64,000 bases of DNA, from NCBI RefSeq assembly GCF_018687475.1, contig NZ_CP061292.1, positions 1,736,001-1,800,000 of the forward strand. The letters run 5' to 3'. Both the position numbers and the translations under genes were made by a program. The notes below the pieces were generated by a model that was not told the DNA's origin, made no database searches, and worked only from the letters and a program-made list of their open reading frames with translations. Origin of the DNA: Polynucleobacter sp. MWH-UH24A (lineage in GTDB: Bacteria; Pseudomonadota; Gammaproteobacteria; Burkholderiales; Burkholderiaceae). Shown piece after piece: positions 1-64,000 of the stretch; positions within the stretch are counted from its first letter, which is position 1; each line of letters opens with the position of its first letter.

Positions 1-813
1 GTATTACCCTTTATTCAGGTCGCTAATCTCATAAAAGAAGCTGGACTTCATGTGCCCCTTGTTCTTGAGAAAGACGAAGAAAAAGGGTTCCTACTGCTTA
101 GCGATCTTGGAAACAAAACCTACCTGAGCGTCTTATCCCCCAGTAATGCAAAAGTACTTTATCGAGACGCTAGCCAAGCACTAATTCAAATGCAAAGCGC
201 GAGTCGTGAGGGAGTGTTACCCCCCTATGATGATGCAACCCTCCAGCGCGAGCTAGATCTATTTGATGCATGGTATCTGAAACGCCATCTTCAATACACG
301 CTAAGTGATGAAGAAAGTAATCAACTACACACAATCTTTCAGTTGATTAAAGGAAATAATCTTTCACAAACGCAAGTGTATGTTCACCGTGATTTTCATT
401 CGCGCAATCTTATGCATTGCTCATTAAATAATCCTGGGGTTTTAGATTTTCAAGACGCTTTGTATGGCCCAATCACGTATGACATCGTTTCTTTGTTACG
501 CGATGCATACATTGAATGGACAGAGGAGGAGGTGCTTGATTTTTTAATTGAGTATTGGGAAATGGCACGCGCTGCAGGTTTGAACGTTCCTCCTGATTTT
601 GCAGATTTCTATCGTGATTTTGAATGGATGGGTCTGCAGCGACACTTAAAAGTCTTAGGTATCTTTGCACGCTTGTACCACCGAGACGGCAAAGCAAATT
701 ACTTAAATGACATTCCCTTAGTTCTCAAATACACGCGTGCGGTTGCGAGTCGTTACAGCTGCTTTAAGCCACTATTGCGAATTTTGGATCAAGCACAAAG
801 GCAATCGTCATAA
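1..813 (+). CDS. amgK: N-acetylmuramate/N-acetylglucosamine kinase AmgK (5' partial)
   Basis: The reading frame is open from base 1, so the true start lies before the window. The protein is an aminoglycoside-phosphotransferase-fold sugar kinase: the catalytic loop VYVHRDFHSRNLM and the following metal-binding DFQDALYGP are visible. AmgK phosphorylates cell-wall amino sugars at the anomeric position. The assignment over other APH-family kinases rests on murU starting 14 bases downstream, the pairing known from the Pseudomonas-type MurNAc recycling route. It is probably cytoplasmic and co-transcribed with murU. Confidence 0.85.
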   Translation, partial: VLPFIQVANLIKEAGLHVPLVLEKDEEKGFLLLSDLGNKTYLSVLSPSNAKVLYRDASQALIQMQSASREGVLPPYDDATLQRELDLFDAWYLKRHLQYTLSDEESNQLHTIFQLIKGNNLSQTQVYVHRDFHSRNLMHCSLNNPGVLDFQDALYGPITYDIVSLLRDAYIEWTEEEVLDFLIEYWEMARAAGLNVPPDFADFYRDFEWMGLQRHLKVLGIFARLYHRDGKANYLNDIPLVLKYTRAVASRYSCFKPLLRILDQAQRQSS

Positions 814-827
814 ACTGTTCACTATCG

Positions 828-1538
828 ATGACTGCACAGCATCTTCCTTGTCTTCTATTAGCGGCCGGTCGTGGGGAACGCATGCGGCCATTAAGCGACC
901 ATACACCGAAACCACTATTAAAGGTGAAGGGCAAGTCATTACTAGGTTGGCATTTGGAATCGCTCCAGCAGGCTGGTATTCAAAATGTCGTAATTAATCA
1001 CGCCTGGCTTGGTAATCAGATCGAGGCAGCGTTTGGTAATGGTCGTGACTATGGCTTATCCATTCAGTACTCTCCGGAGGTAAGCGCCTTGGAGACAGCC
1101 GGGGGAATCTGCCAGGCGCTGCCCATTCTTAATCCGAATGATTTCTTTCTAGTAATGAATGGGGATATCTTTTGTCCTAATTTTCCAGTCTCAGAATTGA
1201 TTAAACGTGGCGAACAACTCCGTACTCAAGAGCAGTTTTTAGCTCATCTGATTTTGGTACCCAATCCACCGCATCACCCCACCGGCGACTTTTATCTCGA
1301 TGGCAGCATCGTGCGCGGAGAAGAGAATCCGAACGCTCATTGTCTAAAACTTACTTTTTCAGGGATTGGCATTTACCATCGCCGCTTGTTTGATGGCTTA
1401 ATTCGGGGGGAAAGTGCTAAATTAGCCCCCATCTTACGCAGGGCAATGCTCAATAATCAAATCTCCGGTGAAAAATATTTGGGTTCGTGGCAGGATGTAG
1501 GTAGTCCCGAACGCCTTGTCGAACTAAATCGATCCTAA
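828..1538 (+). CDS. murU: N-acetylmuramate alpha-1-phosphate uridylyltransferase MurU
   Basis: This is a 236-residue nucleotidyltransferase with the N-terminal signature LLAAGRGERMRPLSDHTPKP and the metal site VMNGDIF near residue 107. The family couples a sugar 1-phosphate to a nucleoside triphosphate. Next to amgK the likely reaction is MurNAc-1-phosphate plus UTP to UDP-MurNAc, which feeds peptidoglycan synthesis without MurA. Length is normal. A generic glucose-1-phosphate thymidylyltransferase is the alternative, but it is disfavoured by the neighbour and the short length. Confidence 0.88.
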   Translation: MTAQHLPCLLLAAGRGERMRPLSDHTPKPLLKVKGKSLLGWHLESLQQAGIQNVVINHAWLGNQIEAAFGNGRDYGLSIQYSPEVSALETAGGICQALPILNPNDFFLVMNGDIFCPNFPVSELIKRGEQLRTQEQFLAHLILVPNPPHHPTGDFYLDGSIVRGEENPNAHCLKLTFSGIGIYHRRLFDGLIRGESAKLAPILRRAMLNNQISGEKYLGSWQDVGSPERLVELNRS

Positions 1539-1548
1539 GAACTTAAAA

Positions 1549-2925
1549 ATGAATCGTCCCAACCTGCAACATTCATTGATTAGCGCCTGCCATAAGCGCC
1601 GCGATCGCCTGGCTTCGATGATCCAGGCCAAAACGGGGGGTGGCGTTGTCATACTGGGGACGGCTCCGGAAAAAGTTCGCAATCGGGATAGCGACTTTCC
1701 CTATCGGCATGACAGCGACTTCTATTACCTCACTGGTTTTGAGGAGCCTGCGGCTACCTTAGTGATGCTTGTTTCAAAGTCGAGCTATGAGACTCACCTC
1801 TTTTGTCGGCCCAAAGATCTCGAACGCGAGATTTGGGATGGATACCGCTTGGGCCCTCAAGAGGCACCTGCTCTTTTGCTGATGAATGCTGCCTACCCAA
1901 ATTCAGAGTTAGACCAAAAACTTCCCGACTTCTTAGCAGATCAAGATTCGGTATATGTCAAACTCGCTGCTGCCTCTGAAAACGATGCTTCTTTACGCCA
2001 TTGGATGAATACGGTCCGTCAGCGGGCCCGCACGGGTGTGAATGCCCCCGAGGTGTTTCATGACATTGAATCCGTCATCCATGAAATGCGTTTATTCAAA
2101 GATCCTGAAGAAATTGAGATCATGCGGCATGCGGCGGCGATATCTGCACAAGCCCATATTCGTGCCATGCGTTCTTGCAAGCCCGGTAAACGTGAATATC
2201 AATTGGAAGCTGAGCTGCTCTATGAGTTTCGTTACCATGGGGCAGAAAGTGTCGCTTACAACAGCATTGTGGCCGCCGGTGCGAATGCCTGCGTTCTGCA
2301 TCACCGCGCAGGATCTGCTGAACTCTTCGATGGTGATTTATGTCTAATTGATGCCGGGTGTGAGCTTCATGGCTACGCCTCGGATATCACCAGAACCTTT
2401 CCAGTTAATGGACGATTTAGTAGTGCTCAACGTGCGCTCTATGACATCACGCTCGCAGCCCAACAAGCAGCGGTTGACGCGACTCGCCCTGGTCATTCAT
2501 TTATCGATCCACACCAAGCAGCGGTTCGAGTACTGACTCAGGGCTTGATCGATGAAAAGTTAATCCGAATCGATGAAGTAGGCTCGCTCGATCAAGCGAT
2601 TGAAACGGGAGCTTATAAGCGCTTTTACATGCACCGCACCAGCCATTGGTTAGGAATGGATGTCCATGACGTTGGATCGTATCGAGAACTAGATGCTGTT
2701 ACTCAACCAGGTACCGAAAGACCTTGGCGCACTCTTCAAGAAAATATGGTGCTCACCATTGAACCTGGTCTTTACATTCGTCCTGCGGAGGATATTTCTG
2801 AGGCCTTTTGGAATATTGGAATTCGGATTGAGGATGACGCCCTAGTCACTGCGAATGGTTGTGAACTCATCTCCCGTGGTGTCCCGGTTGATCCACTTGA
2901 AATTGAGTCCATCATCCGGTCTTGA
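1549..2925 (+). CDS. pepP: Xaa-Pro aminopeptidase PepP
   Basis: This 458-residue M24B metallopeptidase has an N-terminal aminopeptidase-P domain (about 1-170) and a C-terminal pita-bread domain. The dinuclear metal ligands are all visible: Asp pair in LIDAGCELHGYASDITR, His in HRTSHWLGMDVHDVG, Glu in LTIEPGLYI and Glu in GIRIEDDALVT. It removes N-terminal residues that precede proline. Its stop codon overlaps the ubiH start by one base (TGATG), which implies translational coupling. pepP-ubiH adjacency is usual in proteobacteria. Confidence 0.95.
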   Translation: MNRPNLQHSLISACHKRRDRLASMIQAKTGGGVVILGTAPEKVRNRDSDFPYRHDSDFYYLTGFEEPAATLVMLVSKSSYETHLFCRPKDLEREIWDGYRLGPQEAPALLLMNAAYPNSELDQKLPDFLADQDSVYVKLAAASENDASLRHWMNTVRQRARTGVNAPEVFHDIESVIHEMRLFKDPEEIEIMRHAAAISAQAHIRAMRSCKPGKREYQLEAELLYEFRYHGAESVAYNSIVAAGANACVLHHRAGSAELFDGDLCLIDAGCELHGYASDITRTFPVNGRFSSAQRALYDITLAAQQAAVDATRPGHSFIDPHQAAVRVLTQGLIDEKLIRIDEVGSLDQAIETGAYKRFYMHRTSHWLGMDVHDVGSYRELDAVTQPGTERPWRTLQENMVLTIEPGLYIRPAEDISEAFWNIGIRIEDDALVTANGCELISRGVPVDPLEIESIIRS

Positions 2926-4085
2926 TGAGTGAACCCATGAAGTCATCCTTTGCAGTAGTGATTCAAGGCGGAGGTCCTGTGGGTCTCGCTTGCGCAGCGT
3001 GGCTTTTACAGAAAAACCCGCAGATTAGCCTTCTGTTGATTGATCGCAACCCAGAGGGTGATGAGCAAATTCAATCAGGCGATCAACGTGGTATTGCCCT
3101 ATCGCATGGTAGTAAATTACTACTCGATACGATTAACGCATGGCCTTCTAATTGTCCAGCGATTCATCGAATTCACGTCTCTCAATCAGGTCGATTTGGT
3201 CGAGCTCTCATGACGCGCGAAGAACTGGGGCAGGGTGCCCTAGGTCATATTAGTCGCTATCGTGACATTCATCTAACCCTTAGAAACGCGCTGCGAGCTC
3301 TGGGGGCCCATTCACCTAATTTTGTATGGCATCACAACGCGGATGAAAGCTTCAGTACGCCACCAGCTGCCTGCATCGTACATGCCGAGGGCGGATTATT
3401 TAAGCAACAAGATTGGGTTGAGTCTGGCCGCGATTACCGTCAAGCTGCTCTGGTGGGAACCGTCGATGTTGAAAATCCCATTGCCCATCAAGCGTGGGAG
3501 CGCTTTACCAATGAGGGCCCGCTTGCACTGCTACCCTCGCATTTAGGCCCTCATACGCATAACCTGGTCTGGTGCGCCTCCCCAGAGTCCAGTCAACGCC
3601 GACTGGCTCTGAGTGATGATGCGTTCCTTGCGGAACTAGAGCATAGTTTTGGTCAGCGTTTAGGCCGATTTACTAATATTGCTAATCGGCGTCTCTATGA
3701 TCTGGGATTGAACTATCGCAAAGACATTTGTACGGGTCATGAGGTGTGGATTGGCAATGCCGCGCAGACCTTGCATCCGGTAGCGGGCCAAGGCCTGAAT
3801 CTTGGCTTACGCGACGCTTATTTACTTGCTGAGAAACTCGCGGAACTCTTTAAGCAAACACACGCGGTTACGCCTGATGCCGTGAAAGCCCAACTTCTTG
3901 AGTATGCAAAAAGCCGCCAAGTTGATCGACGTGCGACTATTGGCATTACCGATTTCTTAGCTCGCGTGTTCATCTCGCCCTTATTGCCTATTCAGGTCTC
4001 ACGCGGACTTGCACTGGGCGCTCTAGCCTGGTTACCTCCGGTAAAAGTGGCTCTCGCAAAACAAATGATGTTTGGTCGGCGCTAG
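2925..4085 (+). CDS. ubiH: UbiH-type FAD-dependent ubiquinone hydroxylase
   Basis: The protein is about 386 residues and belongs to the UbiH/UbiF/VisC flavoprotein monooxygenases. The N-terminal dinucleotide fold reads QGGGPVGLACAAWLL. The C-terminal FAD motif reads GNAAQTLHPVAGQGLNLG; Asn-Ala-Ala-Gln-Thr is the UbiH form, whereas UbiF has a GDAAH-like form. It hydroxylates a ring carbon of the ubiquinone precursor. I chose ATG 2925, which overlaps the pepP stop by one base; a TTG just upstream (2922) and an ATG at 2937 are alternatives. Confidence 0.88.
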   Translation: MSEPMKSSFAVVIQGGGPVGLACAAWLLQKNPQISLLLIDRNPEGDEQIQSGDQRGIALSHGSKLLLDTINAWPSNCPAIHRIHVSQSGRFGRALMTREELGQGALGHISRYRDIHLTLRNALRALGAHSPNFVWHHNADESFSTPPAACIVHAEGGLFKQQDWVESGRDYRQAALVGTVDVENPIAHQAWERFTNEGPLALLPSHLGPHTHNLVWCASPESSQRRLALSDDAFLAELEHSFGQRLGRFTNIANRRLYDLGLNYRKDICTGHEVWIGNAAQTLHPVAGQGLNLGLRDAYLLAEKLAELFKQTHAVTPDAVKAQLLEYAKSRQVDRRATIGITDFLARVFISPLLPIQVSRGLALGALAWLPPVKVALAKQMMFGRR

Positions 4086-4160
4086 GTTGCCTAAAAATTA
4101 AGCAGTTGAGTAGCGGATGTGGTACAGTGATGCCTCTAGTTCTGATCCATTTCCCTCAGC

Positions 4161-5177
4161 ATGCAAATCGGCCCCTACTCACTAGCCAACGCTCTTTTTG
4201 TTGCGCCAATGGCCGGTGTTACCGATCGTCCTTTTCGTCAATTATGTAAGAAATTAGGTGCAGGTTACGCAGTCTCCGAAATGATCGCTTCCAATGTCAT
4301 GCTCTGGAATAGTGAAAAAACCTTGAGACGGGCTAACCATATTGGCGAGTTCAAACCCATCGCAGTACAAATTGCAGGAGCTGACCCAAACATGATGGCG
4401 CAAGCCGCTCGCCTAAATGTCGATCGTGGCGCTCAAATTATCGATATCAATATGGGTTGCCCTGCCAAAAAAGTATGCAATGTCGCCGCGGGTTCTGCCC
4501 TCCTAAAGGATCAACCTTTAGTACAGCAAATTGTGGAGTCTGTGGTTCAAGCTGTTGGAATTGGGCCTGATGCTGTCCCAGTAACTCTCAAAATTAGAAC
4601 TGGCTGGGACAGTGAGCATAAAAACGCGCTAGAAATCGCAAAAATTGCGCAGGAGGCTGGAATTTCTATGCTAACGATTCATGGGCGAACCAGAGCGGAT
4701 TTGTACCATGGTGATGCTGAATACGAAACGATTGCGGCGGTGAAGAGCCGTATTGGCATTCCAGTAGTTGCTAATGGTGATATCGACAGTCCCGAAAAAG
4801 CCAAGCAGGTTTTGAGCATCACTGGGGCAGATGCGCTCATGATTGGACGAGCAGCGCAAGGTAGACCCTGGATTTTTCGGGAAATTAATCACTATTTAAC
4901 AAGTGGTGAAATCCTACCGGCACCGCGCGTTCATGAAATTCAGGCAATCCTCAATGAGCACTTACTAGATCATTACGCCTTTTATGGCGAATACACAGGT
5001 CTACGAACCGCCCGTAAACATATTGCCTGGTACTGCAAGGGCTTACGCAACTCGCATGCGTTTCGGCATCTCATGAACAGCGCCGAAGATTGCAAAACGC
5101 AACTACAACTTGTTAATGATTATTTTGATGAGATGAAGCTCCATTCGGATCATCTTTTATTTTTAGAAGCAGCCTAA
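4161..5177 (+). CDS. dusB: tRNA-dihydrouridine synthase DusB
   Basis: This is a 338-residue FMN-dependent TIM-barrel enzyme that reduces specific uridines in the tRNA D-loop. It shows the Dus signatures VAPMAGVTDRPFRQLC near the N-terminus, the catalytic-cysteine segment INMGCPAKKVCN around residue 100, and the FMN phosphate region NGDIDSP and GADALMIGRAAQGRPW. fis begins 9 bases downstream; dusB-fis is a classical operon, which identifies the DusB subfamily. The 75-base gap before it holds no promoter I can defend. Confidence 0.95.
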   Translation: MQIGPYSLANALFVAPMAGVTDRPFRQLCKKLGAGYAVSEMIASNVMLWNSEKTLRRANHIGEFKPIAVQIAGADPNMMAQAARLNVDRGAQIIDINMGCPAKKVCNVAAGSALLKDQPLVQQIVESVVQAVGIGPDAVPVTLKIRTGWDSEHKNALEIAKIAQEAGISMLTIHGRTRADLYHGDAEYETIAAVKSRIGIPVVANGDIDSPEKAKQVLSITGADALMIGRAAQGRPWIFREINHYLTSGEILPAPRVHEIQAILNEHLLDHYAFYGEYTGLRTARKHIAWYCKGLRNSHAFRHLMNSAEDCKTQLQLVNDYFDEMKLHSDHLLFLEAA

Positions 5178-5186
5178 ATTACCTCC

Positions 5187-5426
5187 ATGAAAAGTAATAA
5201 ACATCCCGTTACGGAGTGCATTGAAATCAATCTGCAGCGCTATCTTGATGACCTCAAAGGTACCCCGCCCAATGACATTTATCAAATGGTACTTAGTGTG
5301 GTTGAAAAACCAATGTTAGAGCTGGTGATGGCGCATGCCAAACAAAACCAATCCCTAGCCGCTTCGTATTTAGGAATTAATCGCAACACCTTGCGTAAAA
5401 AACTAGTCGAGCACCGCTTAATCTAA
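5187..5426 (+). CDS. fis: Fis-family DNA-binding protein
   Basis: This small protein (79 residues) ends in the Fis helix-turn-helix, with segment [18 protein letters not shown] at about residues 57-74. In the family, Fis is a nucleoid-associated dimer that bends DNA and tunes growth-phase expression. It is shorter than the 98-residue E. coli Fis, lacking most of the N-terminal beta-hairpin region; this is typical of betaproteobacterial forms. It sits between dusB and purH with tiny gaps and is probably in the same transcript. Confidence 0.9.
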
Positions 5427-5428
5427 CT

Positions 5429-7012
5429 ATGATTCGTACAGCCCTTCTCTCCGTATCCGATAAAACCGGTATTGTTCAGCTTGCCCAAGCACTCCATACC
5501 CTAGGTATAAAACTGATCTCTACTGGGGGTACCGCAAAACTTTTAGCCCAAGAAGGGTTACCAGTAACCGAGGTTGCAAGTCTTACCAACTTTCCTGAAA
5601 TGTTAGATGGGCGAGTCAAAACCTTGCACCCAAAAGTTCATGGTGGTTTACTAGCACGACGCGATTCTAAAGAACATATGGACTCTATTGCCGAGCATGG
5701 CATTGAGACGATTGATTTATTGGTAATTAATCTGTATCCGTTTACCCAAACGATTAGTCAAGCTCACTGTAGCTTTGATGAAGCAATTGAAAACATTGAT
5801 ATTGGCGGACCTGCTATGCTGCGAGCAGCCGCCAAGAATCATCAGGATGTCACCGTCCTCATTTCGCCAGCTGATTACGAGCCTGTTTTAGAAGAAATGC
5901 GTCGTAATCAGAATACGGTTTCGTTTGCAACCAACTTAATGCTTGCGAAAAAAGTCTTTGCCCATACCGCCCAATACGATGGAGCGATTGCGAACTACTT
6001 AAGTTCTTTAGACGATACCCAAGATCATCGCAAGCGCCACCCCTATCCGCAGACCCTGCATATCGCTTTTGAGCGTGTTCAAGAAATGCGCTACGGTGAG
6101 AACCCCCACCAATCAGCTGCGTTTTACAAAGACCTTGTAGCGCCAACCGGAAGCCTAGCCCATTACCAACAGCTTCAAGGCAAGGAACTATCCTTTAACA
6201 ATATTGCCGACTCCGACGCCGCTTGGGAATGCGTCAAATCCATTAGCCGTGATCAAGCGGCGTGTGTCATTATCAAACATGCAAACCCCTGCGGTGTAGC
6301 GTTAGCAGATACCGCAGAAAAGGCTTATTTAAAAGCGTTACAGACTGATCCAACTTCTGCTTTTGGAGGAATCATCGCACTCAATCGACCTTGTGATGAA
6401 GCCTGTGCCTTAGCAATTGCAAAGCAATTTGTTGAAGTTCTCATCGCACCATCATTTACGGAGTCTGCTAAAGCAATTTTTTCTTCCAAGCAAAATGTAC
6501 GGTTGCTTGAAATTCCGCTTCCTAATGAGGGAGCCAATCCGTTAAATCAATTTGACTTTAAACGTGTTGGTGGTGGGCTTTTAGTGCAATCGAGTGATTC
6601 AAAAAATGTGCTCCCCCAAGAATTACAAGTGGTTACAAAACGCCAGCCGACTCCCGCTGAATTAGCAGATCTGATGTTTGCCTGGCGAGTCGCCAAATTT
6701 GTAAAGTCTAATGCGATTGTGTATTGCGCCAATGGCATGACCTTGGGGATTGGAGCTGGACAAATGAGTCGTATTGACTCCGCTCGAATTGCAAGCATAA
6801 AGGCTGAACATGCTGGCCTAAGTTTAAAAGGGTCGGCTGTTGCGAGCGATGCCTTCTTTCCATTTCGCGATGGACTCGACGTGGTTGTCGCTGCCGGTGC
6901 AACTAGCGTGATTCAACCTGGGGGTAGCATGCGCGATCCTGAAGTGATTGAGGCGGCCAATGAGCATGGTATTTCGATGGTGTTTACGAGCACTCGGCAC
7001 TTTAGGCATTAA
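5429..7012 (+). CDS. purH: Bifunctional AICAR formyltransferase / IMP cyclohydrolase PurH
   Basis: This 527-residue enzyme catalyses the last two steps of purine synthesis. The N-terminal MGS-like cyclohydrolase domain (about 1-150) shows [10 protein letters not shown] and [14 protein letters not shown]. The C-terminal formyltransferase domain contains the KHANPCG signature around residue 283 and GAGQMSR. The length matches the family. It starts 2 bases after fis stops and is followed 2 bases later by ruvC, so the block reads as one operon. Confidence 0.97.
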
Positions 7013-7014
7013 TC

Positions 7015-7509
7015 ATGCGTTGGTTAGGTATTGATCCTGGCTTACGAACCACTGGCTTTGGAGTGATTGAGCTCGAAGGTCAACAATTGCGCTACATCAG
7101 TTCAGGAATCATTGAGAGCGGTGAGGTTGCCTTAGGCTTGCCTCACCGTCTGGGTACCTTGTATCAGGGGGTCCAAGAGGTACTCCTTCACTATCAGCCT
7201 GATGCCGCTGCGATTGAGGAAATCTTCTTAAACGTTAATCCGCGCTCCACGCTCATGCTTGGTCAAGCACGCGGTGCCGTGATTGCCGCTCTCGTATCGA
7301 CGGGTCTTTCGGTTTCTGAATACAGCGCGCGTGGCATCAAGCAAGCCATTGTTGGTACCGGTCGGGCTAACAAAACACAAATGCAAGAAATGGTAAAGCG
7401 CTTACTGAAGCTCAAAAAAAGTCCATCACCGGATGCAGCCGATGCGCTCGGGGTCGCTATTTGTGCCGCTCACCATCATCAAGTTCAAATGACTAAAGCA
7501 AAGCGTTAA
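7015..7509 (+). CDS. ruvC: Holliday junction resolvase RuvC
   Basis: The 164-residue protein has an RNase H-like fold. The catalytic acids are visible: Asp7 in [14 protein letters not shown], Glu in AAIEEIF near residue 66, and the C-terminal acidic pair in [11 protein letters not shown]. It cleaves Holliday junctions together with RuvAB. It is slightly shorter than E. coli RuvC (173) at the C-terminus, with no catalytic loss. It heads a contiguous ruvC-ruvA-ruvB set with gaps of 2-9 bases. I saw no LexA-like box immediately upstream, as expected if it is read from the purH transcript. Confidence 0.95.
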
Positions 7510-7518
7510 GATAGAGTC

Positions 7519-8100
7519 ATGATTGGACGTATCCATGGCACACTTATTACGATTTCAGCTCCCAAATTGCTGATCGATTGCCATGGTGTCGGCTATGAAG
7601 TTGACGTACCCATGAGCACCCTCTATCAGCTCCCAGCCATCGGTCAGTTAATTACTCTACTCACGCACTTTCATGTACGCGAAGATCAACAGCAATTATT
7701 TGGTTTTGCAACGGAAGCTGAGCGTCATGCGTTTCGGTCTCTGATTAAGATCAGTGGGGTTGGGGCACGCACTGCCCTAGCGGTGCTATCGGGTATGAGT
7801 GTGAATGAGTTAATTCAAGCTATTGCGACCCAAGATCCAGGTGCCCTCGTTCGAGTTCCCGGCATTGGCAAAAAGACGGCTGAGCGCCTTTTGTTAGAAC
7901 TCAAAGGTAAATTAGCCCCCGATTTAGGAGTTGCTCAGAATGCCTCCGGTAAGCCAGATGTCACTTCCGAAGTCATTCAAGCCTTAGTCTCTTTGGGCTA
8001 CTCGGATAAAGAAGCGCATCTTGCGATTCGTCAAATCCCTGTCGATACCAGTGTTTCGGATGGGATTAAGATCGCCCTTAAATCCCTCTCAAAGGCTTAA
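7519..8100 (+). CDS. ruvA: Holliday junction branch-migration protein RuvA
   Basis: This 193-residue protein has the three RuvA domains. An OB-fold (about 1-62) starts [11 protein letters not shown] double helix-hairpin-helix DNA-binding domain follows, with [14 protein letters not shown] and [20 protein letters not shown]. After a short linker comes the C-terminal RuvB-binding domain (about 145-193). RuvA tetramers clamp the Holliday junction and load RuvB. It starts 9 bases after ruvC. Confidence 0.96.
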
Positions 8101-8102
8101 GT

Positions 8103-9164
8103 GTGGCGATTCATACTGATAACTTAGATACCGATGATGATAGTGACCGCATTGTCAGCCCTGGGGCTGGACAGGCCGAAGCTGTCTTTGAGAGAGCTCT
8201 TCGTCCAAAACAGCTCGATGAATACGTTGGTCAAAGTAAGGCACGCTCGCAACTCGAAATCTTCATCAACGCAACGCGCAAGCGCAAAGAAGCCTTAGAT
8301 CATGTTTTATTGTTTGGTCCGCCCGGTTTAGGCAAAACGACTTTAGCGCACATCATTGCCCGAGAACTGGGGGTTAATCTTCGACAAACCAGTGGTCCAG
8401 TATTGGATCGCCCCGGTGATCTTGCCGCACTTCTTACCAACCTTGAAGAAAACGATGTTCTATTTATTGATGAGATTCATCGGCTTTCACCAGTGGTTGA
8501 AGAAATTCTCTACCCAGCCCTTGAGGATTACTCGCTTGACATCATGATTGGCGAGGGTCCTGCAGCCCGTAGCGTGAAGTTAGATCTCAAGCCTTTTACC
8601 TTGATTGGAGCAACAACGCGAGCTGGTATGTTGACCAATCCCTTGCGCGATCGTTTTGGGATTGTGGCAAGACTTGAGTTTTATTCTTCGGCAGAACTCA
8701 CAAAGATTATTGAACGATCGGCTACTTTACTCAACGCCCAAATTGATCCCCAGGGCGCAAGCGAGATCGCGCGCCGAGCCCGCGGTACGCCTCGGATTGC
8801 GAACCGTTTGCTTCGCAGGGTTCGGGACTACGCAGAAGTAAAGGGCAGCGGGGTAATAACGAAGTCAATGGCTGACGCTGCCCTAGCCATGCTAGATGTT
8901 GATCCAATGGGATTTGATGTCATGGACCGCAAACTCCTTGAAGCAATCTTGCATAAATTTAATGGCGGTCCAGTCGGTATTGATAATTTAGCTGCGGCCA
9001 TTGGCGAAGAACGCGACACTATCGAAGATGTGTTGGAACCCTTTTTGATTCAGCAAGGGTATTTGCAACGTACCTCACGCGGTCGCATTGCCACTCGTCA
9101 GTGTTATGAACATTTTGGCCTCAAGGCCCCAAGTAACTCTGCAAATCTCGACTTGCTAGATTAA
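8103..9164 (+). CDS. ruvB: Holliday junction branch-migration helicase RuvB
   Basis: This 353-residue AAA+ motor shows Walker [14 protein letters not shown], Walker [10 protein letters not shown], sensor 1 GATTRAGML, and the C-terminal winged helix with [11 protein letters not shown]. It drives branch migration on RuvA-bound junctions. It starts with GTG two bases after ruvA stops. The next gene, tyrS, is on the other strand with its stop only 6 bases away, so the ruvCAB transcript ends against a convergent gene without an evident terminator. Confidence 0.96.
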
Positions 9165-9170
9165 ATTCAG

Positions 9171-10397
9171 TTATTTTTTAACTGTAACTTTGGCAAAGCG
9201 GCGCTTACCAACTTGGATTACGTAGGTGCCTGGCTCTACTTTCAAAGCCTTATCGCTTACTACTGCTCCGTCAATACGCACACCATGTTGCTCAATATTG
9301 CGATTAGCCTCCGAGGTCGATGGTACCAAATTAGCAGCTTTCAAAAGAGCAGCGATACCTAGCGGAGCCCCGGATAACTCAAGCTCAGGAATATCGTCGG
9401 GTATTCCACCTTTGGCACGATGATTAAAGTCTTCCAGCGCCTTCTCTGCAGCGGCCTGCGAATGAAACCGCTCCACAATCTCTTGACCCAATAACACTTT
9501 GCAATCTCGCGGATTGAGGCCCGCAGCGACTTCTTGCTTCATTTGATCAATTTCAGCCATGGGCCTAAATGACAATAATGTGAAGTAGCTCCACATGAGC
9601 TCATCGGAAATACTCATCACCTTTCCAAACATTTCATTGGCGGGCTCGTTGATACCGATGTAATTGCCTTTTGACTTACTCATTTTCTCAACCCCATCGA
9701 GGCCGACCAAGAGAGGCATCGTCAAGATGCATTGCGGCTCTTGGCCATACTCTTTTTGTAGTTCGCGACCGACGAGAAGATTGAACTTTTGATCAGTACC
9801 GCCCAGCTCTAAATCACTTTGCAAAGCTACTGAGTCATAACCCTGCATTAATGGATACAAGAACTCATGCACTGAAATTGGTACACCACCACGATAGCGT
9901 TTTGTGAAGTCATCGCGTTCGAGCATGCGAGCGACTGTATATTTAGCAGCTAAGGTAATCATGCCTCGCGCGCCCAAGGCATCGCACCACTCGCTGTTAT
10001 AACGCACTTCCGTTTTGCTAGGATCTAAGATAATGCTCGCTTGCTGGTAATACGTTTTTGCATTCACAGCAATCTCTTCGGGAGTTAATGGCGGACGGGT
10101 ACTATTGCGCCCCGAGGGATCCCCAATCATGCTGGTAAAGTCGCCAATCAAGAAAATGACGGTATGACCCAGATCCTGCAACTGGCGTAGCTTATTCAAA
10201 ACAACGGTATGGCCCAAATGAATATCTGGCGCGGTTGGATCTAAACCTAATTTGATTCGTAATGGCTTTTGGGTTGCCTCGCTACGTGCTAATTTTTGAA
10301 GCCAATCTGCCTCGACCAGCAACTCCTCGCAGCCACGCTTAGTGACTTCCATGGCCTCAAGAACGCGTGGGGTCACTGGATAGGATTTTGTGCTCAT
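9171..10397 (-). CDS. tyrS: Tyrosyl-tRNA synthetase
   Basis: This 408-residue class I synthetase charges tRNA(Tyr). The HIGH-type motif appears as HLGH in [15 protein letters not shown], and KMSKSKGN marks the second ATP-binding loop. A C-terminal S4 RNA-binding domain (about 345-408) follows. The N-terminal signature resembles the second bacterial TyrRS branch (TyrZ-like) rather than E. coli TyrS. It is divergent from anmK across 80 bases, which must hold both promoters. Confidence 0.95.
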
Positions 10398-10427
10398 GCC
10401 TAATTTTTTCAGTTAAATTAAAGGTTT

Positions 10428-10447
10428 AATATCGTCAACGTGATATT
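10428..10447. promoter_or_regulatory. Palindrome in the tyrS-anmK divergent gap
   Basis: An AATATC arm and a GATATT arm are separated by eight bases, forming a perfect 6-bp inverted repeat in the 80-base gap between two divergent genes. The position suits an operator, but no known regulator motif is recognised and a short AT-rich palindrome can arise by chance. Confidence 0.25.
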
Positions 10448-10477
10448 GTCGCATTCTCAAGAAAGTTCGCTACACCT

Positions 10478-11623
10478 TTGAATTCTAATCAAGCAAACAT
10501 ACCCAGTTCCCTATTTATTGGACTCATGTCGGGAACTAGCCTAGATGGTATTGATGCGGTCTTAGCCGAGATCGATGCCGCGGGTAAAGCACGTCTGATT
10601 CAGTCCCATAGTGTCGGCTTTGATACGAATCTGAAGTCTGAACTAGCAGAATTACAGTTCGCGACCAATGCCGAGCTGCACCGTGAACACTTAGTTGCCA
10701 ACGCGCTTGCCAAATCGTATGCAGAGTTATGCCAAGAACTATTGCGAATTCAAAATATTCAACCCAGTTCGATATCTGCGATTGGCGCCCATGGGCAAAC
10801 ACTGCGTCATCAACCAGCATCCGATCATCTCAAAAGCTATACCCATCAGAGCCTTAATCCGGCTTTATTGGCTGAGCTCACTGGAATAAATGTCATTGCT
10901 AATTTTCGAACTCGTGACATGGCAGCTGGTGGTCAAGGCGCTCCTTTAGTCCCCGCCTTTCATCGTGAACAGTTTTACGACCCCCTGGAAAACCGTGCCA
11001 TTCTAAATATTGGTGGGATTGCAAATCTGACGATTCTTCCGAGATCCGGTGAGGTATTTGGTTTTGATTGTGGGCCGGGTAATTTATTGCTTGATGCCTG
11101 GATTTATCGCCATCATGGAAAAGCATTTGATGATGACGGGCAATGGGCCAGTTCGGGTACTCCCGACTCAGAACTCTTGTCGCGGATGCTCCAAGATCCT
11201 TACTTTACAAAGCAACCTCCTAAGAGTACGGGGCGGGATTACTTTAATTTGCGCTGGCTAGACGATTTAATGACTGGACTCTCGCTTACCCCTGAAGATG
11301 TTCAAGCCACTCTCTTACAGCTCACAATTGATAGCATCCTCAAGGCATTACGATCCTTTGCGAGCAATACTCAGACCCTAATTGTGTGTGGAGGGGGCGT
11401 TCGAAATATTGCTTTGCTTGAGCTTCTTAAAATTCAAGCACGTGATCAAATGCCGAATTTAAAGATTGCATCATCGGCCCAATTCGGAATTGATCCTCAG
11501 CTAGTTGAAAGTTTAGCGTTTGCTTGGTTAGCCTGGGCCTTCATGCAAAAACGGCCAGCAAATGTGCCGGCCGTTACTGGAGCAAAGGGCTTACGAATCC
11601 TTGGGGCGCTTTATCCTGCCTGA
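10478..11623 (+). CDS. anmK: Anhydro-N-acetylmuramic acid kinase AnmK
   Basis: This 381-residue ASKHA-fold kinase carries the family signature GLMSGTSLDGIDAVLAEID at the N-terminus, with GGIANLT and FDCGPGN in the middle. It opens and phosphorylates 1,6-anhydroMurNAc released from muropeptides, giving MurNAc-6-phosphate. I see only a TTG start (10478) that keeps the N-terminal phosphate-binding loop intact. It links to amgK/murU at the left end of the window; the MurNAc-6P phosphatase needed between them is not here. Its stop lies 6 bases from the convergent erpA stop. Confidence 0.93.
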   Translation: MNSNQANIPSSLFIGLMSGTSLDGIDAVLAEIDAAGKARLIQSHSVGFDTNLKSELAELQFATNAELHREHLVANALAKSYAELCQELLRIQNIQPSSISAIGAHGQTLRHQPASDHLKSYTHQSLNPALLAELTGINVIANFRTRDMAAGGQGAPLVPAFHREQFYDPLENRAILNIGGIANLTILPRSGEVFGFDCGPGNLLLDAWIYRHHGKAFDDDGQWASSGTPDSELLSRMLQDPYFTKQPPKSTGRDYFNLRWLDDLMTGLSLTPEDVQATLLQLTIDSILKALRSFASNTQTLIVCGGGVRNIALLELLKIQARDQMPNLKIASSAQFGIDPQLVESLAFAWLAWAFMQKRPANVPAVTGAKGLRILGALYPA

Positions 11624-11629
11624 AATGAA

Positions 11630-12010
11630 TTAGGCTGAAAAAGATGAGCCGCAACCACAGGTAGTCGTTGCATTGGGGTTTTTAATTACAAACTGTGAAC
11701 CGTTGATGTCTTCTTTATAGTCAATCTCTGCGCCCACAAGATATTGAAAGCTCATTGAATCCACCAACAAGGTCACCCCATTTTTTTCAAAACTGGTGTC
11801 ATCCTCATTAACGGCATCATCAAAAGTAAAACCATACTGAAATCCGGAACATCCACCGCCTTGAACAAATACACGAAGTTTTAGTTCAGGATTTCCTTCT
11901 TCAGCAATTAAATCGGCAACCTTAGCGGCTGCGCTGTCCGTAAAAATCAAAGGGACAGGCGGCTCTGCCATCGCTGGAGCTTGTTCTATTGCAGTATTGG
12001 TAGCGGTCAT
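11630..12010 (-). CDS. erpA: Iron-sulfur cluster insertion protein ErpA
   Basis: This 126-residue A-type Fe-S carrier has the three conserved cysteines: one in [12 protein letters not shown] (about residue 54) and two in the C-terminal [10 protein letters not shown]. It passes 4Fe-4S clusters to apoproteins. A roughly 20-residue Ala/Pro-rich N-terminal extension precedes the core. The window encodes several Fe-S clients (MutY, the FAD/Fe-S oxidoreductase, ferredoxin). The reading upstream of the start contains an AGGAG-like ribosome site. Confidence 0.93.
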
Positions 12011-12077
12011 GGTTACTCCTTTTAGACGTCTATACGGTTGATTGTAGGCTTTAATTCCCCTATTTGCACAAGGTGAA

Positions 12078-13136
12078 TCAAGGCATTAAAGCGATTTGTT
12101 CTAAGCCCATGGATTCAGGCAAACCAAACATTAAGTTTAGGCACTGAACACCTTGTCCCGAGGCGCCTTTCACTAAGTTATCTTCGACCACCAAAATGAC
12201 GAGAGTATTGCCACCGCCAGGCCGATGAATTGCGATCTTCATGCCATTACTACCCCGTACCGAGCGGGTCTCTGGATGGCTTCCCGGCGGCATGACATCC
12301 ACGAAGAGCTCATTGGCATAAAAACCTTCATACAGCCCCTGAAAGTCGACCGAGCTACCCTCTGGCGTCAAGTGAACATATAAGGTCGAATGGATCCCCC
12401 GAATCATGGGTGTCAAATGGGGTACAAACGTCAAGGCTACTTGATCATGGCCAGCAATTGCTTTTAGTCCCTGTGTAATCTCCGGCAAATGACGATGACC
12501 TTTCACGGCATACGCTTTGAAGTTATCGCTTGCCTCCGACAGCAAGGTAGCAATTTCGGCTTTACGGCCAGCGCCTGAAGTACCTGATTTACAGTCAGCA
12601 ATGATTCGTTGAGAATCAATTAGCGGTTTTGAATAACCATTCTTTGGCGACAACAAGGGAGCAAGCCCTAGCTGCACGGAGGTTGGGTAGCAGCCAGCCA
12701 AACCGACGACACGAGCTTTCTTAATTTTCTCCCGATTGATCTCTGGCAAACCATAAACCGCCTCTTTAAGGATGTCCGGGCATGCATGAGGCATGCCATA
12801 CCATTGCTCAAAAACCTTGGTATCTTGAAGACGAAAGTCTGCAGCAAGATCCAATAGCCTCACATTAGCCGCCAGTAATTCTTTGGCCTGCGCCATTGCA
12901 ACACCGTGAGGGGTCGCAAAAAATACGGCGTCACACTCGGTAAGCTTGGCATTTTCCGGAGTAGTAAATTTCAAATCCACCCGCTTACGTAAGGATGGAA
13001 ACATTTCTGCAACGGCCATCCCCGCTTCGGAACGAGAAGTGATCGAATGCAGTTGGACCTGGGGATGCTGGGATAAAAGGCGCAGCAATTCAACGCCCGT
13101 ATACCCCGTGCCACCCACAATACCGACCTTAATCAT
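12078..13136 (-). CDS. argC: N-acetyl-gamma-glutamyl-phosphate reductase ArgC
   Basis: This dehydrogenase of about 352 residues in arginine synthesis reduces N-acetylglutamyl phosphate with NADPH. The N-terminal nucleotide motif is [16 protein letters not shown] and the catalytic cysteine lies in [14 protein letters not shown] chose the internal ATG at 13136 over one at 13148: GGAG sits six bases before the inner ATG, whereas the outer one has no ribosome site, and family members start MIKVGIVG. It lies downstream of rplM-rpsI but is separated from them by a terminator. Confidence 0.94.
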
Positions 13137-13171
13137 GCTCTTCTCCATTGCAGCTTATCAATTCATAGATT

Positions 13172-13206
13172 GTATAAAAATAAAGGGCCGCATTAGCGGC
13201 CCCTTA
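13172..13206 (-). terminator. Rho-independent terminator of the rplM-rpsI operon
   Basis: Read on the minus strand, a GC stem (GGGCCGC pairing with GCGGCCC, loop of four) begins about 20 bases after the rpsI stop and is followed by TTTATTTTTAT. The form and position are those of an intrinsic terminator that separates rpsI from argC. Confidence 0.85.
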
Positions 13207-13224
13207 CAGACATTTCGGTGTCGC

Positions 13225-13617
13225 TTAACGCTTACTAAATTGCTTACGACGGCGAGCACCGTGTAAGCCAACTTTCTTACGCTCAACCTCACGGGCATCA
13301 CGAGTAACCAATCCGGCTTTTGACAAAGTTGGCTTAAGTGCGGCGTCATAATCAATTAACGCACGCGTTACACCATGACGAACGGCACCAGCTTGCCCGG
13401 TCTCACCACCGCCGCTAACGTTTACTTGAATGTCAAACGTGGTTAGATTGCTAGTTAGCGCTAGAGGCTGACGAGCAATCATGCGTGAGGTCTCACGAGC
13501 AAAATAAGCGTCAATGGGCTTGCCATTCACGGTAATCTCACCCTTGCCTGATTTAATGAAGACGCGAGCTACTGAGCTCTTGCGACGTCCTGTTCCGTAG
13601 TTCCAATTTCCGTACAT
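13225..13617 (-). CDS. rpsI: 30S ribosomal protein S9
   Basis: This 130-residue protein has the S9 hallmarks: [14 protein letters not shown] at the N-terminus, [15 protein letters not shown] in the middle, and the very basic tail ending [11 protein letters not shown] that reaches the ribosomal P site. The ATG is preceded by AGGAAG at good spacing. It lies 9 bases after rplM in the conserved L13-S9 operon. Confidence 0.98.
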
Positions 13618-13626
13618 ATCGCTTCC

Positions 13627-14055
13627 TTAAATCTCTAAAGGTTTAGGCTGTTGAGCCGTGTGGGGATGCGTAGCATCGCCATAGACTTTGAGCTTCTTGA
13701 TCATGGCATAGCCAAGTGGGCCTTTGGGTAACATCCCTTTTACGGCCTTCTCAAGAGCACGCGCTGGAAAGCGCTCTTGCATCTTGTCAAAGTTGGTCGA
13801 GCTTATTCCACCGGGGTAGCCACTATGACGGTAATAAATCTTATTGAGTCCCTTACTTCCAGTCACACGGAGTTTGGACGAATTAATAACGACAATGAAA
13901 TCGCCGGTATCGACGTGTGGGGTAAATTCGGGTTTGTGCTTGCCGCGTAGACGGAGTGCCACTTCACTGGCGACACGACCGAGGACTTTGTCCGTAGCGT
14001 CAATCACGAACCACTCGCGCTTTACCTCATGCGGTTTTGCGGAAAAGGTTTTCAT
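13627..14055 (-). CDS. rplM: 50S ribosomal protein L13
   Basis: The 142-residue form starts [15 protein letters not shown], which matches the family N-terminus, so I use ATG 14055 instead of a TTG four codons earlier. The conserved core [14 protein letters not shown] and the segment HSGYPGG are visible. L13 is an early 50S assembly protein, and in E. coli it represses its own operon through the mRNA leader. The leader here contains an 8-bp hairpin and an upstream terminator, listed separately. Confidence 0.97.
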
Positions 14056-14160
14056 GATTACTTTCAAATTGTTTGGTCAACACACTCCAATTCAGAAATC
14101 GCACTTTGGCTCCGCTTATGATTGCAGGCTCGCAGATCTAATCCCTCAATTGGTACAACA

Positions 14161-14186
14161 AATTACCGCTGACCGAATCGGTAATT
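14161..14186 (-). promoter_or_regulatory. Hairpin in the rplM leader region
   Basis: Perfect 8-bp arms (AATTACCG and CGGTAATT) are separated by ten bases, about 105 bases before the rplM ATG. In an mRNA leader this would fold into a stable stem and could be a site for feedback by L13, as happens in E. coli. That role is inference from position only. Confidence 0.35.
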
Positions 14187-14208
14187 CAGTAAAGCATTGA
14201 ATTGTATA

Positions 14209-14239
14209 TCAAAAAAAACCCGGGAATCAATCCCGGGTT
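14209..14239 (-). terminator. Intrinsic terminator upstream of rplM
   Basis: On the minus strand a 9-bp stem (AACCCGGGA with TCCCGGGTT, loop of five) runs straight into eight T residues. It is a strong intrinsic terminator facing towards rplM, yet no protein-coding gene lies before it on that strand for at least 600 bases. Confidence 0.85.
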
Positions 14240-14331
14240 GAAATCCACCAATGTTTGGGTGGAGGAGACATCAGTAGAATGCAAACTTGATAGTAAAAAA
14301 ACAACTTTTGTAAATCAAGATTGACATCAAT
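14209..14331 (-). ncRNA. Candidate small RNA or attenuated rplM leader
   Basis: A minus-strand transcript of about 120 bases is implied by a promoter-like pair (-35 TTGCAT at 14361-14366, -10 TAAAAT at 14338-14343, spacing 17) and the terminator at 14209-14239. The predicted RNA has a second small hairpin (CCACC pairing with GGTGG, about 14245-14262) just before the terminator. No convincing open frame is present. It could be a stand-alone small RNA or a premature-termination product of rplM transcription. I recognise no known RNA family. Confidence 0.4.
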
Positions 14332-14337
14332 GAAATC

Positions 14338-14366
14338 ATTTTAAGATTAAAACTTGTGCAATGCAA
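14338..14366 (-). promoter_or_regulatory. Candidate sigma-70 promoter, minus strand
   Basis: TAAAAT (five of six to consensus) at 14338-14343 lies 17 bases from TTGCAT at 14361-14366. The surrounding stretch 14280-14460 is strongly AT-rich, holds no gene I can support, and also contains plus-strand -10-like hexamers (TATAAG, TATAAC) that may serve the osmC-like gene. Confidence 0.3.
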
Positions 14367-14470
14367 GAAAAAATTTGGGTTTACCCTATCTTTTATATAA
14401 GACTTACAGGGCCATTTTTTAATATAACACATTGATTTAAATAGAAATAATATTTTTTGAGGATTTTTAT

Positions 14471-14896
14471 ATGATGGAATGCAAAATAAACTGGTTGCCT
14501 GAAGCTGGGATGGCATTTATGGCACAGACAGGAACGGGCCATATCCTCAATATGGACGGCGCCCCTGAGGCTGGAGGGAATAATCTTGCACCCCGTCCAA
14601 TGGAGTTACTACTAGCAGGTGCCGGAGGCTGTACAGCGTTTGATGTCGTTTTAATCCTACAGCGCTCCCGTCAATCGGTGAGCGCTTGTGAAGTTTTGCT
14701 ACAGGCCGAGCGGGCTGAATCCGATCCTAAGGTATTCACCAAAATGAATCTGCATTTTTTGGTGAAAGGCTCGAACTTAGATCCCAGCAAAGTTGAGCGT
14801 GCCATTTCACTTTCTCACGATAAATACTGCTCAGCAACTGCAATGCTTGGCAAAACGGCTGAGATTACCTATAGCTTTGAAGTAGTGCAGAGTTAA
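14471..14896 (+). CDS. OsmC/Ohr family protein (YhfA-like)
   Basis: This 141-residue OsmC-fold protein has the two conserved cysteines in AGAGGCTAFDVV (about residue 55) and SHDKYCSATAML (about residue 119), the pair used for thiol-dependent peroxide reduction. Overall it resembles the YhfA subgroup, whose substrate is not settled. GAGGA sits seven bases before ATG 14471; a second ATG follows immediately. Its stop codon lies inside the P1 helix of the convergent RNase P RNA gene. Confidence 0.85.
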   Translation: MMECKINWLPEAGMAFMAQTGTGHILNMDGAPEAGGNNLAPRPMELLLAGAGGCTAFDVVLILQRSRQSVSACEVLLQAERAESDPKVFTKMNLHFLVKGSNLDPSKVERAISLSHDKYCSATAMLGKTAEITYSFEVVQS

Positions 14897-15195
14897 CCGA
14901 TAAGCCGGATTCTGTCGCCCTAATTTGCATTAAGGGGCAATCATTCCTCTAGGCCTGCAGTTACCTACAGGCTCAAGCTCCCTACCCGCAAACTCGACGG
15001 GCCATGTCAACATTTGCTTACTTGGGATTGCTCCGAGTGGAGGTTGCCGCGTTTCACCGTAACTCAATACGCTCGTCTCTGTGGCCCTATTCCGCACGTC
15101 ACCGTGGATGGCTGTTAGCCAACACCCTGCCCTATGGAGTCCGGACTTTCCTCTCCTTTCTTACGAAAGCAGCGATTGCCTGGTTAACTCTGCGA
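14885..15195 (-). ncRNA. rnpB: RNase P RNA (class A)
   Basis: The minus strand carries the catalytic RNA that matures tRNA 5' ends. Landmarks are the conserved core GAGGAAAGTCCGGACTCC near the 5' end, the CATAGGGCAGGGTG segment, and the 3' segment GACAGAATCCGGCTTATCG. The ends pair in a 12-bp P1 helix (15182-15193 with 14887-14898), which sets the boundaries to within a few bases. It lies downstream of pyrC on the same strand. Its 3' end overlaps the stop of the convergent OsmC-family gene by about ten bases, and no separate terminator is evident. Confidence 0.95.
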
Positions 15196-15238
15196 TGACA
15201 GTCTAAACGAGGATATAAATTTGCACTGCAGAGTTAAC
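15183..15238 (-). repeat. Inverted repeat between pyrC end and RNase P RNA 5' strand
   Basis: The 11-base sequence GTTAACTCTGC (minus strand, 15228-15238) includes the pyrC stop codon. Its exact complement, GCAGAGTTAAC, follows 34 bases later at 15183-15193 as the 5' strand of rnpB P1. The same GTTAACTCTGC recurs at 14887-14897 as the 3' strand of P1. The upstream copy therefore competes on paper with the natural P1 partner. TATATC in the spacer may be an rnpB -10 element. Confidence 0.7.
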
Positions 15239-16286
15239 TAGCAATCGACCAGCCGATGGTTTCCCCTGCACGCAAAGGCACTAGGGTTGACTTGCCCATT
15301 GGATACTCAAATGGCACGGCTTGGGGTTGGTTGACCAGAGTAATTGTCTCTGTATGTCGAGGTAAGTTGTAATAGTCGGCACCATAATGACTTGCAAATC
15401 CCTCGAGCCGATCGAGCTTCCCAACCCTATCAAAAGCCTCGGCATAAAGCCCTAAAGCATTGTGCGCGGTGTAACACCCTGCGCAACCACAACTGCTCTC
15501 CTTTTCGCCTTTTGGATGGGGAGCGCTATCCGTTCCCAAGAAAAAACGTGGATTACCGCTAGTTGCCATTTCTACCAAGGCAATTCGATGCTCCTCGCGC
15601 TTTAAAACCGGTAAGCAATAATGATGGGGACGAATGCCACCGGTAAATAAGCTATTTCGGTTCATCAATAAATGATGCGCTGTAATCGTTGCAGCCAAGG
15701 TATTTTTGCCATTGGTATTCGCATCACGCACATAATGCGCAGCTTGCTTAGTCGTAATGTGCTCAAACACGATTCGTAATTCTGGAAAATCCTTTCGAAT
15801 GGGGTCTAAGATGCGATCAATAAAGACTGCTTCACGATCAAAGATATCAATTGCCTGCTCAGTGACTTCACCATGAATTAATAAGGGTACTGAGAAGCGC
15901 TGCATCGCCTCCAGAGCGGAGTATGCTTTTTTTATATTCGTGACACCGCCATCACTATTTGTGGTGGCGCCTGCAGGATACAACTTAAATCCAATAATGC
16001 TGTTCTCACTTGCCTTTTTAACCTCATCGGCAGACGTATTGTCAGTGAGATATAAAGTCATAAGCGGCGAGAAATGACTAATTTCCAGTTGTTTTAATGC
16101 CTTCTGAATCCGGGCCTCGTAGGCTTTAGCTAAATCAACGGTGGTAACTGGAGGCTTTAGGTTAGGCATGATGATCGCACGCCCAAATTGAGCTGCAGTA
16201 TGCGCCAAAACATCATTAAGGACCGCACCATCTCGAACATGCAAATGCCAATCGTCAGGGCGCGTGATGGTGATAGTTCTGCTCAT
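15234..16286 (-). CDS. pyrC: Dihydroorotase PyrC
   Basis: This 350-residue class II dihydroorotase of pyrimidine synthesis shows the zinc-binding DWHLHVRDG at the N-terminus, the carbamylated-lysine region IIGFKLYPAGATTNS (about residue 100), LLIHGEV, EHITT, and LGTDSAPHPKG with the catalytic Asp. It cyclises carbamoyl-aspartate. Its start overlaps the end of the glycerate kinase gene by four bases, so the two are likely co-transcribed. The stop codon is embedded in the inverted repeat shared with rnpB. Confidence 0.96.
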   Translation of the reverse strand: MSRTITITRPDDWHLHVRDGAVLNDVLAHTAAQFGRAIIMPNLKPPVTTVDLAKAYEARIQKALKQLEISHFSPLMTLYLTDNTSADEVKKASENSIIGFKLYPAGATTNSDGGVTNIKKAYSALEAMQRFSVPLLIHGEVTEQAIDIFDREAVFIDRILDPIRKDFPELRIVFEHITTKQAAHYVRDANTNGKNTLAATITAHHLLMNRNSLFTGGIRPHHYCLPVLKREEHRIALVEMATSGNPRFFLGTDSAPHPKGEKESSCGCAGCYTAHNALGLYAEAFDRVGKLDRLEGFASHYGADYYNLPRHTETITLVNQPQAVPFEYPMGKSTLVPLRAGETIGWSIAS

Positions 16287-17638
16287 GTTTGGTCGATCAA
16301 AATCATTCGAAAATCGTTCACATTAGTTAAGGTTGGGCCAGTGTGCACCAAGGCATTCAGTTCGGCAAAGAAACCGTAGCAATCATGCGATTGCTGAAAC
16401 TGACTGGCGCGTAGATTTTTTTCCATGGCGAGTAAACGCAGCTCGGGGGTAAACCAAGCACCTGCATTTTTTTCGCTACCATCAATACCATCCGTATCAG
16501 CAGCAATGGCAGATAAGGTCTTTAAATCAGAGGTTGCAGCATATAAAGAAAGTAAGAATTCGGAGCAGCGACCGCCGCGCCCCTGAGTTCCGGAGGGCAG
16601 AGTAACTGTGCACTCCCCACCAGAAATAAGCGCCACCGGTGGCTTTCCCCAACTGGCATGATGGGCTAACTCGCGAGCAATGCCCGCATGCACAAGACCA
16701 ACGTCTTTAGCCTCACCAGTAATCGTATCCCCCAAAATAATTGGGGTGTATCCATGCCCTTTGCAATAGTTTGCTGCGGCTTGCAGGCTTCGATGTGCTG
16801 TAGCAATCACATGATTACGCAGAGAAAAGTGATGGTGATCAATCTCTGACTGCTTTAAGGTTTCAGGGATCTCCCCCGCTAGCCCTTTTCGTAAATGGCT
16901 CAATACCGAACTTGGAAGATATCTTTCATCCAAATGGTATTTAGTAAAAATCTGTAAAGCATCGCTATAGCTTGAATAATCCGGTGCACATGGTCCACTC
17001 GCGATATCCGCTGGATGGTCGCCGGTCACATCTGAAATAAGCAAGGCCTCGACTCGAGCCCCTCGAGAAAGTGCGACACGCGCTAAATTACCACCTAAGA
17101 TGGCTGATAAATGTTTGCGGACAATATTCATCTCTTCAATCGGCGCACCACAGTTGAGTAAAGCCTCAGTGGTTTTACGCATATCGTCGATCGTGATCCC
17201 TCGCTGAGGCAAAGTTAACAAGCTTGAACCCCCACCTGAAACAAGAGCAATTAGAGTATCGCCAGATTGCAAGGTATTTACCAGGCGCAAAACTTCAGCA
17301 GCACCATCCATACCGGCCTGATCCGGCACTGGATGACCCGCCTCGACAATCGTAATTCTCTGAGTAGGTGATGCATGACCATAACGCGTAATCACCAAAC
17401 CATCGATTGGAGTTTCTGGCCAGTGGGTTTTGGCATAGGCCTCTAAAGCACTTGCCATCGCCGCACTGGCTTTACCAGCACCAACTACGAGGCAACGACC
17501 TTGCGGTAGATTGCCAGCCGGAAAAATTTTAGCGAGGTACTCTGGGACGATTTTTTTGGGATCGGCAACAGCGAGTGCCGCCGCAAACGCGCCCTCTAAA
17601 TGTAGCTGACGACTTGAGGAGGGCTGTGTGGTTCGCAT
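16283..17638 (-). CDS. Glycerate 2-kinase / MOFRL-domain protein (TtuD-like)
   Basis: This 451-residue member of the DUF4147-MOFRL family has an N-terminal domain with VGAGKASAAMASALE and VSGGGSSLL, and a C-terminal MOFRL domain with ISGGECTVTL and AADTDGIDGSE. Characterised relatives phosphorylate glycerate at the 2-position; older annotations call them hydroxypyruvate reductase. Which substrate applies here cannot be told from sequence. It overlaps pyrC by four bases and starts 15 bases after the ABC exporter gene ends, consistent with one transcript. Confidence 0.85.
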   Translation of the reverse strand: MRTTQPSSSRQLHLEGAFAAALAVADPKKIVPEYLAKIFPAGNLPQGRCLVVGAGKASAAMASALEAYAKTHWPETPIDGLVITRYGHASPTQRITIVEAGHPVPDQAGMDGAAEVLRLVNTLQSGDTLIALVSGGGSSLLTLPQRGITIDDMRKTTEALLNCGAPIEEMNIVRKHLSAILGGNLARVALSRGARVEALLISDVTGDHPADIASGPCAPDYSSYSDALQIFTKYHLDERYLPSSVLSHLRKGLAGEIPETLKQSEIDHHHFSLRNHVIATAHRSLQAAANYCKGHGYTPIILGDTITGEAKDVGLVHAGIARELAHHASWGKPPVALISGGECTVTLPSGTQGRGGRCSEFLLSLYAATSDLKTLSAIAADTDGIDGSEKNAGAWFTPELRLLAMEKNLRASQFQQSHDCYGFFAELNALVHTGPTLTNVNDFRMILIDQT

Positions 17639-17653
17639 TCGCCCATTTTAAGC

Positions 17654-19504
17654 CTAATTATCAATGGCTTGATCAGGGTCAATCGGTGCGTTTTCTTGTA
17701 ACTGCCACATGGAAGCATAGCGACCATTGGATTCTAAAAGCTCATAATGCGTGCCGCGTTCAATAATTTGCCCGTGCTCCATCACTAAGATTTGGTCGGC
17801 ATGGACCACCGTTGAAAGTCGATGAGCAATAATCAATGTCGTTCGATTCTTAGCCAAATTAAATAATTCATCCTGAAAGGCACGTTCTGTTTTTGAATCT
17901 AGTGCCGAAGTGGCTTCATCAAAAATTAATAAGGCAGGCTTTTTCAAAAGAGTGCGTGCAATAGCAACTCGCTGTTTCTCACCGCCTGAAAGCTTAAGAC
18001 CGCGTTCACCCACGGGGGTCTCATACCCTTGCGGAAGATGCTCAATAAATTGACTCATTTGTGCGGCACGCGCCGCCTCAACGATCGCCTCATGACTTGC
18101 CTGTGGATTTCCATAGGCAATGTTGTACGCAATACTGTCATTAAACAAAACAGTATCTTGGGGAACAATTCCAATCACTTTTCGCAAACTAGCTTGCTCG
18201 ACCTCTTGAATGTTTTGACCATCCAACAAGATCGCCCCTGATTGGACATCATAAAAACGAAAGAGAAGCCTTGCTAAGGTACTTTTACCAGCACCACTTT
18301 GACCAACCACTGCCGTAATTGTTCCAGCCGGGATCGTAAAGCTCAGGTCTTTCAAAATCTCACGCTTGTCGTTATAAGAAAAATAGACATGATCAAACCG
18401 AATTTCGGGACCCTTGGCAAAATCCCGAATATGCAAAGGCTTAGCGTCTTTAGAGTCTTTGATTTCTTGATCTTCATTTAAAAGGGTGAACATATGATCC
18501 ATATCAGTGATCGACTGCTTCATTTCACGATAAATCACCCCCAAAAAATTTAAGGGGATATATAGCTGAATCATCAGCGTATTCACAAGCACTAAGTCGC
18601 CTAAGGTCATCGATCCATCGACTACCCCCTGAGTGGCTCGCCATAAAATCAGAACCAAGCCAACTGCAATAATGGCCTGCTGACCTAAATTTAAGATGGC
18701 TAAAGATTGTTGAGAAAGAATCGCTGCGGACTGGTAATGCCTTAGATTTGCGTCATAGCGACGCGATTCAAAATGCTCATTTCCAAAATACTTCACGGTC
18801 TCAAAGTTAATCAAGGAATCAATCGCGCGTTGATTGGCTTTTGAGTCCATTTCATTCATGGTTCGCCGGTAATGGGTGCGCCATTCGGTTACCTTGATCG
18901 TATAAAAAATATAGACCACTAGTGCAACAAAGGTAATGATTGCAAACCAAATATCGTAGTTGTAGGCGAAGTATGCCAACACTAAAACGAATTCAATGAT
19001 GGTTGGCAAAATACTGTAAAGTGAAAAAGAGACAAGGGTTTGAATACCGCGCGTGCCACGCTCAATATCGCGACTGACTCCCCCGGTTTGACGACCCAAA
19101 TGAAACTGCAAACTGAGTGCATGCAAATGCTCAAAGACTTGGAGTGCAATCTTACGAACTGCACTTTGGGTCACTTTGGCAAAAAGTAACTCGCGCAATT
19201 CGGAGAACAACGAAGCAAGTAAGCGCAATGCGCCGTATCCCACAATCAAACCTGCTGGAACAATCAGATAACTTTGCAAAGAGCCAGGCTTGATGTTCAT
19301 TGCATCAATCAGGTCTTTTAAGACAATGGGAACTCCTAAGTTAGCGAATTTAGCAGCCACTAAGCACAACATGGCAAAGAGAACCCGAAAGCGATGCTCA
19401 AATAGATATGGCAAAAGATCGTTAATGACTTGCCAGTCAAAACGATTAGCAGCTCGCTTAATTGGCAGCATACCCCCTGATGGACGGTTCTGAGTTCCTC
19501 TCAT
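17654..19504 (-). CDS. Atm1/HMT-type ABC transporter (fused permease-ATPase)
   Basis: This 616-residue half-transporter has six membrane helices in residues 35-320 and a nucleotide-binding domain in 360-600. It shows Walker A VVGQSGAGKSTLA, signature LSGGEKQRVAIARTL, Walker B LLIFDEATSALD and the H-loop IIAHRLSTV. It is closest to the Atm1/ABCB7 group, whose bacterial members export glutathione-linked metals or persulfides. It should act as an inner-membrane homodimer. The start overlaps the nudB stop by one base. Confidence 0.88.
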   Translation of the reverse strand: MRGTQNRPSGGMLPIKRAANRFDWQVINDLLPYLFEHRFRVLFAMLCLVAAKFANLGVPIVLKDLIDAMNIKPGSLQSYLIVPAGLIVGYGALRLLASLFSELRELLFAKVTQSAVRKIALQVFEHLHALSLQFHLGRQTGGVSRDIERGTRGIQTLVSFSLYSILPTIIEFVLVLAYFAYNYDIWFAIITFVALVVYIFYTIKVTEWRTHYRRTMNEMDSKANQRAIDSLINFETVKYFGNEHFESRRYDANLRHYQSAAILSQQSLAILNLGQQAIIAVGLVLILWRATQGVVDGSMTLGDLVLVNTLMIQLYIPLNFLGVIYREMKQSITDMDHMFTLLNEDQEIKDSKDAKPLHIRDFAKGPEIRFDHVYFSYNDKREILKDLSFTIPAGTITAVVGQSGAGKSTLARLLFRFYDVQSGAILLDGQNIQEVEQASLRKVIGIVPQDTVLFNDSIAYNIAYGNPQASHEAIVEAARAAQMSQFIEHLPQGYETPVGERGLKLSGGEKQRVAIARTLLKKPALLIFDEATSALDSKTERAFQDELFNLAKNRTTLIIAHRLSTVVHADQILVMEHGQIIERGTHYELLESNGRYASMWQLQENAPIDPDQAIDN

Positions 19505-19959
19505 TATTTCAATGCAGATAGATTGTCATAAAACCGCAAAATGGCATCCCGGTTTGTATGAGAAAAACATTTCTGGGCAGCCTCTTTATAGGGTAGCCAA
19601 ACATACTGCAGATGCTCGCGTGGAGCCACCCGAATCGCAGCACTTGGGGGAACTTCTAGCGCAAACCAATGTTCCGTATTGCGCTCCACCCCTGGCGGAT
19701 AGCGATAGCGCCAGCTAGGGTAAATATCATACTCCACAGCATGATGAAGATTTTGTAAGGCGCCCAAAGGTAAAGCTTGAATATCAATACCAGTCTCCTC
19801 TGCCACTTCGCGAATGGCGGCCCTCTCTAGGGGCTCATCAATCTCATCAAGGCTACCAGTGACCGATTGCCAAAATCCTGGCCGATCTGCTCGTTCGAGT
19901 AAGAGAACTTCCTGATTTCTGTTATGAATAAGGACTAAAACTGAAATCGGGATTTTCAA
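19504..19959 (-). CDS. nudB: Dihydroneopterin triphosphate diphosphatase NudB
   Basis: This Nudix hydrolase of folate synthesis removes pyrophosphate from dihydroneopterin triphosphate. The Nudix box runs from VTGSLDEIDEPL to REVAEETGID, with one extra residue between the Gly and the first Glu compared with E. coli NudB. RYPPGVERNTEHWF is family-typical. I place the start at TTG 19959, one base after the aspS stop, giving 151 residues starting near the family N-terminus. The frame stays open to an ATG at 20019 inside aspS, which would add 20 unusual residues. Confidence 0.85.
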   Translation of the reverse strand: MKIPISVLVLIHNRNQEVLLLERADRPGFWQSVTGSLDEIDEPLERAAIREVAEETGIDIQALPLGALQNLHHAVEYDIYPSWRYRYPPGVERNTEHWFALEVPPSAAIRVAPREHLQYVWLPYKEAAQKCFSHTNRDAILRFYDNLSALK

Positions 19960-19960
19960 G

Positions 19961-21760
19961 TTAGCTAACCGGATTGGTATTGCGTAAACGAATATGCAGT
20001 TCACGCAATTGACGCTCATCCACTGGACTTGGAGCTTGCGTCAATAAACACTGAGCGCGCTGAGTCTTGGGGAAGGCAATCACATCGCGAATCGACTCTG
20101 CTCCTGTCATCATCGTGACAATACGATCTAATCCAAATGCAATTCCTCCGTGGGGAGGAGCACCATACTGAAGCGCATCCAATAAGAAACCAAATTTTGC
20201 TTTTGCTTCCTCCGGTCCGATCTTCAGGGCACGGAATACCTGACTTTGGACAGCCTCTTGATGAATACGAACCGATCCGCCACCGATTTCACTGCCATTC
20301 AATACCAAGTCATAGGCTTTTGCCAAACATTTACCAGGATCGGTTTCTAATAATTTCAGATGCTCATCTTTGGGACTCGTGAATGGATGATGACAAGCCA
20401 CCCAACGGGCTTCATCTTCATCGTAATCAAACATTGGGAAATCAACCACCCACAATGGCTTCCAGCCTTCTGCAAAGAGACCGTGCTTCTTACCCCATTC
20501 CGAATGGCCAATCCGTAGACGAAGATTTCCAATTGCATCATTAACAACTTTAGTTTTATCGGCGCCAAAGAAAATCAGGTCACCATCGTTTGCTTTCGTT
20601 CTCTCTAAAATTCCGGCAATCGCAGCATCGTGTAGATTTTTTACAATCGGTGATTGCAATCCATTGCGCCCCTCTGCAACTGAATTCACCTTAATCCATG
20701 CCAAACCCTTAGCGCCATAGATGGATACAAATTGCGTGTAATCATCGATCTCGCTTCGACTGATTTCTGCTCCACCGGGAACGCATAAGGCCACAACTCG
20801 ACCGCCTTCTTGATTAGCCGGGCCAGAAAATACTTTGAAATCAACGTCCCGCATTAGGTCGGTTAACTCGGTAAATTCCATCGCAACCCGCAAATCGGGT
20901 TTATCGGAGCCATACCGCGCCATCCCCTCTGAATATGGCATGATTGGGAATGGATTTGGCAGTTCTACCTTCATCACAGTTTTAAAAATATGCCGCATCA
21001 TATTTTCAAAGAGAGAACGAATTTCAAGCTCATCTAAAAATGCGGTTTCACAATCAATTTGCGTAAATTCAGGTTGGCGATCAGCGCGCAAATCTTCATC
21101 ACGAAAGCATTTCGTAATTTGGTAATAGCGATCAAATCCAGCCACCATCAATAACTGCTTAAACAATTGGGGTGATTGAGGTAAAGCAAAAAATTGACCG
21201 TCGTGTACGCGTGACGGCACCAGATAATCGCGCGCACCCTCTGGAGTGCTCTTAGTTAGCATTGGTGTTTCAATATCAATAAAACCAGCGGCATCTAAGT
21301 AACGTCTGGTTTCCATGGCAACTTGATAGCGCAGACGCAGGTTCTTTTGCATTTGTGGACGACGCAAATCTAAAACCCGATGGGTCAAACGCGTTGTTTC
21401 TGAGAGATTGTCATCATCAAGCTGAAATGGTGGGGTTACCGATGCATTTAATACATGTAAGTCATGGCACAGAACCTCAACCTTACCGCTGATTAAATCT
21501 GGGTTCTCGGTTCCAGCTGGTCTTGCGCGAACCAAGCCTTTAATTTGAATGCAGTATTCGTTACGGACCTCTTCAGCCTGTTTAAACATTTCGGGGCGGT
21601 CTGGATCGCAAACCACTTGCACAAAACCCTCTCGATCACGAAGATCAATAAAAATGACACCGCCATGATCACGGCGACGATTGACCCAGCCAGCGAGGGT
21701 AATTTCTTGACCAATTAAAGAATCAGTAACCTGACCACAGGTATGACTGCGCATCGACAT
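19961..21760 (-). CDS. aspS: Aspartyl-tRNA synthetase
   Basis: This 599-residue class II synthetase of the bacterial type contains an N-terminal OB-fold anticodon-binding domain (about 1-110), the class II catalytic core with a GAD insertion (about 290-420), and motif 3 [15 protein letters not shown] near the C-terminus. [18 protein letters not shown] is motif 2. Whether it also charges tRNA(Asn) cannot be judged without knowing if asnS is present. It is followed immediately by nudB and preceded by a DUF502 gene 8 bases upstream. Confidence 0.97.
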
Positions 21761-21768
21761 ATGTATTC

Positions 21769-22413
21769 CTAATGAGGTTGATTGGGGGTCTTAGGTTGAG
21801 CGATTCGAGGTGCCACCGAACCCATCGACACAATATGCTTAAGCGCTTCTTGAACGCTCATATCCAGCTCGATCACATTGGCGCGCGGCACAATCATAAA
21901 AAAGCCGGAGGTAGGGTTTGGTGTCGTAGGTAAAAATACATTGACATATTCACCACCTAATTTGGTGTTTACTTCAGGAGCTGCTGTTCCCGTTTGAAAT
22001 GCAATCACCCATGACTCAAGATGCGGATAACGAATCAGCAATGCTTTACGAAACGCTTGGTTGTTTCCAGAAAATAAAGTCGACGAAACCTGTTTTACGC
22101 TGGAGTAAATTGATCGCACAATTGGGATGCGGGTCACGGTCCGGTCCCAGAGCTTAAGCCACCATTGGCCTGCAAAATTGATGGCGAGGACACCTGTGAA
22201 TCCAATCACCGCTAATACGATCAAAATTCCAAGGCCTGGAATCTCTCGGAAATGCCGAAGCTCGCCTGAAAACTGACCGGGTGAAACCGTAATAATGGCC
22301 GACATTACCCAACCAAAGATTTGATCAATAACACCCAGACCCCATGTGATCACCCAAACAGTGACCGCCATCGGTATCCAAACCAAAATGCCAGCAATAA
22401 AGTATTTTTTCAT
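21769..22413 (-). CDS. DUF502 family membrane protein
   Basis: The 214-residue protein has two clear membrane helices near residues 5-28 and 58-82, followed by a soluble domain containing [20 protein letters not shown] and [18 protein letters not shown], the signature of DUF502. No biochemical function is established for the family. It lies between ubiB (58 bases away) and aspS on the same strand. Confidence 0.85.
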
Positions 22414-22471
22414 GAGAATTTCGCCTAACCCGCTATTTTAGCGAGTTAAGACCAATTCAGGCTAAATTGGC

Positions 22472-24061
22472 CTAAATCGAGTGGATTCGGACCAAAACTA
22501 AGAGTGCGCCGATGAGGAAGCCACTCAGGAACAGTGTGATCCCCAGCCATTGTCGTTGTTTGCGTCGCTCATCAACTAGCAATTGTTTGAGTAAATCAAA
22601 TTCTGGGCGCTGCTCTTTCCGATGAACCTGTTCCAGATTTTCAGCAATGAGACGTGGCAGTGTGGGCAAAATTTTTGCCCAATTTGGCGCCTCTTTTTTT
22701 AGCCCCTCAATAAAACCCCGTAAACCAAGCTGTTGACTTACCCAACGTTCCAGAATGGGTTTAGCGGTTTTCCAAAGATCTAGGTCTGGATCCAATTGAC
22801 GACCGAGACCCTCTACATTTAGCAAGGTCTTTTGCAACAAGGTAAGTTGCGGCTGAATCTCCACTTTAAAACGACGAGATGTTTGAAAGAGTCTCATCAA
22901 CACGATACCCAAGGAAATATCTTTAAGTGGGCGATCAAAATAGGGTTCACAAACAGTACGAACGGCGCCTTCCAATTCTTCTAATCGGGTATTGGCTGGA
23001 ACCCAACCCGATTCGATATGTAACTCAGCAACGCGTCGGTAGTCTCGATTAAAGAAAGCTAAGAAATTTTGTGCCAAATAATTTTTGTCAAACTCGCTCA
23101 AATTTCCAACAATCCCAAAGTCTAAAGAAATATATCGGCCAAATGTATTGGGATCCAAACTAACTAAGATATTTCCTGGATGCATATCTGCATGAAAGAA
23201 CCCGTACTCAAATACTTGAGTAAAAAAGATCTCAACGCCATCGATTGCTAACTTCTTAAAATCAACACCAGCGGCGAGAAGCTCTTGGGTTTTCCCAATT
23301 GAAATACCATACATCCGCTCCATCACGATCACGTTGGTGTGGCATAGATCCCAAATCATTTCAGGAATCATGAGCTTATCGGAGTTTGCAAAATTGCGTC
23401 GTAATTGGCTAGCATTGGCTGCCTCACGCATCAAATCAAGCTCGTCGTGTAAATAAGTATCAAATTCAGCGACCACTTCACGCGGCTTAAGGCGACGGCC
23501 ATCCTCAGAGACTTTCTCAATAATTCGTGCGAGGTCATGCATTAATGCCAAATCACTTTCAATTACAGGCAAAATGCCAGGACGCAGTACTTTGATCGCA
23601 ATTTCTTTGTCGACCCATTCAGGATGGGTCTCATTCCCACGTAAAACCCCGAAATGAACCTGTGCGACCGATGCGCTCGCCACGGGGGTTGCATCAAAGG
23701 ATGAAAAAATTACTTCAATGGAATGGCCCAGGGCTTTTTCAATAATTGCTTTCGATTGCTCATTGGAAAAAGGTGGAACGCGATCTTGAAGCTTGGCCAA
23801 TTCATTCGAAACATCATCGGGCAATAAGTCCCTACGTGTCGATAAAACTTGTCCAAATTTAACGAAAATAGGGCCAAGCGCTTCAAGCGCCAAGCGAATT
23901 CGATCGCCACGCGGCAACTGACTTGGGGATGTTGATGCAATTAGTCCAAGGATGAACCGTCGCACACCAGGCTTTAAATTATCACGAATCAGCCCAAATA
24001 AATTAAAGCGCCAAGCTGTATAAAAAATAATGCTTAGGCGAATAATACGACTCACAATCAA
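22472..24061 (-). CDS. ubiB: UbiB, atypical kinase-like ubiquinone biosynthesis protein
   Basis: This 529-residue ABC1/ADCK-family protein has the family KxGQ motif in [16 protein letters not shown] (about residue 72), an Ala-rich nucleotide loop [13 protein letters not shown], and kinase-like DMHPGNILV and LDFGIVG. Two C-terminal membrane helices follow (about 495-525). UbiB is an ATPase needed for ubiquinone synthesis, probably by extracting lipid intermediates. It overlaps ubiJ by four bases, as in the classical ubiE-ubiJ-ubiB order, here interrupted by a Tim44-like gene. Confidence 0.95.
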
Positions 24062-24669
24062 TCCCGACTTTTTTGTAAAAAGGAAATTCGCTTCTCAAGG
24101 CGATCTACTGCATCACGCACTGCTTGAATTTGCATTTTATGAGAAACAAAATCGCGTTGATGCAACAGTACTTTTTTTTCTTCACTCAAGTACTCGACCA
24201 TATTTCCCTGTAAATCAAGCACAGCCTTCTCAGTCGCCTGTGCAAAGCGCTTAGCTTGTGAACAAATGAAGTGTGCGGGTGCATCACCAATAATTTTGGC
24301 TAAATCCTCCTCATACTCCCAACGTAATTGGTTTGAAAGCTTGGCAATAAGTTGGGCTAGTTGAGCATCACCAGTAATTTTGACAGCTCGCATTGCCCGA
24401 TCTTTGATCGAGCCCTGAGGGGTGCTGAGCGCAGAAAAACCATCGGCATCAAGCTCTAAAACCAAATCTGGATGTGGGTGCACATCCGACAAAAGAGACA
24501 TTAAGCAATCATCTTGAATTTGCCACTGCATACTTCCAATTGGCAGTATCAGCTCAATTACTTTACCTTGATGACTCTTGAGATCACGCAAAGCCCACTC
24601 TTCATGTTTTAAGACATGATTAATCGCGCGCACTAAAGCCGTTTTTGGAAAATCAAAACGAAGGTTCAT
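24058..24669 (-). CDS. ubiJ: UbiJ, SCP2-domain ubiquinone biosynthesis accessory factor
   Basis: The protein is about 203 residues, with an N-terminal SCP2-like lipid-binding domain (about 20-120) and a C-terminal helical tail. In the family, UbiJ organises the soluble Ubi complex and binds the hydrophobic intermediate. I use ATG 24669; the longer GTG-initiated frame would begin inside a terminator stem. The ATG lies six bases after the T-run of that terminator and has no ribosome site. It overlaps ubiB by four bases. Confidence 0.85.
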
Positions 24670-24674
24670 AGTGT

Positions 24675-24699
24675 AAAAAACCCGCACAAGGCGGGTTTT
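24675..24699 (-). terminator. Intrinsic terminator between the Tim44-like gene and ubiJ
   Basis: On the minus strand AAACCCGC and GCGGGTTT form an 8-bp stem with a five-base loop, followed by six T residues. It lies 23 bases after the stop of the Tim44-like gene and 6 bases before the ubiJ ATG. Confidence 0.88.
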
Positions 24700-24721
24700 C
24701 CGGTGGGGAAAAGGTTAAAGC

Positions 24722-25651
24722 TTAAACCAATTGCTGGATGCCAGCTAAAACCCAACCTCCTGGGCAGTTTACAGGCTTGGATAGATTCCAAACTTCTCTA
24801 AATGGTTCGGCTGGGCCTTCTGCTTGCTCCCGAATCAGCCCCGAGAACTCAACACTGCACAGATAGGTATTTGCATCGGTCTCAACACCCAAGAGTTCGG
24901 CGTTTAAGGTGACTACATCGGTATGATTTACGCCTTCAGCGCGGCCTTGTAAGTCACGTTGCAGACTTGCAAACATTTCGGGGGTTGTAAATTCACGCAA
25001 AGCCTCAAGATCACCCGCATCCCAAGCTTTTTGCAAACGAGTGAAATAGTGTTTTGCATTGGCCAAAAATGCGATTTGATCAAAGCCTTCCGGCAATTGA
25101 TAAGCCGGCGCTTCCTCAATCACTGGGCTTGGCGATCCAAATCCGGCATTAACCGGATGGCTAGGAGCGAAGACAGGTTCTTGTACAGCCGTTTTCTGCA
25201 TCCCATTTGAAGCGGGCACAGGACTTGGCGTATTTTTAGCACCAGCTGGCATGAAGCGACGCAATACGAATAGCAATGCAAAGCCAACCAGAACAGCCAA
25301 TAAAAGACCTGTCATAAATGATGCAGCAGCCTCACCTAAACCAAAATGCGATAGCAAGTAAGCAATTCCAAGACCAGCGGCAAGGCCACCCAACATACCG
25401 CCCAAGCCCGAACGTTTAGCAGCTGCGGGAGCAGCAGCTTGTGGCGGCGTGGTTGCTGCAGGTTGCTGTGCTTGCTGAGCTGGCTTTTGTTGGGCTGTTG
25501 GCTGAGCTGGCTTCTGCACTGGCGCATTCGCTGAACGACCCACATTGGATCCACCACCTAAACGCTTGGCATCAACGACAGCGATGTGTCCAACGGATAA
25601 GAATGCAAAGGAAAGTGCAAATACACTGGATTTCAAAAAGATACTTTTCAT
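24722..25651 (-). CDS. Tim44-like domain membrane protein
   Basis: The 309-residue protein starts with a signal or anchor segment (residues 8-28). A Gln/Pro/Ala-rich low-complexity stretch follows (about 45-78), then a Gly-rich segment and one or two membrane helices (about 85-135), and finally a Tim44-like domain (about 190-309). The Tim44 fold in bacteria is of uncertain role, possibly membrane-associated protein or lipid handling. It sits between ubiE and ubiJ but ends with its own terminator. Confidence 0.85.
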   Translation of the reverse strand: MKSIFLKSSVFALSFAFLSVGHIAVVDAKRLGGGSNVGRSANAPVQKPAQPTAQQKPAQQAQQPAATTPPQAAAPAAAKRSGLGGMLGGLAAGLGIAYLLSHFGLGEAAASFMTGLLLAVLVGFALLFVLRRFMPAGAKNTPSPVPASNGMQKTAVQEPVFAPSHPVNAGFGSPSPVIEEAPAYQLPEGFDQIAFLANAKHYFTRLQKAWDAGDLEALREFTTPEMFASLQRDLQGRAEGVNHTDVVTLNAELLGVETDANTYLCSVEFSGLIREQAEGPAEPFREVWNLSKPVNCPGGWVLAGIQQLV

Positions 25652-25701
25652 TCAATCAGTCTCCTGTCTACGATCTGTAAGTTGTACTTTACAGTGAATA
25701 T

Positions 25702-26445
25702 TCAATATTTAATACCAATATGCAAAGCAACGATACCCCCAGTCATCCTATGGGTATGGACTTCGTCAAACCCAGCGTCCTCCATCATCGTTTTAAGGGT
25801 TTGTGCATCGGGGTGCATGCGAATCGATTCTGCTAAGTATTGGTAGCTAGCGGCATCTTTGGCCACCTTATCCCCAAGCCATGGAAGTACCTTAAAAGAA
25901 TAGAGGTCATACAGTGGGGCTATCAATGGGTCTGGCTTCGAAAACTCCAAAATTAAGACTTTGCCCCCAGGCCGAATCACACGCGCCATCTCCGATAAGG
26001 CACGCTCTTTATGCGTCATATTCCGAAGACCAAATGCAACACTAATTACATCGAAATGGTGACTCGGAAAAGGGATATTTTCAGCGTCGAGCTGAATACA
26101 CGGGATTGCAAGGCCGCGATCCAAAAGTCGATCTCGGCCCACCGATAACATCGATGCATTGATATCGCTCAACCATACTTCTGCCTCAGGATGCGTTCCC
26201 CATTGCGCGGACTGGGCAAACGCATAAGCAAGATCACCCGTTCCGCCAGCAATATCTAAGACCCGATCACCGGGTTTGACATTGGCCTGAGCGATGGTAA
26301 ATTTTTTCCAAAGGCGGTGCAGGCCAGCTGACATCAAATCATTCATGATGTCGTATTTCGCGGCTACCGAATGGAAAACCTCGGCAACTTTTTCAGCCTT
26401 GATTGACTCATCAACACTTTGGTATCCAAAATGGGTTTTTGACAT
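25702..26445 (-). CDS. ubiE: Ubiquinone/menaquinone C-methyltransferase UbiE
   Basis: The protein is about 247 residues, a class I SAM methyltransferase starting [14 protein letters not shown] motif I is [15 protein letters not shown], and the UbiE signatures [13 protein letters not shown] and [17 protein letters not shown] follow. It methylates the quinone ring carbon. I chose ATG 26445 because a GTG five codons earlier lies inside the end of the DUF971 gene. Two bases separate the two genes. Confidence 0.96.
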
Positions 26446-26447
26446 AA

Positions 26448-26831
26448 CTAGTGGCCACACCCGTGGGATTTATTTGCCATCGAAGCATCACGATCTACGC
26501 CAGCAACTTTGCAGCGCTCTAGATACTCATTCCATAAAGACTCATGGTTTTCACATAAGCCATACAAATAGTCCCATGAATACAAACCTGAATCATGACC
26601 ATCCGAGAAGATTGGCTTAATTGCGTAATGGCCAACCGGTTCAATATTTACAATGCCAACGTCTCGCTTGCCCGTTTGCAAAACCTCTTGCCCCGGCCCA
26701 TGCCCGCGCACTTCGGCTGAGGGTGAATAGACTCGTAAAAACTCGAAGGGCAAACGGTAGCTTTTGCCATGTTCATATTGAAGCTCGAGAACCTTTGAGT
26801 TCTCATGCACAATTAAATTTGTTGGAATCAT
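26448..26831 (-). CDS. DUF971 family protein
   Basis: This 127-residue protein matches the N-terminal domain of gamma-butyrobetaine hydroxylases (DUF971): [29 protein letters not shown] and [24 protein letters not shown] are its core. In eukaryotic enzymes this domain binds zinc, and bacterial stand-alone copies are linked to Fe-S biology by context. A His/Cys-containing tail (SHGCGH) ends the protein. It overlaps the oxidoreductase stop by one base and precedes ubiE. Confidence 0.85.
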
Positions 26832-29800
26832 TACACCAGTACCCTTTCAATTCCGCCTTGATTGGCTTTAGTCACGTAACTTTCAAGCCAATTTTCGCCC
26901 AATAAATGCTTTGCCATTTCAACGACGATGTAATCCGCCTTAGTATCGCTATCACCATCAAAACGGGATAGGCCTTGTAAACACGATGGGCAACTGGTTA
27001 ATACTTTAACGTCACCAGCAAAGTCTTTCCTTAAATCGTTAGCGCCTTTTTCCATTTCAATTTGCTTACGATAGCGAACTTGAGTTGAAATATCGGGGCG
27101 GGTGATTGCCAACGTACCAGACTCGCCACAGCAACGCTCATTTTTTGGAATGGCTGTACCGTCCTCAAGCCTAATGAGCTCATTGACCGTTTTTAAAGGA
27201 TCTTGAAGTTTCATGGGGGTATGGCAAGGGTCGTGATACATGTATCGAACGCCCCCAACACCCTCAAGCCTTAAACCTTTCTCAAGAAGGTACTCATGAA
27301 TATCAATAATTCGACAACCAGGGAAGATTTGATCAAATTGGTAACCCGCCAGTTGGTCGTAGCAGGTGCCACAGGAAACCACGACCGTTTTGATATCGAG
27401 ATAGTTCAATGTATTGGCAACCCGATGAAATAGAACTCGGTTATCTGTAATCATTTTCTCGGCTTTATCAAAATCACCATTTCCCTTTTGCGGATAGCCA
27501 CAACATAAATATCCGGGTGGCAGTACCGTTTGTACGCCTACATGCCAAAGCATTGCTTGAGTGGCTAAACCCACTTGTGAAAATAGTCGTTCTGAACCAC
27601 ATCCCGGGAAATAAAAAACAGCCTCTGTATCGACGCTCGTCTCCAGAGGATTCCGAATGATCGGTACGTAGTCTGCATTCTCGATATCCAAAAGCGCGCG
27701 AGCGGTCTTTTTGGGTAAATTACCAGGCATCTTCTTGTTCACAAAATAAATGACCTGCTCTTTCAAAGCAGGCTTTCCAACCGTCGCTGGAGGGGATTGC
27801 GTTTGCTGAACGGCCCATTTTTTGAATAATTGATGGGCAAAACGCTGTAAACCATAGCCCCACTCAATCATGACCTTGCGACTCATCCGAATGGTTTCTG
27901 GATTGGTTGCATTGAGGAACAACATGGACGCACTAGTGCCTGGGTTAAAGCGACGCTGTCCCATCTTGCGTAACAAATTGCGCATATTCATGGTGACATC
28001 GCCAAAATCGATCTTGACTGGGCACGGTGTATGGCATTTATGGCAAACCGTGCAATGCGCAGCAACGTCATCAAACATTTCCCAATGCCGAATCGATACC
28101 CCCCGTCGGGTTTGCTCTTCATACAAAAAGGCTTCGATTAGCAATGAGGTGGCAAGAATTTTGTCACGTGGGCTATATAACAAATTAGCTCGAGGAACAT
28201 GCGTTGCACAAACTGGCTTGCACTTACCACAGCGTAAGCAATCTTTCACGCTATCGGCAATTGCGCCAATATCGCTTTGTTGCATGATGATCGATTCGTG
28301 ACCCATGAGGCCAAAACTTGGGGTATATGCCATTTGCAAACTGGCATTTGGCATCAACTTGCCTTTATTAAAGTGGCCATTTGGATCTACTCGATTTTTA
28401 TAGGAACGAAATTCCTTTAGTTCCTCGTCCGTCAGATACTCTAATTTCGTAATACCAATGCCATGCTCTCCCGAAATGACACCGTCTAAAGAGCGTGCCA
28501 GTACCATAATCCGATCAACCGCACGGTGGGCATCTTGCAACATCTCATAATCGTCCGAATTGACCGGGATATTCGTGTGTACATTACCGTCTCCGGCATG
28601 CATATGCAAAGCCACAAACACGCGTTTACGCAATATTTTCTGATGAATCGATTTAATTTCTTTTAGTACCAGATCAAAAGTGGAGCCGCCAAAAATAATT
28701 TGAAGGGGCGCTAGTAACTCTTTTTTCCAAGAAGCACGTAGAGTTCCATCTTGCAGTTGTGGGAAAAACTGATCAATTTTCTGCAACCACTCGGTCCAGA
28801 GCATCCTTACCTCACGCAGCAGTGTCTGGGCCTGAATGACACGATCACCCACCATTTCCGCTTTGGAGATGTCTTCAATCTCATCATTGGCGCGAATCGG
28901 AAGTGTCGCTTGGCTCAAATAATGCTCAAGGGCATCAAGCAATTGAATTTTATTTTTTAGCGATAACTCGATATTGATTTGATCAATTCCGTCGGTATAT
29001 TCGCCCATTCGCTCAAGCGGAATCACCACATCCTCGTTGATCTTGAAGGCATTGGTATGCTTTGCGATCGCTGCAGTTCGGGCTCGATCCAACCAAAATT
29101 TCTTACGTGCTTCACCGCTTACTGCCACAAACCCTTCACCCACCCGACGATTAGCCATGCGCACCACTTCACTCGTTGCTGCGGCTACGGCTTCTTCATT
29201 CTCACCAGCAATATCACCAATTAGGACCATCTTGGGTAAGCCATTGCGTTTGGATTTGGTGGAATATCCAACTGCTTTTAAATAGCGATCATCGAGGTGT
29301 TCTAGTCCTGCTAAAAGTGGTCCGCCCTTCTTACTGAGATCATCCAAGTAAGCCTTAATCTCAACAATGCTTGGAATAGCGTCACGTGCTTGACCGAAAA
29401 ACTCCAAACAAACAGTACGCATATGCTTTGGCATACGATGCAAAATCCAGGTCGCGCTCGTGATCAGGCCATCGCAACCTTCTTTTTGAATTCCAGGCAA
29501 TCCAGATAAAAATTTATCTGTAACGTCTTTCCCTAAGCCCGCCTTTCTGAACTTGGCACCCTCGATCTCCAAAACCTCGGAACGCAAAACCTTTACCTGA
29601 GGCGCAGCCTTACCATCAGACCAAGTCAAACGAAACCTGGCAAGGGCTTGATCATGTATCTTGCCAAGGTTATGGTCGAGCCGCTCAACATCCAACCAAT
29701 TTCCATCGGGATCAACCATTCGCCAGGTTGCCAAATTATCGAGTGCCGTTCCCCATAAAACGGCTTTCTTACCACCTGCGTTCATTGCGATATTTCCACC

Positions 29801-30667
29801 AATACAACTGGCATCTGCAGAGGTTGGATCAACAGCAAAAACCAGTCCATGCTTTTCTGCTGCATCCGCTACACGACGCGTCACGACCCCAGCACCAGAA
29901 AAAATCAGTGGTACGGGATTACTTAAGCCAGGTAATGCTCTTTGTGTGACATCTCCAAGATCAATTAACTTTTCCGTATTGATCACGGCCGACATTGCCA
30001 CCATTGGAATGGCGCCGCCGGTATAACCCGTACCCCCACCTCGCGGAACAATCGTCAACCCCAACTCGATACATGCTCTAACTAAATTGGGAATCTCTGC
30101 TTCCGTGTCTGGCTTTAAAACAACAAATGGATATTCAATTCGCCAATCGGTTGCATCGGTAACATGAGCAACGCGCGACATGCCATCAAATGCAATATTG
30201 TCTGCATGCGTGAACTTGGAAAAAACTTTTTTGGCATGTTTTCGTAATTGCGAAACCGTTTGAAAATTATTTGCAAAGGATTCCACTGCAATGCGAGCAG
30301 CTGCTAGTAAATCGCTAACCTGCTCAGCAAAATCCCCTGAGATCCTTTTTTCAACTTCACCCAAACGATGCCACAAAGCCTGAATCAGAGCCTCACGTCG
30401 TGTGGGGTTATCCAATAAATCATCTTGCAAGTACGGGTTGCGCTCAACAACCCAGATATCGCCCAACACTTCAAACAGCATCCTGGCAGAGCGGCCAGTG
30501 CGTCGTACACTGCGTAACTGCTCCAAAATTTCCCATGCCTTGACACCCAAGAGACGAATAACGATCTCTCGATCGGAAAACGAGGTGTAGTTATACGGAA
30601 TCTCACGAAGACGATGGGATTGCGTATCAATCTCAGACAAACTATCTAAGGAGATAGGTGCGTTCAT
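26831..30667 (-). CDS. FAD-linked oxidase / Fe-S / CCG-domain fusion oxidoreductase (DUF3683 type)
   Basis: This 1278-residue protein has an N-terminal DUF3683-like region (about 1-150). Next is a PCMH-type FAD-binding domain with [14 protein letters not shown] near residue 212, then an FAD-oxidase C-terminal domain (about 480-780) with [13 protein letters not shown]. Two ferredoxin-like cluster motifs follow ([11 protein letters not shown] near 812, [12 protein letters not shown] near 872). The last part holds two cysteine-rich CCG modules ([10 protein letters not shown] near 1019, CCGYPQ, SCGTC, and CCGESG near 1178). The layout resembles YdiJ-like D-2-hydroxyacid dehydrogenases with quinone-side Fe-S units. 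Its substrate is unknown. Confidence 0.85.
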
Positions 30668-30717
30668 GGTGACCAGTCGATTAAAGCTCTATTTTAGATG
30701 AGCTTGATCATTTCCGT

Positions 30718-30734
30718 TGCCAATCAATTTGGCA
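30718..30734. promoter_or_regulatory. Inverted repeat in the divergent oxidoreductase-ilvA gap
   Basis: TGCCAA and TTGGCA are separated by five bases in the 119-base divergent gap. A TTGCCA hexamer within it could also be a -35 element for ilvA. An operator is plausible, but no regulator family can be assigned. Confidence 0.3.
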
Positions 30735-30761
30735 CAATACTGAATTAATTTAAGGACTTAT

Positions 30762-30797
30762 ATGCCAAGCATGGTACGCTTTCGTGATGAAAAATGA
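30762..30797 (+). other. Eleven-codon open frame overlapping the ilvA start
   Basis: An ATG preceded by AAGGA at five bases opens a frame of 11 codons (MPSMVRFRDEK) whose stop lies 8 bases inside ilvA, in a different frame. The ilvA ATG itself lacks a ribosome site, so this frame may couple translation. It carries no run of Ile, Val or Leu codons, so it is not a classical attenuator leader peptide. Confidence 0.3.
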
Positions 30798-32307
30798 TTA
30801 TTTACACCGAATTGAGAACGCCAAGGTCTATGACGTTGCGCGAAAAACCGAACTAGAAAAAGCCCGGGATCTGAGCGCCCGCTTCCAAAACACGATTCTT
30901 TTAAAGCGCGAAGATAACCAGCCTGTGTTCTCGTTTAAGTTGCGAGGTGCGTATAACAAAATGGCTGGATTGAGCCCAGCGGCCCTAAAAAAGGGGGTAA
31001 TTGCAGCTTCTGCTGGTAATCATGCTCAAGGTGTTGCTCTGGCCGCCGCCAAACTTAAGTGCAAGGCGGTGATCGTGATGCCGATTACCACCCCTCAAGT
31101 CAAAATTGATGCGGTTAAGGCGCACGGTAGCAAGTGGGTTGAACTCGTCTTAACGGGTGACTCGTACAGCGATGCTTATCAAGAAGCTCAACTACTCCAA
31201 AAAAAGAAGGGGTACACGTTTATTCATCCTTTTGATGATCCAGATGTTATTGCTGGCCAAGGTACGATCGCCAAAGAAATTCTCGATGAACACCCCGAGC
31301 CGATTGATGCGATTTTTGTAGCAATTGGTGGCGGTGGACTAATTTCTGGAATCGGCTCTTACATTAAAGCGATTAGACCCAAGATCAAAGTGATTGGTGT
31401 GCAAACGGTTGACTCGGATGCAATGAAACAGTCCTTGAAACTGGGGAAACGGATTGAACTTAAGGAAGTTGGCTTGTTTTCTGATGGCACTGCTGTAAAG
31501 CAGGTAGGTAAGGAGACCTTTAAGATCTGCCAACGGGTGATAGACGACATCGTCTTGGTGGATACCGATGAACTCTGCGCGGCAATCAACGATGTCTTTA
31601 CTGACACCCGCAGTATTTTGGAGCCTGCCGGTGCGCTCGCCGTTGCCGGTCTAAAAAAATATGTGGAGAAGCATCGCCTCAAAAAGAAAACCTTGGTCGC
31701 CATTGCATGCGGCGCCAATATGAACTTTAGTCGTTTACGTTTTGTGGCTGAACGGGCCGATGTGGGTGAATTTCGTGAGGCCGTCTTTGCGGTCACCATT
31801 CCCGAAGAGCGAGGCTCATTCAAAGCCTTTTGCAAAATGCTTGGTAAACGTAATGTCACTGAATTTAATTATCGTATCGCCCATGCGGATCAGGCGCATC
31901 TTTTTGTTGGCATCGGAACTCAACGTGCCGGCGATAACAAAACGATTGCGAGTGCTTTTCGTAAAGCAGGATTTGCAACTATTGATCTAAGCCATGATGA
32001 GTTAGCAAAGACTCATCTGCGACACATGGTTGGTGGAAGTTCTGCATTAGCGAAAGACGAGTTACTCTATCGCTTTGAGTTTCCAGAACGCCCGGGGGCG
32101 CTCATGCGCTTTCTCGACAGCCTAGCCCCCAATTGGAATATCAGCTTATTTCATTACCGTAATCATGGCGCGGATTATGGACAAATCTTATTGGGCATTC
32201 AGGTCCCTAAGAATGAACAGTCCGCCTTTAAACAATTTTTGGCAACTTTGGGCTATCCTCATTGGGATGAAAGCAAGAATCCTGCATACCGCCTATTTCT
32301 AAAATAA
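30787..32307 (+). CDS. ilvA: Biosynthetic threonine ammonia-lyase IlvA
   Basis: The protein is about 506 residues. It is a PLP enzyme that deaminates threonine to 2-oxobutanoate, the first step to isoleucine. The PLP lysine is in SFKLRGAYNKM, followed by ASAGNHAQGVA and the Gly-rich phosphate loop AIGGGGLISGIG. Two C-terminal ACT-like domains (about 325-505), with VTIPEERGSFKAFC and FEFPERPGALMRFL, mark the long, isoleucine-regulated type. I chose ATG 30787; an adjacent GTG at 30784 is equally close. Confidence 0.95.
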   Translation: MKNDYLHRIENAKVYDVARKTELEKARDLSARFQNTILLKREDNQPVFSFKLRGAYNKMAGLSPAALKKGVIAASAGNHAQGVALAAAKLKCKAVIVMPITTPQVKIDAVKAHGSKWVELVLTGDSYSDAYQEAQLLQKKKGYTFIHPFDDPDVIAGQGTIAKEILDEHPEPIDAIFVAIGGGGLISGIGSYIKAIRPKIKVIGVQTVDSDAMKQSLKLGKRIELKEVGLFSDGTAVKQVGKETFKICQRVIDDIVLVDTDELCAAINDVFTDTRSILEPAGALAVAGLKKYVEKHRLKKKTLVAIACGANMNFSRLRFVAERADVGEFREAVFAVTIPEERGSFKAFCKMLGKRNVTEFNYRIAHADQAHLFVGIGTQRAGDNKTIASAFRKAGFATIDLSHDELAKTHLRHMVGGSSALAKDELLYRFEFPERPGALMRFLDSLAPNWNISLFHYRNHGADYGQILLGIQVPKNEQSAFKQFLATLGYPHWDESKNPAYRLFLK

Positions 32308-32308
32308 G

Positions 32309-33223
32309 ATGTCTTATACCCTCGCTGGAAAACTAGTCGTTGCCATTTCATCGAGAGCACTCTTTGACTTTGAGGAAGAAAACCGCCTGTTCGAGGAAAG
32401 TGACGATAGCGCCTACATGAAATTACAGCTAGAGCGTCTTGCGATCCCTGCCCAAGTGGGCGTTGCCTTTCCCCTCGTAAAGAAGTTACTGCGCTTTAAT
32501 CAAGATCAACCACGCGTCGAAGTCGTGATCCTGTCGCGTAATGACCCAGTCAGCGGTTTGCGCGTTTTTCGTTCTGCTAAACACCATGGGCTTAGCATTG
32601 AACGCGGAGTCTTTACTCGGGGCAGACCGCCATATCACTACTTAAAATCATTACAGGCCAACCTTTTTTTATCAGCCAACGAGGAAGACGTACGCGCTAC
32701 CCTAGACGCCGGCTTTCCGGCAGCGCGCGTCTACCCAGAATCAACCAAAATGGCTGAGAATAATCCCAATGAAATCCGGATCGCCTTTGATGGTGATGCG
32801 GTTTTATTTTCAGATGAAGCAGAACAGGTTTTTCAGGATCAAGGCCTAAAGGCGTTTGTCGATCATGAAAGCCAGCGTGCTGCCATTCCGTTGCCACCAG
32901 GGCCCTTTAAGCCACTGCTTGCTGCCCTTCATCAATTACAAGCCGAATCTGAGCCTAAAAATGAAATGCGGATTCGAACAGCCCTAGTCACAGCCCGTTC
33001 TGCACCAGCCCATGAGCGCGCTATTCGGACATTAATGAACTGGGGGATTGATGTGGATGAGGCAATGTTTCTTGGGGGCTTATCCAAGCGCGAGTTTCTT
33101 AAAGAGTTTGAGCCCGACTTTTTCTTTGATGACCAAACTGGTCATTGCAATGCTGCTTCCAGCGTCGCTCCAACAGGGCACGTAATCTCTGGGGTTAGTA
33201 ATACCAACCGGTCCAAAACCTAA
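32309..33223 (+). CDS. 5'-nucleotidase (cN-I-like family)
   Basis: The 304-residue protein resembles the bacterial relatives of cytosolic 5'-nucleotidase I: it has VVAISSRALFDFEEEN at the N-terminus and the segments VILSRNDP, IAFDGDAVLFSDEAE and FFFDDQTGHC, whose acidic residues recall HAD-type metal sites. It would dephosphorylate nucleoside monophosphates. The start is one base after ilvA stops. The name is by family resemblance; no substrate is inferred. Confidence 0.75.
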   Translation: MSYTLAGKLVVAISSRALFDFEEENRLFEESDDSAYMKLQLERLAIPAQVGVAFPLVKKLLRFNQDQPRVEVVILSRNDPVSGLRVFRSAKHHGLSIERGVFTRGRPPYHYLKSLQANLFLSANEEDVRATLDAGFPAARVYPESTKMAENNPNEIRIAFDGDAVLFSDEAEQVFQDQGLKAFVDHESQRAAIPLPPGPFKPLLAALHQLQAESEPKNEMRIRTALVTARSAPAHERAIRTLMNWGIDVDEAMFLGGLSKREFLKEFEPDFFFDDQTGHCNAASSVAPTGHVISGVSNTNRSKT

Positions 33224-33231
33224 ATTTTTCT

Positions 33232-34071
33232 ATGTCGGAATTTGTTCTCGGTCAGCAAAGTGCTTATCCCAATCAGTATGACCCGGGTCTACTCTTTCCC
33301 ATCCCCCGCGCTCAGAATCGCAAGAAACTGGGTATTGAAGAAGGATCGCGTTTACCTTTTTTGGGAATTGATCTCTGGAATGCATTTGAGCTGAGTTGGC
33401 TAAATCCCAAAGGCAAACCGCAGATCGCTCTGGCTGAATTTTCGATTCCAGCAGAGTCGCCATTCATGATCGAGTCAAAATCGTTCAAACTCTATCTCAA
33501 TAGCTTGAATCAACATCCTTTCGAAACTCTTGAAGCAGTCCGCGCATGTCTGCGCCATGATTTAAGTGCGGTACTTGGCAGTCCCTTGCAAATCAAGCTT
33601 CTTCAGCCTTCGGAATTACAAGACCAAAAAAAGTATCCGCTCATGCAAGAACTAGATGGCCAACTTCTCGATCGACTTGATATTGAAGTCAATCCAGCAC
33701 AAATTGCTGACCCAACTCTTCTAAGCGCTGATCAAAGCTCAGCCCCAATCACGCAAACCTTAGTGTCACATCTACTCAAATCCAATTGCCCGGTCACAGG
33801 TCAGCCCGATTGGGCTAGCGTACAAATTCATTACCAAGGTCGACCCATCAAAGAGGAAGGTCTTTTGCGCTACCTCATTGGCTTTCGTAATCTTGGGGAA
33901 TTTCACGAACACTGCGTTGAAAAAATCTTTTGTGATATTAAGAATCATTGCCAACCAGAAAAGTTGTCTGTTTATGCCCGTTACACTCGACGGGGTGGCT
34001 TAGATATCAATCCATTTCGTGCCGATTTCAATGCTGCCTGGCCCAACAATATTCGTCACGCCAGGCAATAA
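33232..34071 (+). CDS. queF: NADPH-dependent preQ0 reductase QueF
   Basis: This 279-residue enzyme reduces the nitrile of preQ0 to the amine preQ1 on the way to queuosine in tRNA. It is the long two-domain T-fold form. The catalytic cysteine is in LKSNCPVTGQPDW (about residue 182) and the substrate-binding Glu lies in NLGEFHEHCVEKIF. It is convergent with ssb, with two bases between the stop codons. Confidence 0.95.
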   Translation: MSEFVLGQQSAYPNQYDPGLLFPIPRAQNRKKLGIEEGSRLPFLGIDLWNAFELSWLNPKGKPQIALAEFSIPAESPFMIESKSFKLYLNSLNQHPFETLEAVRACLRHDLSAVLGSPLQIKLLQPSELQDQKKYPLMQELDGQLLDRLDIEVNPAQIADPTLLSADQSSAPITQTLVSHLLKSNCPVTGQPDWASVQIHYQGRPIKEEGLLRYLIGFRNLGEFHEHCVEKIFCDIKNHCQPEKLSVYARYTRRGGLDINPFRADFNAAWPNNIRHARQ

Positions 34072-34073
34072 CA

Positions 34074-34514
34074 CTAGAACGGAATATCGTCATCCATTGC
34101 ATCAAGCGCACTGGCTCCCGAGCTTGATGGACTCTCAGCCGGCTTAGATCGGCCTGAAGATTCCTCTCCAGAGCCAGACATCCGAGCACCAAGCATTTGC
34201 ATGCTGTCAGCGATAATTTCGGTGGAATACTTTTCTTGTCCACTTTGATCGGTCCACTTTCGAGTCCGTAAGCGACCCTCGACATAAACCTGTGAACCTT
34301 TTTTTAAGTATTGGCCTGCGATTTCTGCCAACTTACCGAAAAAGGCGATGCGATGCCATTCGGTATTCTCTTTCATCTCGCCCGTTTGTTTGTCTTTATA
34401 GCGATCTGAAGTGGCAACTGAAATATTGGTGACAGCGTCACCGCTGGGCATATACCGAGTTTCTGGGTCGCGCCCAACATTACCAACGATGATGACTTTA
34501 TTGACTGAAGCCAT
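34074..34514 (-). CDS. ssb: Single-stranded DNA-binding protein
   Basis: The 146-residue protein has the N-terminal OB-fold (about 1-108) starting [20 protein letters not shown], and contains [21 protein letters not shown]. The linker is Ser/Gly-rich and the conserved acidic tip ends MDDDIPF, which recruits repair and replication partners. It follows the YajR-like transporter gene by 41 bases on the same strand. I saw no SOS box in that gap. Confidence 0.97.
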
Positions 34515-34555
34515 TTTGTCTCCCGAAGAAAATTAAATAAAAAGTGTGGCTAAAG

Positions 34556-35719
34556 CTACTTTGCGGTTTGCGACGATGAAATATCACGCATTGGCCAAGC
34601 AATTATAAGCCAGGCAATAATCAAAACGGCGCCACCCATGAATACCGAGAGGTTTCCGAACAGTTGCATCATTAGTCCACCAAGCGCCGCCCCGGTAAAT
34701 AATCCGACAGACTGAGTTGTGTTGTAGATACCCAATGCGGCTCCTTTTTCATCTTTGGCCCAACGCGATACCATTGAGGGCTGCAGAGCCTCGAGTAAAT
34801 TAAATCCGACAAAGTAAATCAACAGTGCACTGACAATGACTGTTATGGAATGGGCTTGCAAAAAGATGATTTGTGCAATCAATAAGATGACAACGGCTGT
34901 AAGCAATACAAGCCGTAATTTCTTTTTCTTTTCGCCATAAATAATCCCCGGCAACATCAGAAAGAATGAAACAACGACAACTGGAAAATAAACTTTCCAA
35001 TGATCGTCTAATGGCAAGCCTGCTTCCACGAGTAAACGAGGAACAACAAGGAACATTGCCACTTGGGTAGCGTTTAGAACAAACACTCCCACATTAAGCC
35101 GAAATAATTCAGGTCTTAGAAAAATTTGCTTTAACGGCTGATGTTCATTCCGAATTTGCTTCGGAGGACTTGGCACCATAAACCAGGCCACCAAAAACCC
35201 AATCAGTCCAAGTACTGCCAGTAATAAAAACATGCCATCGAGTCCAATGGCTCGATAAATCGGGGTAGCAATTACTAACGAGAGGGCAAAGGAGATGCCA
35301 ATACTGCCTCCCACAATTGCCATTGCTGCAGTTCTAACTTGCTCGCGGGTTAAATCCGCCACCCATGCAGATACTGCGGCAGAGATTGCGCCTGCTCCCA
35401 TCAGTCCTCGCCCGATCGCAATCCAAAGCAAATCGTCTTGACTGGCTGCAATCAAGGAACCGGCAATAAACAAGCTCAATCCCCATAAAACCACGGGCTT
35501 ACGACCCACCCGGTCAGAGAGAATCCCCAAGGGAATATGAAAAAAGGCCTGAACAATATTAAAAATACCCAGAGCCAGACCTACCCATAAGGCATTCTCT
35601 CCTCCGGGCAAATCCCTGGCATGTAAGGAGAAGACGGGTAAAAGCAAGAATAGGCCCAGCATCCGCAAGCCAAAGATACCGGCAAGAGCAAGGGTTGAGC
35701 GCAGTTCGGAAGAGTTCAT
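34556..35719 (-). CDS. MFS transporter, YajR-like
   Basis: This 387-residue transporter has about twelve membrane helices. The MFS motif A is GILSDRVGRKP between helices 2 and 3, and the N-terminal half (GLRMLGLFLLLPV, LTREQVRTAAMA) is close to E. coli YajR. The soluble C-terminal YAM domain of YajR is missing; the protein ends shortly after helix 12. The substrate is unknown. It is divergent from uvrA across 37 bases and lies upstream of ssb. Confidence 0.85.
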   Translation of the reverse strand: MNSSELRSTLALAGIFGLRMLGLFLLLPVFSLHARDLPGGENALWVGLALGIFNIVQAFFHIPLGILSDRVGRKPVVLWGLSLFIAGSLIAASQDDLLWIAIGRGLMGAGAISAAVSAWVADLTREQVRTAAMAIVGGSIGISFALSLVIATPIYRAIGLDGMFLLLAVLGLIGFLVAWFMVPSPPKQIRNEHQPLKQIFLRPELFRLNVGVFVLNATQVAMFLVVPRLLVEAGLPLDDHWKVYFPVVVVSFFLMLPGIIYGEKKKKLRLVLLTAVVILLIAQIIFLQAHSITVIVSALLIYFVGFNLLEALQPSMVSRWAKDEKGAALGIYNTTQSVGLFTGAALGGLMMQLFGNLSVFMGGAVLIIAWLIIAWPMRDISSSQTAK

Positions 35720-35756
35720 GGGAAAAGGCTATATTAACAAGTTACGCTAAAAAATC

Positions 35757-38669
35757 ATGAATAACGAAATCAAAATCCGTGGGGCTCGTACCCACAACCT
35801 AAAAAATATCAATCTCGATATCCCGCGTGAGAAGCTCGTGGTGTTGACCGGCTTATCCGGTTCTGGCAAAAGCTCTTTGGCCTTTGATACGCTCTACGCG
35901 GAAGGGCAACGACGCTATGTTGAATCGCTCTCAGCGTACGCTCGCCAATTTCTACAGTTGATGGAAAAGCCCGATGTCGATGTGATTGAGGGCTTATCGC
36001 CTGCGATCTCCATCGAGCAGAAGGCAACTAGCCATAACCCGCGCTCAACGGTTGGTACTGTCACAGAGATTCATGATTATTTGCGTCTACTGTTTGCGCG
36101 TGCGGGCACCCCCTACTGCCCGGACCATGACCTTGCCCTTGAAGCCCAAAGTGTTTCGCAAATGGTTGATACCGTGATGGCAATGCCGCTTGATGCCAAG
36201 CTGATGATCTTAGCCCCAGTAGTCAGTGAGCGCAAAGGTGAGTTTGTTGACTTATTCGAAAATCTCCAAGCACAAGGATTTGTCCGCTTTCGCATTCGTT
36301 CGGGTGGTGGCACGAGTAACGCAGCTAAAGCCGAGATCGTCGAAGCCGATCATCTACCGCAACTAAAAAAAAATGATAAACACTCCATTGAAGTGGTGGT
36401 TGATCGAATTCGTGTCAAGGAGGATATTCAGCAACGACTCGCTGAATCGTTTGAAACCGCCCTGCGACTTGCTGATGGCAAGGCGATGGTAGTGAATATG
36501 GACTCGGGGGAAGAAACTATTTTCTCCAGCAAATTTGCATGCCCCATATGCTCCTACTCATTGCAAGAACTTGAGCCCCGCCTGTTTTCCTTTAACAACC
36601 CGATGGGAGCCTGCCCCAGTTGCGATGGACTTGGTCACATCTCGTTCTTTGATCCCAAACGGGTAGTGGCACATCCCGATCTATCTTTGGCTGCAGGAGC
36701 AATCAAAGGGTGGGACCGTCGTAACCAGTTTTACTTCAAGCTTTTACAAACCTTATCAAAGTTTGGCGGCTTTGATCTTGAAAAGCCCTTTGAAAAATTA
36801 CCCAAAAAAGCCCAAGACTTAATCCTTTATGGGTCTGGAGACGTAAGCATCCCATTTGAGTACCTCAATGAAAAAGGTCGCTCCGTAGTACGTGAGCATC
36901 CGTTTGAAGGAATTTTGGCGAATTTTGAGCGGCGCTATCGAGAAACCGACTCAGGAGCAGTCCGTGAAGAATTAGCTCGTTATCAAAATATTCGGGCGTG
37001 CCCTGAATGCAATGGCACCCGTTTACGCAAGGAGGCCCGCTTTGTCAAAGTAGGAGATGGTCAGCAAGCCCGCGCCATTTATGAGATCAGCGCCTTGCCC
37101 CTGCGTGAAGCCCAAGACTATTTCAACAGCATTCAATTAAAGGGCGCCAAACGAGAAATTGCTGACAAAATCATTAAGGAGATCGCATCTCGTTTACGCT
37201 TTTTGAATGATGTGGGCTTGGATTATCTATCCTTAGAACGCAGTGCCGATACGCTTTCTGGTGGCGAGGCGCAACGAATACGGCTTGCTTCGCAAATTGG
37301 CTCTGGACTAACCGGTGTGATGTATGTACTTGATGAACCATCGATTGGCTTGCATCAGCGTGATAACGATCGTTTAATTGCAACCCTAAAACACCTTCGC
37401 GATCTTGGTAATAGCGTTTTGGTCGTAGAGCATGACGAGGACATGATTCGGGCCTCAGACTATGTGATTGATATAGGCCCTGGTGCGGGCGTGCATGGCG
37501 GAAAGATTGTTGCGACAGGAACTCCTCGTGAAGTCGAGCAAAATTCTGCTTCACTAACCGGTGCCTACCTGTCTGGTCAAGAAAAAATTGCGGTTCCCCA
37601 AAAACGCACAGAACATGATGGACGCTTTCTAAGCATTATTGGTGCGAGTGGTAATAATCTTCAAAGTGTTGATGCACATATTCCTGTGGGCTTATTGACT
37701 TGCGTTACTGGCGTATCCGGGTCTGGTAAATCGACTTTGATTAATGACACCTTGCATCATGCAGTTGCACAACATCTTTATGGCTCAAGTGCTGAACCAG
37801 CAGAGCATGATCATATCGACGGTATCGAACACTTCGACAAAGTGATCAATGTGGATCAATCGCCGATTGGCCGCACACCACGCTCCAATCCTGCTACCTA
37901 TACTGGTCTATTCACTCCCATTCGAGAACTCTTTGCGGGAGTTCCGGCCGCTCGTGAACGCGGTTATGAGGCCGGTCGATTCTCTTTTAATGTCAAAGGT
38001 GGCCGCTGCGAAACCTGTGAGGGCGATGGCGTCCTCAAGGTCGAAATGCATTTCTTACCGGATGTGTATGTACCCTGCGACGTGTGTCATGGCAAACGCT
38101 ACAACCGTGAGACTTTAGATATTCGCTACAAAGGCAAAAACATTCATGAGGTCTTATCGATGACGGTAGAACAAGCTCATGAATTCTTCGAAGCGGTCCC
38201 GGTTGTGAAACGTAAACTTAAAACCTTACTTGATGTTGGTTTAGGGTATGTCTGTCTTGGTCAAAGCGCCACCACTCTCTCAGGCGGAGAAGCACAACGC
38301 GTCAAACTCTCGCTAGAGCTATCAAAACGGGATACGGGACGAACCCTTTATATCCTTGATGAGCCAACAACGGGTTTGCATTTTCATGACATCAAACTAT
38401 TACTTGAGGTGATTCATACTCTTAAAAAACAGGGAAATACTGTAGTCATCATTGAGCACAATCTGGATGTGATTAAAACTGCAGACTGGTTAATTGATCT
38501 TGGGCCCAATGGAGGCGCTGGTGGTGGTCAAATCATTGCAACTGGATCCCCCGAAGAAGTTGCAAATCGCCCCGTTAGCTTCACAGGCAAATACTTAAAG
38601 CCTCTCTTAAAAAAGCAGGTTAATTCAAGCCCAATCAAGAAAAAGGATCTCGAGAAGCTTGGTCTTTAA
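35757..38669 (+). CDS. uvrA: Excinuclease ABC subunit A
   Basis: This 970-residue tandem ABC ATPase of nucleotide excision repair shows Walker A motifs [14 protein letters not shown] (about residue 32) and [14 protein letters not shown] (about 650). It has two LSGGEAQR signatures and zinc-binding cysteines in CPICSYSLQ...ACPSC and CETCEGDG...[10 protein letters not shown]. It is about 30 residues longer than E. coli UvrA, mostly at the C-terminus. The divergent 37-base gap contains no LexA-like palindrome by eye. Confidence 0.98.
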
Positions 38670-38705
38670 ATCCAGCAATGGGGCAGTCGGCATATACTTA
38701 TCCCC

Positions 38706-39695
38706 ATGAATGCAAAGAACCAACGCGCTCTAGAATTAGCTTGCGCCACCCTTGAATTAGAAGCGGATGCGATTCGCAAAATGCGCGACCGCTTGGCTCA
38801 AGGGGGACAATCGGCCTTGCTGCTTTCGGTTGATCTTCTAGAACAATGCCGCGGTCGGATAGTTGTCTCTGGAATTGGTAAATCAGGTCACATTGCGCGT
38901 AAGGTAGCCGCTACCTTTGCATCAACAGGCTCTCCTGCATTTTTTGTGCACCCTGCTGAAGCAAGTCATGGTGATTTAGGTATGGTGACTCGTGAGGATG
39001 TATTCGTAGCGATTTCAAACTCTGGTGAAACCGAAGAATTGCTAACGATTGTTCCGATCATCAAAAGAACTGGCGCAAAGTTAATTGCATTAACGGGTGA
39101 TCCCAATTCCTCACTTGCCAAATTAGCGGATGCGCATCTTGACATTAGCGTTGATAAAGAAGCATGCCCGCTCAATATGGCGCCAACAACCAGCACAACG
39201 GCAGCCTTAGCAATGGGTGATGCATTGGCTGTTTCCCTATTAGATGCACGCGGCTTTAAAGCCGAAGACTTTTTGCGCTCCCACCCCGGTGGAAGGTTGG
39301 GCCGAAAACTGATTGCCCATGTCTCAGAAGTCATGCGTGATCTCTCAAGCACCCCCAAAATTAATGAGAAGGCAACCTTTGCAGAAGCACTCACTGAAAT
39401 GAGTCGCCAAAAAATGGGCTTAGTCGTGATTGTGAATGACGCCAATCAGGTGTTGGGTATTTTGACCGATGGCGATTTGCGACGGCTTATGGAAAAAGAG
39501 GTGAGTATCAGCTCCATCAGTTTGGTGGATGCCATGACCCCCAATCCAAGAACAATCCCGCCCGATTTAATCGCTGAAGAAGCGATTGGAATGATGGAGC
39601 AACATCGGATTAATCACTTAATCGTGGCCGATCCCAAAAAACACTTACTAGGGGCCCTCAACTTACACGACCTATTTGCAGCCAAGGTAATTTGA
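38706..39695 (+). CDS. kdsD: D-arabinose-5-phosphate isomerase KdsD/KpsF
   Basis: The 329-residue protein has an N-terminal SIS sugar-isomerase domain (VSGIGKSGHIARKVAATFAS, FVAISNSGETEELL) and two C-terminal CBS domains (about 210-329). It makes arabinose-5-phosphate for Kdo, the inner sugar of LPS. It is followed by kdsC three bases later, the third Kdo enzyme, and then lptCAB. Confidence 0.95.
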   Translation: MNAKNQRALELACATLELEADAIRKMRDRLAQGGQSALLLSVDLLEQCRGRIVVSGIGKSGHIARKVAATFASTGSPAFFVHPAEASHGDLGMVTREDVFVAISNSGETEELLTIVPIIKRTGAKLIALTGDPNSSLAKLADAHLDISVDKEACPLNMAPTTSTTAALAMGDALAVSLLDARGFKAEDFLRSHPGGRLGRKLIAHVSEVMRDLSSTPKINEKATFAEALTEMSRQKMGLVVIVNDANQVLGILTDGDLRRLMEKEVSISSISLVDAMTPNPRTIPPDLIAEEAIGMMEQHRINHLIVADPKKHLLGALNLHDLFAAKVI

Positions 39696-39698
39696 TCG

Positions 39699-40274
39699 AT
39701 GGCACCAACTCTTCAGACACACACAACAAACCCATTAACGCACTACCCCCAGGCTTTAGAACGGGCGGCTCAAATTCGCTTCTTGGTACTTGATGTCGAT
39801 GGCGTTCTAACCAACGGTCAGGTTTTTTTCGGGCCAGACGGTAGAGAATTGGTCAAGGGGTTTGATATTCAAGATGGGTTGGGTATCAAACTGCTCCAAA
39901 GTATTGGGGTTGAATGTGCTGTCATTACTGGTCGCCACTCCAAAATGGTCCTTGGACGATGTGATGAACTCGGAATTACGCATGTTTTTACTGGCGTTCA
40001 AGATAAAAAATCAGCGCTTGATGACTTACAAAAAAAAGTTACGTGCAATCCTGCCATCGACCTAGCGGTCATGGGGGATGACTGGCCTGATCTCGCGATC
40101 ATGCAGTCTGCAGCATTGCGCATTGCTCCGGCTCAGGCACATGAGGCTGTTCGTCAAATTGCGCACTACGTTACACGCGCCAAGGGTGGCTTTGGTGCTG
40201 TTCGTGAAGCATGCGATTTGATCCTTAAAGCCCAAGATCAATACGATTCACTATTAACCAAAGCTAAAGGCTGA
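39699..40274 (+). CDS. kdsC: Kdo-8-phosphate phosphatase KdsC
   Basis: This 191-residue HAD phosphatase lacks a cap domain, typical of the tetrameric C0 class. Motif I is VLDVDGVLTNG, motif II ITGRHS, and motifs III/IV are MGDDWPDLAIM. It releases phosphate from Kdo-8-phosphate. It starts three bases after kdsD. Confidence 0.95.
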   Translation: MAPTLQTHTTNPLTHYPQALERAAQIRFLVLDVDGVLTNGQVFFGPDGRELVKGFDIQDGLGIKLLQSIGVECAVITGRHSKMVLGRCDELGITHVFTGVQDKKSALDDLQKKVTCNPAIDLAVMGDDWPDLAIMQSAALRIAPAQAHEAVRQIAHYVTRAKGGFGAVREACDLILKAQDQYDSLLTKAKG

Positions 40275-40285
40275 GTAAATCCTTT

Positions 40286-40930
40286 ATGCGACTTTCTCGA
40301 TACATCATTTATCTGTGGGTTGTTCGGGGTTTACTTCGCATACTGCCCTTTTTATTGATGGGCACCCTAACCTTGGCGACTTTCTGGCTAGTCAAACGGA
40401 GCACTCCACCAGAGTCACTCGCGCTTGCGCGCGTTCCTCAGCACGTGCCTGATTACATTCTCAAAAATGCATCCCTATCCAATCTCAATGAACAAGGACA
40501 GACAAAATACCGCGTTCTAGGGAAAAAATTGACTCACTACGAAGATGATGCATCAATTGATTTAGAACGGCCCCGGATTCGCATTTTTCAAGATCAAGGT
40601 GCGCCAGTTACGGTCCGTGCCGATCGCGGCCATGTTGACGGTGATTTAACGATTTTGGATCTATACGAAAATAGTGAAATATTTCGACCGGCTCAAGAGG
40701 CGATTGGAGATCGTAAGGCTGCTCCCCAATTACTTGCGCGCTCTAGCTACTTTCAGGTTTTAATCAATGATGATATTGTTCGAACCGATAAGCCATTAGA
40801 GCTTCAACAGGGAATGTCAATCATGAATTCAAGTGGTGGCGGAACGTTTAATAATGTTGATCACAGTGCCAGCCTCAAAGGCCAAGTACGTGGACGAATT
40901 GAGCCAAGTGAGCAAAAGGGGCGCAATTGA
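40286..40930 (+). CDS. lptC: LPS export bridge protein LptC
   Basis: The 214-residue protein has an N-terminal membrane anchor (about residues 15-37) and a periplasmic beta-jellyroll, consistent with LptC, which receives LPS from LptB2FG and passes it to LptA. DYILKNASLSNLNEQG is the start of the periplasmic domain. Position between kdsC and lptA supports the call as strongly as sequence, because LptC is weakly conserved. It overlaps lptA by four bases. Confidence 0.9.
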   Translation: MRLSRYIIYLWVVRGLLRILPFLLMGTLTLATFWLVKRSTPPESLALARVPQHVPDYILKNASLSNLNEQGQTKYRVLGKKLTHYEDDASIDLERPRIRIFQDQGAPVTVRADRGHVDGDLTILDLYENSEIFRPAQEAIGDRKAAPQLLARSSYFQVLINDDIVRTDKPLELQQGMSIMNSSGGGTFNNVDHSASLKGQVRGRIEPSEQKGRN

Positions 40931-41463
40931 GAGTTCTCATTTTTATTCTTGCTCTGAGTGCGCTGCCACTATCTACCCAAGCAAATCAGACTGATCGGGA
41001 CAAACCGCTCATTATTAATGCCGATCAAGTTGATTTTGATGATGTAAAACAAAAATACACTCTAACTGGCGATGTTCTTTTAATTCGTGGCAGCATGGTT
41101 GGTACTGGTGAGCGTGGTTTTATCCTAGTGACACCAGAGGGCTATCAAATGATTGATCTAAATGGTAAGTCTAATTTGCCAGCATCAATGCGCCAACGTC
41201 GCGAAACCTTACAAGATGAATTTATGCAAGGCATCGCTAAAGATATTCTTTATGATGATCAAAAGGAAAAGCTCTTGCTCGTTGGAAATGCCACTGTCAA
41301 GCGTCTCCTTAATATGCAAATGCTCGATCAGCTCCAAGGTTGGCAAATTGAATATGAGGATGTCAAAGAAAGCTATAAGATCAAACCGCAAAAATTGGAT
41401 TTAAATCGCCCCCCGGAATCAAGAGCAATCCTGTCACCCAGAAAGAAAGTTGTTATCAAATAA
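40927..41463 (+). CDS. lptA: LPS periplasmic transport protein LptA
   Basis: The 178-residue protein has a cleavable signal peptide (about 1-19, cut near STQA-NQ) and an OstA beta-jellyroll with [21 protein letters not shown]. It oligomerises into the periplasmic bridge for LPS. Translation starts with TTG overlapping the lptC stop by three bases, implying coupling. lptB follows one base after the stop. Confidence 0.93.
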
Positions 41464-41464
41464 G

Positions 41465-42217
41465 ATGGCTTCTGTATCTCCTTCAGTTCTTCAGGCGGTA
41501 TCGCTTCAAAAACGCTATGGCTCACGCACCGTTGTTCGCGATGTGAGTATTGAAGTATCGAGTGGTGAGGTAGTTGGTTTATTGGGCCCAAATGGTGCTG
41601 GTAAAACAACTTCGTTTTATATGATTGTTGGCTTAGTTCCTCTCGATGGTGGTGATATACGCTTAAATCAGAAAAAAATTAGCCATCTCCCCATCCATCA
41701 GCGTGCCCGAATGGGCCTATCCTACTTACCTCAAGAGGCCTCTGTTTTTCGTAAACTAAACGTGGCAGAAAATATACAAGCAGTACTAGAGCTTCAAGAA
41801 ACCAATGGCAAGCCGCTAAGTAAAAAACAAATCCAGGATCGTTTAGATGAGCTACTGGGTGAATTACAAATTAGTCACTTACGCAACAATCCGGCTCTCT
41901 CCCTATCCGGCGGAGAAAGGCGACGGGTTGAAATTGCAAGAGCGCTCGCTTCTTCCCCTAAATTTATTCTGCTCGATGAGCCATTTGCAGGCGTCGACCC
42001 AATTGCCGTAGGCGAGATTCAACGGATTGTCCGCTTTCTAAGAGACCGCCAAATCGGGGTCCTAATCACCGATCACAATGTGCGAGAAACCCTGGGTATT
42101 TGCGACCACGCTTACATCATTAGCGAAGGTAGCGTCCTAGCTGCAGGTAAGCCCGATGAGATTATCCAAAATGATGCGGTTCGAAGGGTTTATTTGGGTG
42201 AAAACTTCCGCATGTAA
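41465..42217 (+). CDS. lptB: LPS export ABC ATPase LptB
   Basis: The protein is about 250 residues. It is a cytoplasmic ATPase with Walker [16 protein letters not shown], signature [17 protein letters not shown], Walker [14 protein letters not shown] and the H-loop [11 protein letters not shown]. It powers extraction of LPS from the inner membrane with LptF/G, which are not in this window. I use ATG 41465, just after the lptA stop; the open frame extends to a TTG inside lptA. Confidence 0.97.
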
Positions 42218-42468
42218 GCTATTGCTTTTGTTGGTAAAAAATTTTACAAAAAATACTGCGCAGCAATAAATCGTACTCTCACATAAGGTTTTTATTGAAT
42301 TGATTGGTTTTAAATCAAATCACTGATAACCTAATTAAAAATCATCGAGTAAGCAGTCAATTTTTTAATCCTCTTTTTTTAAAGGACTCCTACCTTCACT
42401 TAAAACCTTTTTTATCTTCATTATTTTGAATAAATCATCTTTGTAGCTTTTCACTATGGAGGTTTGTA
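42218..42468. other. AT-rich gap where rpoN would be expected
   Basis: In many betaproteobacteria rpoN (sigma-54) lies between lptB and hpf. Here there are 251 bases with no open frame of useful size and no recognisable RpoN remnant. A weak dyad (TATTGCT with AGCAATA, about 42222-42269) lies just after lptB and could end its transcript. A GGAGG ribosome site for hpf ends the stretch. Confidence 0.6.
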
Positions 42469-42792
42469 ATGAATTTACGCATCAACAGCCGTCATCTCGA
42501 AATTACTCCAGGCATCCGCGATCACTTAGAAAATCGTCTTGAACGAATTCGAAAGCATTTTGATCATGTGATTGATGCCTCAGCATTTCTTATGGTTGAT
42601 AAAGCGAAAGAAAAGGGGCTCAGACAAACGGCTGAATTAACACTGCATCTGAAGGGTAAAGAATTATTTGCTCAGGCCCACCATGAGGATTTGTATCATG
42701 CAATGGATGCCGTTATCGACAAACTGGATCGACAAGTCATCAAGCACAAAGAACGAATTCAGGACCATCATCACGATAAACATCTGCAATAA
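42469..42792 (+). CDS. hpf: Ribosome hibernation-promoting factor (short form)
   Basis: The 107-residue protein has only the N-terminal beta-alpha-beta domain (MNLRINSRHLEITPGIRDHLE), so it is the short HPF type that joins 70S ribosomes into 100S dimers with RMF-like help or acts alone as a stabiliser. It ends in a His-rich tail. It is preceded by a strong GGAGG site. The classical position is downstream of rpoN, which is absent here. Confidence 0.93.
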   Translation: MNLRINSRHLEITPGIRDHLENRLERIRKHFDHVIDASAFLMVDKAKEKGLRQTAELTLHLKGKELFAQAHHEDLYHAMDAVIDKLDRQVIKHKERIQDHHHDKHLQ

Positions 42793-42825
42793 CGTTTAGT
42801 GTATTGACCCCTATAATCAGGGGTC

Positions 42826-43287
42826 ATGAACGTACTTAGTCGCCTATTCACTACTGACAGCATTCATTTGAATGCACAAGCGTCTAGTAAGACGCAAGCA
42901 TTTGAAATTGCTTGTCAGTATTTTGCGACCAAACTACAAATTCCATCCGATACCCTCTTAAGTTTCCTAAGCGCCCGAGAGGCCCTAGGGTCAACCGGTC
43001 TAGGATTTGGGGTAGCGATCCCCCACGGGAGAATTAAGGGTCTACAAGAGCCCTGTGCGGCTGTCTTTAAGCTCCTAACCCCAATTGAGTTTGGATCCCC
43101 AGACGGCAAACCTGTTTCGCTTCTTATTTTTCTCCTAGTCCCTGAAAATGCAACCCAAGCGCATCTTGAAATCCTAGCGGCAATTGCCCAACTTCTCACC
43201 AATCCTCAATCACGTGACCAGTTGCAAAATGAGACCGATCCTGAGAAAGTAAGGGACTTGATTTGCGATTGGGAGGCTTTGCAATGA
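42826..43287 (+). CDS. ptsN: PTS IIA-like nitrogen regulatory protein PtsN
   Basis: The 153-residue EIIA(Ntr) domain has the phosphorylated histidine in [15 protein letters not shown] (about residue 68). In the family it relays phosphate from the PTS(Ntr) to regulate potassium and stress functions. It overlaps hprK by four bases (ATGA). No PTS sugar permease is nearby, consistent with a purely regulatory system. Confidence 0.94.
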
Positions 43288-44270
43288 GCCAGCAACTTTT
43301 ACTTGAAGATGTCACAGCTCAACAAATCTTTGATGAGAATATTGGGGATTTAAAACTGTCTTGGATCAGCGGTCTAGAGGGCGCAGACCGAAAATTTAAC
43401 GCGGATGCTGTTCGGTCTGCCGCAGCTTCTTCGGATTTGGTTGGTCACTTGAATATGATCCATCCAAGCCGAATACAGATCTTTGGGAACCAAGAGATTG
43501 ATTACCACGCCAAACTACCAAGTGCTGAGCGCCAAACCCAAATCTCCGCCTTGATTGCCAGTAACCCGCCCTGCATCATTGTGGCCGATGGCTGTAATGC
43601 GGATGAGGAATTGCAACTTTATTGCCAACGCTCCTCCACACCCCTTTTTGCTACCAATACTTCTGCTGCGGAGGTCATTGATCACCTCCGGTTCTATTTA
43701 ACTAAGATTGGGGCACCTTGCATCACGATGCACGGGGTTTTTATGGATATCTTAGGCCTCGGCGTCTTAATTACTGGCGAATCCGGCTTAGGAAAGAGCG
43801 AATTAGGTCTTGAGCTAATTTCTCGGGGTCATGGTTTGGTGGCTGACGATGCCGTTGACTTTACTCGACTGGGACCCGATTACATTGAAGGTCGATGCCC
43901 AGAAATTTTGCGGGACTTGCTCGAAGTTCGGGGGCTTGGTTTATTGGACATTCGGACAATATTTGGTGAGACAGCAGTCCGCCGCAAATTGAAATTACGC
44001 TTAATTGTGCAATTGGTTCGTCGCAATGATGGTGAATTCGAACGCTTACCGATTGAGTCTCAGTTTGTTGAGGTTCTCGATATTCCGATTCGGACAGTAA
44101 AGATTCAGGTGGCTGCCGGACGAAATTTAGCGGTTCTTGTTGAAGCAGCTGTTCGCAATACGATTTTGCAACTGAGAGGCATTGATACGCTGAAGGACTT
44201 TATTGAGCGCCAACGCAATCAAATGAATCTTGATAGCGAAAATAATAAATCCCAAGGCCGTCTCTTATAA
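43284..44270 (+). CDS. hprK: HPr kinase/phosphorylase HprK
   Basis: The protein is about 328 residues. The N-terminal domain (about 1-135) precedes a catalytic domain with P-loop [14 protein letters not shown], followed by [13 protein letters not shown] and the signature segment [15 protein letters not shown]. It phosphorylates and dephosphorylates HPr on a serine. ATG 43284 overlaps the ptsN stop and has GGGAGG seven bases upstream, which settles it against earlier TTG codons. HPr itself is outside the window. Confidence 0.95.
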
Positions 44271-44271
44271 G

Positions 44272-45144
44272 ATGCGTATCCAACTCATTACGGGTATCTC
44301 TGGTTCTGGAAAATCAGTCGCATTACGCGCATTTGAGGATGCTGGATACGATTGCGTTGATAACTTACCGGTATCACTGATCGAACAGTTGGTTGAGACA
44401 ATGGAAGGTGAGCGCTGTCAGCATATTGCGATTGCAATTGATGCTAGGCGCGGTGCGTCGATTTCTGAGTTACCTGCACTTCTAAAAAAGCTACGTCATC
44501 AACATCAGGTTGATGTCTTATTTTTAAATGCGGACACGAATACCTTAGTTCAGCGTTTCTCAGAAACACGCCGCCGTCACCCACTTTCCCATCCCAATCA
44601 GTCGAGCACCTTAATTGATGCGATTGAAAAAGAACGGGAGTTGCTTGCTCCATTATCCAGCGAAGCTCAACAAATTGACACTGGACACATTCCAGCCCAC
44701 ACCCTTCGACATTGGATTGCCGATCAATTAAAAGAGAGGCCTATTGGTTTGGCGCTGATATTTGAGTCATTTGCATTTAAAGGGGGTGTACCCAGTGAAG
44801 CAGATATTGTTTTTGATGTTCGTTGCCTCCCAAACCCCCATTACGAGGTAGCCTTACGCGATCAAAATGGTTTAGATCAAGCGGTTGCTGATTACTTATG
44901 TCAGTTTCCTGAAGTCTCACAAATGTTGACCGATATTGAGTCGCATATCCAAAAATGGTTACCGCATTATCTAAAAGATGGTCGCAGCTATCTCACCGTA
45001 GCAATTGGTTGCACTGGCGGACAGCATCGATCAGTCTATCTCGTCCATCAGTTGCAGCAATTTTTTTCTAAGGCAGCAATCAAAGACGTGTATGTCCTAG
45101 AGCGTCATCGTGAATTAGATTCTAAAAAGGTTCGTATTGGCTGA
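44272..45144 (+). CDS. rapZ: RNase adapter / nucleotide-binding protein RapZ
   Basis: The protein is about 290 residues, starting MRIQLITGISGSGKSVALRAFED with a P-loop, and ending in the conserved C-terminal domain with SYLTVAIGCTGGQHRSVY and VYVLERHRELD. In enterobacteria it targets GlmZ RNA to RNase E and senses glucosamine-6-phosphate. Start ATG 44272 comes one base after the hprK stop. Its last 40 bases are also coding for mutY on the other strand. Confidence 0.94.
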   Translation: MRIQLITGISGSGKSVALRAFEDAGYDCVDNLPVSLIEQLVETMEGERCQHIAIAIDARRGASISELPALLKKLRHQHQVDVLFLNADTNTLVQRFSETRRRHPLSHPNQSSTLIDAIEKERELLAPLSSEAQQIDTGHIPAHTLRHWIADQLKERPIGLALIFESFAFKGGVPSEADIVFDVRCLPNPHYEVALRDQNGLDQAVADYLCQFPEVSQMLTDIESHIQKWLPHYLKDGRSYLTVAIGCTGGQHRSVYLVHQLQQFFSKAAIKDVYVLERHRELDSKKVRIG

Positions 45145-46220
45145 GGCAAGCCATACTCCATCAATCGACTAGTGCAAACCCAATTGAGTGAAGCGCCTGC
45201 GCATGGCCATTTTCGCTTGAGCTGAATGACCCAAGGTTGCATTTGCAGACGACGATGACTAAAAACATGCTCGATTGCATGGCTCTCTTCAATTGAAACG
45301 ATCGAGTCTATGTCGTTTTTGGATAGATGGTTTGCAAGGCAAGTTTGATTCAGTAAGTCTTTGACATCAATCGATTTCGGGTGAATGATCTTTTCTGCTA
45401 AAGGCTCCCAAGGGGTCTCTATCAAAGAATAAAGACCACCCCAAATCGCTTTTACAGGTCGCTTCTCAAGCAACACCTCATCGTGATGACGAATCAAAAA
45501 GATGTGGGTTGTGAATATTGGGGATGGCTTTTTCTTCTTTTTTGCTGGAATACGATCCACCAGACCAAGTTCATATGCCTTGCACTCACTCATCATTGGG
45601 CACGACCGGTCCTGACTTAGGCATTTGGCAATCTTCGGAGTGCACCAAGTAGCACCAAAGTCCATAAGCGCTTGTGTATATAGGGGCATTTGAGACTTTG
45701 ACTTGGGAAGAATGGCGCCTGCATGCTCCCAAAGTAATTGCACAGTCTTGTTCCTTTGCTGATCACTGGTAATGCCAAAGAAACGACTAATCACTCGCTT
45801 AACATTGACATCGAGGATTGGAGCACGCTCCTCAAATGCAAAGGCAGCAATCGCACCTGCCGTGGATCGGCCAATCCCAGGTAATGTCTCAAGCTCTTGG
45901 GCCGTATTGGGAAACTTCCCCGCATACTTTGCCATGACCTCTTGTGCACAGCGATGAAGATTGCGCGCACGCGAGTAGTACCCTAACCCACTCCACAAGG
46001 CCATGACTGCATCTAAATCTGCGATTGCCAGCGCTTTAACCGTTGGAAATTGACGCATAAAAAGTGGGTATCGCTCGATCACCGTGCTAACCTGAGTCTG
46101 TTGCAACATAATCTCCGAAACCCAAATTGCATATGGGTCTTTGTGACCCTGCCAAGGCAGACCTTGACGACCATATTGCTTTGACCAACGTATCAAAGCC
46201 TGGGAGAAACGAAATCCCAT
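45105..46220 (-). CDS. mutY: Adenine DNA glycosylase MutY
   Basis: The protein is about 371 residues. It removes adenine mispaired with 8-oxoguanine. The catalytic Glu is in SEIMLQQTQVSTV, the helix-hairpin-helix in LPGIGRSTAGAIAAF, and the catalytic Asp in ILDVNVKR. The Fe-S loop has four cysteines (near 193, 200, 207 and 213) with spacing C-x6-C-x6-C-x5-C rather than the usual C-x6-C-x2-C-x5-C. A Nudix-like C-terminal domain follows. ATG 46220 lies two bases after the mutM stop; a TTG inside mutM is the alternative. Confidence 0.94.
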   Translation of the reverse strand: MGFRFSQALIRWSKQYGRQGLPWQGHKDPYAIWVSEIMLQQTQVSTVIERYPLFMRQFPTVKALAIADLDAVMALWSGLGYYSRARNLHRCAQEVMAKYAGKFPNTAQELETLPGIGRSTAGAIAAFAFEERAPILDVNVKRVISRFFGITSDQQRNKTVQLLWEHAGAILPKSKSQMPLYTQALMDFGATWCTPKIAKCLSQDRSCPMMSECKAYELGLVDRIPAKKKKKPSPIFTTHIFLIRHHDEVLLEKRPVKAIWGGLYSLIETPWEPLAEKIIHPKSIDVKDLLNQTCLANHLSKNDIDSIVSIEESHAIEHVFSHRRLQMQPWVIQLKRKWPCAGASLNWVCTSRLMEYGLPQPIRTFLESNSR

Positions 46221-46222
46221 AC

Positions 46223-47059
46223 CTATCGTTTTTGGCACTGAGGGCAATAGTAGGTCGAGCGCTGATTCTGGGTAATTTGCCGAATCGGTGTTTTACACAC
46301 CCGACAAGGTTCGTTGGCTCGATCGTAAACTTTAGTTTGCATCATGAAGTAACCCGGTTCACCGTGCGCATCCACAAAATCGCGCAGGCTACTTCCACCG
46401 GCTGCAATGGCTTTCTTTAAAATGGTTCGGACAGCATGGGCCAACCGCTCACATTGAGCTTTGGTTAACTTACCTGCGGATACGCCTGGGTGAATCCCCG
46501 CTTCGAACAAGGATTCCGAGCAATAAATGTTGCCGACGCCAACCACCGCTTGCCCAGCCAACAAAAATGCTTTTACTGAAACACTCCGCTTACGAGAATA
46601 CTGATATAAACGTGTTGCACCCAATTGCCCAGCAAACTCCTCGGCAAGCGGCTCCGGCCCTAATTTTTGAATTAAAGAGTGATGCAGTACATCGCCCTTG
46701 GTGGCTGGGTGCCATAAGACAGCGCCAAATTTTCGGGGGTCGTGGAGTCGTAAAGTAAGTTGATCGAAATGAATCACGACCCGATCGTGTGGCTTTAGGG
46801 GATCCTTCCGCGCTAGCACACGCAGTACCCCGGTCATACCCAAGTGAATGATCAAGTAGCCATTGGTCATTTTGAGTAATAAATACTTCCCCCGGCGTTC
46901 GATCACATCAAGCCGTTGGCCCATCAGAATTTTTGGCAAGCCCCGAGGAACAGGCCAACGCAGTCGCCCATCAATTACATCCACATGGGTGATCTGGCGC
47001 CCCTCTAGGTGTGGCTTGATTCCCAAGCGAGTGACTTCGACTTCTGGTAATTCTGGCAT
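46223..47059 (-). CDS. mutM: Formamidopyrimidine-DNA glycosylase MutM/Fpg
   Basis: The 278-residue protein starts with the catalytic PELPEVEV (Pro2 nucleophile, Glu3), contains VGVGNIYCSESLF in the H2TH region, and ends with a zinc finger with cysteines in CRVCKTPI and YYCPQCQ. It excises 8-oxoguanine. With mutY directly downstream it forms an oxidised-guanine repair operon. It is divergent from the TPR-LolB gene across about 30 bases. Confidence 0.97.
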   Translation of the reverse strand: MPELPEVEVTRLGIKPHLEGRQITHVDVIDGRLRWPVPRGLPKILMGQRLDVIERRGKYLLLKMTNGYLIIHLGMTGVLRVLARKDPLKPHDRVVIHFDQLTLRLHDPRKFGAVLWHPATKGDVLHHSLIQKLGPEPLAEEFAGQLGATRLYQYSRKRSVSVKAFLLAGQAVVGVGNIYCSESLFEAGIHPGVSAGKLTKAQCERLAHAVRTILKKAIAAGGSSLRDFVDAHGEPGYFMMQTKVYDRANEPCRVCKTPIRQITQNQRSTYYCPQCQKR

Positions 47060-47088
47060 CGGTATATTGTAGTTTCGGGGATTAGAAT

Positions 47089-48594
47089 GTGCTGATGGGT
47101 AACCGATTTACTTTCATTTTGGCAAAACTGCGTCTGAAGCATCTATTGCTTTGGGCTGCTTGGTGCTGCTCTTTGGGTTTTATCCCACTCACTTCAGCAC
47201 AGACCAAAGGGGCCACGAGTGAGCAGGTGTTTGAAATACTTGCTTCTGAAATTGCTCTACAACGTGGTGAGGCTGGATTGGCCTATCAAACCTACCTGAG
47301 TCTGGCACGTCAAACCGCCGATCCCGCCTTAGCTCAACGCGCGATGGAGATTGCAATTGCAGCGAATGCGGCGGATCTTGCTTTAATCGCTGCACAAACT
47401 TGGGATGAATTATCAAAGCCTGGTCAAAGTAAGCCTAAAGAAGTATTGGTCACTCTGCTGATGCTCAATCAACGGTGGTCTGATGCTGTTGCACCAGCGA
47501 TCGCTCTTCTAAAGGGACAAAGCCTTAAAGAGCGTGAACAAATTTTGCAACAGTGGCAGAGCTTATTGAGTCGGGCTCAAGATGAGGGTGCAGCTTTAAA
47601 CGCGTATTACAGAATTGTTGCGGCCCTGGTTCCGCCCCCTACCAATCCACAAATTTTATATACCTATGCTCTAGCAGCCGAAAAGTCTGGTCAGTTTGAG
47701 GTGATGGAAAAAACGTTACGAACCATCATCGAGCGCAATCCAAATGATATTCAAGCACTCAATGCGCTTGGGTACTCCTTGGCCGACCGAAACATCCGAC
47801 TTAAAAATGCCTATGAGCTTATCCTTAAAGCCCATAACCTGGATCCCAAAGATCCCTTTATTTTAGATAGTTTGGGTTGGGTTAATTTTCGCTTAGGCAA
47901 TAAAGAACTTGCCTTAAAACAGCTTCAAGACGCATTTCGGATTAAACCTGAGGCAGATATTGCTGCTCATCTTGGCGAAGTGCTGTGGATCCTAAATCGG
48001 CCCATTGAAGCAGAGGAAGCTTGGCGACAAGGCGAGCTAATCGATGCGAATAATGCCACCCTCCGGGAGACCTTAAAGCGCCTAAAACCATCTTGGGCAA
48101 TCTCTATGGATATCGTCGCCAGTCAATGGGATGGTCGTTTTGCAGTGAGAGCAAGTGATCGACCTACTAACAATAATCAAGGCGGATCGGGTAGCTTTAC
48201 TCTCACCAAAAATGGCTTAAGCGACACCCTAGAAATTCGAGGGCCAATGGGCGGTGCAATTGCCAAAATTACAATTAACCCCGGTGAAGCGATCCTAGAA
48301 CGGGATGGCAAAAAAGTGAGTGCCATTGATGCAGATACCTTAATTCAGAATACCTTAGGGTTACCACTTCCTGCGCGGGGTTTATCCAATTGGCTCAATG
48401 GACAACTACGTGCCGGCAGCCCGGCGCGACTTGAACGTGATAATCAGGGTCAAGTAAAGCGTATCTCCCAAGATGGATGGGATTTGGCCTACGTGTGGAA
48501 TGAAAGCAAGAAGATCGAGCGCCTCACCATGACCAGAAACACGAATACTGGCTCGATTGATGTGCGCTTAATTTTTGATCAAGTGAATGAGTAA
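47089..48594 (+). CDS. Fusion of a TPR protein with a LolB outer-membrane lipoprotein-insertion domain
   Basis: The protein is 501 residues. An N-terminal signal peptide (about 1-37, possible cut after LTSA) leads into helical TPR-like repeats (about 43-332) with NPNDIQALNALGYSLADRN and DPFILDSLGWVNFRLG. Residues about 347-500 form a LolB-like domain: WDGRFAVR, LEIRGPMGGAIAKI, LGLPLPARGLSNWLNG and ISQDGWDLAYVW. No second signal or lipobox cysteine precedes the LolB part. In relatives a TPR gene and lolB are separate neighbours ahead of ispE. GTG 47089 and ATG 47095 are both possible starts. It overlaps ispE by eight bases. Confidence 0.85.
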   Translation: MLMGNRFTFILAKLRLKHLLLWAAWCCSLGFIPLTSAQTKGATSEQVFEILASEIALQRGEAGLAYQTYLSLARQTADPALAQRAMEIAIAANAADLALIAAQTWDELSKPGQSKPKEVLVTLLMLNQRWSDAVAPAIALLKGQSLKEREQILQQWQSLLSRAQDEGAALNAYYRIVAALVPPPTNPQILYTYALAAEKSGQFEVMEKTLRTIIERNPNDIQALNALGYSLADRNIRLKNAYELILKAHNLDPKDPFILDSLGWVNFRLGNKELALKQLQDAFRIKPEADIAAHLGEVLWILNRPIEAEEAWRQGELIDANNATLRETLKRLKPSWAISMDIVASQWDGRFAVRASDRPTNNNQGGSGSFTLTKNGLSDTLEIRGPMGGAIAKITINPGEAILERDGKKVSAIDADTLIQNTLGLPLPARGLSNWLNGQLRAGSPARLERDNQGQVKRISQDGWDLAYVWNESKKIERLTMTRNTNTGSIDVRLIFDQVNE

Positions 48595-49465
48595 TCACCT
48601 CGAGCTTCTTGCTCCAGCCAAAATTAATTTATTTCTTCATGTAACCGGTCGACGTCCAAACGGATATCACGAACTTCAATCCGTGTTTCAGTTGGTAGAT
48701 TGGTGTGATCGATTGTGTTTTAGTACGACCGATCGAGACACAATTATTCGACATGGCGGCGACCCAACTGTTCCCCCTGAAAAAGATTTGGTCGTGCGTG
48801 CTGCCCAATTACTGAAAAGCCACACGAACTATCCATACGGAGTTGAAATTCATCTTAAAAAAAATATTCCGATTGGGGCAGGCTTAGGTGGAGGATCATC
48901 CGATGCGGCCACCGTGTTGATTGCTTTGAACCAACTCTGGAATCTTCATCTCCCTAAAACTGAATTGAGTGAACTTGGATTGCAGTTAGGTGCCGATGTG
49001 CCATTCTTTTTATTTGGTCACAATGCATTTGTACAGGGAATTGGCGAGCAACTTGAATGCATTGATTTACCAAATCAAGAGTTCCTAATTATTTTTCCAG
49101 GACACTCCGTGTCAACCCAAACCGTCTTTCAATCCGATCAATTGACCCGAAATCATGCTCCGATTACAATAGTAGACTTTCTCGCAAATACTGGTGATGT
49201 TGGGCAATTCACAAACGACCTACAACCAGTGGCTTGTGAGCTCTGCCCTGAAGTAAATCGAGCATTAAATTGGTTAGCTCAAACGCTCCCAGATGCTACT
49301 CGTCGAATGTCTGGATCGGGTAGTAGTGTGTTTGCCGTCCTACCAGAATCGATCAAGCGATACGATCTGGAACAAAAGATGCTCAATCTTCCCTCAGGGT
49401 GGGTGGGTCGGCTTGTTCGGGGACTAAAACAAAATCCCGCTTACAATTCGGTTTTATCAGTATGA
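48587..49465 (+). CDS. ispE: 4-diphosphocytidyl-2-C-methyl-D-erythritol kinase IspE
   Basis: This 292-residue GHMP kinase of the MEP isoprenoid pathway shows LLAPAKINLFLHVTGRRPNGYH, the ATP loop PIGAGLGGGSSDAATVL, and the C-terminal RMSGSGSSVFAVL. It starts inside the end of the TPR-LolB gene (overlap of eight bases), so translation is probably coupled. A tRNA gene follows seven bases after its stop. Confidence 0.96.
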   Translation: MSNHLELLAPAKINLFLHVTGRRPNGYHELQSVFQLVDWCDRLCFSTTDRDTIIRHGGDPTVPPEKDLVVRAAQLLKSHTNYPYGVEIHLKKNIPIGAGLGGGSSDAATVLIALNQLWNLHLPKTELSELGLQLGADVPFFLFGHNAFVQGIGEQLECIDLPNQEFLIIFPGHSVSTQTVFQSDQLTRNHAPITIVDFLANTGDVGQFTNDLQPVACELCPEVNRALNWLAQTLPDATRRMSGSGSSVFAVLPESIKRYDLEQKMLNLPSGWVGRLVRGLKQNPAYNSVLSV

Positions 49466-49471
49466 GGCAGT

Positions 49472-49548
49472 AGGGGAGTCGCCAAGTTGGTCAAGGCACC
49501 GGATTTTGATTCCGGCATGCGAGGGTTCGAGTCCTTCCTCCCCTGCCA
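49472..49548 (+). tRNA. tRNA-Gln (anticodon TTG)
   Basis: A complete 77-base cloverleaf: acceptor AGGGGAG with CTCCCCT, anticodon stem CCGGA with TCCGG, loop TTTTGAT giving anticodon TTG at 49506-49508, T-loop TTCGAGT, discriminator G and encoded CCA. It lies between ispE and prs, its usual place in this group. Confidence 0.97.
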
Positions 49549-49582
49549 CTGTTATGCTGGTTAACCAATACTAGTTAAGACC

Positions 49583-50536
49583 ATGAACTCTGACGCGCTC
49601 ACCATCTTCACTGGCAACGCCAATCCCACCCTTGCAGAGGCAGTTGCTAGCCAGATGCAATTACAGCTCGGAAAGGCCTTTGTTGGTCGGTTTTCTGATG
49701 GTGAGATCCAGGTTGAAATCCAGGAAAATGTTCGCGGCAAGAATGTCGTTGTAATCCAGTCGACCTGTGATCCCACCAACGACAACCTGATGGAACTCAT
49801 GATCATGATTGATGCCCTTAAAAGGGCATCAGCCAACCGAATTACCGCTGTTATTCCCTACTTTGGCTATGCTCGCCAAGACCGCCGTCCACGCTCTGCA
49901 CGGGTTGCGATTTCAGCCAGAATTGTCGCCAATATGCTGCAATCCGTTGCTGGCGTAGAACGCGTGCTCACCATGGACTTGCATGCAGACCAGATCCAAG
50001 GATTTTTTGATATCCCAGTCGATAATATCTATGCATCTCCCGTTCTTTTAGGGGATCTACGAGCAAAAAATCAGCCCGACCTCACGGTGGTATCCCCCGA
50101 CATTGGCGGTGTGGTACGCGCTAGAGCCTTTGCTAAGCAATTAAGCTGTGATTTGGCAATTATTGATAAACGTAGACCAAAGCCCAACGTCTCTGAAGTA
50201 ATGCATTTAATTGGTGAGGTGGAAAACCGCCACTGCGTCATCATGGACGACATTATTGACACAGGCGGCACCCTCTGTAAGGCGGCTGAGGTTCTTAAAG
50301 AACGCGGCGCTAAGAGCGTTACAGCCTATTGCACCCATCCAGTTCTGTCCGGTGGCGCTGCCGCCCGTATTGCAGAATCTGAAATTGATGAGTTAGTGGT
50401 TACTGACACAATTCCACTAAATCAAGATACAAAATCAGTCAATAAAATCAGGCAGTTAAGTGTTGCTCCTCTCCTCGCAGAGACCATTTTGCGAATCACC
50501 AAAGGCGATTCTGTGATGTCGCTTTTTGCTGAATAG
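49583..50536 (+). CDS. prs: Ribose-phosphate pyrophosphokinase Prs
   Basis: This 317-residue enzyme makes PRPP from ribose-5-phosphate and ATP. Visible motifs are [12 protein letters not shown] at the N-terminus, the flexible-loop YGYARQDR equivalent [27 protein letters not shown], and the PRPP loop [13 protein letters not shown]. The length is normal. It supplies PurH's pathway and nucleotide synthesis generally. Confidence 0.97.
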
Positions 50537-50580
50537 CTACGTAAGCAACTGATTCCTACCGAATTTTTACTCTTTCAAGC

Positions 50581-50617
50581 TATAATTTAAGGCTTTCCGT
50601 TTGGTCGCGGACGGAAA
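50581..50617 (+). promoter_or_regulatory. rplY promoter -10 and leader hairpin
   Basis: A perfect TATAAT at 50581-50586 has no good -35 at 16-18 bases. It is followed at 50594-50617 by 7-bp arms TTTCCGT and ACGGAAA around a ten-base loop. The hairpin would lie at the extreme 5' end of the rplY mRNA, about 24 bases before the GGAG ribosome site. A feedback role for L25 is possible but not shown. Confidence 0.45.
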
Positions 50618-50640
50618 TTAACCCTTAATTTGGAGTCATC

Positions 50641-51294
50641 ATGAAAGTAGTTGCATTTGAACGTAGCGTACAGGGCACTGGTGCGAGCCGCCGCCTGCGC
50701 AATTCTGGGAAAACCCCCGGAATTATCTATGGCGGAAAGCAAGAATCTCCCTGCGCAATCGAGTTAGACCACAACGCTTTATTTCACGCTTTGCGGAAAG
50801 AAGCTTTTCACTCATCCATTTTGGATATCGAATTAAACGGTAAATCACAAAAAGCCTTATTGCGTGATTACCAGATGCATCCATTTAAACCATTGGTTTT
50901 GCACGTTGATTTCCAACGCGTATCGGCCACTGAGAAAATTCATATGCGCGTTCCCCTGCATTTCAAGGGCGCCGAAGAATCAGAGGCAGTCAAGTTTGGT
51001 GGCGCTGTTGTCAGCCACGTTGCCAATGAAATCGAAATCACATGCTTACCAGGCGATCTTCCTGAATTCTTGGAAGTTGATCTTAGCAAAATCGTTGTCG
51101 GCCAATCGATTCATGCCAAAGAAGTTACTCTGCCCAAAGGCGTGAGCTTAGTTCTTCATGTAGAGCAAGAAAATCCGGTGATTGCGAATGCTCGTATACC
51201 AGCCGTTAAAGCGGAACCCGAAGCAGCCGCAGCCGAAGCTGCACCAGCTGCTGAGGCCGCCGCTCCAGCTGCTGATAAAGAAGCAAAAAGCTAA
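50641..51294 (+). CDS. rplY: 50S ribosomal protein L25 (CTC/TL5 type)
   Basis: The 217-residue protein has an N-terminal 5S rRNA-binding domain (about 1-95, with [13 protein letters not shown]), a second beta domain (about 96-185), and an Ala/Glu-rich low-complexity tail. It is the long CTC-type rather than the 94-residue E. coli L25. It is followed by a clear terminator. Confidence 0.96.
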
Positions 51295-51310
51295 ATCGTT
51301 TCACTCCCAG

Positions 51311-51338
51311 AAAAACCCGCTACATGCGGGTTTTTTAT
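51311..51338 (+). terminator. Intrinsic terminator after rplY
   Basis: AAAACCCGC and GCGGGTTTT pair around a five-base loop, followed by more T residues (TTATTG), 17 bases after the rplY stop and upstream of pth. Confidence 0.9.
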
Positions 51339-51393
51339 TGCCCAATTGAAGTCGTTTATAGTTGGATCACCTAGCTTCAATCTACTGATAAAA

Positions 51394-51984
51394 ATGATTC
51401 GTTTAATTGTTGGACTTGGAAATCCTGGATCAAAGCATGAGGCCGATCGTCATAATGCAGGATTTTGGTTTGTCGACCGTCTTGCGGCTCAATGCAAACA
51501 ATCTCTTCAAGCTGAAAAGCGATTTAATGGTCGGATCGCAAAAATCCAAATTAAGGGTCATGATATTTACTTACTAGAGCCAGATACCTTCATGAATCTT
51601 AGCGGTGAAGCGGTGGGTCCCTTGTGTCGCTTTCATAAGATCGGGGCCAACGAGGTTCTGGTGGTTCATGATGAGCTCGACCTCAAACCTGGAACAGCTC
51701 GTCTTAAGCAAGGCGGGGGTAATGGCGGTCATAACGGCCTTAAAGATATCCAACAGCATTTATCAAGCCCTCAATTTTGGCGGCTTCGTTTTGGGATTGG
51801 TCACCCACGCGATCTACCCGGAAATCTAGCAAAAATGGATGTTGCCGACTACGTACTGAAAAAACCAAGTTCAGAAGAGCAAGATAAGTTAGATGCAGCC
51901 ATCACGAAGGCAATTGGTATTCTGCCCCTCCTTCTTGAGGGAAATACGCAAGATGCCATCCAGATTCTGCACGGCCCAAATTAA
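51394..51984 (+). CDS. pth: Peptidyl-tRNA hydrolase Pth
   Basis: The protein is about 196 residues, starting MIRLIVGLGNPGSKHEADRHNAGF, with the catalytic His in RHNAG, plus TFMNLSGEAV and VVHDELDLKPGTARLK. It releases tRNA from dropped-off peptides. I use ATG 51394 because the family begins at this residue, although the frame is open further upstream to 51346, close behind the terminator. It is convergent with the ferredoxin gene. Confidence 0.96.
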   Translation: MIRLIVGLGNPGSKHEADRHNAGFWFVDRLAAQCKQSLQAEKRFNGRIAKIQIKGHDIYLLEPDTFMNLSGEAVGPLCRFHKIGANEVLVVHDELDLKPGTARLKQGGGNGGHNGLKDIQQHLSSPQFWRLRFGIGHPRDLPGNLAKMDVADYVLKKPSSEEQDKLDAAITKAIGILPLLLEGNTQDAIQILHGPN

Positions 51985-51989
51985 ATGAT

Positions 51990-53399
<1,410 letters not shown>

Positions 53400-54740
53400 T
53401 TATGGTGCGCTCCCAACAAGAACACTGATCATTCTGCGCATATCTAAATGACGTTTGAATGCATTGCGTACATCGTCTTTTTTTACGGCCGCAACGTGTT
53501 GTGTCCAAATATCGAGGGTATTAAGTGGCAACTGATTCCAGGTAATTGCCGAAAGGTTATCAAGTAATTTGCGATTACTATCGAGTCGCAATGGATAGCC
53601 ATTGATTAAATTTGCTTTTGCGGCCGCTAATTCTGCTTCGCTTGGGCCATCTTCAATAAAGCGTGCAACCGTTTCTTGCAACACTTTTAGGGCTTGATCC
53701 GCTTGATCATTACGAGTTTGCAAACCTGCCTCAAACGTTCCAGTATCACGCCCAGGCTGAAAATAACTAAACACACTATAAGCAAATCCACGCTTATCCC
53801 GAACCTCACCAACCAAGCGAGATACAAAACCGCCACCGCCCAATACATAATTTCCAACGAGTAGCGGGAAATAGTCAGGGTTATCGCGCGGGATGGCAGT
53901 CATGCCCATTGCAATGTGGGTTTGTTGGGTTTGAAAAGGAATACGTATTACACGCTGTGATTCAGGTTCAATCGGGGAGCGCTCTAATGGTGGCAAAACA
54001 GGAATGGTTGATCCCTTAGCGGGAAGTGCCCCGATAATTTGCTCCGCAATTTGTTTCGCTCCGGCGTGATCAATGTTCCCTACCAGGTTTACGATCACTC
54101 GATCTTGGCGATAGAAGTCTTGATGAAATCGCTTGAGGTCACCCTCCTGTATCGCTGCAATCGATTCAATACTCGGAGATCGTGCTAAGGGGTAATTTCC
54201 AAATACTGTTTGGCGAAACCGTTTTTGGAGCACTACCTCTGGTTTTGTATCGCCTTCCTGTATTGCTGAGCTAACGCGTTGCTTTTCACGCACCAGAATC
54301 GATTGATCAAAGATGGGTTTGGAAACACTAGCCACCAATAGTTGAAGTAATGGGTTAAATAATTCCGGCTTACTCAATGACCGGGCACGCACGATGGTTC
54401 TTTCACCCGAGGCTGACGCACTAATACTAGCCCCCAACTCGGCAATCGCATCGGCCTGTTGAGCCTCATTTAGAGTGCTGCCCTGCCATGAAATTCCGCG
54501 AGTCAACATTGCGGCGGTCAGTGCTGCTAAACCACTTTGATTTTTTGGGTCATATCGGCTTCCAGCATCGATACTAATTTCAATATCGATCATGGGTAAA
54601 GCATTGGTCTGGATCAAATACGCTTTCGTACCATTGCTCAACGAAATCTCTTGGATTGGTAATACTGCGTAGGCCTGAGCTGCCAACAGCATAGCAATCG
54701 AGCTAACCAAGCCTTTGCAGAAGATATGAATACGATGCAT
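53400..54740 (-). CDS. M16-family peptidase-like subunit without the catalytic HxxEH
   Basis: The 446-residue protein has an N-terminal signal peptide (cut near AQAYA). It has the M16 fold, but the region that should carry HxxEH reads GLAALTAAMLTRG, so the zinc site is missing. The C-terminal half keeps the Arg/Tyr substrate motif in RDKRGFAYSVFSYF. It follows an active paralogue gene by 11 bases. Such active/inactive pairs form clam-shell heterodimers in other bacteria and in mitochondria. Probably periplasmic. Confidence 0.88.
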   Translation of the reverse strand: MHRIHIFCKGLVSSIAMLLAAQAYAVLPIQEISLSNGTKAYLIQTNALPMIDIEISIDAGSRYDPKNQSGLAALTAAMLTRGISWQGSTLNEAQQADAIAELGASISASASGERTIVRARSLSKPELFNPLLQLLVASVSKPIFDQSILVREKQRVSSAIQEGDTKPEVVLQKRFRQTVFGNYPLARSPSIESIAAIQEGDLKRFHQDFYRQDRVIVNLVGNIDHAGAKQIAEQIIGALPAKGSTIPVLPPLERSPIEPESQRVIRIPFQTQQTHIAMGMTAIPRDNPDYFPLLVGNYVLGGGGFVSRLVGEVRDKRGFAYSVFSYFQPGRDTGTFEAGLQTRNDQADQALKVLQETVARFIEDGPSEAELAAAKANLINGYPLRLDSNRKLLDNLSAITWNQLPLNTLDIWTQHVAAVKKDDVRNAFKRHLDMRRMISVLVGSAP

Positions 54741-54751
54741 GGTCTTCCCTT

Positions 54752-56170
54752 TTAATGACGCAAACTACTTGACATGCCACGCGGCTTTGCAAGCATTGAA
54801 CGCGGCTGGGGATCTAGGGTCACGATGGTTAAACCATCGTTAATAAAATGTGTCTTAATTGCCTGTTGGATTTGATTGGATTGAATCAACTGAATTCGCT
54901 CAATCATGCGATCTAAATCGCGCCAGGAGACTCCGGCCATTTCTGAGCTTCCAATCTCCATGGCTTGAGCAAAAATGGAGTCGCGTTTATAGATTTGTGA
55001 AGCAAGCAACTGTGCCTTTATGCGCTTTAGCTCGGCCTCAGTTACCCCTTGGTTTGCAATATCTTGCAAGGTCTGCAAAATGCCTTTTTCCAAATTCTGA
55101 ACCGTTTGACCCTTAGCCGCCGTTGCACCAATCTCAAATAGCTCTGGTCCGCGACTAGTTAGTTCATAGCTTACCCTGGCACTATTTGCAAGACGTTGAT
55201 TACGAACTAACTCTCGATTTAATCGCGAGTTATCGTGACCACTTAGAACGGCAGACAAAACGAGCAAGGTATAAGGATCTACTTCATCCATTTTTTTTGG
55301 ATCCAGTTTGGGAACTTTCCATGCCATCATGATTTGAGGACTCTCAGCTGGCGCCTTCAAAACTGCGCGCTTTTCCCCTTTTTGTTCAGGCTCCACCTGT
55401 GGCTTACGCTCTGGCAGTTTTTTTGCCTGAATTGGTCCATAGTACTTTTCAACCAATGCTTTCACTGCCAGTGGATTAACATCGCCTGCTACAACAACCA
55501 CTGCATTATTGGGTGCATACCAGTCGTGATACCATTGCCGCGTATCAGCGGGCTTCATATTCTGTAAATCACTCATCCAACCAATAATGGGGTGGCGATA
55601 GGGGGAGCTAATAAATGCGGTTGCCATCAGTAATTCGCGCATCAAACTCGTTGGATTATCCTCAGTTCGTAAGCGTCGCTCCTCCATGACTACTTGCAGC
55701 TCTCGCCCGAACTCCTCATCAGAAAATTGAACATTGGCCATTCGATCGGCTTCAAGCCTCATCACCTCTTCCAGCTTTGATTTCTCAATCTGCTGAAAAT
55801 ATCCTGTGAAATCTCGGGCTGTAAATGCATTCTCGCGTCCACCGACTGCAGCAACCATCCGTGAGAACTCACCTGATTTCACTTTTTTAGTTCCCTTAAA
55901 CATCATGTGTTCAAGAACATGGGCAACGCCTGTTTTACCATTCACCTCATCCATCGATCCTGCGCGATACCACACCATATGAACGACTGTGGGTGCACGA
56001 TGATCTTCACGAACGATCAAACGTAATCCGTTCTTGAGTTGATACTCATGCGTATCCGTTTGGGCAGAAAATGCATTCCCTGAATCGAGCAAACAGAGAG
56101 CAGCTAAGGCACTCAATGCCCTGGCCATAATTTTTGCTGCTGGATTGCTAAACTGTAACTTCGCTATCAT
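54752..56170 (-). CDS. M16-family zinc metallopeptidase (catalytic subunit)
   Basis: The 472-residue protein has an N-terminal signal region (about 15-36). The inverted zinc motif HVLEHMMFKGT (HxxEH near residue 87) and the downstream glutamates in QVVMEERRLRTEDNP give a complete active site. It is likely secreted to the periplasm and pairs with the downstream inactive homologue. The ATG at 56170 or an internal ATG 14 codons later could start it. It is divergent from ftsY. Confidence 0.9.
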   Translation of the reverse strand: MIAKLQFSNPAAKIMARALSALAALCLLDSGNAFSAQTDTHEYQLKNGLRLIVREDHRAPTVVHMVWYRAGSMDEVNGKTGVAHVLEHMMFKGTKKVKSGEFSRMVAAVGGRENAFTARDFTGYFQQIEKSKLEEVMRLEADRMANVQFSDEEFGRELQVVMEERRLRTEDNPTSLMRELLMATAFISSPYRHPIIGWMSDLQNMKPADTRQWYHDWYAPNNAVVVVAGDVNPLAVKALVEKYYGPIQAKKLPERKPQVEPEQKGEKRAVLKAPAESPQIMMAWKVPKLDPKKMDEVDPYTLLVLSAVLSGHDNSRLNRELVRNQRLANSARVSYELTSRGPELFEIGATAAKGQTVQNLEKGILQTLQDIANQGVTEAELKRIKAQLLASQIYKRDSIFAQAMEIGSSEMAGVSWRDLDRMIERIQLIQSNQIQQAIKTHFINDGLTIVTLDPQPRSMLAKPRGMSSSLRH

Positions 56171-56219
56171 GGTTGCATGGTTTGACTAGTTAAGATGACT
56201 CTTTTGGATTGTATCGACA

Positions 56220-57125
56220 ATGTTTGGTTTGCGTAAAACACTTAGTTCACTTTTTACTCGTCACCGTGTTGATGAGGCCTGGTTTGACCATTTAGAAGAA
56301 TTACTAATTAAAGCCGATGTTGGGGTTGCGACATCGACATTCCTAATCACTAGTCTACGCAAATCTGCAAAAGAACATGCCATTACAAATTCTGAGGATT
56401 TAAAAGCCGTTCTTGTAAGTGAACTAAGCCATCACTTGAGCGACTTGGAGCCCCCTGAAAACCCCCTAAATCCCTCTGCGATCCATGCAAAGCCTGAAGT
56501 TTGGCTGATCGTAGGGGTCAATGGTGCTGGCAAAACCACATCAATTGGAAAACTATGTCACCACTTCCAAGCTCAAGGAAAATCGGTACTGCTTGCTGCG
56601 GGTGATACATTTCGAGCAGCGGCTCGCAATCAACTCAAAGAATGGGGTGAGCGCAATCAAGTACAAGTACTTAGTCAAGAAAGCGGCGATGCGGGCGCTA
56701 TTGCACATGATGCAATCCAGGCTGCGCTATCAAGGCAAGTGGATATCGTATTAATTGATACGGCTGGTCGACTGGCCACTCAGACTAACCTCATGGAAGA
56801 ATTAAAGAAGGTTAAGCGAGTCATTTCGAAGTTGATTCCGGATGCCCCACATCAAATGGTGTTGGTCCTTGATGGAAATACAGGACAAAATGGAATTGCC
56901 CAAGTTTTGGCCTTTCGGAACGCGATAGGACTGCACGGTTTAATCGTTACTAAATTAGATGGCACCGCTAAGGGCGGGGTAATTTGTGCGCTTCGCAACG
57001 AATTAGAAAACGCCCCCAAAAACCAGGGTCCTAAAACCTATGTCTACGCCCTTGGCAAGGGTGAGCAATTAGGTGATTTGGAGCTCTTTTCAGCCCAAGC
57101 CTATGCTAAAGAGCTCGTAGAATAG
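56220..57125 (+). CDS. ftsY: Signal recognition particle receptor FtsY
   Basis: The 301-residue SRP GTPase has the N domain (about 1-85) and G domain with P-loop [41 protein letters not shown] and TKLDGTAKGG. It lacks the long acidic A domain of E. coli FtsY, which is common in this group. It docks ribosomes translating membrane proteins at the inner membrane. rpoH follows, behind a CIRCE operator. Confidence 0.97.
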   Translation: MFGLRKTLSSLFTRHRVDEAWFDHLEELLIKADVGVATSTFLITSLRKSAKEHAITNSEDLKAVLVSELSHHLSDLEPPENPLNPSAIHAKPEVWLIVGVNGAGKTTSIGKLCHHFQAQGKSVLLAAGDTFRAAARNQLKEWGERNQVQVLSQESGDAGAIAHDAIQAALSRQVDIVLIDTAGRLATQTNLMEELKKVKRVISKLIPDAPHQMVLVLDGNTGQNGIAQVLAFRNAIGLHGLIVTKLDGTAKGGVICALRNELENAPKNQGPKTYVYALGKGEQLGDLELFSAQAYAKELVE

Positions 57126-57161
57126 TCATATAAATCAAGTATTTATAGTTTATTAGCGTAA

Positions 57162-57188
57162 TTAGCACTCTATTGACATGAGTGCTAA
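57162..57188. promoter_or_regulatory. CIRCE element (HrcA operator) upstream of rpoH
   Basis: TTAGCACTC at 57162-57170 and GAGTGCTAA at 57180-57188 are separated by exactly nine bases. This is the full CIRCE consensus without a mismatch. The spacer contains TTGACA (57173-57178), a perfect -35 hexamer, so HrcA bound here would block a promoter. A -10-like TATCTA follows 18 bases later. CIRCE is the established operator of the heat-shock repressor HrcA. Confidence 0.93.
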
Positions 57189-57240
57189 AATGTATTTATC
57201 TAAACTCAAATTAATCAATTCAATGATGACTTTGAAAACT

Positions 57241-58149
57241 ATGACGAATACACAAAAAATGGGTACCTCTAGCATCGCACTTGCAATGCCGGCACTACCT
57301 GCTCTTGGGGTCGGCACGATTGATGCGTACTTAGCACACATTAACCGCTTGCCGATGTTAAGTGCTGCCCAGGAATATACCTTGGCGCAAGAATATCGCC
57401 GCTCTGAAAATTTAGATGCTGCACGTCAGTTGGTTTTATCGCACTTACGACTTGTAGCATCAGTTGCTCGTCAGTACCTTGGTTATGGAATTCCACATGC
57501 CGACCTCATCCAGGAAGGTAACATTGGTCTAATGAAAGCGGTTAAGCGCTATGATCCCAATCAAGGGGTACGACTCGTTTCATACGCAATTCATTGGATC
57601 AAAGCAGAAATCCACGAGTACATCTTAAAAAACTGGCGCTTGGTCAAGGTGGCAACTACCAAAGCTCAGCGTAAGCTTTTTTTCAACCTACGAAGCAATA
57701 AACTGTCGGCCAATGCTTTGAGCAATGATGAAATTGAATCATTGGCAAAGGCGCTTGATGTTCGTGGTGCCGATGTAAAAGAAATGGAAATTCGTCTTGC
57801 GGGGGGTGATATCTCAATCGAGGGCGATAGCGATGATGAAGAAAGCTTTGCTCCCATTCAATGGCTTACTGATGAGAGTCAAGAGCCAACTGCTGTTCTT
57901 GAGCAAAATGAAACGTATTCTTTGCAAGGCCCAAAACTGATGCAAGCACTTCATGCCTTAGATGAGCGAAGTCGTGCCATCGTTGAAAGCCGTTGGTTAG
58001 CAGTTAATGCGGAGGGGCAGGGTGGTAAAACTTTGCATGATCTTGCCAAGGAGTATGGCATCTCCGCTGAACGTGTCCGTCAAATTGAGGTTGCAGCTTT
58101 TAAAAAGCTGCGTAGCCTCCTAAAAGACGAAAATCTCACGCTCCACTAA
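57241..58149 (+). CDS. rpoH: Heat-shock sigma factor RpoH (sigma-32)
   Basis: This is a sigma-70-family factor of about 302 residues: region 1.2/2.1 with IDAYLAHINRLPML, the RpoH box region near QRKLFFNLRS, region 2.4 SYAIHWIKAEIHEYILKNW, and region 4.2 LAKEYGISAERVRQIEVAAFKKLR. It directs heat-shock transcription. The frame is open to an ATG at 57178, but that codon lies inside the CIRCE element and upstream of the likely transcript start, so I place the start at ATG 57241; ATGs at 57223, 57226 and 57259 remain possible. Confidence 0.93.
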   Translation: MTNTQKMGTSSIALAMPALPALGVGTIDAYLAHINRLPMLSAAQEYTLAQEYRRSENLDAARQLVLSHLRLVASVARQYLGYGIPHADLIQEGNIGLMKAVKRYDPNQGVRLVSYAIHWIKAEIHEYILKNWRLVKVATTKAQRKLFFNLRSNKLSANALSNDEIESLAKALDVRGADVKEMEIRLAGGDISIEGDSDDEESFAPIQWLTDESQEPTAVLEQNETYSLQGPKLMQALHALDERSRAIVESRWLAVNAEGQGGKTLHDLAKEYGISAERVRQIEVAAFKKLRSLLKDENLTLH

Positions 58150-58152
58150 AAC

Positions 58153-58725
58153 TTATTGAAGCAGTATCTTTAAGTCATGGGCAATGGGTTGTGCACCCTG
58201 CCCATGCTTAATATATAGGCGTAAATTACCGCTAGGATCAAAAACATAACTCCCGGCTGTATGATCCATCGTATAGTTTTTAGGGTTGCTACCAGGAACC
58301 TTGTTGTAATACATCTTAAAATCCTTTGCGAGCTTAGCGAGAGCCTCATCATTGGCGGGGCGTAAGCCTATAAATCGAGGATCAAATGCTGGGGGATATT
58401 GCGCCATTAACTCTGCAGTATCTCGTTGGGGATCAACGGTAATAAAGATCACTTGCACCTGATCGGATAAGGGGCCTAAGGCTTTCATGACCTCTTGCAT
58501 TTCAATCAATGTTGCCGGGCAAACATCTGGGCAGTGGGTGTAGCCAAAGAAAATCAATACCGCTTTGCCTTTGAAATCAGCCATTGTTTTCACCTGACCG
58601 TTTGGATCCAAAAGCTCAAAATTAGAGCCAAACGATTTGCTGCCGGTAATATCAACGTTCTTAAAGCTAGGCTTTGAACAAGCAGCTAATAAAAATACGG
58701 CAAATAAAAGAACAATTTTTTTCAT
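58153..58725 (-). CDS. SCO1/SenC copper chaperone for cytochrome oxidase
   Basis: This 190-residue lipoprotein has signal and lipobox LLAAC (Cys16), then a thioredoxin fold with the copper-binding YTHCPDVCPATL (CxxxC) and the distal His in TMDHTAGSYVFDP. It helps build the CuA site of cytochrome c oxidase at the outer face of the inner membrane. It is the last gene of the oxidase assembly cluster and converges on rpoH with three bases between stops. Confidence 0.93.
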   Translation of the reverse strand: MKKIVLLFAVFLLAACSKPSFKNVDITGSKSFGSNFELLDPNGQVKTMADFKGKAVLIFFGYTHCPDVCPATLIEMQEVMKALGPLSDQVQVIFITVDPQRDTAELMAQYPPAFDPRFIGLRPANDEALAKLAKDFKMYYNKVPGSNPKNYTMDHTAGSYVFDPSGNLRLYIKHGQGAQPIAHDLKILLQ

Positions 58726-58728
58726 GGG

Positions 58729-59616
58729 CTATAAATAATGGTCAATCAAGATGGCAGCAAACAAAAGCGCCAAATAACTAATGGAATACTTAAAGGTCTT
58801 GCGGGCTAATTGATCGCTATAGTCTTTGTATAGACGAATGGCATAGATCACAAAAATACCGCTAAGTATCAGAGCACAAATTAAATAAAACAAGCCACTC
58901 ATTCCGTAGACATAAGGAAGAATCGATGCCGCTAATAAAATTAACGTATAGAGCAAGATATTCAATAAGGTAAAACGCTCGCCATGGGTTACTGGCAGCA
59001 TTGGTAAGCCTGCTTGAACGTAATCTTCACGGCGGTACAGTGCCAATGCCCAAAAATGCGGCGGTGTCCACACAAAAATAATTAAGACCAATAACCATGC
59101 CTCCGCCGATAGTTGATTGGTAACGGCAACCCAACCTAAAGCCGGCGGCATGGCACCTGAGAGCCCGCCGATCACAATATTTTGAGGTGTTGCTGGCTTT
59201 AAGAACCAGGTATAAATGACAGCGTAGCCAACAAATGTTGCAAAGGTAAGCCACATCGTTAGTGGATTGGTATAAATCCACAAAACTGCCATACCCGCGG
59301 CCCCCAAGATACAAGAGAAAATAATAATTTGCCACGGGGTAATCTCACCGGTTGCAGAAGGGCGCCATGCGGTGCGGCGCATTTTGGCATCAACCGCCTG
59401 TTCAATCAAACAGTTCACTGCAAATGCTGCGCCTGCTAGCAACCAAATACCAATCGAGCCGCCAATGAGGACCGACCAAGAAACCATCCCCGGCGTCGCC
59501 AGAAACATACCAATAATTGCGCAAAACACAGCAAGCTGAGTGACTCTTGGCTTTGTTAGCACCCAATACTGTCTCCAGCGAGGCATTGGGGGGCGGACAA
59601 AATCAGTATTGCTCAC
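58729..59616 (-). CDS. ctaB: Protoheme IX farnesyltransferase (heme O synthase) CtaB/CyoE
   Basis: This 295-residue UbiA-family membrane enzyme has about nine helices. The first Asp-rich motif reads [19 protein letters not shown], and the second prenyl-binding loop is in [19 protein letters not shown]. It farnesylates heme B to heme O. It overlaps ctaA by four bases; the two act in sequence to make heme A. Confidence 0.95.
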
Positions 59617-60737
59617 ACAGACCCTTGTTGTAACGATTTGCTGGATAAAAAATAACTGTTACTCCAAGCACTCAAACGCACTAAGCAAAATAAGATAGCT
59701 GCGGCACCGCCGGTATGTAATAGCGCGGCAACTAATGGCCATTGAAATACGACATTAGATATACCGGTTGCAATTTGCAATGCTAATAATGCGATGATTG
59801 CTTTACCCCAAAATTGAACTTTAGACTCTGGGTAACGAACTGCTTTTACAGCGACGAATAACAAAACTGCCGAAGCAATAATTGCACCAACGCGATGGGT
59901 CCAATGAATGGTAACCAATGCTGCCATTGGAATAATTCCACCTGATTTAGCCTCACCTAAATCGCGCCATAAGAAAAATGCATTTTGCCAATCCATGTTG
60001 GGATACCAAGTACCCATACAGGTTGGGAAATCAGGACAAGCCAAAACGGCATAGTTAGTACTAACCCATGCTCCTAGAAAAATTTGTCCAAAGAGGGCTA
60101 AGATGGCAATGAGTACAAGGCCGCCAGATAGGCTTGAGATCGTCTTGGAATCATTTAAATGATGTAGATCATTGCGCTGCGCGAACCACACCATGCTGGC
60201 AAATAACACCAATGCCAGGATCAGATGCATGCTCACAATTATTGGCTGAAGTTTCAGGGTGACAGTCCAAGCCCCGAATGCGCCTTGTAAGCACACCAAT
60301 ACCAGCAAAAACAAACTACCCCTAATTGCTAAAGAGCGTCTTGGATTTGGCTGCTTAAATGCCGCAATCACTTGGATGATGATTAAAAAGCCAACGCTCA
60401 TCGCTAAATAGCGATGAATCATTTCAACCCAGGCTTTAAATACTGTCACCGGGCCCGTTGGCATTGCAGCCTCCGCCGCACGTATCTCTTCAATTGCACG
60501 AAAAGGATTGGATGTACCATAGCAACCTGGCCAATCCGGACATCCCAGACCCGAATCACTTAAGCGGGTAAACGCACCAAACAAAATGAGATCAAAGGTC
60601 AAAAATACGATGGTCCAGTTGAGCTTTTGAAATAAGCCCATTCCTTTTTTAAAATAAAGAAATGCCAATGGTAAGCCAGCAATTAGGAGAGCAATTCCAG
60701 CAAGCTCCAAGACCATCAGAGCCGTTTCAGACATCAT
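59613..60737 (-). CDS. ctaA: Heme A synthase CtaA/COX15
   Basis: The 374-residue integral membrane protein has about eight helices. Family landmarks are [39 protein letters not shown] with a heme-ligand His, a second Cys-containing loop [10 protein letters not shown], and [10 protein letters not shown]. It oxidises the methyl group of heme O. The length is that of the COX15 type. It overlaps ctaB and the upstream SCO-like gene by four bases each. Confidence 0.94.
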
Positions 60738-61393
60738 ATCTTCTCACCCTTACGATTTAACTTTAGAAGACGCTCAATATCTTTACGGATCTTCACAAAG
60801 TCATTCGAGCTAGTCTTGTCTGGAAAGACCATCATCTTCTCGCCACTTGGATCGATTAGAGCAATTCCTTGGCCTAGATTTTGAGTGTTCAGCCATGCTT
60901 GCCAAGCTGCTTCTTTTTTAGGATCTGGAGCAGGAATAATGTAAAACCCTGCATTCTCTTGATCATAGGCTTTCTGAATATCGACTTCAACAGGCCCACG
61001 ATCACTCACAACCCAAACTAATTGCAAACGATTTTTATGTTTTCCTAGCGCCAACCGAACCTGACGCATTAGATACAAAACCTCAACGCACGCATCGTTA
61101 CCTTTTTTACATTCACTCGCAGGCCTTGCCACCATGAGGGTCCACTTACCATTGAATGGAATTTCAAACCAAGTTGGATTAATTGGCTGTGGGGGTACAA
61201 CCAAAGTGCCATAGTTAGTTTTTCCACCTTCAGGCTTAAAAACGTAATAGGCCAAATACGATGCGATGACTGGGGCTGCACATGCTAATAAAACCAATAT
61301 CATCTGAATCCGACCGCGACGGGTTCGGGCATCCAGCGCTTTTTTATCAAGCTGACTTGCTGGAATTAATAAATCTTGATCACTCACCGTCAC
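60734..61393 (-). CDS. Membrane-anchored SCO-like protein of the oxidase cluster
   Basis: The 219-residue protein has one membrane helix (about 30-51) and an outer domain that can be laid on the SCO/thioredoxin fold: GKWTLM, then two cysteines (95 and 102) spaced C-x6-C, an LG-containing helix, and a C-terminal IALIDPSGEKMMVF matching the end of SCO proteins. The copper CxxxC is thus altered and the distal His is not evident. I know no assigned function. Position between surf1 and ctaA with four-base overlap suggests an oxidase assembly role. Confidence 0.7.
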   Translation of the reverse strand: MTVSDQDLLIPASQLDKKALDARTRRGRIQMILVLLACAAPVIASYLAYYVFKPEGGKTNYGTLVVPPQPINPTWFEIPFNGKWTLMVARPASECKKGNDACVEVLYLMRQVRLALGKHKNRLQLVWVVSDRGPVEVDIQKAYDQENAGFYIIPAPDPKKEAAWQAWLNTQNLGQGIALIDPSGEKMMVFPDKTSSNDFVKIRKDIERLLKLNRKGEKI

Positions 61394-61400
61394 ATAACCC

Positions 61401-62168
61401 CTATGAACTCGATTTACCTTGGTTGCGATATCGCATAAATCCAGTTGTAAACCAAAATGCTAGCGCTGCCGCGCCCAAAGAAAACCATTGGAAAGCATAA
61501 GCATAATGGCGATCGACTCCCGTCGTTGCAACAGGCCAAATTCGTGATAATCCATCAACCGCATCCGGGTCATTTTGACGAATGATGAAGGGGGATTGAG
61601 AATACGTGAATCGGCTTGCCTCATAGGTCAAATCTAAATTTTGCTGAATCCGAGGTTTGCGCTCGCTATTGGGCTGGTTACCAAGCTCTAATACCTTTCC
61701 TGGACCCGATAATGCAATACCCTCAATCATTACCGAACCCTCTGGAGTTTTAATACTTGGCAATATCAATCGATCCTGATTGTTTCTGGGAGCCCAGCCT
61801 CGATTGACCCAAACAATCCGTTTCTCTTGACCGTCGAGTAAAAATGGCATCAGCACATAGAAACCCGATTGGGTCTGTCCTGCTTGCGGTTTTGGGTTCG
61901 GTCGATTATCAAGCCAAATTACCTCATTGACTAAAAAGCGGCCTCGGGCCCGCACTGGTCTGAACTGAGTCTCAAGAAGGGTCCAATTTTTGGCATTCAG
62001 ATCAATTTGCTCTCGATCTGCCATAGCCGTAATTTGGTTAGCGAGGATTATTTTCTGGTCGGCACGACTAAGCTGCCAGCGACCCGCTAAAACGCCAATT
62101 GCCAGAACTACCAACATTGCAACCGTTGCGACTCTTCGCTCTACAATAAGAACTCGAAATAAACTCAA
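61401..62168 (-). CDS. SURF1-family cytochrome oxidase assembly protein
   Basis: The 255-residue protein has two membrane helices at the ends (about 14-30 and 222-243) and a periplasmic domain with VWLDNRPNPKPQAGQTQSGFYV and VWVNRGWAPRNNQ, the SURF1 signatures. It is involved in heme A insertion into oxidase subunit I. It appears to start at TTG 62168, only 15 bases from the divergent DUF2909 gene, leaving no room for a separate promoter outside coding sequence. Confidence 0.92.
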   Translation of the reverse strand: MSLFRVLIVERRVATVAMLVVLAIGVLAGRWQLSRADQKIILANQITAMADREQIDLNAKNWTLLETQFRPVRARGRFLVNEVIWLDNRPNPKPQAGQTQSGFYVLMPFLLDGQEKRIVWVNRGWAPRNNQDRLILPSIKTPEGSVMIEGIALSGPGKVLELGNQPNSERKPRIQQNLDLTYEASRFTYSQSPFIIRQNDPDAVDGLSRIWPVATTGVDRHYAYAFQWFSLGAAALAFWFTTGFMRYRNQGKSSS

Positions 62169-62183
62169 GGGTTCGTTACCAAT

Positions 62184-62393
62184 ATGAAATGGCTAATTGT
62201 TTTTATTCTGTTGGTCATCATTGCTAGTCTTGGATCAGCCCTCTACTTCATGATGAAAGACAAGGGCAATAGTTCCAGAATGGTTCACTCGCTGATGCTC
62301 AGAATTGGTTTATCGATTGCACTATTCATTGGCATTTGGATTGCCCATTACTTTGGACTCATTGAGTCCACTGGCCTGAAAGTACCTCAATAA
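62184..62393 (+). CDS. Twin transmembrane protein (DUF2909)
   Basis: The 69-residue protein consists almost entirely of two membrane helices (about 3-24 and 38-60) joined by a basic loop MMKDKGNSSRMVHSLMLR, the DUF2909 pattern. It is on the opposite strand to all other genes in the oxidase cluster, between surf1 and coxC. Function is unknown; the recurring location implies a link to oxidase assembly. Confidence 0.8.
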   Translation: MKWLIVFILLVIIASLGSALYFMMKDKGNSSRMVHSLMLRIGLSIALFIGIWIAHYFGLIESTGLKVPQ

Positions 62394-62413
62394 GCAGCAA
62401 CGATGGTTGCTGC
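62394..62413. terminator. Hairpin between the convergent DUF2909 and coxC genes
   Basis: GCAGCAAC and GTTGCTGC form a perfect 8-bp stem around a four-base loop, starting right at the DUF2909 stop and 12 bases from the coxC stop. It could act in both directions, but neither side has a full T-run. Confidence 0.45.
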
Positions 62414-62425
62414 GTATTACTACCA

Positions 62426-63280
62426 TTACATCCAATAAACGACGATGTAGAGACCTAGCCAGACGACGTCAACGAAGTGCCAATACCATGCGGCGCCTTC
62501 AAAACCAAAATGATTCTCAGCAGTGAAATCGCCACGAATCATGCGTCGCAAAACAATGGTCAACATCAAGCCGCCCAAAAATACATGGAATCCATGGAAA
62601 CCCGTCAACATAAAGAAAGTTGAACCATAAATGCCAGAAGTAAGCTTCAGGTTTAAGTCGCTATAAGCATGGATATACTCGTAGGCCTGGAAACCCAAGA
62701 AAATAAGACCCAAAGAAACGGTGGCAAATAAACCATAAATGGCATGCTGACGATTTCCCTCGCGCAAAGCATGATGCGCCCATGTCACCGTCACCCCTGA
62801 ACTTAGTAGCAACAGGGTATTAATCGTTGGAATCGGCCAAGGACCAATCGTGCTAAATTTTTCCACTAAATTTGCCGGACCAACAGTAGGCCACGATGCC
62901 ACAAAATCAGGCCATAAAAGTTTGTTATCTACGTCACTAAGCCAAGGTACGGTAATACTGCGGGCGTAAAAAAGCGCAGCAAAGAAAGCTGCAAAAAACA
63001 TGATCTCAGAAAAGATGAACCAGCTCATCGACCAGCGATAAGACACATCCACATTCACACCGTTTTTACCGGTATTGGACTCGGAGATTGCAGTACCAAA
63101 CCAACCATAAAGCACAAACAGTACATAAATGACGGCCGCCAAGACCAGCGGTCCTCCCCATGACAGGCCATTCACCCAAGCCGACATACCGCCACCAAAT
63201 CCAAGCAGGCCAATGCTTGCGAGGACAGGGTATTTTGAGGGGGCCGGAACAAAGTAATACGGTGTGGAGTTTAATGACAT
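62426..63280 (-). CDS. coxC: Cytochrome c oxidase subunit III
   Basis: The 284-residue protein has about seven membrane helices. Family landmarks are YRWSMSWFIFSEIMFFAAFFAALFYAR (conserved Glu in helix 3), THHALREG-like WAHHALREGN, TGFHGFHVFLGG and the C-terminal WYWHFVDVVWLGLYIVVYW. It is the oxidase subunit surrounding the oxygen channel. It lies downstream of DUF2970 and cox11, the usual order. Confidence 0.96.
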   Translation of the reverse strand: MSLNSTPYYFVPAPSKYPVLASIGLLGFGGGMSAWVNGLSWGGPLVLAAVIYVLFVLYGWFGTAISESNTGKNGVNVDVSYRWSMSWFIFSEIMFFAAFFAALFYARSITVPWLSDVDNKLLWPDFVASWPTVGPANLVEKFSTIGPWPIPTINTLLLLSSGVTVTWAHHALREGNRQHAIYGLFATVSLGLIFLGFQAYEYIHAYSDLNLKLTSGIYGSTFFMLTGFHGFHVFLGGLMLTIVLRRMIRGDFTAENHFGFEGAAWYWHFVDVVWLGLYIVVYWM

Positions 63281-63301
63281 CGCGCTCTTTCTAACTAAAA
63301 A

Positions 63302-63496
63302 TTAATTGGCTACTACTAAATTCACAATCAATAAAAGGATCGCCATAAATAATACGGCGCCCAATACACCAGCAATGATGATGTGCACAAAGCTTAAGCT
63401 TGCAACATCATTTTTTAATCCTGCTTTATTACGAATTCCAAGAAATGCCCACAAAACTGCGCGCATTGAACCAACGAAGCTGGGTTGCTTGTTCAT
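63302..63496 (-). CDS. DUF2970 family small membrane protein
   Basis: The 64-residue protein has one strong C-terminal membrane helix (about 38-62) after a motif SMRAVLWAFLGIRNKAGLKND, characteristic of DUF2970. No function is known. It overlaps cox11 by four bases (ATGA) and precedes coxC, so translation is coupled within the oxidase operon. Confidence 0.85.
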   Translation of the reverse strand: MNKQPSFVGSMRAVLWAFLGIRNKAGLKNDVASLSFVHIIIAGVLGAVLFMAILLLIVNLVVAN

Positions 63497-64000
63497 GATG
63501 ACGCTTTCTTCTTAGACTCTTTGCTATCAGCAACAGGCTTTGGTATGCCAGTCTCAAAAAAGGTATATGACAAAGTAATTGTTTTAACGTCTTTAGGAAG
63601 ATTGGGATCAACAATAAATACCACGGGCATTTGCCGAATTTGATGCGGAGTCAGCGCTTGCTCTTGAAAACAAAAACACTCGATCTTCGTGAAGAATTCA
63701 GTGGCGGTCTTAGGTGCATAACTCGGAATCGCTTGAGCAGCCACTGGGCGATCCAAGGTGTTGACTACTTCATAAACAATCTCATGCATCTCACCTGGAT
63801 GAACTTCAAGAAAGTTCTTTACGGGCTTAAAGGCGAATGGTCCACGGCTATTGGAGTCAAATTCAATCGTGATTGTTCGACTGTAATCTACCTGGGTATT
63901 ACCAGGCTTACTTGCACCATAAGCTCGCACACCATAATTATTTTTACTGGTTACAACATTAATACCAGTTACCTCGCACAGCGCTTTGTACAAAGGCACT
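63493..64000 (-). CDS. ctaG: Cytochrome c oxidase assembly protein CtaG/Cox11 (5' partial)
   Basis: The frame runs off the right end of the window. The visible part begins in VPLYKALCEVTGINV, which in the family directly follows the N-terminal membrane helix, so that helix and the start lie outside. FCFQEQALTPHQIRQMPV contains the copper-binding CFxxQ-type cysteine segment (one visible Cys), and FVIDPNLPKDVKTITLSYTFF is the conserved end. It delivers copper to the CuB site of subunit I. Confidence 0.93.
   Translation of the reverse strand, partial: VPLYKALCEVTGINVVTSKNNYGVRAYGASKPGNTQVDYSRTITIEFDSNSRGPFAFKPVKNFLEVHPGEMHEIVYEVVNTLDRPVAAQAIPSYAPKTATEFFTKIECFCFQEQALTPHQIRQMPVVFIVDPNLPKDVKTITLSYTFFETGIPKPVADSKESKKKASS

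Follow-up and report, generated by a model that had tools for sequence, protein, structure and literature searches.

An in-frame fusion of an LbcA-like TPR protein to a LolB domain without a lipobox in the genus Polynucleobacter

In Polynucleobacter, the outer-membrane lipoprotein receptor LolB is encoded as the C-terminal domain of a larger protein that carries no lipobox and whose N-terminal half is a shortened homologue of LbcA, the adaptor that activates CtpA, a protease. Wild-type E. coli cannot do without LolB, and the anchoring of LolB in the outer membrane is thought to ensure the right destination of its cargo (PMC11784454). If, as it seems, a whole genus manages with one LolB domain that has no anchor, nature itself would provide a test of the need for that anchor, and an insertion step that is normally anchored may be able to work without one. 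The identity of the fusion partner additionally hints at a tie between lipoprotein insertion and the CtpA-controlled turnover of cell-wall hydrolases. Public databases already name the fused protein, for example as LolB/TPR repeat protein; new here are the recognition of the partner as an LbcA homologue, the fixation of the fusion across the genus, the presence of a matching CtpA and the evidence for selection. Among the open-licence literature matches listed, no paper on a LolB fusion or on LolB in Polynucleobacter was found; the single paper containing both words uses them in separate contexts.

The fused gene and its occurrence

The window analyzed is a stretch of 64,000 nucleotides from Polynucleobacter sp. 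MWH-UH24A (contig NZ_CP061292.1, positions 1,736,001 to 1,800,000). The fusion gene occupies 47089..48594 on the + strand and consists of one frame of 501 codons, open throughout and with zero internal stops. It starts with GTG, with an alternative ATG two codons downstream (47095). Encoded in order on the same strand are a Sec/SPase I-like signal peptide without lipobox, delimited by eye (residues 1-37, 47089..47199), an LbcA-like N-terminal adaptor region (residues 41-148, 47209..47532), LbcA-like C-terminal TPR repeats (residues 171-332, 47599..48084), a junction (residues 333-346, KPSWAISMDIVASQ, 48085..48126) and the LolB domain (residues 346-498, 48124..48582). The end of the gene overlaps the conserved neighbour ispE (48587..49465, + strand) by 8 bases, and mutM (46223..47059, − strand) lies upstream in divergent orientation. 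The initial annotation had described an uninterrupted 501-residue frame joining TPR repeats to LolB, and the fusion is confirmed as real: a complete LolB domain follows the TPR part in the same frame, with 13 residues separating K333 from W347.

To what extent the fusion is shared was evaluated in 121 sampled Polynucleobacter genomes. Exactly one match to the Pfam LolB profile PF03550 was present in 117 of these, each time in a fused frame (three of these 117 loci end at a contig end), and the four genomes lacking a match are drafts that are 78 to 85% complete. All 96 good-quality genomes of the genus have a match. A stop or frameshift hidden by an assembly error, which the initial annotation had named as a possible source of the fused frame, is thus excluded, because the same fused frame recurs in all 117 matching members, and the fusion is genus-wide rather than confined to one genome. 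A second lolB, the other finding that the initial annotation had named as refuting, was not detected: in the complete single-contig genome (1,915,272 bases) the fusion is the sole PF03550 match, bearing in mind that this model can miss strongly diverged LolBs, as it does in family f17 of the order (see below).

Both halves of the fusion are under strong purifying selection. The median dN/dS over 23 independent pairs of moderate divergence is 0.041 in each half, the largest value for LolB being 0.094; over all 108 pairs of this divergence, the medians are 0.043 for LolB and 0.036 for the TPR half.

Querying named genomes with the fusion sequence gave five loci: four fusions, one of them truncated where its contig ends, plus an LbcA from Massilia. 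Beyond the genus, no fused frame was found among the best-scoring matches listed for the order (399 genomes) and the class (370 genomes). A frame was counted as fused when its row extended beyond residue 340 of the query with no stop in frame, and the three or four top candidates of each genome were scored. Rare fusions in more distant genomes may still exist.

The LolB domain and its missing lipobox

The LolB half is a complete domain. PF03550 matches residues 346-498 with an E-value of 2.7e-24 and 86.4 bits, against a gathering cut-off of 23.7, and covers profile positions 4-150 of 151, in line with the whole-length match to LolB that had been noticed from the sequence. The NCBIfam equivalog model for lolB, TIGR00548, matched below its cut-off of 59.6, at 45.7 bits for the whole fusion and 49.2 for the LolB part. 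Solved LolB structures match the domain with an E-value of 4.8e-06 or weaker.

In E. coli LolB, the tip of the hydrophobic hook is Leu68 (PMC10368991). Its counterpart lies in the hook of the fusion (residues 385-389, GPMGG, 48241..48255, placed by the column counts over the genus) and is Met387. The initial annotation had singled out this methionine; it is indeed present, but it is not distinctive, as the position alternates among V (52), M (40), I (13), L (10) and F (2) in the 117 genus members, and we therefore discarded it as a special feature. The tip is hydrophobic in 117/117 fusions, and Gly388, Trp435 and Trp464 are invariant in the same set. A more distinctive change than the hook methionine is at residue 372 (48202-48204), which is Leu in all 117 LolB domains of the genus. 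The LolBs of relatives that were examined by eye have Trp at this position, within a motif like G-x-F-x-W, and by eye the residue corresponds to Trp52 of E. coli LolB, of which the W52P variant is defective (PMC10368991). The domain resembles the LolBs of E. coli and other proteobacteria in its completeness, in a hydrophobic hook set between Pro and Gly, in the conserved Trp435 and in being the only PF03550 match of its genome. It differs from them in the Leu at the Trp52 position, in missing the TIGR00548 cut-off, in being the C-terminal part of a larger protein and in having neither a lipoprotein signal nor a lipobox.

This last difference was followed across the genus. Judged by eye, the N-terminus of the fusion, MLMGNRFTFILAKLRLKHLLLWAAWCCSLGFIPLTSAQ, is a Sec-type signal peptide with TSA|Q at its end, so that the mature protein would begin near residue 38; the two cysteines of the signal region lie inside the hydrophobic stretch and are not part of a lipobox. 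N-termini and junctions were surveyed in the 115 genus members whose sequence stretch includes the N-terminus (2 of the 117 do not). A strict lipobox pattern occurs at 0/115 fused N-termini and a loose one at 7/115, while an AxA string is present in 76/115; a cysteine anywhere in the first 75 residues is found in only 35/117 fusion frames, the 117 including the two without an N-terminus. The fusions at loci L188, L214 and L227 contain the lipobox-like string LLLASAC in the signal region.

At the junction, the place where separate LolBs have a signal peptide, a lipid-bearing cysteine and a tether, even the loose pattern gave no lipobox-like string in any of the 115 members, which agrees with the initial description of a junction devoid of signal peptide and lipobox cysteine. 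Its length (residues 334-346 and counterparts) varies from 11 to 16 residues and is exactly 13 in 96/115. The fusion in the window has a Met at residue 340; among the 20 junction rows compared, this Met is present in only four.

As a control, the same patterns were applied to separate LolBs outside the genus, within a span of at most 90 residues about the start of the domain, where a few matches may be due to chance; one locus (L087) yielded no frame and another (L147) was left out. The strict lipobox was found in 60 of 82 rows and the loose one in 70 of 82. After removal of 20 repeat rows of the same genomes, 44 of 62 distinct LolB genes retained a strict lipobox, and the other 18 show by eye a Cys after a hydrophobic stretch.

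Within the family, the two halves are usually separate neighbours. Of 20 loci drawn from 14 further genera, 18 have TPR and lolB as separate frames; at these 18, the stretch also includes ispE in 17 cases, mutM in 15 and prs in 14. The order given in the initial annotation, a TPR gene and lolB preceding ispE, is thus common in these relatives. Among the 18 separate TPR proteins, 16 have readable N-termini, which by eye are mostly plain signal peptides with no clear lipobox, that of locus L089 being ambiguous. Within the family, it thus seems that only the LolB member of the TPR/LolB pair bears an anchor, and it is this anchor that the fusion is without. A deletion that removed the stop codon of the TPR gene together with the signal peptide, cysteine and tether of LolB would be the simplest origin of the fusion. 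Nine family genomes have no PF03550 match. In genus g8, two loci from genomes of 1.2 Mb (L098 and L100) keep lolB and ispE, with no LbcA-like or TPR gene upstream in the stretch, and the small genomes G127 and G182 are without a PF03550 match.

The LbcA-like half and CtpA

Pfam TPR models match the fusion at residues 187 to 288, and the best NCBIfam TPR model, PrsT (TIGR02917), scores 50.3 bits, far under its cut-off of 312.2. The closest solved structures are those of P. aeruginosa PA4667 (LbcA), namely 8sxe_C (E 7.5e-42) and 7rqf_A (E 3.4e-41). By phmmer, residues 171-332 align with 8sxe_C 378-539 at an independent E-value of 3.7e-36, and residues 41-148 with 8sxe_C 16-123 at 0.0026, a match that is weak when taken alone. 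Residues 124-377 of the LbcA chain stand opposite only 22 residues of the fusion, leaving some 230 middle residues without a counterpart; with this middle absent, the 11-TPR spiral of LbcA is not present in the fusion. The TPR repeats of the initial annotation therefore stand, but its generic TPR protein does not: this half is best described, on the basis of these alignments, as a shortened homologue of the CtpA adaptor LbcA.

The N-terminal helix H1 of LbcA binds and activates CtpA (PMC8764530, PMC11021448), and the LbcA-CtpA complex degrades cell-wall hydrolases (PMC6050968). A counterpart of H1 is seen by eye at about residues 46-59 of the fusion. Nine hydrophobic residues of LbcA have been named as CtpA contacts (PMC11021448). 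Leu53, Tyr54, Leu56 and Leu57 align with V47, F48, I50 and L51 of the fusion, and Val58, Leu61, Ala62 and Val87 with A52, I55, A56 and L81, so that eight of the nine counterparts are non-polar, which holds nearly throughout the genus. The ninth contact, Phe48, is matched by the polar Thr43 and, across the genus, usually by Ser or Thr.

A corresponding protease is available. The Polynucleobacter genome contains a single S41 protease match, whose best match is P. aeruginosa CtpA (E 5.3e-110). Numbering its H1 by eye from PMC11021448, Leu is kept at the positions of Leu41, Leu43 and Leu46, Leu, Ser and Phe replace Phe49, Ala50 and Leu53, respectively, and Lys57 and Asp66 are kept. Most of the CtpA-contact residues of LbcA, along with a matching CtpA, are thus present in Polynucleobacter, and the fusion probably serves CtpA as well. 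The loss of about 230 LbcA residues may nevertheless have reduced the adaptor function.

The likeness to LbcA extends from the adaptor region and the C-terminal TPRs to the gene neighbourhood, as lbcA of P. aeruginosa shares its operon with the genes lolB and ipk (PMC6050968). On the other hand, LbcA is lipidated at Cys17 (PMC11021448), while the fusion has no lipobox, is without the middle residues and is joined to LolB. A further parallel is NlpI-Prc of E. coli, which likewise pairs a TPR adaptor with a C-terminal processing protease in the control of cell-wall hydrolases (PMC6050968); NlpI, however, is described as not homologous to LbcA (PMC11021448) and is an outer-membrane lipoprotein.

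Proposed function, alternatives and origin

The rest of the pathway is encoded too, in the form of LolA, a single LolC/E-type protein and BamD (lipobox LLTSC), so that lipoproteins still must reach the outer membrane. With this the only LolB detected in the genome, the unanchored domain would have to do the job of LolB. The reading that we favour with fair confidence is that a soluble periplasmic LbcA-LolB fusion does so, and that it probably serves CtpA too. The frame, the missing lipobox, the neighbour genes and the sole PF03550 match all support the initial annotation in its overall reading of a fusion with an unanchored LolB. The fusion would be exported as one soluble, non-lipidated periplasmic protein with a double task. 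Close to the mature N-terminus, a helix would dock on CtpA and activate it, and the remaining TPRs would present substrates to the protease. The C-terminal LolB half would take lipoproteins from LolA and insert them into the outer membrane by means of its hydrophobic hook. Preference for the outer membrane could be due to the hook as such or to partners that the TPR part binds. We infer solubility, LolB activity, CtpA activation and outer-membrane targeting from the features described above.

Experiments in E. coli bear on such an arrangement. A periplasmic version of LolB (mLolB) accepts cargo from LolA (PMC10368991), and mLolB has been reported to missort outer-membrane lipoproteins to the inner membrane (PMC10368991, citing Tsukahara 2009). 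An unanchored LolB is therefore expected to be costly, and by analogy Polynucleobacter must have solved or tolerated this type of mislocalisation; as one way around it, the TPR part might bind partners in the outer membrane or the cell wall. Other rearrangements of the last Lol steps that involve no separate LolB lipoprotein are the bifunctional LolA of Caulobacter and an engineered LolA-LolB chimera (PMC11784454). In these, LolB function is joined to LolA, whereas in Polynucleobacter LolA is separate and LolB resides on a protease adaptor.

The same bifunctional LolA, together with the existence of bacteria without LolB (PMC11784454), lends some plausibility to the idea that the LolB domain is vestigial or does something else, lipoproteins being inserted by LolA alone or by a diverged LolB that Pfam misses. 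The missed TIGR00548 cut-off, the genus-wide Leu at the Trp52 position and the blindness of PF03550 to the LolB-like genes of family f17 point the same way. We nonetheless consider this improbable: a remnant would hardly be expected to remain complete, with a dN/dS of about 0.04 like that of the TPR half, to keep Gly388, Trp435 and Trp464 invariant and the hook tip always hydrophobic in 117/117 members, and to be present in 96/96 good-quality genomes. It also seems unlikely that the fusion is anchored in a membrane after all, either in the inner membrane by an uncleaved signal peptide or through a lipidated cysteine of the signal region. The AxA string is present in only 76/115 N-termini, and seven of the 115, the LLLASAC of the three loci named above among them, contain a loose lipobox-like string; yet the strict lipobox is absent from all 115, most of the 117 frames have no cysteine at all in their first 75 residues, and a LolB held in the inner membrane would presumably insert lipoproteins into the wrong membrane.

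There is, in addition, a slight chance that the two halves act apart, the protein being cut after export or a separate LolB being made from an internal start. A cut is conceivable, since LbcA is slowly degraded when CtpA is present (PMC11021448), and Met340 could serve as such a start. A product started there would, however, be without a signal peptide, few of the junction rows compared share the methionine, and the near-constant length of the junction also argues for an intact protein.

A more speculative idea concerns the combination of the two halves. Genes of the LbcA and LolB types are adjacent in P. aeruginosa, in 18/20 loci of the family and in 10/10 loci of family f17, where the partner is a diverged LolB-like gene, and three of the four reported hydrolase substrates of LbcA-CtpA in P. 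aeruginosa are predicted outer-membrane lipoproteins (PMC6050968). It is imaginable, if rather doubtful, that the fusion physically couples two fates of outer-membrane lipoproteins, so that in one place a lipoprotein hydrolase delivered by LolA could be either inserted or passed on to CtpA. Such a coupling, if true, would link lipoprotein sorting to cell-wall growth.

Family f17 also bears on how LbcA became short. PF03550 is absent from 11/11 genomes searched in this family, and in 10/10 loci (L119-L128) a separate small lipoprotein with LolB-like motifs (G-R-F, F-E-W) lies between a short LbcA and ispE; these lipoproteins are probably diverged LolBs that Pfam misses. As the TPR frames of f17 are also short, the family was considered as a sister of Polynucleobacter with the same short LbcA. 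This was rejected: in a tree of TPR and IspE sequences from 37 of 40 loci (L089, L098 and L100 were dropped, one gene being missing in each), f17 groups with genera g21 and g22, with a support of only 57, and apart from Polynucleobacter. LbcA may thus have been shortened once or more than once. Short LbcA-like frames beside separate lolB genes are likewise seen at two loci of genus g21 (L094 and L095) and one of g22 (L096).
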